From positions 1-34,274 of the forward strand of contig JAQGNU010000029.1 of the NCBI GenBank assembly GCA_028291645.1: a DNA stretch of 34,274 nucleotides. Reading direction: 5' to 3'. The DNA is from Nevskia sp. (GTDB lineage Bacteria; Pseudomonadota; Gammaproteobacteria; Nevskiales; Nevskiaceae). The notes beneath the pieces are model-generated. The model was given only the letters and a program-made list of their open reading frames with translations. It made no database searches and had not been told where the DNA came from. The position numbers were made by a program, and so were the translations under genes. Below are positions 1 through 34,274 of the stretch, in pieces (within the stretch, counting starts at the first letter, position 1; the number at the start of each line of letters is the position of its first letter).

Positions 1-1
1 C

Positions 2-3000
2 ATCACCACGCAGACGACCGTCGCCGACGGCGATGCCGATGCCTCGGTCACGCTCAGCAACAGCGGCGGCGCACTGCAGCTCGGCACCATCGCGACCCAA
101 GCCACGGGTGATAACGCCGACGCCCGCGTACAGCTCAGCGCTGGCACCGGCATCAGCGTCGGCAGCATCGCCACCGCGGCGCACGCCCAGGGCGAATCGG
201 CCAATTCGCTGGCGTCAATCGACATCGCCGCCAAGGCTGGCGCGTTGACCGCAACCGGCGCGTTGAGCACGGTCATCATGTTCGACCAGGGGACCGTGGT
301 CGACGGCGGCATCCGCCTCAGCGCCAGCGGCGGCGACATTCACACTACAGCTTTGAGCACGCAGTTCGGCGGGATCGACGTCAGCGACGTCGGCGGCAAT
401 GTAGTGCTCGGCAATCTCACCACCACCAAGGCCTTCGGCAATGTGCGGGTGCGCGGCACCGACGGCCTGGTGACTGTCGGCGATCTCAACACTTTCGGCG
501 GACCCGTGCAGCTCGATGGCGGCACCGGTCTGCAGACAGGCAATCTGATCGCGCTATCCGATCCCGGCCTGGCCGGCGACCGCGACAGCTCGATCAGCCT
601 GAGCACGCTCGGCGGCACGCTGCACACCGGCAACATTTCCGCATCCGCCGACGGCGGCGGCAGCGCGCATGCAGCACGTGCCAATGTCTCTCTCACCAAC
701 CAGGATGTCGACGGCCACGGCGCCATCGTCACCGGCAACATCACGGTGGCCGCGACCGGCGGCGTCTCACAGCAGGCGTCGATCAGTATCGACGGCAGCT
801 ATGGCAATGGCTCGACGGTGAACGTCGGCAATCTGAGCGGCAGCGACGCTGCGATCACCGTCTACGGCAAGTCCATCCAGCTCGGCACTTTGTCCGGCAA
901 CGGCGGAACGCTCGGCGCTGTGCTGATCGACTCGCGCAGCACGCTCACGCTGGCCAACAACAGCCTCACCGCCCAATCGATCGACCTCACGGCCAACAGC
1001 GGCAACTTCGTGTTCGGCGACCTCACCACGACGCACGGCGCACTGTCGCTGAACTTCGGCGGCGGCAGCCTGAGCGTCGGCCAGCTGGTGGCGGTCGGCG
1101 GCTCGGTCGAGCTCGACGCCGGCGCGCAACTTACCGCACTCGATATCAGCAGCGATCACGCGGTGACGCTCAGCGGCACACAGGTGAGCACGCACGACAT
1201 CGTTGCCGCCGCGGGCATTTCCATCGATGCCGACAGCGGCGTCGGCACCGGCGATCTGAGCGGCACGATGCTGAGCCTGAACAGCGGCGGCACGGTCACG
1301 CTCGGCGACATCAACACCAGCGGCGACACCCAGCTCAGCCTCAGTGCCGGCAATCTTAAAGTCGGCGACGTCAGTGCCGCCGGCCTCAGCACGACGATCA
1401 CCAAGGGCAATCAGACGCTGAGCAATCTGCATATCGGCGCGCACGGCTACCACTTCGGCTTCGACGATATCGCTGGGCAGACCTTGATCATCGGCAACAT
1501 CAACGAGGCCGGCGCGGCGGCGCTGAACTACAACAATCTCAGCCTGCACCTTGGCAATATCAGCGGCGGCAGCTTCAGCGCCAGCAGCACGCATGGCCAA
1601 TTGACGGTCGGCAACATCACTTCGTCCGGCGTGGTAAACCTCGCCAGCGGCCAGGGCCTGCTCAAAGCCGGCAATGTCAGCGGCACGGGCGCAGTCGCGC
1701 TAACCAGCGCGGGCGCATTGCAGGCCGGCACGCTGGCCGGCAGTTCGCTAACAGTCATCGGCGGCGGCGACGTGGTGACGGGCGCTATCACCAGCCCCGG
1801 CACCGTCAGCCTGAGCGCGGGCGGCGATCTTACCGGCGGCAACGTCAGCGCAGCGCGGCTGGTCACCACGCTGACCGGGGGCAACGAGACGCTCGGCGAC
1901 CTCGTGCTCGGTAGCGGCGGCTATCAGTTCAACCTCGGCGATCTCACCGGTCAGACGCTGAGCCTCGGCAATCTCAGCTCGATTGCCGGCGGTGCGTTCG
2001 AGTTCGCCAACGCCAGCCTCGCAATCGGCAATGTCAACGGCGGCGGGTTCAGCGCGAATCTGACGCATGGCCAATTGACGGTTGGCAACATCACTTCGTC
2101 CGGCGCCGTAAACCTCGCCAGTGGCCAGGGTCTGCTCGAAGCCGGCAATATCAGCGGCACGGGTGCAGTTGCCTTGACCAGCGTCGGCGCACTGCAGGTC
2201 GGCACCCTCGCCGGCAGTTCGCTAACGGTCATCGGCGGCGGCGACGTGGTGACGGGCGCTATCACCAGCCCCGGCATCGTCAGCCTCAGCGCAGGCGGCG
2301 ATCTTAGCGGTGGCAACATCAGCGCAGCACGGCTGGTCACCACGCTGACCGGCGGCAATGAACAGCTCGGCGACCTGGTGCTCGGTAGCGGCGGCTATCA
2401 GTTCAACCTCGGCGATCTCGCTGGCCAGACGCTGAGCCTCGGCAATCTCAGTTCGATCGCCGGCGGCGCCTTGCACTTCACCAATGCCAGTCTCACGGTC
2501 GGCGATGTCAGCGGCGGCGCATTCAGCGCCAACCTGACGCATGGCCAGCTCAGCACCGGCGATATCGATTCGAACGGCGATGTCGCGCTCGCGGTCGGCA
2601 GCGGCATGCTCGCCTTCGGCAATATCTCCGGTCACAACCTCAGCCTCAGCAGCGGTCACGACCTCGCCCTCAGCAATCGCTCGCTGGATGCCAGCGGCGC
2701 GCTGCTGGTCGATGTCACCGGCGCGTTCAGCGACAGCGGCTCGCAACTGCGCGGGCAGATGGTGGCGCTGACTGCGACGACGACGCTCGCGCTCGACCAC
2801 TCCGCCATCAGCGGTGCCGGTGGCGGCAACGCCGATGCGGTGACGCTCAGCTCCGGCGGTGCGATGTCGCTGAACCAGGTCGCGGCGTTCGGCGACAACG
2901 TGCACCTCACGTCCGGCGGCGATCTGTCGATCGACAACAGTCAGCTCGGCGCGACCACCAACAGCGATGCACTGCAGCTGAAGGCGGACACGACGACGCG

Positions 3001-3805
3001 CCTGCAGCTGGATAGCGCCGCTGCGATTCATCTGGCGAACAGCACCGCGCTGAGTGCCGACCAGGTCGCGCTGACCGCCGTCGATGTGGTCGATGCCAGC
3101 GGCGCTGCCGCCGTCAACGCCGGCGCGCTGTCGGTGAAGGGCAGTGCAATCGATCTGCATACGGCCGTCCTCACGATCGGCAGCGGTCTTGCCGATTTCG
3201 GCAGCGACCCCGCGGTCCTCGCGCGTCTGAATGCGGTGGCGCCGGAGCTGATGCCGGGCTCGCCGGGCCCGAACGCGAGCTTCGCCGCCAGCGGCAACGT
3301 CAGCATCGGCAGCATCAGTCTCGCCGGCGGCTACCTGTTCGTGCAGTCCGCCCAGCTGGCGCTGCCGACACCCACCGGCCCCGGTGCGATCTTCATCAAC
3401 TACCTGCCGTCCAGCTCCGCTGCAGCGTTCGCGCTCAACACGCTGCCGCCGCCGAACGGCATCACCACCATCATGATCGGCGGCAGCAGCGAGACCGGCG
3501 ACATCCAGATCGGCGACGGCGCGCAGAACCTGACGATCGGCACCGGCACCAACTTCGTCTTTGCCACGCAGGGCATCACCCGCTATCCCGATGCGGTCGA
3601 CACGTCCGGGCGCGTCGTAGTGCTCGGCGAGTCGGTTTCGCGGATCTCGCAAGCGGATCTCGACGGCATCCCGCTCGACGACAGCCAGTACCGCACCGAG
3701 CAGCTGACGCAAACCGTCAATGCAGCCGGCGGCAACGGCGATCTGATCGAAATCCACTGGACCTCCGGTCTGGTGCAGGCCTGTAGCGCCGGTGGTGCCC
3801 CATGA
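2..3805 (+). CDS. Giant beta-helical exoprotein (filamentous haemagglutinin-like), 5' end cut off by the window
   Basis: The reading frame is open from the first bases of the window, so the gene begins upstream; the TTG at 245 is only an internal codon. The visible 1,267 residues are Gly/Ser/Asn/Ala/Thr-rich with recurring short units such as GNIS, GDLT and LSAGGDL about every 18-25 residues. This is the look of a secreted right-handed beta-helix of the two-partner-secretion adhesin type. Two consecutive 158-residue units are nearly identical. The last ~150 residues lose the repeat pattern and carry the only late cysteine (LVQACSAGG), about seven residues from the end. The stop overlaps the next start as ATGA, so translation is probably coupled to the FecR/OmpA protein. 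No secretion domain or TpsB transporter lies in the window. Adhesion or surface display is inferred from the fold class only. Confidence 0.85.
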   Translation: MTTQTTVADGDADASVTLSNSGGALQLGTIATQATGDNADARVQLSAGTGISVGSIATAAHAQGESANSLASIDIAAKAGALTATGALSTVIMFDQGTVVDGGIRLSASGGDIHTTALSTQFGGIDVSDVGGNVVLGNLTTTKAFGNVRVRGTDGLVTVGDLNTFGGPVQLDGGTGLQTGNLIALSDPGLAGDRDSSISLSTLGGTLHTGNISASADGGGSAHAARANVSLTNQDVDGHGAIVTGNITVAATGGVSQQASISIDGSYGNGSTVNVGNLSGSDAAITVYGKSIQLGTLSGNGGTLGAVLIDSRSTLTLANNSLTAQSIDLTANSGNFVFGDLTTTHGALSLNFGGGSLSVGQLVAVGGSVELDAGAQLTALDISSDHAVTLSGTQVSTHDIVAAAGISIDADSGVGTGDLSGTMLSLNSGGTVTLGDINTSGDTQLSLSAGNLKVGDVSAAGLSTTITKGNQTLSNLHIGAHGYHFGFDDIAGQTLIIGNINEAGAAALNYNNLSLHLGNISGGSFSASSTHGQLTVGNITSSGVVNLASGQGLLKAGNVSGTGAVALTSAGALQAGTLAGSSLTVIGGGDVVTGAITSPGTVSLSAGGDLTGGNVSAARLVTTLTGGNETLGDLVLGSGGYQFNLGDLTGQTLSLGNLSSIAGGAFEFANASLAIGNVNGGGFSANLTHGQLTVGNITSSGAVNLASGQGLLEAGNISGTGAVALTSVGALQVGTLAGSSLTVIGGGDVVTGAITSPGIVSLSAGGDLSGGNISAARLVTTLTGGNEQLGDLVLGSGGYQFNLGDLAGQTLSLGNLSSIAGGALHFTNASLTVGDVSGGAFSANLTHGQLSTGDIDSNGDVALAVGSGMLAFGNISGHNLSLSSGHDLALSNRSLDASGALLVDVTGAFSDSGSQLRGQMVALTATTTLALDHSAISGAGGGNADAVTLSSGGAMSLNQVAAFGDNVHLTSGGDLSIDNSQLGATTNSDALQLKADTTTRLQLDSAAAIHLANSTALSADQVALTAVDVVDASGAAAVNAGALSVKGSAIDLHTAVLTIGSGLADFGSDPAVLARLNAVAPELMPGSPGPNASFAASGNVSIGSISLAGGYLFVQSAQLALPTPTGPGAIFINYLPSSSAAAFALNTLPPPNGITTIMIGGSSETGDIQIGDGAQNLTIGTGTNFVFATQGITRYPDAVDTSGRVVVLGESVSRISQADLDGIPLDDSQYRTEQLTQTVNAAGGNGDLIEIHWTSGLVQACSAGGAP
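1592..2065 (+). repeat. Tandem repeat copy 1 (474 bp, 158 codons) in the exoprotein gene
   Basis: The unit begins at HGQLTVGNITSSG and ends at GGGFSANLT. It is in frame and exactly 158 codons from the same point in copy 2. A much more degenerate relative precedes it (about 1390-1591, with TTITKGNQTLSNL and GYHFGF), suggesting repeated duplication of an ancestral module. Confidence 0.85.
2066..2539 (+). repeat. Tandem repeat copy 2 (474 bp, 158 codons) in the exoprotein gene
   Basis: It matches copy 1 along the full length with no gaps; by my count 18 of 158 residues differ. The unit is followed at 2540 by a third HGQLS start that diverges quickly. The gapless in-frame match points to a fairly recent duplication by recombination. 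Confidence 0.85.
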
Positions 3806-5007
3806 GCCTGCGACGACGCGCTGCTCGGCGCTGCATCGGCACCCTGTTGCTGGCGCTGGCCTGTTCTGCAGCGCAGGCGGCTGCGCCCGCCGCCGGTACT
3901 GTCGTGATGTTGACCGGCGCAGCCACCGCCGCCGCCCCTGCCGGCAAGATCCGGCCGCTGGCGAAGGATGCGCCGGTGTACGCCAGCGATATTCTCAATA
4001 CCGCCAGCAATAGCTTTCTGAACCTGAAGTTCAGCGACGGCGGCTACATCCTGATCCGTCCCGACAGCCGCTTCGAGGTGCGCGACTTCGTCGACATCAG
4101 CGCGAACGCGAGGGCGGCAGCCGCCGAAGCAGCGGCCCGCGACGCCTGCGCTGCCGACCTGCAGATGCACATCGACGCCTGCCCACTCGGCGCCGTGATG
4201 CCGCTGCGCGAGGTCCGCTTCGTCACCGCTACACAACTAGCTCCGGCCGCGCTGGCCGCACTCGCGCGCTTGGCCGATGCGCTGCAGCAGCAGCCGCAGA
4301 TCGTCGTCGAGATCGGCGTGTACACCGCCGATCCGCGCAGCGCTGCGGTGAATCGCGGACTGGCGGCGGATCGCGCGGCTGCGATCAAACAATTCCTGAC
4401 CAACCGCGGCGTCGCCGCAGAACGCCTGTCGGTGCAGGGCTACGGTAAGCGTAGCGCGCCGGGCGCGGCGCACGAGGTCGAGCTGAAGTTTCTCGCCGTC
4501 GCTGCGACACCGTCGGGCGCTACCGACGCAGCCGTCGCCCTCGCGCCGTTTGCCGCGCGGCCAACGCAAGCCGCCGAGGGCGTCGCGCCCGCCACCGAGG
4601 CGGAACCCGGTTCGCACGCGTTCTTCAGCTTGCTCAAGGGCGGCTTCCGTGCGGTCAGCGGTGCCATCGGCAAGGTCAAGCACGAGGACTATGAAGTCGC
4701 CACGCCGGTCGCCACTATCGGCATCCGCGGCACCGATTATCTGGCGGTGCTCTGCGATGCCAATTGCGCGCACGATCCGATCATCGATCCGCTGCTGGCA
4801 CCGGACGTCGACGCCCGCGGCGGAGTCGTGTTCGGCGATATCGGCGGCAGCATCGTCATCACCAGTGCGAAGGGCCAGTACGTGTTGCTGCCGAATCAAT
4901 ATGTGCTGGTGCTGCCCGACGGCAGCTTCGTACCGCTACCCTCGGTGCCCTATTTCCTGATCACAGATCCGCTGCCCGATCCGCAGAACTGCGGCGTGCC
5001 GGGTTAG
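3802..5007 (+). CDS. Exported FecR-domain protein with a nested OmpA-like peptidoglycan-binding domain
   Basis: The protein has 401 residues and starts by ATGA overlap with the exoprotein gene. Residues 1-27 form a signal peptide (Arg-rich start, hydrophobic LLLALACSAAQA). Residues ~31-100 are the first half of a FecR domain (AGTVVMLTG, LNLKFSDGGYILIRPDSRFEV). Residues ~135-232 are OmpA-like: LREVRF, TADPRSAAVNRGLAADRAAAI and GVAAERLSVQGYGK match the family's Asp/Arg peptidoglycan-binding pattern. The second FecR half follows at ~273-375 (FFSLLKGGFRAVSGAIGK, YEVATPVATIGIRGTDY). Cys residues at 318 and 322 sit where related periplasmic FecR proteins often carry cysteine. Known FecR domains are contiguous, so the OmpA module appears inserted in a FecR loop. 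I infer a periplasmic, wall-anchored partner of the upstream exoprotein; the exact role is unknown. Confidence 0.85.
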   Translation: MSLRRRAARRCIGTLLLALACSAAQAAAPAAGTVVMLTGAATAAAPAGKIRPLAKDAPVYASDILNTASNSFLNLKFSDGGYILIRPDSRFEVRDFVDISANARAAAAEAAARDACAADLQMHIDACPLGAVMPLREVRFVTATQLAPAALAALARLADALQQQPQIVVEIGVYTADPRSAAVNRGLAADRAAAIKQFLTNRGVAAERLSVQGYGKRSAPGAAHEVELKFLAVAATPSGATDAAVALAPFAARPTQAAEGVAPATEAEPGSHAFFSLLKGGFRAVSGAIGKVKHEDYEVATPVATIGIRGTDYLAVLCDANCAHDPIIDPLLAPDVDARGGVVFGDIGGSIVITSAKGQYVLLPNQYVLVLPDGSFVPLPSVPYFLITDPLPDPQNCGVPG

Positions 5008-5231
5008 CGGCACGCGAGCTGCAGCGCACGGCTGCGTGATAAGCCGTTGTGCATCGCCGAGGCCACGAACACCGCGCGGGCGCCGAACGCAAGGCCCGAT
5101 CTGCGAGCGATCTATGCGCATTTTCTCGCTGGGAAATTTCAGCAGGCTGCTGGACCTGGCAGTAGCGCGTCAGTCCGCCAGCGCCGGCTAAAGCCACTGC
5201 GACCGCTGGAACAAACGGCGCCAAGCCCGAC

Positions 5232-6395
5232 TCAGGCCTGCGCCGCGCGACGTGCCAGCCAGGATTTCAGCGGCGCAGTGCGATCGATCGCGCCCATGCC
5301 GAAGCCGAGTGCCGCGCGCAGGCCCGGCAGCGCCGGACGGAACGCGCGGTAGAGTGTGTCGGTCAGCGCCAGCATCTCGAGGTTGTGTGCCTTGCGCGCA
5401 CGCGCGTAGCGCGCCAGCGTGCGTGCGCTGCCCCAATCGCGCCGCGCGCGGCGCGCGCTGACTATCGTTGCAACTAGCGTCTGCACATCGGCGAAGCCGA
5501 GATTGACGCCCTGCCCGGCGAGCGGATGCACTGCGTGCGCGGCATCGCCGACCAGCACCAGCGACGGCGCCAGATACTCGCGCGCATGCAGCAGTTGCAG
5601 CGGCACGCCGATGCGCCCTGTGGTTTCCAGTACCGCACCGAGCACCTGTTCGGCGGCTGCGCCAAGACGCGCGCAGAACGCCGCATCGTCGAGCGCCAGC
5701 AATTCCTCGGCCAATGCATCGTCGGCCGACCAGACGATCGACGAGCGTCCATCCGCCAGCGGCAGCAAGGCCAGCGGACCGCTCTTAAGAAAACGCTGCC
5801 AAGCAGTCTGGCGATGCGCCTGCTCGGTGCGCACGTGGCAGACAATCGCACGCTGGCCATAGCGCCAGCTCAAAGTCTCGATGCCGGCGAGCCGGCGCAT
5901 CTGCGAATCCGCACCGTCGGCGGCAACGATCAGTCGCGCCTGCAGCTTGCGCCCATCGCGCAATTGCAGGCTGGCGCCGTCGTCATCGAATTGTGCCGCT
6001 TCGATCTCGGCCTGGGTATGACACGGCAAGGCCTGCAGACGCGACCACAGCGTGGCGGTGATCAGCCCGTGCTCGACGATCCAGCCGAGTTGCGTGCGAC
6101 CGGCATCGGCCGCGCTGAATTTCAACGACAGCTCGGGATCGCGTTGCCAGATTTTCATCTGCGTGTACGGACTGATGCGCGCCGCGGCCAGCGCGTCCCA
6201 CACGTTCAGGTCGGCGAGCAGTTGCTGCGACGACGGCGCCAGCGCATAGACACGCAGATCGTAGTCGTTCGCCTGCCAAGCGCGCGGCGCGGCGCGGCGC
6301 TCGATCAGTGCAACGTCTAAGCCCTGATCGTGCAAGGCCAATGCGGCCGCCGCACCGACCGGGCCGCCACCGACGACGATAATGTCATGGCGCAT
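5232..6395 (-). CDS. ubiI: UbiH/UbiF-family FAD monooxygenase, probably UbiI (ubiquinone C5-hydroxylase)
   Basis: This is a 387-residue flavoprotein hydroxylase. The N-terminal Rossmann motif is IIVVGGGPVGAAAALAL (residues 5-21) with the acidic ribose-binding IERR at 31-34. A DGADSQMR motif lies at 160-167 and GDAAHAVHPLAGQGVNLGF at 283-301, the FAD ribityl-binding signature of the UbiH/UbiF/COQ6 family. Members hydroxylate the ubiquinone ring on the membrane face. Choosing UbiI over UbiF or another paralogue rests on synteny: E. coli ubiI (visC) follows ubiH in the pepP operon. The start ATG overlaps the MscS gene end by 11 bases and has GAGGG nine bases upstream. A convergent, feature-poor 224-base gap separates it from the FecR/OmpA gene. 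Confidence 0.85.
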   Translation of the reverse strand: MRHDIIVVGGGPVGAAAALALHDQGLDVALIERRAAPRAWQANDYDLRVYALAPSSQQLLADLNVWDALAAARISPYTQMKIWQRDPELSLKFSAADAGRTQLGWIVEHGLITATLWSRLQALPCHTQAEIEAAQFDDDGASLQLRDGRKLQARLIVAADGADSQMRRLAGIETLSWRYGQRAIVCHVRTEQAHRQTAWQRFLKSGPLALLPLADGRSSIVWSADDALAEELLALDDAAFCARLGAAAEQVLGAVLETTGRIGVPLQLLHAREYLAPSLVLVGDAAHAVHPLAGQGVNLGFADVQTLVATIVSARRARRDWGSARTLARYARARKAHNLEMLALTDTLYRAFRPALPGLRAALGFGMGAIDRTAPLKSWLARRAAQA

Positions 6396-8754
6396 GCGGC
6401 GCGCCCTCGTGATCGACCGCCGCCGGCGCTGCCGGTTCGGCGATCTGCTCCGACGACGCGGTCACGGCTGCAGGCGCCGGCAACATCCGCAGCAACTGTT
6501 CGCCGATGGCGAAGCGTGTTGTTTTGCTGGCGTCGATCTTTTCCTTCAGCAAGCGGTTGAACGCGCGGCCGACATCGTATTGCCGCAGCGGCCGCGTCTT
6601 CAGTCGCGACTGCAGTACCACCGCGCCCGCGTCGAAGCGATCGAGACCGAACACTTCGATCGAGCCGATGATGTCGCGGCGCAGGCTCGTTTCCTTCAGC
6701 AGTTCGACGCCGGTTTCGCGGATCAGCTTCAGCGCTTCGTCGACATCCGAATCGTAGGTAACGCGTGTGTTGAACACCGCATAGCTGTATTCGCGCGACT
6801 GGTTCTTGATCGTCTTGATCTCGGAAAACGGAATCGCATGCACCGCACCATCGCCGTCGCGCAGACGCACGGTGCGGATGGTCAGGCCTTCGACGGTGCC
6901 GGAACGGCCGTCCATCTCGACCACTTCGCCGACCGCCAGCGTGTCTTCGATCAGGATGAACACGCCGGTGAGCAGATCCTTCACCAGCGTCTGCGCACCG
7001 AGGCCGAGCGCGATGCCGATGACACCGGCGCCGGCAATCAGCGGCGTCACATCGATGCCGAGATTGGCCAGCGTCGCGATCACGCCGATCACCAGCAGCA
7101 GCAGGAACAGCGCATTGCGCACCAGCGGCAGCACCGTCAGCGCACGCGTGCTCGGCACATGGCCACGCCGCGGACGGCTCGGCGAGATCGCTTCGCGGAT
7201 CGCGGTATCGAGCACGATCCACAGCACCGAACCGGCAAGGACGGTGGAAGCGATGCCGATCAGCGAGGTCGCAACCCGCTGGCCGCCAGCACTGCTATGC
7301 ATCCAGTTCCAGGCCGACCCGCCCCACAGCCGCGAAGTCAATTCGACCACCGTCAGCCACAGCGCCAATACCATCACCGCATGCAGCACCTTGAGGAAGC
7401 GCTCGGCATACGGCGCTGCGCGCAGGCGTCGTGCACGCTGCGCGCTCGCCAGCACGAAGCCGCGGCGGATCAATGCGGTGGCGAGAAAGCCCAGCACCAG
7501 CAGGCCGGAGGTCGCGATCGCGCGGCGCAGCGCCAGGTTGTCGTGATGGATGCTGAGCACGGTCGCCAGCGACGAGATCGTCACCAGCAGCAGGATCGGC
7601 AGATGCCAGATCGCCGCAAACAAGCGCAATGCTTCGGTGTTGAAGCGGCTGGCGTGGCGCACGCTGTAGCTGCTGTTGCGGATCAGATGCGATACCGCGC
7701 GGCGGAAGCGCAGCACGAACACGGCAGCGAGCGACGCCGCCGTCAGATTGGCCAGCGTCGACACGACGATCGCCAGATCGCGACCGAGCTGTGCGACCAC
7801 GCGCGTATTGGTGGTGGCATCGCCGAGCGCGGCCAGCGCGCCGATGAAGAACAGCAGGATCGGCGCGCGTCGCAGCAGCACCCGGAACGCCGCTCGGCGA
7901 TGGCCGCCGCCGAACAGCGAAAACAGCAACAGGCAGACGGTGGTGAACACCGTACCGAACACCACCGTGTAGGCGAATGTCAGCGCGAACATGCGCCCCA
8001 GCGACGGCGCCGGCGTCACCGTGAAGTGCACCGTCACATAGAACGCGATCACCCACGGCGCGACGCGCGCCAGCACATACAGCAGCAGATCGCGCGTGCG
8101 CACGTCCGGCGGCAGCGGCCGCGGCAACTTCAGCAGCCGCTCGGCGCCGTAGCCGATCGCCAGCAGCAGCACGGCGATCCCAGCCCACAAGCCGAGCACG
8201 CGCAGGAACATCGTCAGGCTATCGACCAGCGGTTCCGGCGAACGCGTGAACAGCGTGCCGATCTGCTGAGACGCGGCATTCAGGCGCCGGCTCCAGAACT
8301 GCAGCACCGTATCGCTGGTGCGCAGCTGCGACTGGATCGAATCGAAACCGCTCGCCACCGCGCCGAGCAGCCCCGGCGTGTCGTCTTCAGCCACTGTGCC
8401 ATCGGCCTGCGCGGTCGCCGCCCGCAGGTCTTTCAATTGCGCCAGCAAGGCGGCGCGCGATTGGTCGTTCTCAAGCGTCTGGATGACATTGTCGAGCGAG
8501 TTCCCAAGTCCAGCCGGCGCGACAGCCGGCCGCGTAGCGGCGGGCGCAGCCGCCACTACGGGTGCTGCTGCAGGCGGCGCAAAAGCGGTCGCGGCCTCAG
8601 CGGGTGCAGGCGCTATCGCCGGCGCAGTTGGACCGGCTGCATCGTCGGCCAGCAGCGCTGCGGAGCAGATCAGTCCCAGCGACAGCAGCGCCGTGCGAGC
8701 GAGCGCCGTCGCATGCAAGCGTAATGGCATCATCGAAACAGCATAGCGGTTCAA
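6385..8754 (-). CDS. Large multi-pass mechanosensitive channel of the MscS family
   Basis: The 789-residue protein begins with a signal-like segment (ALLSLGLICSAALLADD), then an Ala/Pro-rich linker (~40-75), a short periplasmic-type region and several hydrophobic segments. The MscS core occupies roughly residues 540-750. The pore helix contains GVIGIALGLGAQTLVKDLL, followed by the beta-domain (VGEVVEMDGRSGTVEGLTIRTVRLRDGDG, IPFSEIKTIKN), as in MscS, MscK and MscM. The C-terminus is an Ala/Pro/Glu-rich tail. Such channels release solutes on hypo-osmotic shock. I chose the TTG at 8754 because it overlaps the ubiH stop as TTGA and has GGGAG six bases upstream; the ATGs at 8733 and 8730 lack a clear ribosome site. 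A channel gene inside a ubiquinone operon is not the E. coli order. Confidence 0.88.
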   Translation of the reverse strand: MNRYAVSMMPLRLHATALARTALLSLGLICSAALLADDAAGPTAPAIAPAPAEAATAFAPPAAAPVVAAAPAATRPAVAPAGLGNSLDNVIQTLENDQSRAALLAQLKDLRAATAQADGTVAEDDTPGLLGAVASGFDSIQSQLRTSDTVLQFWSRRLNAASQQIGTLFTRSPEPLVDSLTMFLRVLGLWAGIAVLLLAIGYGAERLLKLPRPLPPDVRTRDLLLYVLARVAPWVIAFYVTVHFTVTPAPSLGRMFALTFAYTVVFGTVFTTVCLLLFSLFGGGHRRAAFRVLLRRAPILLFFIGALAALGDATTNTRVVAQLGRDLAIVVSTLANLTAASLAAVFVLRFRRAVSHLIRNSSYSVRHASRFNTEALRLFAAIWHLPILLLVTISSLATVLSIHHDNLALRRAIATSGLLVLGFLATALIRRGFVLASAQRARRLRAAPYAERFLKVLHAVMVLALWLTVVELTSRLWGGSAWNWMHSSAGGQRVATSLIGIASTVLAGSVLWIVLDTAIREAISPSRPRRGHVPSTRALTVLPLVRNALFLLLLVIGVIATLANLGIDVTPLIAGAGVIGIALGLGAQTLVKDLLTGVFILIEDTLAVGEVVEMDGRSGTVEGLTIRTVRLRDGDGAVHAIPFSEIKTIKNQSREYSYAVFNTRVTYDSDVDEALKLIRETGVELLKETSLRRDIIGSIEVFGLDRFDAGAVVLQSRLKTRPLRQYDVGRAFNRLLKEKIDASKTTRFAIGEQLLRMLPAPAAVTASSEQIAEPAAPAAVDHEGAPHAP

Positions 8755-9962
8755 GGCCTGCTCCCAAGCCGCGCCGGCGGCAGGCCGAGATGGCCCAGAT
8801 GCTGACGCAGCACGCTCTCGCGCAAGCCCGGCAGCAGATCGACCGCGACCAGCCCCCAGTGACGCGCCTGCATCAGTCCCGGCACGCGATTGGAGAACGT
8901 GCGCACCAGCAGATCGGTGAAGCCGCTGACGCGCTTGCGATCACTTGCGCGCGCGGCACTGAACTCGGCCAGCAGCGCAGCAGCACCGGGATCACCGCCA
9001 TCGTCAAGCAGGCCGGCGAGCGCGGCGACATCGCGCAAGCCGAGATTGAAGCCCTGTGCGGCGATCGGATGCAGACTCTGCGCCGCATTGCCGAGCAGCG
9101 CGACCCGCGGCGCAGCGCTGGACTCCGCCACCACGCGCGACAGCGGATACGAGAAGCGGCGGCCGAGTTCGACGAAGTTGCCGAGACGTCCACCGAAGGC
9201 GGCCTGCGCACGCTGCAGATAATCGTCGTCGCTGGCGGCCAATGCGGCTTCGACCTGCGCCGTCGGCAAGGTCCACACCAGCGATGCGGCGCTGCCGGGT
9301 TTCGGAATCAGCGCCAGCGGTCCGTCGCTGGTGAACCGCTCATAGGCGACGCCGCCATGCGCGCGCGACAGCCGCACCGCGGAGACCACCGCGTGCTGCG
9401 CGTAGTCGCGCGTCTGCGCGCCGATGCCGAGTTGTGCACGCACCGCGGACTGCGCGCCATCGGCCGCGGCCAGTAACTGCGCGTGGATCGTGCACGTGGT
9501 GCTCGCATCGGCGCCGGCGATCTGCAGCGCGACCCAATCCGGCTGCGCCGTCACCGCCGTCACCCGCGCTGGACATAACAGCTCGACATTGCTCGCACGC
9601 AGGCGCTGCCACAGCGCAGCACCGAGCGCGCGCAGCGGCACGTTGTAGCCGAGCGCGTCGAGACCGGCATCGGCCGCAGTGAAGCGCGCCGCACCGAAGC
9701 GGCCACGCTCGGAGATATGCGTCGCACGGATCGGCTCGGCCGCGGCTTCGAGTTCGCGCCAGATGCCGAGCGCTTCGAAAATGCGGCGGCTGGCATCGTT
9801 CAGCGCGATGCAACGTTCATCCCAGGCCGGCGCAGTCGCCGGCGGCTGTGCGGCTTCGATCAGCAGCACGCGACGCGACGTGCCGGCCAGCGCCACGGCG
9901 AGGCTGGCGCCGACCAGGCCGCCGCCGACAATCGCGATATCGCAGTGCATCGTTTCGCTCAT
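8751..9962 (-). CDS. ubiH: 2-octaprenyl-6-methoxyphenyl hydroxylase UbiH (FAD monooxygenase)
   Basis: UbiH hydroxylates the aromatic ring during ubiquinone synthesis. From the chosen start the protein has 403 residues. The Rossmann motif is DIAIVGGGLVGASLAVALA (8-26). AWDERCIALNDASRRIF (46-62) is a UbiH-type sequence, DGAQSAVR lies at 168-175, and GNAAQSLHPIAAQGFNLGLRD at 291-311; the GNAAQ.LHPIA form favours UbiH over UbiF/UbiI. Three in-frame ATGs compete (9974, 9962 and 9950), none with a strong ribosome site. I use 9962, which leaves a four-base gap after the DUF3667 stop; 9974 would overlap that gene by eight bases. The end overlaps the MscS gene by TTGA, implying coupled translation. 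Confidence 0.9.
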   Translation of the reverse strand: MSETMHCDIAIVGGGLVGASLAVALAGTSRRVLLIEAAQPPATAPAWDERCIALNDASRRIFEALGIWRELEAAAEPIRATHISERGRFGAARFTAADAGLDALGYNVPLRALGAALWQRLRASNVELLCPARVTAVTAQPDWVALQIAGADASTTCTIHAQLLAAADGAQSAVRAQLGIGAQTRDYAQHAVVSAVRLSRAHGGVAYERFTSDGPLALIPKPGSAASLVWTLPTAQVEAALAASDDDYLQRAQAAFGGRLGNFVELGRRFSYPLSRVVAESSAAPRVALLGNAAQSLHPIAAQGFNLGLRDVAALAGLLDDGGDPGAAALLAEFSAARASDRKRVSGFTDLLVRTFSNRVPGLMQARHWGLVAVDLLPGLRESVLRQHLGHLGLPPARLGSRP

Positions 9963-9966
9963 AGCT

Positions 9967-11025
9967 CTAGGCATTGACCGCGACCGATACCACCGCCGCC
10001 AGCACCAGCGCGACGCCGATGAAGACCGAATACATCAGCAACAGCAGCGCTACGAAGAAACCGGTGGACCACCAGCCGCCGCCGTAGACGCGGCGCAGAG
10101 CCAGCACCAGATACGCCGGAATCGCAACCACCAAGGCAGCATTAATGATGCTTGGCCACGGCAGCATCGATAGCAGCAAATCGAAAAATACGAAGGCGTG
10201 GACGTGCAGCGAGAACAGCAGATGCACGCCGTAACGCAGATGATGACGCAGGTAGCCGAGCTTCAGCAGTGCGGCAAACAGCGGCAGCACGAAGAAGATC
10301 GCCACCGGCGCATCGTTGCGCAGCGCGGTGTTGAAGTCGTCCACCGCGCGTTGCTGCGGACGATCGAAGAAGCGCTTGATGCGCTCGTCCAGCGGCACAT
10401 AGCCGGTCTTGAAGTCGCGCATCTGGTCGTAGTCGCCGTGGTCCAGTTCGACCAGATCGTCTTTCGATCGGGCGCCGTCGCTGGCTGCGGGCTTGGTGTT
10501 CGCATCGGCAGCCTTCGCCGCCGGGTGCGTGCGCTTGCCGGCAGCCGGTGCCGGCGGCGCGGCATCCGCTGGCGCTGCCTTCGGTGCAGGCGGTGTGTCG
10601 ACATCGACATCCGCAGCCGGCGCGCGGTCGACGCGGTCGCTGGCCGCAGCGGCTTGCTTGTGCACGTGATCCGGCGTCGACGGACCGCTGCCGGTAAATC
10701 CCGACACCGCGAAATAAACCACGCTCAGCATCAGGTACAGCCGCAGCGGCCGCAGATAGCGCTGGCGGCGTCCGTCGATGTAGTCGAGCGTCAACTGGCC
10801 CGGCAGGCCGACCAGCACGCGCAGCGTGCGCAGCAGCTTGCCTTCCAGCGCCAGCTGATCCTGCAGGAACTCGCGCACGAATTCGCGCACCGTCGGCGTT
10901 TCGATCCGCGCTTCCTGGCCGCAGTTGGCGCAGTAATGCCCGGCGAGCGGCGCCGCGCAGTTCATGCACGCCAGCGGCACCGCGGATTCCAGCATGGCGG
11001 CCGCGGCGGGGTCGGCGGTGACCAT
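9967..11025 (-). CDS. DUF3667-type membrane protein with N-terminal zinc ribbon
   Basis: The 352-residue protein opens with a four-cysteine ribbon (C20, C23, C32, C35 in CMNCAAPLAGHYCANCG). A conserved-looking block follows (VREFVREFLQDQ, LVGLPGQLTLDYIDGRRQRYLRPLRLYL), typical of DUF3667 proteins. A first hydrophobic segment (LMLSVVYFAVSGF) is followed by a long Ala/Pro/Asp/Lys-rich, probably disordered stretch (~120-205), then several C-terminal membrane segments ending LLLMYSVFIGVALVLAAVVSVAV. The family has no established function that I can name. It lies seven bases after pepP and a few bases before ubiH, so it is co-transcribed with ubiquinone genes. A link to membrane or lipid-quinone biology is inference from position only. 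Confidence 0.75.
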   Translation of the reverse strand: MVTADPAAAAMLESAVPLACMNCAAPLAGHYCANCGQEARIETPTVREFVREFLQDQLALEGKLLRTLRVLVGLPGQLTLDYIDGRRQRYLRPLRLYLMLSVVYFAVSGFTGSGPSTPDHVHKQAAAASDRVDRAPAADVDVDTPPAPKAAPADAAPPAPAAGKRTHPAAKAADANTKPAASDGARSKDDLVELDHGDYDQMRDFKTGYVPLDERIKRFFDRPQQRAVDDFNTALRNDAPVAIFFVLPLFAALLKLGYLRHHLRYGVHLLFSLHVHAFVFFDLLLSMLPWPSIINAALVVAIPAYLVLALRRVYGGGWWSTGFFVALLLLMYSVFIGVALVLAAVVSVAVNA

Positions 11026-11032
11026 GCGTGAT

Positions 11033-12355
11033 CTAGCCGCGCATCACGGCTTCGACATCGGCGACTTCTTTGGCGACGCCGCCGGTCAGCACCTCGGGAC
11101 CCTCGGCGCCGATCAGCACATCGTCCTCGATGCGGATGCCGATGCCGAGGAAACGCGGATCGATGCCTGCGGTATTCGGCGCGATGTACAGGCCCGGTTC
11201 GACCGTCATCACCATGCCGGCCTGGAACGGACGCGGCCGGCCTTCGAGCTTGTAGCGGCCGACATCGTGCACGTCGAGCCCGAGCCAGTGACCGGTGCCG
11301 TGCATGTAGAACTGGCGCTGCTTGTCGGTCGCGATCAGCTCGGTCGGATCGCCCTGCAGCAGACCGAGCGCGACCAGGCCCTCGGTGAGCGTGCGCGTCG
11401 CCACTTCATGCGGCCGCGCCGACGACACGCCCGGCTTCAGTTCGGCGATCGCCGCTTTCTGTGCAGCGAGTACGACTTCATAGACCGCCTTCTGCGCGCC
11501 GCTGTATTTGCCGCTGACCGGGAACGTGCGCGTGATGTCGGCGGTGTAGCCGCGGTACTCGCCGCCAGCATCGATCAGCAACAGATCGCCGTCGCGCAGC
11601 TGCGCTTCGTTTTCCTTGTAATGCAGGATGCAGGCGTTGTCGCCGCCGCCGACGATGGAACCGTAGCCCGGCTCCATCTCGTTCTGCTCGAACTCGTTAT
11701 GGATCTCGGCGGCGACCTGCCACTCCCAGCCGCCCGGCTTGGTCGCGCGCATCGCACGTACATGCGCCCGCGCAGAAACGTCGCAGGCCTTGCGGATCAG
11801 CTGCAGTTCGGCCGCGGTCTTGATCAGGCGCTGCTCGTGCAGCGTGCTGTCGAGCGCGATGAAGCTGCTCGGCGCATCTGGTCCGCGCCGCGACACTTCG
11901 CGAATCTCGCGCACGCAAGCGGTCAGCTTCGCATCCCACTGCAGATGTTCGCCGAGCGTGTAGAAAATCTGCGTGCGGCCGGCCAGCAGCTGCGGCAGCA
12001 TCGCTTCCAGCTGCTCGACGACGAAGCCCTGGTCGGCGCCGTACTGGCTGACCGCGCCTTCCGGGCCGGCGCGGCGTCCGTCCCAGATTTCGCGCGCCTT
12101 GTCGCGCGGCCGCGTGAACAATAGGAACGCGCCCTCCTTGCGGCCGGGCGCGAGCACCACCACCGAGTCCGGCTCGTTGAAACCGGTTAGATAAAGGAAG
12201 TCGGAATCCTGGCGGAATTTGTAATGCGAATCGCGATTGCGGATGACCTCGCGCGCGGCCGGCACGATGGCAATGCCTTCAGCGCCGATGGTCTGCAGCA
12301 GTCGGGTGCGGCGCGCCTGGTATTCGGCGAGTTCGGCAATGCTTGGAATCGACAT
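11033..12355 (-). CDS. pepP: Xaa-Pro aminopeptidase (aminopeptidase P)
   Basis: This metallopeptidase releases N-terminal residues preceding proline in the cytoplasm. The protein has 440 residues, close to E. coli PepP (441). The N-terminal domain begins with the family's YQARRTRLL helix. The C-terminal pita-bread fold supplies five metal ligands: D262 (LLIDAGGEY), D273 (TADITRTFP), H356 (HGTGHWLGLDVHD), E386 (TVEPGLY) and E410 (IRIEDDV). The frame stays open well upstream, but the MSIPSIAELAEYQ start at 12355 matches the family N-terminus. No strong ribosome site is visible before it. The 127 bases between it and ygfB hold a large hairpin followed by a T-rich stretch. Confidence 0.95.
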   Translation of the reverse strand: MSIPSIAELAEYQARRTRLLQTIGAEGIAIVPAAREVIRNRDSHYKFRQDSDFLYLTGFNEPDSVVVLAPGRKEGAFLLFTRPRDKAREIWDGRRAGPEGAVSQYGADQGFVVEQLEAMLPQLLAGRTQIFYTLGEHLQWDAKLTACVREIREVSRRGPDAPSSFIALDSTLHEQRLIKTAAELQLIRKACDVSARAHVRAMRATKPGGWEWQVAAEIHNEFEQNEMEPGYGSIVGGGDNACILHYKENEAQLRDGDLLLIDAGGEYRGYTADITRTFPVSGKYSGAQKAVYEVVLAAQKAAIAELKPGVSSARPHEVATRTLTEGLVALGLLQGDPTELIATDKQRQFYMHGTGHWLGLDVHDVGRYKLEGRPRPFQAGMVMTVEPGLYIAPNTAGIDPRFLGIGIRIEDDVLIGAEGPEVLTGGVAKEVADVEAVMRG

Positions 12356-12378
12356 GGGTTCTGGAGTCAGAAAAGAAA

Positions 12379-12446
12379 AACGAATTTCGCGCAAAGCACG
12401 CCAACATAAAAACAGATTAAATCCTGGGCGGCGTGCTTGGCGCGAA
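12379..12446 (-). terminator. Large inverted repeat with T-rich tail between ygfB and pepP (terminator or attenuator)
   Basis: Arms 12386-12402 and 12430-12446 pair over 17 bases with one mismatch (core CGCGCAAAGCACGCC against GGCGTGCTTGGCGCG), around a 27-base loop. On the minus strand the stem is followed, after AAATTCG, by a T-rich run (TTTTTCTTTTC), so it may terminate or attenuate transcription leaving ygfB. The gap between stem and T-run is longer than usual, so partial read-through or an RNA-stability role is possible. Confidence 0.5.
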
Positions 12447-12482
12447 GCGGCTGTTGGAAATTTCGGCGAAACATTTGCAGCA

Positions 12483-13049
12483 TCAATGCAGGGTCTTGTT
12501 GTAATCGACATCGACCGCGGCAAGCGGCCGCGGATGCAGTTCCATGTACACCAGCTGCGCGCCGACGCGGACGTATTCGACCAGCTCGGCGTAGGCGCTC
12601 TCCTCCACTTCCAGATCGTCGCCGGCGCCGATCGACGCGCGCGTGAACTGGGTGAAGTCGGCGACCACCTCGCGCACTTCCTCGGAGCAGCCCTTGAGGT
12701 TGAACTTGACCCGCGCCGACAGACCGAACAGGAAACCCTCGCACCAGGCGCCGAGCGCCTGTGCACGCTCGTTCAGCGGCGCGGAATCTTCCGGCAGCAG
12801 CGGCTGGAAGCCCAGCTCGGCGTCGGTGAACGAAGCCACCGCCTGCTCGCAAAACGCATGCAGTTGCGCGGCGGCCTCGCCATCGACGCGGAGATCGTCG
12901 TCTTCGAGCAGACTGGCCGGATCGAGCGCCTCCGGCTTTTCCCGGCACAGCGCGCCACATAGCGCGCCGTGAAACGCGGAAACTTCCTGGTGCGAGCCGA
13001 TCGCGGCCAGCGTGCCGGCGAGATCGGAATACAGCAAGGGATTGGACAT
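12483..13049 (-). CDS. ygfB: YgfB/UPF0149 family protein
   Basis: The 188-residue acidic, all-helical protein compares with 192 in E. coli YgfB. Typical family stretches are FHGALCGALC (~26-35), LGAWCEGFLFGL (~102-113) and the acidic C-terminus YAELVEYVRVGAQLVYMEL. It heads the pepP-ubiH-ubiI run exactly as in E. coli. In Pseudomonas, YgfB is reported to interfere with AlpA-dependent activation of ampDh3; whether that applies here is unknown. The start ATG has no ribosome site but a perfect TATAAT lies six bases before it, so the messenger is probably leaderless. Confidence 0.92.
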   Translation of the reverse strand: MSNPLLYSDLAGTLAAIGSHQEVSAFHGALCGALCREKPEALDPASLLEDDDLRVDGEAAAQLHAFCEQAVASFTDAELGFQPLLPEDSAPLNERAQALGAWCEGFLFGLSARVKFNLKGCSEEVREVVADFTQFTRASIGAGDDLEVEESAYAELVEYVRVGAQLVYMELHPRPLAAVDVDYNKTLH

Positions 13050-13055
13050 CGAAAA

Positions 13056-13061
13056 ATTATA
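13056..13061 (-). promoter_or_regulatory. ygfB -10 element positioned for a leaderless transcript
   Basis: On the minus strand TATAAT ends six bases before the ygfB ATG, placing the expected transcription start at or next to the A of the start codon. No good -35 hexamer is seen 16-18 bases upstream. The spacer is occupied by the palindrome at 13061-13073. Confidence 0.65.
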
Positions 13062-13073
13062 CGCCTGAGGCGT
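13061..13073. promoter_or_regulatory. Palindrome ACGCC-TGA-GGCGT beside the ygfB -10 (possible operator)
   Basis: This perfect 5+3+5 inverted repeat abuts and overlaps by one base the ygfB -10 element. A protein bound here would block the promoter. It also lies at the likely 5' edge of the opposite-strand RNA candidate. No matching regulator is recognised. Confidence 0.4.
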
Positions 13074-13201
13074 GCCGAAGCGGCTGCGCCGGGCTGCTTG
13101 GGTCGCATCTTAGTGACCTGTAACAGACAAATCGATCGTGCCTGGGCGCAGCCAGTCACGCAGTCTTGCTTGCTCCAGCAAGATGCGCGGCTGGTTTTTT
13201 C
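13070..13201 (+). ncRNA. Candidate structured small RNA divergent from ygfB
   Basis: No gene is read rightward here, yet the plus strand ends in a strong intrinsic terminator. Upstream, GCCGAA (13074-13079) can pair with TTCGGC (13199-13204), and GGCTGCGCC (13082-13090) is a perfect complement of GGCGCAGCC (13145-13153), giving a long interrupted hairpin. The second pairing competes with the left arm of the terminator. A weak -10-like TATACG at 13058-13063 would start the RNA near 13070. In E. coli the strand divergent from ygfB carries zapA and 6S RNA, so a 6S relative is conceivable, but I see no clear 6S signature. Boundaries are approximate. Confidence 0.4.
13150..13200 (+). terminator. 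Intrinsic terminator on the plus strand with no upstream plus-strand gene
   Basis: The stem stacks three helices: AGCCAG with CTGGTT (one G-T pair), CGCA with TGCG, and CTTGCT with AGCAAG around a TGCTCC loop. Six T residues at 13195-13200 follow directly. On the opposite strand the hairpin has no T-run, so it cannot serve the beta-propeller gene, which ends at 13227. Confidence 0.65.
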
Positions 13202-13226
13202 GGCTTCAAAATAAACAGCAAGCGAT

Positions 13227-14642
13227 TCATTGCGCGGCGCCTGTCGGCAACCCGAACGCCTTGAGCACGACCGTGGATGCGGCGTTGTCGACGACGTAGA
13301 GCCTGCCATTGACGATTACCGGATCGCTGACGACCGTGCTGGCCTGCACTTGCGGCGTGGATAGCCTCGCACCGCTTAAAGCATCGTAGGCCTCGATGCC
13401 GGTTCCTCCGCCCAGATAAAGCACGCCGTTGGCGATCGCCGGATTGGTGTTGCCCGCATCCGCGACCGACCACAGCAACCGGCCGCTGGTTTTGTTGAAG
13501 GCAAACAGAGTGTCGGCAGTCGAGACCTGGTAGACGATGTCGCCTGCCACGGCTGGCGAGAACCGGAAATCGCTCGAATCCATTTGCGCCGACCAGCGCG
13601 GCGAGCCATCGGCAGTATTGAAGGCGTAGACCTTGCCGTTGACGTCGGTGACGTAGACCAGACTGCCCTGGGCGGCGGGCGAACGCTCGATCGGGCCGAC
13701 CGGTGCGCTCCATTGCAGAGCCCCGTCCGCAGCATTAACCGCGAGCAGGTTGCCGTCGTAACAGCCGACGTAGATTTTTCCACTGGCGACGATCGGGCCG
13801 GATGCCGGGTAGTAGTACGAACAGCCGGGCAAGGCCGTCTGCCAGCGCAGCACGCCGGTCGCGGCGGCATAAGCGGACAGCGATTTCCCCGTGCTGACGT
13901 AGACCGCGTCGGCATCGGCGGCAATGTCGCCGAGCGGACTGAGTTCGACCGACCATTGCGGCTGGCCGCTGCCGCTGTCGAATGCGGCCAGATGCGATAT
14001 GCCGTCGGCATCGAAGCCGACGACGACGATCGTGTCATGGACAATGACCGGCGCGCCGCTGGCGTTCAGCGGCACGCTCCAGTGACCGGCGCCAGTGTCG
14101 GGGTGAATCGAGTACAGGCTGTGAGTGCCGGCGAAATAGATGAGCTGATGCGCCGCCACCGGCGACAGGAAACTGCCTGCTGCACCGCCGACCGTCCTCG
14201 TCCACTGTAGCGTCAGGTCCGCAACCGAATCTGCACCGACGATATTCTCGTAGGGGTTGTAGTGCGTGTGGCCGCCGTTGAAGCCGCTCTGCAGCCAGTT
14301 GGTGCTGACCGTCAGCTGCGCCTGCGCGGTCGCGGCACTGCTGCGCCCTATGGCCTTGATCGTGTGAACGCCCGGCGTTGCAGCTTGCGGCACGGTCAGC
14401 GTCACGTCGGAGAATGTGCCGGCTGCATTGGCGCTGGCTGTCGCCACCCGTGCGCTGTCGAAATAAAGATCGACGGATTCCGGACCGACAAAGCCGGCGC
14501 CGCTTGCTGCCGTGGTCTTGGTCGGCGGCACCGAGTCAGGACTCAGCACCAGCGTTGTCGATGCCACTGCGAAACCGGACCAGAGCATGGCCGCAACGAC
14601 CATCACTCGCGATGCAAACAAGAAAACGAGTCTTCTTTTCAT
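13227..14642 (-). CDS. Exported PQQ-type beta-propeller protein with an N-terminal Ig-like segment
   Basis: The 471-residue protein has a signal peptide (MKRRLVFLFASRVMVVAAM to about AVAS, residue 28). Residues ~29-115 look like an all-beta Ig/IPT module (TTLVLSPDSVPP, GFVGPESVDLYFDS, PGVHTIKAIG). The rest is a beta-propeller whose blades repeat a D-x-x-x-G-x-x-x-W pattern, for example DTGAGHWSV, DSGSGQPQWSVEL, ATGVLRWQT, ADGALQWSAP, ADGSPRWSAQ and TSGRLLWSV. The entry sequence GGHTHYNPYENIV is common in such propellers. No catalytic dehydrogenase residues are obvious, so this is probably a binding or scaffold protein. The frame is open further upstream, but the ATG at 14642 has AAGGA eight bases before it and starts the signal peptide. 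It stands alone between ygfB and a toxin-antitoxin remnant. Confidence 0.85.
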   Translation of the reverse strand: MKRRLVFLFASRVMVVAAMLWSGFAVASTTLVLSPDSVPPTKTTAASGAGFVGPESVDLYFDSARVATASANAAGTFSDVTLTVPQAATPGVHTIKAIGRSSAATAQAQLTVSTNWLQSGFNGGHTHYNPYENIVGADSVADLTLQWTRTVGGAAGSFLSPVAAHQLIYFAGTHSLYSIHPDTGAGHWSVPLNASGAPVIVHDTIVVVGFDADGISHLAAFDSGSGQPQWSVELSPLGDIAADADAVYVSTGKSLSAYAAATGVLRWQTALPGCSYYYPASGPIVASGKIYVGCYDGNLLAVNAADGALQWSAPVGPIERSPAAQGSLVYVTDVNGKVYAFNTADGSPRWSAQMDSSDFRFSPAVAGDIVYQVSTADTLFAFNKTSGRLLWSVADAGNTNPAIANGVLYLGGGTGIEAYDALSGARLSTPQVQASTVVSDPVIVNGRLYVVDNAASTVVLKAFGLPTGAAQ

Positions 14643-14756
14643 GTCGGCCATCCTTGGCGCTGATGATGACTTTACTGTAGAGCAATCGGCCCATATCGAC
14701 CATAGCGGGCCGCGGATTCCGTCAAGATCAACCGGCTGCGGCTGCGCCCGCACCGG

Positions 14757-15059
14757 CTACAGCTCGGCCAAGTCGCCCGGCAGCAGTTGGCGGTAGTGAC
14801 GCACCGTCAGCACGTCGATGCGCTCCTGCTCCGGCAGGACGAGGTAGATGATCCGGTAGGGCCGCACCAGCAGTTCACGGATGTCCTCGCGCTGGTACTC
14901 GGGCACCGAGCGCCCGGAGCGCGGCAGCATAGCCAGCTGTCGCGAGCGCAGGACCAGGCGACGGACGACCACAGGTGCGACCCGCGGTGCGTCTTAAGCG
15001 ATGTAATCGTGGATTTCCCGCAGGCGAATCTTGGCGCGATCGGTCCAGACGACCTTCAT
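14757..15059 (-). pseudogene. RelE/ParE-superfamily toxin gene broken by an in-frame stop
   Basis: Translation starts at the ATG overlapping the antitoxin stop (ATGA) and reads MKVVWTDRAKIRLREIHDYIA, a typical ParE N-terminus. Codon 22 is TAA (14994-14996). The same frame then continues DAPRVAPVV, LAMLPRSGRSVPEYQREDI, RPYRIIYLVL and LTVRHYRQLLP, the complete remaining ParE fold. The full frame would give about 100 residues, the usual family length, and one base change (GAA or CAA to TAA) explains the break. A GTG at 14972 could start a 71-residue C-terminal piece but has no strong ribosome site. I infer a recently inactivated toxin. Confidence 0.8.
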
Positions 15060-15253
15060 TCGTCGGCCAAGCCGAATTCCTTGAGGATGTCCTCGACCGG
15101 CGTCACGCGATTGGCGGCGCTGTCCGCCAGGCCCGCTTCGATGTCGGCACGTACAGCGGCACGGTAGGCCACGTCACGCCAAGTGGCATCCTCCGGCAGC
15201 AGGTCAATCAGCTGGTGGGCTTGCTGCTTCAGATTGGCGGCGGTGGTGGTCAT
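15056..15253 (-). CDS. Antitoxin paired with the broken ParE-like toxin
   Basis: The 65-residue protein reads MTTTAANLKQQAHQLIDLLP, then WRDVAYRAAVRADIEAGLAD and ends TPVEDILKEFGL. The AIEAGLAD-like helix and the C-terminal EDILKEFG toxin-binding tail resemble small antitoxins of RelE/ParE modules. The ATG at 15253 has GAGGA six bases upstream; the longer open frame above it has no ribosome site. The stop overlaps the toxin start as ATGA. The antitoxin appears intact although its toxin is not, which is the survivable direction of decay. Confidence 0.75.
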   Translation of the reverse strand: MTTTAANLKQQAHQLIDLLPEDATWRDVAYRAAVRADIEAGLADSAANRVTPVEDILKEFGLADE

Positions 15254-15582
15254 GGCGGGTCCTCGAAAGCTGTTCCCAAGTTTAGCCGCTCGCCGTTGAA
15301 AACGGGCGGCCTCAGCCGGCCCTGAGTTCCTCATACAGCTCGTTCTGATGGGCGTTGATGAGCGCCGGGATTCATCCAGGCCTGCGCGGACTGCTTCCAC
15401 GACAGGAGTATGTTGGCTTGCCCGCCTTTGGAATCATTGACCGAGGCAAAAAGAATCAAAGCGGCCACCCTGGCCCCTTTGATTTGCCCACTTCAAGGCG
15501 CTGCTGCTGGCGAAGCAAGGCCGAGGCGGTCTTCAGATTCCGGCGCGCGGAAGCTTGCGCCGCCGCGCCCCTGCTGCAGGCG
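15254..15582. other. Gene-free stretch between toxin-antitoxin remnants
   Basis: No intact gene is evident. It contains the antitoxin promoter region on the minus strand. A short minus-strand frame at 15312-15371 (IPALINAHQNELYEELRAG, then stop) is preceded by a stop and looks like the tail of a decayed gene. The 5' part of the vapC remnant frame here reads as noise. I see no insertion-sequence ends or direct repeats that would mark a simple insertion. Confidence 0.5.
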
Positions 15583-15858
15583 GCTAAGCCAACCGCGTTC
15601 CTGCTGGACACCAATGTCATTTCGGAGACCCGCAAGCGCAGACCGCACGGTGTGGTACTGGCCTGGATTCGGACGGTACCGGACCAGTCGCTGCATGTGT
15701 CGGCCGTACCCACCGGTGAAATCCAGGCCGGCATCGAATTGACGCGCGAGCAAGACACGGACAAAACCAAGGAAATTGAAGCCTGGCTCGATCAGGTGGC
15801 GCAGACCTTCAACGTGTTGCCGGTGGACGCGCCGATATTCAGATGCTGGGCGCGGTGA
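15583..15858 (+). pseudogene. Truncated VapC/FitB-type PIN-domain toxin remnant
   Basis: From about 15586 the frame reads KPTAFLLDTNVISETRKRR, then LAWIRTVPDQSLHVSAV, GEIQAGIEL, EAWLDQVAQTFNVLPVDAPI and stops at RCWAR. This is the N-terminal two thirds of a FitB/VapC nuclease with its first Asp (LLDTN) and central Glu (GEI). The C-terminal part, which supplies the remaining metal-binding Asp residues, is absent. No start codon is present at the normal position (GCT precedes AAG), and only a 77-codon junk-like extension would supply an ATG. No partner antitoxin is recognisable upstream. It should be inactive. Confidence 0.7.
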
Positions 15859-15921
15859 CGCCGCTCCGATCTGAAATAATCCCAGGCGCACTGTCCGAGT
15901 ATCACGCTCATGGGAGCTGGG

Positions 15922-17133
15922 ATGTTTCGAGTGATAACAAGAACACTAAAAGACCGCTACGCCAATTTTTTTGCGCGTAGACGAGCACGACGCCTACTCG
16001 TTCTGTCTCGACATTGCGCACTCGAGGGAATGTTGTGGATACGATTGCTCGACCCTGAATGCGGCGTTCCCGAGATCAATCAAGATAAAGATGACATCGT
16101 TCGGCTTTCATGGCTGCGCTGTGTTGCAGCCGTGCCGCTTGCCTTAGATGAGTCGAATCAGAAGATATACGACACGCACAAACTGGTGATCGACTCGCTT
16201 GTCGAGCGAGCTTTGTCGCAGCATCGGTTCAAAGAAACTACATCGGTTTATTTGAGCGCACACGCGATCATTGGGGAAATCAAAGGAAGCTCACGAAGCT
16301 TGATTGATTTGTGGTGGTTAACCGCGCGCGCGGTTTCTGGAAACCCGGGAAACGCCGACTTAAAAAATGTACGCACCCTACTTCGTGAATCGAGAAGGAA
16401 TATCAGGCGTCTCCAAAGCACAATCGGAGACCGTCATGCTTTGAAATTCGATCTGACCAGTGCCGATTTACTGCACTCCTTCGCCATACTTCCAGTCGTA
16501 CTACTCACCACGAGCTACTTGTATGACCACCTTTTGTTTTCTCACTTCGGCCTGTCGGCTGAACAATTTTTCACGACGGGCGATTACTTGTCATCAAGCC
16601 TCGGCCGGATAACACCGGCAATTTACCTCGCTATCGTCGGAGCAATCGCGTTCCTTCTGGGCCGGCATTTCGCTTCCAGGCGTCCACAATCCCTTACTTC
16701 GCAGACGCGCCAAGATGATCTCGCGTTTGTTTTTGTAGGCGCCATAAATGGCGTTAGCGCTAGCGTCAGCGCATGGAAGGGTTCGAACAACAGCGTTTCA
16801 CTTCCAGTGGCGGTATGTGTAGTCCTATTGTTAATAGTAGATAAGCACATTATCTGGCTATTTGCTCGCCCCCATGTTGCCCGCTTCGTGCTGATGACAG
16901 CGATAATCTACTCCGGTGTGCTAGCGCATGAATGGATAGATCAGGTGGATGCTATCGAAAGGCCAAGCGCCGACAGATCAAAAATGTCCTTCGTTGGGAT
17001 CGCCGACGTTAATACCGCAAAGCTTGTTCTAATGCATACAACGGAAAACTACATTTTTTTCTGGGATCCTTCTACCGAAACAACTACCGTCGTCAAACGT
17101 GATGAGATAAAGACGATGCGCATTGGGCGGTAG
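15922..17133 (+). CDS. Unrecognised four-segment membrane protein of foreign-looking composition
   Basis: I do not recognise the family. The product has 403 residues from the ATG at 15922, which has GGGAG five bases upstream; the ATG at 15910 would add four residues. Residues ~1-180 are soluble and basic at the start (RRRARRLL), with a Trp-rich SLIDLWWLTAR segment and a charged helix (LLRESRRNIRRLQS). Four hydrophobic segments follow near 186-205, 232-250, 292-312 and 321-340. A short C-terminal soluble domain (MSFVGIADVNTAKLVLMHT, NYIFFWDPSTETTTVV) looks like a small beta-barrel or binding module. Codon choice is visibly richer in A and T (TTA, ATA, AGA) than in the surrounding GC-rich genes. 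Together with the adjacent toxin-antitoxin wrecks this suggests horizontal acquisition. Function unknown. Confidence 0.75.
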   Translation: MFRVITRTLKDRYANFFARRRARRLLVLSRHCALEGMLWIRLLDPECGVPEINQDKDDIVRLSWLRCVAAVPLALDESNQKIYDTHKLVIDSLVERALSQHRFKETTSVYLSAHAIIGEIKGSSRSLIDLWWLTARAVSGNPGNADLKNVRTLLRESRRNIRRLQSTIGDRHALKFDLTSADLLHSFAILPVVLLTTSYLYDHLLFSHFGLSAEQFFTTGDYLSSSLGRITPAIYLAIVGAIAFLLGRHFASRRPQSLTSQTRQDDLAFVFVGAINGVSASVSAWKGSNNSVSLPVAVCVVLLLIVDKHIIWLFARPHVARFVLMTAIIYSGVLAHEWIDQVDAIERPSADRSKMSFVGIADVNTAKLVLMHTTENYIFFWDPSTETTTVVKRDEIKTMRIGR

Positions 17134-17190
17134 AGGGCCGAAGGGGCCAGGTTGAATATGTTCAAAACTCCAGCCTCGTAGACACCGTCT

Positions 17191-17257
17191 GAGACGCTGC
17201 CGGCCACCCGGCGGTCTCGTCTTGCACAGCCGAGCAGCCTGCGGACGTGCGCAGGCT
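17191..17257. repeat. Twin stem-loops between convergent genes
   Basis: The first hairpin has GAGAC (17191-17195) and GCCGG (17199-17203) pairing with CCGGC (17208-17212) and GTCTC (17214-17218). The second has AGCCTGCG (17236-17243) pairing perfectly with CGCAGGCT (17250-17257). They lie between the stops of the orphan membrane protein and the DUF5615 gene. They may stop convergent transcripts, though T-runs are lacking, or be REP-like elements. Confidence 0.45.
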
Positions 17258-17279
17258 ACGCGGTGAATCCGCATCGTCA

Positions 17280-17597
17280 TCACCCGACGCGCGTAACGAC
17301 TCCGCGCTTCGCGTTTGGAATGGCTGCGGTCAGGTCCGGGATCAGTGCGGCCAGATCGCTTACCCGGTTGCTGCGCGCGTGCAGGAGAACGACCGCGATC
17401 GAGAACTTGGGAAGGTGCTGCTGGAACGCCAGATTGCGGTCCACGGTCACGAACACGTCGAACTCGGCTTGCGCCAGGGCAAGCAGTTTTCCGTTGCTGA
17501 TGCCGGACCAGCCCTGGTCGTGAACCGTGCGCGTATCGAACGCCGCCAGGTGAGCCGCCAGCCGAGTGTCCACGCACTCGTCGAGCAGCACCTTCAC
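17280..17597 (-). CDS. DUF5615 PIN-like toxin of a DUF433/DUF5615 module
   Basis: The 105-residue protein starts MKVLLDECVDTRLAAHL, then TVHDQGWSGISNGKLLALA and FDVFVTVDRNLAFQQ. The acidic residues in LLDECVD, the Gly-Trp turn and the VTVDRNL strand are the PIN-like nuclease pattern of DUF5615 proteins. These are regarded as toxins, presumably RNases, paired with DUF433 antitoxins. The GTG start overlaps the antitoxin stop as GTGA. The C-terminus is unremarkable and the gene appears intact. RNase activity is inferred from fold. Confidence 0.8.
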   Translation of the reverse strand: MKVLLDECVDTRLAAHLAAFDTRTVHDQGWSGISNGKLLALAQAEFDVFVTVDRNLAFQQHLPKFSIAVVLLHARSNRVSDLAALIPDLTAAIPNAKRGVVTRVG

Positions 17598-17806
17598 GCC
17601 GCGTCGGCAACCGCCAGAGTGGTTGCCCGTTCCAGCAGGGCGATCACCTGCGCGCGCGTGACCGATGGGAATCCGGCGAGGAAGTCGTCGATGCTGTCGC
17701 CGGCTTCGAGATAGTCGAGCAAGGTCTGGATCGGCACACGGGTGCCGGCGAAAACCGGGGCGCCGCCCATGATGTCGCTAGCTGAGGTAATGATGGGCTG
17801 GATCAT
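17594..17806 (-). CDS. DUF433 antitoxin
   Basis: The 70-residue protein reads MIQPIITSASDIMGGAPVFA, then GTRVPIQTLLDYLEAGDSID and FLAGFPSVTRAQVIALLE. The GG.P.F.GTR.P...LL motif and the FP.V...QV.A.L helix define DUF433, a winged-helix-like DNA-binding antitoxin family. The ATG at 17806 directly follows a near-perfect 22-base palindrome, an obvious candidate for autoregulation. It is transcribed divergently from argA with 89 bases between start codons. Confidence 0.82.
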   Translation of the reverse strand: MIQPIITSASDIMGGAPVFAGTRVPIQTLLDYLEAGDSIDDFLAGFPSVTRAQVIALLERATTLAVADAA

Positions 17807-17828
17807 GCGCCTACGGTACCGCAGGCGC
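17807..17828. promoter_or_regulatory. 22-base near-perfect palindrome at the DUF433 start (putative operator)
   Basis: Half-sites GCGCCTaCGGT and ACCGcAGGCGC mirror each other except for one symmetrical position pair (A opposite C). The element touches the antitoxin start codon. Toxin-antitoxin operons are commonly repressed by the antitoxin or complex at such sites. It lies 56 bases upstream of the argA -10, so it might also affect argA. Confidence 0.6.
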
Positions 17829-17883
17829 GCTGCGGTATCCAGACGTGGGCGTCTTCGCAACGCATCGGCGGGGCTCCGCCGCC

Positions 17884-17889
17884 TATAAT
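17884..17889 (+). promoter_or_regulatory. argA -10 element positioned for a leaderless transcript
   Basis: A perfect TATAAT ends six bases (TCAAAA) before the argA ATG, the same spacing as at ygfB. There is no ribosome-binding sequence between them and no convincing -35 hexamer. Confidence 0.65.
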
Positions 17890-17895
17890 TCAAAA

Positions 17896-19221
17896 ATGAA
17901 CACCGCCGAATTCGTCGCCGCGTTGCGTGCAGCGGCCCCGTATGCGCATGCGCACAACGGCCGCACCTTTGTCATCGCTTTCGGTGGCGAATCGGCCGCG
18001 CGTGCCGATTTCGATAACTTCGTCGGCGATGTCGCGCTGCTGCACAGCCTGGGCGCCAAGCTGGTGCTGGTGCATGGTGCGCGTCCGCAGATCGAGGCGG
18101 CGCTCGCGGCGCGTGGGCTGACGCCGCAATACGTCGACGGCCTGCGCGTGACCGATCGTGCGGCGCTGGAATGCGTCAAGGCTGCGATCGGGCCGCTGCG
18201 GATGGATATCGAAGCGCGGCTGTCGACTTCGCTCGCCAGCACCGCGATGGGCGGTGCGCGACTTAAAGTAGCCGGCGGCAACTGGATCGTCGCCAGGCCG
18301 GTCGGCATCCGCGAGGGCGTCGACCATCAGCACACCGGCGAAGTGCGCCGTGTGGATGTCGACACCATCCGCGAGGTGCTCGCACAGGGCCGCATCGCGC
18401 TGATCTCGCCGATCGGCTATTCGCCGACCGGCGAAATCTTCAACCTGCGCGCCGAGGCGGTCGCCACCGCGGTCGCCATCGCTTTAAGCGCGGATAAGCT
18501 GATCTTCGTCGTCAACTCCGATCCGGATCAGTGGAAGCTGGCCGACGACACCGGCGATGCCGGCCAGTTGTCGCTGAGCGAAGGCGAGCGTCTGCTCAAC
18601 GGCAGCAGCACGGTCGATCCGCAGGATCGTCCGTATCTGGAAGCCGCGCTCGAAGCCGGACGCGGCGGCGTTGCGCGCATCCATCTGGTGAGCGTGGAAG
18701 CCGAAGGCATGCTGCTGCGCGAGCTGTTCACGCGCGATGGCGTCGGCCTGATGCTGTATGCCGACGAGAACTACGAAGCGGTGCGCGAAGCCACCATCGA
18801 CGATGTCGGCGGCGTGCTGGCGCTGATCAAGCCGCTCGAAGACAGCGGCATCCTGGTGCCGCGTTCGCGCGAGCAGCTCGAACTCGAAATCAGTTTCTTC
18901 GATGTGATGGTGCGCGACGGCCTGGTGATCGCCTGCTGTGCATTGTTCCCGTTCCCGCAGAACCAGATGGCGGAGTTTTCCTGTGTGGCCGTGCATCCGG
19001 AATACCAGCGCTCCGGCCGCGCCGACGCGCTGCTGGCACGCGCCGAGGAAACCGCGCACAAGCTCGGCATCCGCAAGCTGTTCGCGCTGACCACGCACAC
19101 GCCGCACTGGTTCGTCGAGCACGGCTTCGTGCAGGGTGCGATCGAAGCGCTACCGATGCAGAAGCAGCGCATCTACAACTACCGGCGCAATTCGCTGGTG
19201 TTGATTAAGAACCTCGAATGA
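17896..19221 (+). CDS. argA: Amino-acid N-acetyltransferase (N-acetylglutamate synthase)
   Basis: ArgA acetylates glutamate with acetyl-CoA, the first step of arginine synthesis. The 441-residue product compares with 443 in E. coli. Residues ~20-285 form the amino-acid-kinase domain that binds feedback arginine (FVIAFGGESAARADFDNFVG, LLHSLGAKLVLVHGARPQIE, LISPIGYSPTGEIFNLRAE). Residues ~290-435 are a GNAT domain (ATIDDVGGVLALIKPLEDSG, FSCVAVHPEYQRSGRADALL) with the acetyl-CoA loop in YQRSGRADALL. The start at 17896 is the family start and directly follows the -10 element. It leads a four-gene run joined by 4-base overlaps. Confidence 0.96.
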   Translation: MNTAEFVAALRAAAPYAHAHNGRTFVIAFGGESAARADFDNFVGDVALLHSLGAKLVLVHGARPQIEAALAARGLTPQYVDGLRVTDRAALECVKAAIGPLRMDIEARLSTSLASTAMGGARLKVAGGNWIVARPVGIREGVDHQHTGEVRRVDVDTIREVLAQGRIALISPIGYSPTGEIFNLRAEAVATAVAIALSADKLIFVVNSDPDQWKLADDTGDAGQLSLSEGERLLNGSSTVDPQDRPYLEAALEAGRGGVARIHLVSVEAEGMLLRELFTRDGVGLMLYADENYEAVREATIDDVGGVLALIKPLEDSGILVPRSREQLELEISFFDVMVRDGLVIACCALFPFPQNQMAEFSCVAVHPEYQRSGRADALLARAEETAHKLGIRKLFALTTHTPHWFVEHGFVQGAIEALPMQKQRIYNYRRNSLVLIKNLE

Positions 19222-19661
19222 GTGCGCGCGACGCCTATCCGCACTTCCAGAGCATCGCCACGCGCTGGAAGGACAACGACCAGTACGGTCATGTCAACAA
19301 CATCGACTACTACAGCTTCTTCGATACGGTGATCAACGCTTTCCTGATTCGCCAGGGCAAGCTCGATCCGGTTGGCGGCGAGGTGCTCGGCTTCTGCGCC
19401 GAATCGCACTGCCGCTTCCTGCAGGCGCTGTCATTTCCGGACAACGTCGACGCGGGTTTGCGCGTGAGCAAGTTGGGGCGCTCCAGCGTGCGCTACGAGA
19501 TCGGCCTGTTCGCCGAAGGCAGCGACGAACCAGCGGCCGAAGGCTGGTTCGTGCACGTGTTCGTCGACCGCGTGGACCGCAAGCCATGCGAACTGCCGCA
19601 AGCCTTACGCAGTGCGCTGTCGCGCCTGCTGGTGCTCGACGTCGCCGAGAAGCAAGCATGA
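19218..19661 (+). CDS. Hotdog-fold acyl-CoA thioesterase (4HBT type)
   Basis: The 147-residue protein carries the 4-hydroxybenzoyl-CoA thioesterase signature RWKDNDQYGHVNNIDYYSFF, with the catalytic-type Asp at 21 and the following GHVNN. Members hydrolyse acyl-CoA thioesters as small oligomers in the cytoplasm; the substrate cannot be told from sequence. It starts by ATGA overlap with argA and ends by ATGA overlap with the dehydrogenase gene. Grouping with an alcohol dehydrogenase suggests a short carbon-chain conversion, but that is inference. Confidence 0.88.
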   Translation: MSARDAYPHFQSIATRWKDNDQYGHVNNIDYYSFFDTVINAFLIRQGKLDPVGGEVLGFCAESHCRFLQALSFPDNVDAGLRVSKLGRSSVRYEIGLFAEGSDEPAAEGWFVHVFVDRVDRKPCELPQALRSALSRLLVLDVAEKQA

Positions 19662-20794
19662 AGACGCACGGCGCGGTACTGCGCGAAATGGGTCTGCCGG
19701 CGCCGTATGCAGTTTCACAGCCGCTGCGTATCGAGACTTTGGAACTTGCAGCGCCGGGCACGGATGAATTGCGGGTGCGGGTGCGCGCGGCCGGGCTGTG
19801 TCATTCCGATCTGTCGGTGATCGACGGCTCGCGTCCGCGCGTGATGCCGATGGTGCTCGGCCACGAAGCCGCCGGCGAAGTCGTTGAAGTCGGTCCCGGC
19901 ACCAAGGGCTTCGCGGTCGGCGATCAGGTGGTGTTCTCGTTCGTGCCCGGCTGCGGTCATTGCGATCCCTGTGCCAGCGGACGCACGGCACTCTGCGAAC
20001 CGGGCGCGGCGGCGAACACGGCCGGCACTTTGCTGAACGGCGCACGGCGCTGGCGCGCTGCAGATGGCAGCAATGGCGATCTGCACCATCACCTCGGCGT
20101 CTCCGCTTTCGCAGAAATGACGGTGGTTTCGGCACGCTCCGCAGTGCGCGTCGACCAGGATTTGCCGGCCGAGATCGCAGCACTGTTCGGCTGCGCGGTG
20201 CTGACCGGCGTCGGCGCGGTGGTCAACACGGCGCACGTCGCAGCCGGAGAAAGCGTTGCGATATTCGGACTCGGCGGCGTCGGTCTCGCCGCACTACTCG
20301 GTGCGCGTGCTGCCGGTGCGAATCCGATCGTCGCCGTCGACGTGCTGCAATCGAAACTGGATCTGGCGCGCGAGCTCGGCGCGACGCATTGCATCAACGC
20401 AGGCGACGGCGACACCGTCGCCGCGGTGCGCGCAGCAACGAATGGCGGCGCCCACTTCACGTTCGAAACCGTCGGCAACGAAAACGTGCTGATACAGGCC
20501 TACGGCGCAACGCGGCGCGGCGGCACCACCGTCAGCGCCGGCCTGCCGCATCCACAGAAAATGTTCTCGGTGCCCGCGGTCAGCCTGGTCGCCGAGGAGC
20601 GCACGGTGAAAGGCTCCTACATGGGTTCAGCGGTGCCGCAGCGTGATATTCCGCGCTACGTCGCGCTGTATCGTGCCGGCCGGCTGCCGGTCGATCGGCT
20701 GCTGACGCATCGATTGAAACTCGACGAACTGAACGCCGGTTTCGATCGGCTCGCGCGTGGCGAAGCGGTGCGTCAGGTCGTGTTGTTCGAGTGA
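19658..20794 (+). CDS. Zinc-dependent alcohol dehydrogenase (MDR superfamily)
   Basis: The 378-residue protein has both zinc sites of the family. Catalytic ligands are C48 (GLCHSDL), H69/E70 (LGHEAAGEV) and C179 (LFGCAVLTGVGAV). The structural site is C99, C102, C105 and C113 (GCGHCDPCASGRTALC). The nucleotide-binding turn is FGLGGVGLAALLGARAAGA with VDVLQSKLDLA after it, an acidic position that favours NAD. The sequence resembles the class III/aryl-alcohol branch, but the substrate is unknown. The ATG at 19658 overlaps the thioesterase stop; the longer frame above lies inside that gene. Confidence 0.9.
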   Translation: MKTHGAVLREMGLPAPYAVSQPLRIETLELAAPGTDELRVRVRAAGLCHSDLSVIDGSRPRVMPMVLGHEAAGEVVEVGPGTKGFAVGDQVVFSFVPGCGHCDPCASGRTALCEPGAAANTAGTLLNGARRWRAADGSNGDLHHHLGVSAFAEMTVVSARSAVRVDQDLPAEIAALFGCAVLTGVGAVVNTAHVAAGESVAIFGLGGVGLAALLGARAAGANPIVAVDVLQSKLDLARELGATHCINAGDGDTVAAVRAATNGGAHFTFETVGNENVLIQAYGATRRGGTTVSAGLPHPQKMFSVPAVSLVAEERTVKGSYMGSAVPQRDIPRYVALYRAGRLPVDRLLTHRLKLDELNAGFDRLARGEAVRQVVLFE

Positions 20795-22284
20795 GCGACG
20801 CACTGATACCAGCGACGCCCGCCGACGCCGCGGCTAATGCCCTGGCGCATGACTGGGCCGCGCGCAGCCGCGCGCATGTCTGGCATCCCTGCACGCAGAT
20901 GCAGGATCACGAGCGCGAAATCCCGCTGCTGCCGATCGCATCGGCGGAAGGCGTGTGGCTGATCGGCCACGATGGCCGCCGCTATCTCGATGCGGTCAGT
21001 TCGTGGTGGACCAATATCTTCGGTCATCGGCATCCGCTGATCGTCGAGCGTCTGAAAGCGCAACTCGATGTGCTCGATCACGTCATCTTCGCCGGCTTCA
21101 CGCACGAGCCGGCGGTGAAGCTCGCTGAGAAGCTGTGTGCGCTCGCGCCCGCCGGACTCAACCGCTGCTTCTTCGCCGACAACGGCAGTGCGGCGGTCGA
21201 AGTCGCGCTGAAGATGAGCGCGCATTACTGGCGCAACAGCGGCGTGCCTGCCAAGACCAAGTTCATCGCGCTGAGCAACGGCTATCACGGCGAAACGCTC
21301 GGTGCGCTTAGCGTAGGCGGCACCGGCATCTATCGCGATGCCTACGCGCCGCTGCTGATGCAGCCGATCTACGTGCAATCGCCCGACTGTTTCGAGCGCG
21401 CACCCGGCGCGTCCTGGGAAGACCACACGCGCCAGGCCTTCCGTCACATGGAAGAGGCACTCGCGCGGCACGCGCACGAAACCGCCGCGGTGATTCTGGA
21501 ACCGCTGGTGCAATGCGCCGGCGGTATGCGCATGTATCACCCGGTGTACCTGACATTGCTGCGCGAAGCCTGCACGCGTCACGGTGTGCATCTGATCGCC
21601 GACGAGATCGCAGTCGGCTTCGGCCGCACCGGCCGGATGTTCGCCTCAGAGTGGGCCGAGATTCGCCAACCCGACAACAAACCGCGCGGCGGTGCGCAAC
21701 GTCCACGCGAAGCGGCATCCGAAAAGCCGAAGCGGCTCTGTGTGTCGCCGGATTTCATGTGCCTGTCGAAAGGCCTCACCGGCGGCACGATGGCGCTGGC
21801 GGCGGTGCTGACGACTGATCAGGTCTACGCCGCGTTCTACGACGACTACGCCAGCGGCAAAGCCTTCCTGCATTCACACAGCTATACCGCCAATCCGATC
21901 GCCTGCGCGGCGGCGCTCGCCACGCTGGAAATCTTCGAGCAGCGCGACTGGCATGCGCAGAACCGCGGCCTCGGTCATCTGATGTGGATGGGCGTCAGCG
22001 AGCTGCTGAGCCATCCGCACGTCGCCGAGGTGCGCCAGCAGGGCATGATCCTGGCGATCGAACTGGCCAAGAACCCGAACCAGCGCGAAGCCTACCCGGC
22101 CGAGGAACGCCGCGGCCTGCGGGTCTATCGCCATGCGCTGAATGCCCATCCCGACTGGGGCGTGGTGCTGCGGCCGCTCGGCAATGTCGTCTACTTCATG
22201 CCGCCGTACGTGATCACGCCGGAGCAGGTCGCGCATGTCGGCCGGATCGCGATCGAAGGCATCGAGCGCGCCACCCGCGACTAG
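20791..22284 (+). CDS. bioA: Adenosylmethionine-8-amino-7-oxononanoate aminotransferase
   Basis: BioA makes 7,8-diaminopelargonate in biotin synthesis using S-adenosylmethionine as amino donor and PLP as cofactor. Diagnostic stretches are HVWHPCTQMQDHE, YLDAVSSWWTNIFGHRHP, FFADNGSAAVEVALKMSAHY, NGYHGETLGALSVGG and DEIAVGFGRTGRMFA. The PLP lysine is K327 in CLSKGLTGGTMALAA. At 497 residues it is longer than E. coli BioA (429). Part of the difference is a Pro/Arg/Lys-rich insert at about 292-317 just before the PLP-lysine strand. The GTG start overlaps the preceding stop as GTGA. Its stop shares CTAG with the convergent VOC gene. Confidence 0.95.
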   Translation: MSDALIPATPADAAANALAHDWAARSRAHVWHPCTQMQDHEREIPLLPIASAEGVWLIGHDGRRYLDAVSSWWTNIFGHRHPLIVERLKAQLDVLDHVIFAGFTHEPAVKLAEKLCALAPAGLNRCFFADNGSAAVEVALKMSAHYWRNSGVPAKTKFIALSNGYHGETLGALSVGGTGIYRDAYAPLLMQPIYVQSPDCFERAPGASWEDHTRQAFRHMEEALARHAHETAAVILEPLVQCAGGMRMYHPVYLTLLREACTRHGVHLIADEIAVGFGRTGRMFASEWAEIRQPDNKPRGGAQRPREAASEKPKRLCVSPDFMCLSKGLTGGTMALAAVLTTDQVYAAFYDDYASGKAFLHSHSYTANPIACAAALATLEIFEQRDWHAQNRGLGHLMWMGVSELLSHPHVAEVRQQGMILAIELAKNPNQREAYPAEERRGLRVYRHALNAHPDWGVVLRPLGNVVYFMPPYVITPEQVAHVGRIAIEGIERATRD

Positions 22285-22670
22285 GCTGAACGCGGCCGCT
22301 CGCTCATCAGGCTCAGCGTATTGCCTTCGCCGTCTTCGAAGAAGCCGAGCCAGAGATCGTGATCCGGCATCTGCGCGACGAAGTGCGGCGGATGCAGAAT
22401 CCGGGCGCCGGCAGCAGCCAGCTGCGCGAACGCGGCCTCGATGTCGGCGACCACCCAATACAGGATCGTGCCGCGCGGCATCTCCTGCGTGCGCTCGGCC
22501 AGACCGAGCATCAGCCGCGTGCCGCCCAGCGTGAAGAAGCTCATGCGGCCGTCGGCGTTGAACAGGTGCTGGAGTCCGAGCACATCGCGATAGAACGCTT
22601 CGGCGCGCGGCAGGTTCTGCACCGTCAGCGCGATCTGGCCGAGTCTGGAAATCTGCAGAGCGTTGGTCAT
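22281..22670 (-). CDS. VOC-family (glyoxalase/bleomycin-resistance fold) protein
   Basis: The 129-residue protein has two beta-alpha-beta-beta-beta units: QIALTVQNLPRAEAFYRDVL with TRLMLGLAE, and LYWVVADIEAAFAQLAAAG ending GFFEDGEGNTLSLMSE. This is the vicinal-oxygen-chelate fold; substrate and metal use cannot be assigned. The start has AGGAA five bases upstream. It is divergent from a MarR regulator across 35 bases containing a palindrome, so it is very likely that regulator's target. Its stop codon overlaps the bioA stop in a shared CTAG. Confidence 0.88.
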   Translation of the reverse strand: MTNALQISRLGQIALTVQNLPRAEAFYRDVLGLQHLFNADGRMSFFTLGGTRLMLGLAERTQEMPRGTILYWVVADIEAAFAQLAAAGARILHPPHFVAQMPDHDLWLGFFEDGEGNTLSLMSERPRSA

Positions 22671-22681
22671 TGCCGTTCCTA

Positions 22682-22704
22682 TTTACTTAGCATAAGCTAA
22701 ATAA
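22682..22704. promoter_or_regulatory. Palindromic operator between the VOC and MarR genes
   Basis: TTAGC (22687-22691) and GCTAA (22696-22700) flank ATAA as a perfect repeat, with further matching A/T bases on both sides after one mismatch. MarR-family dimers bind palindromes of this size. It fills most of the 35-base gap, so one bound dimer would cover both promoters. The AT-rich composition stands out sharply. Confidence 0.65.
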
Positions 22705-22705
22705 T

Positions 22706-23173
22706 ATGCCGAAGGTGCAAAAAGTCAAACCCGGGCGCAAGCTGGGTGCTGCATCCAGGTCCGGCGCAGTCGCGGATCAATTGCACAGTGCCGCGATCCA
22801 CCTGCTGCGCCATCTGCGCGAGGAAGATCTGGCGCTCGGCCTGGGACCGTTGCAACTGTCCGCGCTGTCGGTGCTGGTTTTTGGCGGCCCACAGACGATC
22901 GGCGCGCTGGCACGCAAGGAACAGGTCGCGGCGCCGACGATCAGCCGTCTGGTCGATGCGCTGGTCGATGCCGGCCTGGCGCAGCGCAAGCCGAGCCGCG
23001 AGGACGGCCGCAGCATCCTGGTCGCCGCCAGCGCTGCCGGGACGCGCTTGATGCAGAGCGGACGGGCGCGCCGAGTGGCGCGCTTGCAGGCACTGCTGGC
23101 GGGATTGTCGACCGAGGAATTGCAGACCATCGCCGCCGCGTCCGACCTGCTGGCCCAGCTATTGCGCCGCTAG
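22706..23173 (+). CDS. MarR-family transcriptional regulator
   Basis: The 155-residue protein has a MarR-type winged helix. A dimerisation helix ([20 protein letters not shown]) is followed by [20 protein letters not shown], the recognition helix [20 protein letters not shown] and the wing [16 protein letters not shown] with the family's DxRS-like element (EDGRS). The C-terminal helices complete the dimer. The basic N-terminus ([12 protein letters not shown]) is an extension. No ribosome site precedes the ATG, which directly follows TAAATAAT, so it too may be leaderless. Autorepression and control of the VOC gene through the shared palindrome are inferred. Confidence 0.88.
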
Positions 23174-23212
23174 CGCGCCCAATCCTGAGAGCCGTCACGG
23201 ACTCGGCTGCGC

Positions 23213-23247
23213 CCAGGGCGCCGAAGCCTTAGAATACGGCGCCCTGG
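23213..23247. promoter_or_regulatory. 11-base perfect inverted repeat flanking the putative fdxA -10
   Basis: CCAGGGCGCCG (23213-23223) and CGGCGCCCTGG (23237-23247) are exact complements, separated by 13 bases that contain TAGAAT (23230-23235), a good -10 for fdxA. It could be an operator wrapped around the promoter or, as RNA, a hairpin ending marR transcripts; only TTT follows the stem, so a terminator role is uncertain. Confidence 0.5.
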
Positions 23248-23270
23248 TTTCCTCAAAGCATTCGCCTGCC

Positions 23271-23594
23271 ATGACCTTCGTCGTCACCGAAAACTGCATC
23301 AAGTGCAAGTACACCGATTGCGTGGAAGTGTGTCCGGTGGACTGCTTCCACGAAGGCCCGAACTTTCTCGTCATCGATCCGGAAGAATGCATCGACTGCA
23401 CGCTGTGCGAGCCGGAATGCCCGATCAATGCGATCGTCGCCGAGGACGATCTGAAAGCCGGCGAGTCGCACTATCTGGCGCTCAACAAGGATCTGTCGCG
23501 GCAGTGGCCGGTGATCACCGAGAAGAAAGAAGGCCTGCCGGACGCCAAGAGCTGGGAAGGCAAGCCGGACAAGCTGAAGCTGCTGGAGCGCTGA
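23271..23594 (+). CDS. fdxA: 7Fe ferredoxin FdxA ([3Fe-4S] plus [4Fe-4S])
   Basis: The 107-residue protein matches Azotobacter ferredoxin I. C9, C17 and C50 are placed for the 3Fe-4S cluster. C21, C40, C43 and C46 are placed for the 4Fe-4S cluster ([21 protein letters not shown]). C12 and C25 occupy positions that also exist in the Azotobacter protein. The C-terminal extension ([20 protein letters not shown]) is normal for the FdxA group. It transfers single electrons at low potential in the cytoplasm; its partner here is unknown. The start is MTFVVTENC, typical of the family. The AddB-like gene follows after 37 bases, so co-transcription is possible. Confidence 0.95.
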
Positions 23595-23631
23595 TCGCTC
23601 CGGCGCGCACATCCCGGCTTGGTACACGCCG

Positions 23632-26259
23632 GTGTCTGCGCCGCTGATCCTCACTGCGACCGACCGCCTCGCGCGTGCGCTGCGCGAGGACGAAAGCCTT
23701 GCGCGCCGCGCCGAAGGCCGCAGCGTCTGGGAAGCATCGCGCGTACGCAGCCTGCGGCAATGGCTGCAGGATGCCTGGGCCGATTCCTGGCCCAGCGCGC
23801 AGCTGCTCAACTCGACGCAGACGCTGGCACTGTGGCTGCAGACGGTCGAACGCGATCGGCGCGGCGTGATCGGCGCGCTGGGCTGCGCACGCGAAGCGCA
23901 GGCCAGCGAGAAACTCGCGCTCGACTACGCGCTCGACCTCAGCGCGCTGCCCGCTTACAGCGAGGAACATCAGGCCTGGCGCGCCTGGCAGGCGCGCATA
24001 CAGCAACGACTGCGCACGCACGACTGGATCACGGCCGATCACCTGCCGCAGATCGTCGCGCGCGGACTGCGCGACGGCAGCATTGCCGCACCCGAACACG
24101 TACAGCTCGCCGGCTTCGAGCGGGCGCCGCCGCCGGCCATGCGCAACGTGCTCGACGCACTCGCCGTGCGCAGCAGCCTGAGCCGTTCCGAAGCGCCGCG
24201 TCCGGCGAACAGAACGCTGCAGGGCTGGCGCAGCGCCGATGCCGAAACGCAATGCCGCGCGATCGCCGAAACCGTACGCCTGAAGCTCGCACCCTATGCG
24301 GATCGCGATGAACCGCCGCCGCGCATCGTCATCGTGATGCCGGATGCCGATGCGCGGCGTGCCTTATTGGAAGATGCGCTGACCGCTCTGGTCGCGCCCT
24401 GGCTGCGGCTGCCGCACGAATCGACCGCGCAGCCCTGGCGTTGGGATCGCGGCCGCAGCCTCGCCGAACAGCCCTGCAACGAAGCGGCATCGGCGCTGCT
24501 GGCCTTGGATGCACACGGCAACGAACCCGTTGCGGTGTCGCGTTTCCTGCTGGCGCCGCTGTTGTGGCCGGCCGCATTGCGCGCGTCAGCGGCTGCGCTC
24601 GATGCGCGCTTGCGCGAACGTCCGCTGCCGCGCTATTCGCTGAGCCGGCTCGCCGCGCTGGCGCCTGCGGCCTTGCAGGGATCGCTGCAGGCATTGAGTG
24701 ATTTGCTCGCAGCCGCACCATCGCGCGCGCTGCCGAGCGCCTGGTCGGCGCATTTCCTCGAACGTCTGCAGCTGCTGCATTGGCCGGCGGCACCGGAGCT
24801 GCCGTCGTCAGTCTTCCAGAACGTGCGCGAGTTGCGCCGCGAACTGTCGCGCCTGGCCGCGCTCGATGCACAGACCGGCGCGATCGACGCCGCGCGTGCG
24901 CGGCTGTGGCTCAACGAACTGCTGAAGCGCCGCTTCGAAGCGCGCGCCGAGCATACGCAGCCGGTGCTGATCGCCGCAGCCGAAGATGCGGTCGGCCTGT
25001 CCTGCGAACTATTGATCGTCGCCGACGCCGACGCTTCCGCATTTCCAGGCGCCGCACGTTCGAGTCCATTCCTGCCGATCGAAGCGCAACGCGCCGCCGG
25101 TATTCCGCAAGCCGCACCGCAGACTTGGCTGGCCGATCGGCAGGCACTGGTCGATGCGCTGCTGGCGCAGGCCGACGAGGTGCTGGTGCTGGCTGCGCGC
25201 GTCGATGAACGCGGTGGCGAAGTGCTGCCCGCGCCGCTGTTTGCAGTCGACTGGCAGGATGCGCCGGCGGCGCGTGCACGGAGCGTTGCCGAACGTTTGG
25301 CGCAGCAGCCTGCGCCCGTCGTGCTGCCTGCCGCCGATCCAGTGCCGGCGGTGCTACCCAGCGAAGACCTGCGCGGCGATGCCAGCCTGTTCAAGCTGTT
25401 CGCCGAAGCGCCGTTCTTCGCCTATTGCACGCATCGGCTCGGCATCAAGCCGTTGCGCGAACCGCCGCGTGGACTCGACGCCGCAGTGCAGGGCGAGCTG
25501 CTGCACGATGCGCTCGACAAGCTGTGGCAGCGGCTGCTCGATAGCAATGCATTGGCCTCGCTCGATGCCGAGGCCGTGTCGGATCTGATCGAGCGCACGC
25601 TGGCACCGTTGATTCAGAAGACGCTGCCGGAGTCGGACTACGGCAGCAGCCTGGTGCGGCTCGAAGCCGCACGTCTCGCCGACATCCTGCGCCAATGGTT
25701 CGCGCACGAGCGGCGCCGCATCGATCCATTCGCGGTGGTCGCACGCGAGCAAAGACTCGAAGGCACGCTGGGCGGCTTGCGCCTGCGGCTGCGCGTCGAT
25801 CGCATCGACGAAGTGCAGAGCTCGGTTGGTCCGCGCACGCTGATACTCGACTACAAGACCGGCCGCGAGGCCGATCCGAAAGGCTGGGACGCCGATTCGC
25901 TGAAAGAGCCGCAGTTGCCGCTATACGCGATCCTGCTGCGGCAACAAGCCGTCGAAGGCTTGCGGCATGCCGACGGCATCGCGTTCGCACATCTGAAGGA
26001 TGGTCATCCGGCGCTGTCCGCCAACACCAATTGGGCTTTGCGGCTGATCGAGGCGACGCCGCGCGACGGCGACGACTGGCCGGCGCAACTCGCCGCGTGG
26101 AATGCACAGCTGGAAAGCTATGCGCGTGCGTTTCTCGCCGGCGTCGCCGATCTCGATCCGGACAGCATCAACAATCGCAGCCCCAACAAGGATCTGATGC
26201 TGCTGGCCGGCGTCGAACCCGACGACGCCGAAGCAGGCGACGCGGAGTCCGGCGAGTGA
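23632..26259 (+). CDS. AddB-like PD-(D/E)XK nuclease subunit of a helicase-nuclease
   Basis: The 875-residue protein lacks a working Walker A at its N-terminus (LTATDRLARALRED in its place) but follows the AddB-type inactive-helicase plan. The C-terminal nuclease has H625 (GELLHDAL), D723 (LRVDRID), D740 and K742 (LILDYKTG) and the QLPLYA motif. It resembles the probable DNA repair proteins encoded beside UvrD-like genes in many proteobacteria. The AddB iron-sulphur cysteines are missing: five scattered Cys residues occur but none lies after the nuclease motif. The GTG start is 37 bases after fdxA and the stop overlaps the helicase gene as GTGA. The pair presumably processes double-strand DNA ends for recombination. 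Confidence 0.85.
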   Translation: MSAPLILTATDRLARALREDESLARRAEGRSVWEASRVRSLRQWLQDAWADSWPSAQLLNSTQTLALWLQTVERDRRGVIGALGCAREAQASEKLALDYALDLSALPAYSEEHQAWRAWQARIQQRLRTHDWITADHLPQIVARGLRDGSIAAPEHVQLAGFERAPPPAMRNVLDALAVRSSLSRSEAPRPANRTLQGWRSADAETQCRAIAETVRLKLAPYADRDEPPPRIVIVMPDADARRALLEDALTALVAPWLRLPHESTAQPWRWDRGRSLAEQPCNEAASALLALDAHGNEPVAVSRFLLAPLLWPAALRASAAALDARLRERPLPRYSLSRLAALAPAALQGSLQALSDLLAAAPSRALPSAWSAHFLERLQLLHWPAAPELPSSVFQNVRELRRELSRLAALDAQTGAIDAARARLWLNELLKRRFEARAEHTQPVLIAAAEDAVGLSCELLIVADADASAFPGAARSSPFLPIEAQRAAGIPQAAPQTWLADRQALVDALLAQADEVLVLAARVDERGGEVLPAPLFAVDWQDAPAARARSVAERLAQQPAPVVLPAADPVPAVLPSEDLRGDASLFKLFAEAPFFAYCTHRLGIKPLREPPRGLDAAVQGELLHDALDKLWQRLLDSNALASLDAEAVSDLIERTLAPLIQKTLPESDYGSSLVRLEAARLADILRQWFAHERRRIDPFAVVAREQRLEGTLGGLRLRLRVDRIDEVQSSVGPRTLILDYKTGREADPKGWDADSLKEPQLPLYAILLRQQAVEGLRHADGIAFAHLKDGHPALSANTNWALRLIEATPRDGDDWPAQLAAWNAQLESYARAFLAGVADLDPDSINNRSPNKDLMLLAGVEPDDAEAGDAESGE

Positions 26260-29200
26260 GCCTCGCTACGACAAACGAAGCACTGGCCGACGCCGGCGCG
26301 CGCGCCGCAGCACTCGATCTGAGCCGTCATGTGCTGGCCGTCGCGCCGGCCGGCTCGGGCAAGACCGGCCTGCTGGTGCAGCGCATGCTCGCCGCGCTGG
26401 CGACCGTCGACGAAGCCGAGCAGGTCGTCGCAATCACCTTCACCAACAAGGCCGCCGCCGAAATCCGGGCGCGCGTGCTGAAGGCCTTGCAGCTTGCCGC
26501 CGGCGGCGTGGCGCCGACTGCAGCACATGCTCTGCAGGAATACACGCTGGCCAGCGCTGCACTGCGCCGCGCCGAAACGCGCGGCTGGAATCTGCAGGCC
26601 AATCCGGAACGTCTGCGTGCGCTGACCATCGATGGCCTGCAGGCACAGATCGCCGCCGAGCTGCCGCTGTTGTCCGGTATCGGCAGCCGACCGCGCGTGG
26701 TCGACGATCCGCAGCTGCTGTACGAACAAGCCTTGCTAGCCCTGTTCGCCGAAGTCGAAGAAGCCCACGCGCCGACCGCTTTGCGCGAGGCCGCAGCCTT
26801 GTGGCTGCGCACCGCCGGCAATCGCATCGATCGCCTGATCGCGCCACTGGCCGAGCTGCTGGCGCGGCGCGAACAATGGATCGCCGCCGCTAACCCAAAA
26901 TTCGATTGGGCCGCGCACGAGGCCGAGGTGCTGCAGGCGCTGCATCTCGAACATCAGCAGCGGCTCGCCGCTGCACTCGGCGAAGACGACACCGCCGAAC
27001 TGGTGGAACTGGTGCGCGAAGGCTCGGCGCAATCCGAAGTGCTGGCCTGGGCCGTCGCGATCGAACGCTGGCCCGCCTTCGGTGTAGAGCACGCCGCGCT
27101 GCATCGCGCCCTCGCCGGCTTACTGGTGACCAAAGACGGCAAGCTGCGCAGTCCGAAGGGCATCACCGCGAAGCAAGGCTTCCCGCCGAAGACGACCAAC
27201 AAGGAACGGCTGCTGCGTTTGCTCACCGCGCGCGCCGACGACACGCTGTTGGCCGAGGCCGCCGCCGATCTGCTGGCGCTGCCGCCGGAGACGATGCCGC
27301 AGGATCTCGCGCAACTGCGCGATGCGCTGCTGACGCTGCTGCGCCACGCGCTCGCGCATCTGCAGGTCGCAATGGGCGAACGCGGCGAAACCGACTTCAG
27401 CGAGATCGCGCAGGCCGCGCTGCGCAGCCTGCGTCCCGGCGGCGGCTATGGCGAAGCACTGCTGCGGCGCGACGCGCAGCTGCGTCATCTGCTGGTCGAC
27501 GAGATGCAGGACACCAGCGACAGCCAGCTACGCTTATTGGAGCAACTGACGCTCGGCTGGCAGCCCGGTGACGGCCGCTCGCTGTTCCTGGTCGGCGATC
27601 CGCAACAATCGATCTATGCCTTCCGCAAAGCCGAAGTACGGCTGTTCCTGCAGCTGCTGCGCACGCAGCGGCTCGGCCAACTGCCGCTGCATTGCGTGCA
27701 GCTGGCGACCAATTTCCGCAGCGACGCATCTGTCGTCGACTGGTTCAATCTGGTGTTCGACTACATTTTTCCGCGCCACGAGGATGAACTCGCCGGCGTC
27801 GTGCGCTATGCGGCCAGCGTGGCCGCTGCGCCCGAGCGCGCGGACGCGCAGACCGCCGTACAGGTGCATCGCTTCGACGCCGGCGACGAGGCCGGCGAAG
27901 CGCAGGCCGCCGCTGCACGCGCAGCCGCGCTGGCGGCCAGCGGTGCCAGCGTCGCCATCCTGGTGCGTGCACGCACGCACGTCGGCGCGACGCTGCGCGC
28001 GCTGCGCAAGCTCGGCGTCAACGCCACCTGCCAGGATGTCGATGCACTCGCCGCGGTGCCGGCAGTGCGCGACGTGCTCGCCGCCGCACGCGCGCTGTGG
28101 CATCCAGAGGATCGCCTGTCGTGGGCTGTGCTATTGCGCGCGCCGTTTGTGGGCCTGTCGTGGGCGGACATCACTGCGCTGTCGGTCGGCCGACGCGATC
28201 AGCCCTGGCCGCAGCGTCTGCAGGAGACACCCGACTTCGAGCTATCGACGGAAGGCCGCGCACGCCGCACGCGCCTGCTGCAAGCGCTGCAGTCTGCGCA
28301 GGACGATGCCGATCGCGGGGCGACTTTGGCCGAGCGCGTCGAACGCTTGTGGACGACGCTCGGCGGTGCTGCCTGCGTCGACAGCGCGACGCTCGGCGAT
28401 GTGCGCCGCGCGCTGCGCCTGCTGCGCGAACACGCGCGCGGCGGCGGCCTCGAAGATGCACGCGGCTTTCGCCGCGCGGTCGAACGCCTGTATGCCGCGC
28501 CAAGCGGCGGCGACGTCCAGGTGATGACGGTGCACAAGGCAAAAGGCCTCGAATTCGATCACGTGCTGCTGGTCGGTTGCGCACGCAAACCGAACAGCGG
28601 CACGCAACCGCTGCTGTACCTGAGCGAAACGCCGCACGGCGCGCTGCTGGTACCGAAGCCGCCGGAACACTGGGACAGCGCGCGCGCCGAAGCATCGGCG
28701 GCACTGTTCACCTACGTCCACAAACTGCATCAGCGCGCGCGCCAGAACGAGACGCTGCGCCTACTGTATGTCGCGGTGACGCGCGCGCGCCGCACGCTCG
28801 ATCTCTACCTGTGCGCCGATTGCGACGACGACGGTGTGCTGAAAGCACCCGGCGATTCCTTCGCCAAACTGCTGGCGCCGGCTTTGGGCAGCATGTCTGT
28901 GTCGGCCTCCATACCTGCGAAAGTCGACGCACTGGCAACCGCTGCCGATGGCGCATTGATCATCACCGCCGAAATTTCGGCACCACCAGGACCGCCGCGC
29001 GCGCCGCGTTTGCTGCTGCCATTCGCGCTGCCGGCTGAAGATGTGCTGTTCCGCCCGCGCGAACAGCGCAGCCTGCGTCCCAGCGAAGCGGTGCTGTCGG
29101 CGGTCGACGACAAGCGCGAAGACAGCGATGTCTACGCGCAACTGGTGGGCACACTGTTCCATCAGGCGCTCGAAAAAATCAGCCTCGATGGTTTCGAGCG

Positions 29201-29660
29201 CTGGGCCGATGGCGGCGCTACGCGCGCCGTCGCACTCGCTGCCGGCTTTCGTCGTCTCGGTCTGCCGGAGCCGCAGGTCGAAAGTGCAGTCGCTCGCGTG
29301 CTCGAACTGGTCGCGCGCACGCTCGCCAGCGCTACCGGCCGCTGGCTGCTCGGTCCACATGCCTGGGCACGCTCGGAATATGCGTTGGCCGGATATCGCG
29401 ACGGCCGCTGGGTCAGTGCACTGCTGGATCGCTGCTTCGAAACCGATAGCGGCGAACTCTGGGTGGTCGACTACAAGGCCGCTGCGCGACCGGTCGCCGC
29501 GAATACGATCGAGCGCTACATCGCCGACGACAGCGAGACCTACCGTCCGCAACTGCGGCTGTATGCGGAACTGCTGGCGGCACAGCGACCGGGCAAGCCG
29601 GTGCGGGCCGCACTGTATTTTCCGGAGGGCGATCGGCTGGTCGAGATGACAGTTGGCTAA
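26256..29660 (+). CDS. AddA-like UvrD-family helicase with C-terminal nuclease domain
   Basis: The protein has 1,134 residues from the GTG that overlaps the preceding stop; the frame stays open upstream only as a shadow inside the AddB-like gene. Superfamily 1 motifs run in order: AVAPAGSGKTGLL (K36), VVAITFTNKAAAEIRARV, Walker B LLVDEMQDTSDSQL (D415, E416), LVGDPQQSIYAFRKAE, TNFRSD, VMTVHKAKGLEFDHVLLVG (~758-776) and LLYVAVTRARRTLDL (~835-849). A C-terminal PD-(D/E)XK domain follows, with LVGTLFHQALEKI, D1072 and K1074 (WVVDYKAA) and YRPQLRLYAELL. Both subunits therefore carry nuclease motifs, as in AddAB. It would unwind and resect DNA ends with its partner. Confidence 0.93.
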   Translation: MSLATTNEALADAGARAAALDLSRHVLAVAPAGSGKTGLLVQRMLAALATVDEAEQVVAITFTNKAAAEIRARVLKALQLAAGGVAPTAAHALQEYTLASAALRRAETRGWNLQANPERLRALTIDGLQAQIAAELPLLSGIGSRPRVVDDPQLLYEQALLALFAEVEEAHAPTALREAAALWLRTAGNRIDRLIAPLAELLARREQWIAAANPKFDWAAHEAEVLQALHLEHQQRLAAALGEDDTAELVELVREGSAQSEVLAWAVAIERWPAFGVEHAALHRALAGLLVTKDGKLRSPKGITAKQGFPPKTTNKERLLRLLTARADDTLLAEAAADLLALPPETMPQDLAQLRDALLTLLRHALAHLQVAMGERGETDFSEIAQAALRSLRPGGGYGEALLRRDAQLRHLLVDEMQDTSDSQLRLLEQLTLGWQPGDGRSLFLVGDPQQSIYAFRKAEVRLFLQLLRTQRLGQLPLHCVQLATNFRSDASVVDWFNLVFDYIFPRHEDELAGVVRYAASVAAAPERADAQTAVQVHRFDAGDEAGEAQAAAARAAALAASGASVAILVRARTHVGATLRALRKLGVNATCQDVDALAAVPAVRDVLAAARALWHPEDRLSWAVLLRAPFVGLSWADITALSVGRRDQPWPQRLQETPDFELSTEGRARRTRLLQALQSAQDDADRGATLAERVERLWTTLGGAACVDSATLGDVRRALRLLREHARGGGLEDARGFRRAVERLYAAPSGGDVQVMTVHKAKGLEFDHVLLVGCARKPNSGTQPLLYLSETPHGALLVPKPPEHWDSARAEASAALFTYVHKLHQRARQNETLRLLYVAVTRARRTLDLYLCADCDDDGVLKAPGDSFAKLLAPALGSMSVSASIPAKVDALATAADGALIITAEISAPPGPPRAPRLLLPFALPAEDVLFRPREQRSLRPSEAVLSAVDDKREDSDVYAQLVGTLFHQALEKISLDGFERWADGGATRAVALAAGFRRLGLPEPQVESAVARVLELVARTLASATGRWLLGPHAWARSEYALAGYRDGRWVSALLDRCFETDSGELWVVDYKAAARPVAANTIERYIADDSETYRPQLRLYAELLAAQRPGKPVRAALYFPEGDRLVEMTVG

Positions 29661-29722
29661 CAAACCGGCATGGCCATGCTGGGTTTACCAGCAGTCCCAC
29701 CTGGGAAGACGGTCTCGCTACG

Positions 29723-29926
29723 CTACTGGCAATACGGTACCGGCGCGCTACTGGCCGTACATTTGCAGGCCTGGCTCTGGCGGCAGCAGACGGTCTCGTT
29801 GCCGCACACCGGGCACTGCTGCCACCCTTGCGAACATCCGGAACCGGCAAGATGGTCGGCAGCAGGCGGGGTCCTTGCACAAGCGGACATTCCCCAACAC
29901 AAGGCCACAGCCAGTAGCAATTTCAT
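29723..29926 (-). CDS. Tiny cysteine-rich lipoprotein (67 aa), family not recognised
   Basis: The start MKLLLAVALCWGMSACARTP is a short lipoprotein signal with lipobox MSAC, so C16 would be lipidated. The mature part is only ~52 residues with eight further cysteines, C31, C38, C41, C47, C48, C54, C56 and C66, mostly in CPVCGNETVCCRQSQACKC. The ATG at 29926 has GGGAG five bases upstream. A longer frame is open above it but lacks a comparable start. The CxxC and CC/CxC pattern suggests a disulphide-knotted or metal-binding surface peptide; I cannot name a function. It is convergent with the helicase gene and 95 bases downstream of a small membrane protein gene on the same strand. Confidence 0.7.
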   Translation of the reverse strand: MKLLLAVALCWGMSACARTPPAADHLAGSGCSQGWQQCPVCGNETVCCRQSQACKCTASSAPVPYCQ

Positions 29927-29939
29927 CGGTCTCCCCCAT

Positions 29940-29962
29940 GCATCCGCTAGCGTGGCGGATGC
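29940..29962 (-). promoter_or_regulatory. Hairpin just upstream of the lipoprotein ribosome site
   Basis: GCATCCGC (29940-29947) and GCGGATGC (29955-29962) pair perfectly around a seven-base loop. In the minus-strand transcript the stem ends immediately before the GGGAG ribosome site and could modulate translation or protect the 3' end of the upstream message. There is no T-run. Confidence 0.35.
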
Positions 29963-30021
29963 CGCAGGATTCTGACACAGGCGCGCGCGGCGGACTGGCG
30001 CTGCAACCATCCGTCGAATGT

Positions 30022-30288
30022 TCATTGTTGAGAGGCGCCGCTCTGCTTTGAAGCGGGCTCGTTCTTTTGAGCGCCGCGTAAGTTGAGAAAGAAAAGACCA
30101 AGCTGTAATGCAATCAGCGCATAGGCACCATCGTGCCAGCCCCACAGCACCCACAGCGCATTGCTCACGATAAAGCACCAAAAACCCAAACTCCGTTTCC
30201 GTTTGGTCTGCGACGCAACCAGCCAAGCTGCTAGCAGAGTCGCCGCCATGGCCGGCCACTGGACTGCGTTTAGAGCGGAATCGAGCAA
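30022..30288 (-). CDS. Small inner-membrane protein (88 aa)
   Basis: Three short hydrophobic stretches are visible: WPAMAATLLAAWLVAS, LGFWCFIVSNALWVLWG and AYALIALQLGLFFLNLRG. They are split by a basic loop (QTKRKR) and followed by a polar tail. The WGWHDGAYALIALQ stretch gives it the look of small conserved bacterial proteins of unknown function. The TTG start at 30288 has AGGA eight bases upstream and yields a plausible N-terminus; an ATG at 30249 would remove 13 residues. It is divergent from the kdp operon by 285 bases. Function unknown. Confidence 0.65.
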   Translation of the reverse strand: MLDSALNAVQWPAMAATLLAAWLVASQTKRKRSLGFWCFIVSNALWVLWGWHDGAYALIALQLGLFFLNLRGAQKNEPASKQSGASQQ

Positions 30289-30464
30289 GACTGCTGTCCT
30301 GATGCCTAACTAAATCGAGTGTAGCCGGCTGACGCTACACGGAACCCGCCCGGCAGGGGCGGAACCAAAGCTCTCCGCACATGAAGGCAATGCTCGCCTC
30401 GCACCAGCAACTGCCTAATTCGAGACGCCTTTGACGTATCAGCCCGACTTCGGCGCCGGCAACA

Positions 30465-30488
30465 TTTATGCTTTCTTTATACCGCCAC
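30465..30488 (+). promoter_or_regulatory. KdpE response-regulator box upstream of the kdp operon
   Basis: TTTATG (30465-30470) and TTTATA (30476-30481) recur at 11-base spacing, joined by CTTTC and followed by CCGCCACC. This closely follows the E. coli KdpE site, which has TTTATA and TTTACA direct repeats followed by a C-rich end. It sits ~86 bases before the first kdp reading frame. It implies control by KdpDE, expected beyond the window. Confidence 0.7.
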
Positions 30489-30515
30489 CCGCTTTCGCCT
30501 CTGGCATTCAAATGG

Positions 30516-30554
30516 CCGGCGGGCGTTAAATGCGCACGCCGGAATCATCCGGCG
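30516..30554 (+). promoter_or_regulatory. Three-arm leader with mutually exclusive hairpins before kdp
   Basis: CCGGCG (30516-30521), CGCCGG (30537-30542) and CCGGCG (30549-30554) mean the middle arm can pair with either neighbour, giving loops of 15 or 6 bases. It lies between the KdpE box and the first small gene, probably in the leader RNA, since the likely -10 (TCAAAT, 30508-30513) precedes it. A regulatory switch is possible but unproven. Confidence 0.4.
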
Positions 30555-30573
30555 CGCTAAAGACGTTCCCCCC

Positions 30574-30654
30574 ATGGTCTTTCTCCTGCTCGCACTTGGC
30601 TTCGCCGGGTTCGGCGTGCTCGCCGCCTACATCACGCTTTGCGATCGCCTCTAA
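30574..30654 (+). CDS. 26-residue membrane microprotein ahead of kdpF
   Basis: The frame reads MVFLLLALGFAGFGVLAAYI then TLCDRL and stops: one transmembrane helix with a short charged C-terminus. It begins 10 bases before kdpF's stop-to-start spacing would require any leader gene, ending 10 bases upstream of kdpF. My recollection, not checked, is that similar unannotated peptides ending in a Cys-(Asp/Glu)-Arg-Leu motif precede kdpF in other proteobacteria. No ribosome site is visible, which is a weakness. It may assist the KdpFABC complex as KdpF does, but this is inference. Confidence 0.6.
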   Translation: MVFLLLALGFAGFGVLAAYITLCDRL

Positions 30655-30664
30655 AGGTCTGCCA

Positions 30665-30754
30665 ATGACGCTCGATTACGTACTCGGCGGTCTCACCGCC
30701 GTCTTCCTGCTGGGCTTTCTGGTGTACGCCCTGATCAAACCTGAGAAGTTCTAA
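30665..30754 (+). CDS. kdpF: KdpF, small stabilising subunit of the Kdp potassium ATPase
   Basis: The 29-residue protein MTLDYVLGGLTAVFLLGFLV ending YALIKPEKF is a single membrane helix with the family-typical YALxxPExF end and matches the E. coli length. AAGGT lies six bases before the ATG. kdpA starts three bases after its stop. KdpF stabilises the KdpFABC complex in the inner membrane. Confidence 0.92.
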   Translation: MTLDYVLGGLTAVFLLGFLVYALIKPEKF

Positions 30755-30757
30755 GCC

Positions 30758-32485
30758 ATGACAAGCAACGGCTGGATTCAGATTCTCGTTTACTTCGCGG
30801 TGCTGACGGCTATTACGCGGCCGCTCGGCGGCTTCATCTATCGCGTGCTCGAAGGCAAGCCGACCTGGGTCGGCCGCGCGCTCGCACCCGTAGAACGCGG
30901 CTTCTACAAGCTGGCCGGCGTCAAGCCGGACGCGGAACAGCACTGGACCACCTACACGCTGGCGATGCTGCTGTTCAATCTGGTCTGCTTCGTCGCGCTG
31001 TACGCGCTGCAGCTGACGCAGAAACATCTGCCGCTGAATCCGCAGGGGATGGATAACCTGACGCCGGATCTCGCCTTCAATACCGCGATCAGCTTCATCA
31101 CCAATACCAATTGGCAGGCGTACGGCGGCGAGTCGACGATGAGCTATCTGACGCAGATGCTCGGCCTGACTGTGCATAACTTCGTTTCGGCGGCCACCGG
31201 CATCGCGCTGGCGATGGCGCTGGTGCGCGGCTTCGCGCGCCGCTCGGGCAAGACGCTCGGCAATTTCTGGGTCGATCTGACCCGCATCACGCTGTACATC
31301 TTGCTGCCGATCTCGATCGTCATCGCGCTGTTCTTCATCTGGCAGGGCATGCCGCAGAATTTCGGCGCCTACACCGACGCGACCACGCTGGAAGGCGTCA
31401 AGCAGACCATCGCGCAGGGTCCGGTGGCCTCGCAGATCGCGATCAAGACGCTCGGCACCAACGGCGGCGGTTTCTTCAATGCGAATGCCGCGCATCCGTT
31501 CGAGAACCCGAACGCGATCACCGACTTTGTCACTGTGTTGCTGATCTTCCTGATCCCGGCCGCGCTGACCAATGTGTTCGGCCGCATGGTCAAGAACGAG
31601 CTGCAGGGCTGGGCGATCTACTCGGCGATGGCGGTACTCTTCTTAGCCGGCGTCAGCACGCTGTATTGGGCGGAAAGCCAGGGCAATCCGCAATTCGCCG
31701 CACTCAGCATCGATCAGACCGCGAGCAGCTTGCAGCCGGGCGGCAACATGGAAGGCAAGGAAGCGCGCTTCGGCATCGCGCGCACGGCGCTGTTCGCCAC
31801 TGCCACCACCGATGCCTCTGAAGGCGCCGTCAACGGCATGCACGACAGCTTCACGCCGCTCGGCGGCCTGGTGCCGCTGGCCAACATCCAGCTCGGCGAA
31901 GTGATCTTCGGCGGTGTCGGCTCCGGACTCTACGGCATGCTGCTGTACGCGATCATCGCGGTGTTCATCGCGGGCCTGATGGTCGGGCGCACGCCCGAAT
32001 ACGTCGGCAAGAAAATCGAGGCCAAGGAAGTCAAGATGACGATGCTCGCCATCCTCTGCCTGCCGGCCTCGATCCTCGGCTTCACCGCACTGGCGTCGGT
32101 ACTGCCGCAAGGCCTGGCCGGACTCAACAACGCCGGCCCGCACGGCTTCTCCGAAATCCTCTACGCGTATACCTCGGCCACCGGCAACAACGGCAGCGCG
32201 TTCGCGGGCTTGAGCGCCAACACGCCGTTCTTCAACCTCACGCTGGCGTGCGCGATGATGATCGGCCGCTTCGCCTTCATCGTGCCGATGATGGCGGTCG
32301 CCGGTTCGCTGGTGACGAAGAAGTACACGCATCCGAGCGCGGGCACCTTTCCCACCGATGGCGGCCTGTTCATCAGCCTGCTGGTCGGCGTGCTGCTGAT
32401 CGTCGGCGGTCTGACGTTCTTCCCGGCGCTGGCGCTGGGACCGATCGTCGAGCATCTGTCGATGCTCGCCGGCAACCTCTATTGA
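30758..32485 (+). CDS. kdpA: KdpA, potassium-binding and translocating subunit
   Basis: KdpA is the channel-like subunit of the high-affinity potassium pump. The product has 575 residues with about ten hydrophobic segments. The four filter-like regions typical of the family are visible: [48 protein letters not shown] and [14 protein letters not shown]. The start matches the usual family N-terminus. A 51-base gap separates it from kdpB, which has its own strong ribosome site. Confidence 0.97.
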
Positions 32486-32536
32486 TCGTCTCGTCAGTTC
32501 CTCGTTCGTTCGATCTCATTTGATTCAGGAGTAAGC

Positions 32537-34274
32537 ATGTCTGCCTCCAAAGCGGCACCCGCGTTCGACCGTGCGCTGATTGCGCCAGCGATCCGCGATT
32601 CGTTCATCAAGCTCAACCCGCGCACCTTGATGCACAACCCGGTGATCTTCATTCTCGCGCTGGTCTCCGCACTCGCCACCGTGCTGTTTCTGCGCGATGT
32701 GCTGGCTGGCCGCGGCGCGCTGCTGTTCTCCGGCCAGGTCATCGTCTGGCTGTGGTTCACCGTGCTGTTCGCCAACTTCGCCGAAGCCATCGCCGAAGGC
32801 CGCGGCAAGGCGCAGGCGGCCACCCTGCGCAAGACCAAGACGCAGACCATCGCCAAGCGTCTGAAGTCGTCCGAAGGCCTGGCCTTCGACCAGGTCGCAG
32901 CGACCGAGTTGAAAGTCGGCGACCTCGTGCTGGTGCAGCCGAACGACCTGATTCCGAGCGATGGCGAAGTAGTCGACGGCGTCGCCACCGTCGACGAGTC
33001 GGCCATCACCGGTGAATCGGCCCCCGTCATTCGTGAATCCGGCGGCGACCGCTCCGCCGTCACCGGCGGCACCCGCGTGCTGTCGGATCAGCTCAAGGTG
33101 AAGATCACCGCCGCACAGGGCTCGAGCTTCATCGACCGCATGATCGCGCTGGTCGAAGGCGCATCGCGCCAGAAGACACCGAACGAGATCGCGCTGAACA
33201 TCCTGCTCGCCGGCATGTCGCTGATCTTCGTGTTCGCGACGGTGACCATTCCAAGCTTTGCCAAGTACGCTGGCGGCAGTATTCCGGTGATCGTGCTGGT
33301 GGCGCTGTTCGTCACGCTGATTCCGACCACCATCGGCGCGCTCTTGTCGGCGATCGGCATCGCCGGCATGAACCGCCTGGTGCGCTTCAACGTGCTGGCG
33401 ATGTCGGGCCGTGCGGTGGAAGCCGCCGGCGACGTCGACACGCTGCTGCTCGACAAGACCGGCACCATCACGCTGGGCAACCGTCAGGCCGCCGAGTTCA
33501 TCGCGGTGCCGGGCGTCACCGACAACGAACTCGCCGATGCCGCACAGATGGCGAGCCTGTCGGATGAAACGCCGGAAGGCCGCAGCGTCGTCGTGCTGGC
33601 GAAAGAGAAGTACGGCCTGCGCGGCCGCGATCTCGCCGGCCAGAACGCGCGCTTCGTGCCGTTCAGCGCGCAGACGCGCATGTCGGGCGTCGATGTCGGC
33701 GGCAGCGTCATCCGTAAAGGCGCAGTCGCGGCGATCGTCGCCTACGTCGAACGCGAATCCGGCGCGCGCGCGATTCCGCAGGCGCTGAACGACATCGCCG
33801 ACAAGATCTCGCGCGCCGGCGGCACGCCGCTGGCAGTCGCCAAAGACGGCCGCGTGCTCGGCGTGATTTATCTGAAGGACATCGTCAAGGGCGGCATCCG
33901 CGAGCGCTTCGCCGAGCTGCGCCTGATGGGCATCCGCACGGTGATGATCACCGGCGACAACCCACTGACCGCCGCGGCGATCGCCGCCGAAGCCGGCGTC
34001 GACGACTTCCTGGCTCAAGCCACACCCGAAGACAAGCTCGCGCTGATCCGCAAAGAGCAAGCCGAAGGCAAGCTGGTGGCGATGTGCGGCGACGGCACCA
34101 ACGATGCGCCGGCGCTGGCGCAGGCGGATGTCGGCGTGGCGATGAATACCGGCACGATGGCGGCGCGCGAAGCCGGCAACATGGTCGACCTCGATTCCGA
34201 TCCGACCAAGCTGATCGAGATCGTCGGCATCGGCAAGCAGCTGCTGATGACGCGCGGTGCGCTGACCACGTTCT
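32537..34274 (+). CDS. kdpB: KdpB, P-type ATPase subunit, 3' end beyond the window
   Basis: The first 579 residues are present. The phosphorylation site is D306 in [13 protein letters not shown] (D307 in E. coli). The actuator loop is [19 protein letters not shown], and the nucleotide/P-domain motifs are [16 protein letters not shown] and [20 protein letters not shown]. KdpB hydrolyses ATP to drive potassium import through KdpA. AGGAG lies six bases before the ATG. Roughly the last 100 residues and kdpC, kdpD and kdpE should follow outside the window. Confidence 0.97.

Follow-up and report, generated by a model that had tools for sequence, protein, structure and literature searches.

The fecR gene and its nested OmpA-like domain

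The window, by which we mean the whole 34,274-nucleotide stretch of Nevskia sp. DNA that was analysed, begins with a reading frame (positions 2..3805, forward strand, as are all features below) that is open to the contig edge. The 1267 amino acids seen contain only one cysteine, the seventh residue from the C-terminus (codon 3782..3784), and no Pfam family matches them. The stop of this frame overlaps the start of the next gene in an ATGA (3802..3805). The initial annotation had described the coupling as one to a giant exoprotein; the overlap is plain in the sequence, but the giant part is cut by the contig edge. The frame is probably the 3' end of tpsA, a two-partner-secretion (TPS) exoprotein gene in a conserved tpsB-tpsA-fecR locus. 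Two observations point to this identity: relatives show an identical gene order, and in the same genome the end of contig C28 carries tpsB and a tpsA 5' end with a TPS domain. The window itself holds the TpsA 3' end only and no tpsB; its contig end does not overlap that of C28, and a single tpsA across the two contigs is therefore putative.

The second gene (3802..5007, an ORF of 401 aa), identified from Pfam matches and an AlphaFold2 model, encodes a FecR partner with a nested OmpA-like domain. A signal peptide at residues about 1-27 (3802..3882) was judged by eye and shows as a helix at 2-21 in the model; the lipobox-like Cys21 is not conserved among orthologues. The N-terminal half of the FecR domain (residues 31-97, 3892..4092) is kin to the LapA/MpIBP retention domain by profile, alignment, model and structure comparison. 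It is followed by a loop (98-271, 4093..4614) that, according to the alignments and the model, consists of an Ala-rich linker, the OmpA-like domain and a second linker, and then by the FecR C-terminal half (272-380, 4615..4941; Pfam, alignment and model). Cys318 and Cys322 (4753..4767) and the tail cysteine Cys397 (4990..4992), the fifth residue from the C-terminus, are invariant in alignment A1. With Cys116 and Cys127, the mature protein has five cysteines; this parity was counted in favour of a mixed disulfide, and it was set against pairing that the tail Cys could make homodimers.

The proposal that one FecR domain lies in two halves around an OmpA-type domain was borne out by the profiles, by an alignment of homologues and by a confident model of both halves. 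The best PF04773 (FecR) stretch, residues 273-316 on profile positions 41-80, scored 30.6 bits (E 4.7e-7) against a cut-off of 24. Both halves are spanned by 48 FecR homologues (alignment A3), none of which has a residue in the columns of residues 149-176 or 183-216; elsewhere near the insert, A3 places linker residues at 217 or above and a scatter of residues at 143-148 and 177-182. In the AlphaFold2 model built with A3, block-mean pLDDT lay at 95-98 over residues 31-100 and at 83-97 over 271-380, and the insert is flanked by strands 90-97 and 272-279. With a score above the Pfam cut-off and both halves aligned and confidently folded, the nesting of FecR-OmpA-FecR is real. The two halves are also predicted to pack together, on the basis of pLDDT and the homologues; Foldseek matches to the FecR-type structures 4m0h and 6ovk cover 108-119 columns, which is too short to bear on joint packing. 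A single-sequence AlphaFold model of the 401-aa protein (pLDDT 43) was set aside, and an alignment that combined fragments of both domains, FecR and OmpA (A2), was misaligned and left out. Because the backbone of a FecR tree was unresolved and the window sequence sat on a long branch, the tree was not used for dating the insertion.

The OmpA-like domain (residues 122-218, 4165..4455; Pfam and alignment) is preceded by the Cys116/Cys127 pair, as in the OmpA proteins of relatives. It matched PF00691 (OmpA) at residues 144-217 with 46.9 bits (E 3.6e-12, cut-off 27.2), and the insert scored 78 bits against a profile made from 22 OmpA domains of the host family's genomes. In OmpA domains, an Asp and an Arg bind diaminopimelate. 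Both positions had been reported as kept in this protein; in the alignment, the Arg is indeed conserved (Arg191, 4372..4374), whereas the Asp position is occupied by Ala176 (4327..4329), followed by Asp177, and the NRRVE motif is lost. The same Asp is also absent in four of the 22 profile members (L164, L170, L171 and L177). Because the insert is without the canonical Asp, wall binding by it appears doubtful, which weakens the earlier proposal that OmpA ties FecR to the cell wall.

Recurrence of the locus and the variable loop

Relatives carry a TPS locus in which a TpsA with a TPS domain lies beside a TpsB with POTRA/ShlB (PF03865 and PF05860). Two gene orders were seen, tpsB-tpsA-fecR and tpsB-fecR-tpsA, and FecR-TPS loci were also found outside the host family, by Pfam for L061, L086 and L116 and by HMM search. 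FecR beside a TPS exoprotein does recur, with a variable loop. The nested architecture itself, whose recurrence the initial annotation had put up for checking, was not found again: among 279 loci examined, no gene other than that of the window combines the two domains in a single frame, and neither searches of the order and the class, covering at most 36 and 8 candidates per genome, nor a further search revealed a second genome with FecR-OmpA-FecR. A search of a plasmid collection with the 401-aa protein gave no match, and a contig scan with this protein alone as query gave no relative.

Several apparent cases were rejected on inspection. Long-span matches in L060, L061 and L126 are tandem double FecR proteins, and alignments that seemed to continue from OmpA into FecR proved to be FecR only (G054:C46, G047:C3), a LysM-like start plus FecR (G169, L207), OmpA only (G018, G013, G046, G024 and G294, L203), or SPOR and a Cys-rich segment (G045 and G055, respectively). 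The idea that FecR genes commonly have an OmpA gene nearby was also dropped: none occurs in the 1.2 Mb of loci L052-L131; loci L045, L046, L189 and L194 do contain one.

In most relatives, the loop at the insert site is a Pro/Ala-rich linker, whereas in G045 it holds SPOR, another wall-binding domain, and in G051, G052 and G055 a Cys-rich segment. We infer that this loop of FecR tolerates insertions and has acquired wall-binding modules at least twice, OmpA here and SPOR in G045. The OmpA insert could, however, be a neutral passenger of such a loop that binds nothing, so that the partner works like its plain-linker relatives. We consider this a substantial possibility that stops somewhat short of an even chance: the replacement of the canonical Asp by Ala176, the loss of NRRVE, the free variation of the loop among relatives and the presence of the insert in one genome only, among the candidates scored, all speak for it, but the domain is still recognisable by its score to the host-family OmpA profile, Arg191 and the Cys pair are kept, and SPOR, an unrelated wall-binding domain, occupies the same loop in G045.

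Single cysteines at the ends of TpsA and FecR

The initial annotation did not include what we regard as the key feature, the lone C-terminal cysteine of both proteins. All 28 fecR-adjacent TpsA with a readable end bear a lone Cys 2-7 residues from the C-terminus, and in these 28, as in the window exoprotein, it is the single Cys within the last 60 residues. The FecR partners linked to TpsA have a tail Cys as well (28/28), although, because the loci are homologous, these are not 28 independent events. The 29 TpsA without an adjacent fecR comprise 5 with a lone tail Cys, 8 with two or more (one doubtful) and 16 with none. The difference in lone tail Cys between adjacent and non-adjacent TpsA gave a Fisher p of 1.9e-11 (6e-11 without the one doubtful row), a value that is only a guide because the rows are related. 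The counts leave out G012:C101, G021:C93 and G026:C123; L239, L242, L244 and L272 were left out as cut TpsA ends, and L269, L271 and L274 as 5' pieces, while L267 of G080 was kept in spite of its doubtful reading and L245 contains masked bases.

The five lone-Cys TpsA without an adjacent fecR come from G047, G048 (twice), G049 and G055, each of which also has a fecR-adjacent set; G047 and G048 have, in addition, a further tail-Cys FecR that is an orphan. Genomes without FecR among the matches listed, which extend to near E 1e-10, contributed 17 TpsA, none with a lone tail Cys; one such genome, G080, lies outside the host family and came from a separate search. In several TpsA, the tail Cys is the sole Cys of the whole stop-to-stop frame (G023, 4492 aa; G044, 2159; G057, 1840), and, being the only one, it has no possible partner in the same chain.

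In a wider set, four of five readable fecR-adjacent TpsA end alike (L061, L086, L116 and L124), and that of L072 ends without Cys. Tail-Cys FecR proteins also occur without a TpsA seen beside them, namely in L187, L188, L189, L191 and L225 of the host order, two of these at contig ends, and nine tail-Cys FecR of the wider set have no TPS gene in the locus (a count that leaves out seven open-ended frames).

A candidate FecR stopper and competing explanations

These data are best explained if the FecR-OmpA gene encodes a third component of a TPS (type Vb) locus. The coupling to a large exoprotein put forward initially is supported, and the accompanying suggestion of a partner for anchoring or secretion control now fits the data best. 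We propose, with confidence evenly balanced, that the FecR partner is a periplasmic stopper that is disulfide-bonded to the end of the exoprotein, and that OmpA or SPOR may add wall contact. TpsA would leave the cell through TpsB, the C-terminus coming last; on the periplasmic side, its lone Cys and Cys397 of the FecR tail would form an intermolecular disulfide, a putative mixed bond; and the folded FecR domain, too large for the TpsB pore, would keep the fibre on the cell. The OmpA insert may add a contact to peptidoglycan, though its degenerate binding site makes this doubtful.

The stopper role is proposed because an ice-binding adhesin has a retention domain (PDB 5ix9) that the N-half of FecR matches both in sequence (E 1.3e-7) and in fold (rmsd 0.8 over 62 columns). 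Adhesin retention domains fold inside and are too large for passage through the channel (PMC12077191). The protein is not itself a LapA retention module: residues 31-125 scored 31.1 bits (E 2.4e-7) against NF033682, below the cut-off of 50, and it is a separate small protein rather than the N-terminus of an RTX adhesin. In the type I systems, the related LapA/MpIBP module, likewise a proposed periplasmic stopper, is the adhesin N-terminus and sits in a TolC-like channel (PMC6890996), whereas here it belongs to a separate protein of a TPS locus. Cysteine-based retention of the TpsA C-terminus in the periplasm or TpsB is also described for HMW1/HxuA and for the 'cysteine hook' of CdrA (PMC5422565, PMC7616799). 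In HMW1/HxuA, however, the disulfide loop lies within TpsA, while the window TpsA and the 28 fecR-adjacent ones have a single Cys near the end, which differs from a two-Cys anchor, and the second Cys would come from the separate FecR tail. TpsA tails with two or more Cys do exist in the host order, among the TpsA that lack an adjacent fecR. The 'split' domains of RTX adhesins resemble our protein in that one domain emerges from inside another, but they have other folds and bind ligands outside the cell (PMC12077191), whereas this protein would be periplasmic.

It is rather unlikely, in our estimation, that the FecR-OmpA protein is a periplasmic chaperone or assembly factor that acts on TpsA during export and leaves no lasting anchor. 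The model for such a role is TpgA, a small wall-associated periplasmic protein encoded beside the giant type V surface protein AtaA, with which it is co-transcribed; TpgA binds both AtaA and peptidoglycan, and less AtaA reaches the surface when it is missing (PMC8151025, PMC13082670). The tpsA/fecR gene overlap and a weak match of the 401-aa protein to the TpgA model (E 2.2e-4) fit this explanation; the match amounts to 20.5 bits against a cut-off of 350 for NF047726. AtaA is a type Vc trimeric autotransporter, and TpgA is not known to have a FecR domain; here, the OmpA part is nested and its Asp is lost. Against this explanation, the paired lone tail cysteines would be left unexplained, and the OmpA insert was seen in a single genome and so cannot be essential. 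Of comparably low probability is separate action of the tail cysteines, in TpsA dimers, FecR dimers or with another partner. The tail-Cys FecR proteins whose loci show no TPS gene (nine in the wider set, five in the host order) agree with this; however, the two tails are associated in adjacent genes, and non-adjacent lone-Cys TpsA were found only in genomes with a tail-Cys FecR.

We consider it improbable that the FecR protein is a wall-linked sensor that signals the state of the envelope and lies beside tpsA for regulatory reasons. FecR-type anti-sigma regulators have an N-terminal cytoplasmic anti-sigma domain, a membrane helix and a neighbouring ECF sigma gene. Our protein has a signal-peptide-like start and no Pfam match to an anti-sigma N-terminal domain, and its neighbours are the 3' end of tpsA and a ubiquinone hydroxylase gene; none of the surrounding genes that were tested (these two, a second FAD hydroxylase, DUF3667 and an M24 peptidase) is a regulator. 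The precedent is LysM-FecR (COG4254), which also joins FecR to a peptidoglycan-binding module and is encoded together with a histidine kinase and a response regulator in an operon for biofilm formation (PMC5192318); LysM-like starts were seen by eye ahead of FecR in L127 and L207. In the frames examined, LysM is not nested in FecR. Finally, it is very improbable that a metagenome-type assembly has fused two genes into a chimera: the contig belongs to a 234-contig genome and the insert was seen in no second genome among the candidates scored, but the reading frame is kept across both junctions and GC content stays between 0.64 and 0.72 over 3000-6500. Moreover, the same-genome matches listed (C228, C178) share only 32-38% identity with the OmpA part, and the linkers are similar to the Ala-rich loop of the family.

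Returning to the disulfide-linked stopper, we tentatively extend it to a three-component TPS system, a generalisation that we find possible yet would not bet on. In it, the lone C-terminal Cys of TpsA would be bonded to the tail Cys of a FecR stopper that has its fold in common with the LapA retention module. Giant adhesins of types I and V would then share a stopper fold, once fused and once disulfide-linked, and the FecR stopper would have a loop that takes up modules such as OmpA or SPOR, in several gammaproteobacterial lineages and perhaps beyond. In the open-access literature searched, we found, among the papers listed, no link of FecR with TPS or with the LapA retention module, and the text of a TPS review does not mention FecR (PMC5422565). 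The same review notes that whether a C-terminal anchor is present or absent may reflect differences in function. Partner-mediated anchoring would address how exoproteins of TPS systems are retained when they have no anchor made of a cysteine pair, and a lone end Cys in proteins of up to 4,492 residues, together with the tail Cys of the adjacent FecR, makes it simply testable. The matching single end cysteines of both proteins suggest a new way of tying giant surface proteins to the cell. If true, this would give a role to a class of FecR proteins whose name commonly refers to iron regulation, and OmpA and SPOR, as nested domains, illustrate a possible route by which such an anchor may be tied to the wall.

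A FecR domain interrupted by an OmpA-type domain

The FecR-OmpA gene (3802-5007, plus strand) is an open reading frame of 401 residues. In a Pfam search with its protein, OmpA (PF00691) matched residues 144-217 (E 3.6e-12) and FecR (PF04773) matched best at residues 273-316, which cover positions 41-80 of its profile (E 4.7e-7); the FecR N-terminal half (residues 31-125) also matched the LapA retention model (E 2.4e-7, under the model's cut-off). Many orthologues with closely spaced FecR halves came up when 58 genomes of the family were searched, and alignments A1 (27 rows) and A3 (49 rows) showed a single FecR domain with the insert placed in a loop; the A3 columns of residues 149-176 and 183-216 were empty in all 48 other rows. 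The Pfam matches and alignments thus bear out the initial annotation, which had described a FecR domain interrupted by an OmpA-type domain, and show that the fold is nested. In a scan of genome contigs, the family falls with Nevskia, Solimonas, Sinimarinibacterium and Stagnimonas, judging by the matched members that carry names.

AlphaFold2 with A3 gave a mean pLDDT of 78.7, with block means of 95-98 for residues 31-100, 83-97 for residues 271-380, 61-86 for OmpA residues 141-230 and 36-41 for residues 121-140. As had been expected of one FecR domain formed from both ends, both halves were modeled with high pLDDT and the insert lies between strands 90-97 and 272-279; the predicted packing of the two halves rests on the pLDDT values and the contiguous homologues. 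Foldseek matched the model to, among others, OmpA/Pal structures, 4m0h and 6ovk (both FecR-type anti-sigma structures) and 5ix9, which is described as a cell surface anchoring domain. When the A3 profile was compared with PDB entries by sequence, its sole significant relative was 5ix9 (antifreeze protein), which it matched over the FecR N-half (E 1.3e-7).

A profile was built from 22 OmpA domains of the family's genomes, two of which come from the window's own genome; residues 122-218 scored 78 bits with it and aligned without a gap across the binding segment. The initial annotation had both the Asp and the Arg positions kept; in this alignment Arg191 is kept, but the canonical Asp position is Ala176, followed by Asp177. 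The NRRVE motif near the domain end is lost, and the same Asp is also missing in 4 of the 22 profile members (L164, L170, L171 and L177). Because of this mixed site, wall binding by the OmpA-like domain is possible but should not be assumed.

Contents of the FecR loop

In TPS-linked relatives, a plain FecR loop consists of 32-83 residues of Pro/Ala-rich linker. The FecR-OmpA-FecR order was not found to recur in 279 loci or among the best candidates per genome of the order and class: OmpA and FecR matched in one frame in 1 of 85 order genomes (E 1e-14, best 36 or fewer candidates per genome) and 1 of 369 class genomes (E 1e-11, best 8 or fewer), each time the window's own. In the 279 loci, the FecR profile matched 210 frames and the OmpA profile 31; the only two frames matched by both were copies of the window's gene. 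Other alignments seemed to span OmpA and FecR; on checking, none does. OmpA-family proteins in L276 and L277 (genomes G018 and G013) have a C-terminal tail resembling, by eye, a small copper-protein (plastocyanin-type) domain.

The same FecR loop holds a SPOR domain in genome G045 (PF05036, E 5.1e-11), a second wall-binding module, unrelated to OmpA, at one site. It is seen in L042 (contig C9, fecR frame 4652-5905, minus strand) and also in L013. In G051, G052 and G055 the loop holds a Cys-rich segment, conserved over about 45 residues with six cysteines (L050, L049 and L051, respectively), with no firm Pfam match when tested in L026.

TPS linkage and paired tail cysteines

In relatives, fecR is preceded by the gene for a large exoprotein that carries a TPS domain (PF05860, tested with Pfam in L045, L047 and L050), itself preceded by tpsB (PF03865, POTRA_2; L045, L043), and profiles built from these relatives matched both TpsA and TpsB in most other loci. 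The neighborhood survey thus found the expected large exoprotein beside fecR and shows TPS linkage in relatives; in the window, the ATGA overlap of fecR with the exoprotein gene was confirmed. The window, the entire contig C192 of an assembly of 234 contigs, starts inside the exoprotein 3' end, and contig C28 of the same genome ends with tpsB and then a tpsA 5' end. No overlap between the C28 end and the window start was found, so we can only infer that the two parts are one gene. A SapC-family gene (PF07277) follows fecR in L045 (15017-15751, Pfam-tested), and SapC-like ORFs were seen by eye in other Nevskiaceae loci; the window instead has ubiquinone hydroxylase genes there. In L261 (G049:C56:18844-19746), a single exoprotein frame of 4176 aa matches the TPS domain three times in succession, each time partially, and the class listing includes TPS-domain open frames of 29,206 aa (G136:C1:290030) and 18,106 aa (G189:C1:301724).

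A Cys lies near both C-termini of the TPS-linked TpsA/FecR pairs. All 28 TPS-linked FecR partners, 26 rows plus L190 and L192, have Cys in the last 5 residues. All 28 fecR-adjacent TpsA of the order, six of them 3' parts cut by contig edges (including the window's) and L190 cut by a region edge, have a lone tail Cys (no other Cys within the final 60 residues, and 2-7 positions from the C-terminus). Among 29 TpsA of the order without adjacent fecR, 5 have a lone Cys, 16 none and 8 two or more, one of these 8 (L267, genome G080) being a doubtful reading (Fisher p 1.9e-11, or 6e-11 without L267; the rows are related, and the values are a guide only). As background, 35 of 261 other mechanical ORFs (250-800 aa) in the same loci have Cys in the last 8 residues, lone in 11. 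A lone tail Cys occurred in none of 17 TpsA from genomes without a FecR row among the matches listed in the family search, which reach to near E 1e-10, G080 being covered only by the order search.

Each of the five exceptions comes from a genome in which a fecR-adjacent set is present as well. L240, L241, L268 and L270 have TpsA with a lone tail Cys and no tpsB or fecR found nearby; their genomes hold a complete set, G047 and G048 carry an additional orphan FecR with a tail Cys, and these TpsA are possibly served in trans. Of 14 FecR of the order without TpsA seen beside them, nine have no Cys among their final 8 residues (L048, L184, L193, L226-L229, L231, L238) and five have it (L187, L188, L189, L191, L225; L187 and L191 at contig ends).

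In a wider set (L060-L131; 69 closed FecR frames, 7 open frames dropped), tail Cys occurred with TPS or TpsB in the locus in 10 frames and without either in 9; 2, both with masked bases near the end, had TPS and no tail Cys, and 48 had neither (p 1.3e-5). Readable TpsA ends had a lone Cys in L061, L086, L116 and L124 and no tail Cys in L072; Pfam confirmed TPS in L061, L086 and L116, and TpsB in L061. The order in L061 and L116 is tpsB-fecR-tpsA, so the FecR-TPS link is independent of one gene order. Tandem double FecR proteins with tail Cys occur in L060, L061, L116 and L126, in the first three between tpsB and tpsA. The bins behind the FecR proteins of L077, L097, L098 and L121 are labelled Deltaproteobacteria or Desulfobacteraceae. 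QCQ closes three of these proteins and TPS or TpsB was matched in L121, so the pattern may extend past gammaproteobacteria. Overall, the data show tail cysteines that come in pairs, one on TpsA and one on FecR.

A candidate periplasmic stopper

We propose that the TpsA C-terminus, the last part out, would be held back in the periplasm through a disulfide bond with the tail Cys of FecR, and that folded FecR would block passage through TpsB. Mature FecR of the window has five cysteines, and Cys397 would be left unpaired if 116/127 and 318/322 pair. The FecR N-half is related to LapA-type retention domains, and this supports a stopper role: such domains hold RTX adhesins by being too large for channel passage (PMC12077191). 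HMW1, HxuA and CdrA have known cysteine anchors (PMC5422565, PMC7616799), of which FecR-TpsA would be a two-protein version. A loop OmpA or SPOR would tie the FecR stopper to the wall, as TpgA ties AtaA (PMC13082670, PMC8151025); for the window's OmpA domain this is doubtful. In the open-access literature searched, no paper was found linking FecR with TPS or with the LapA retention module. The component parts are of known kinds, and their combination is new.
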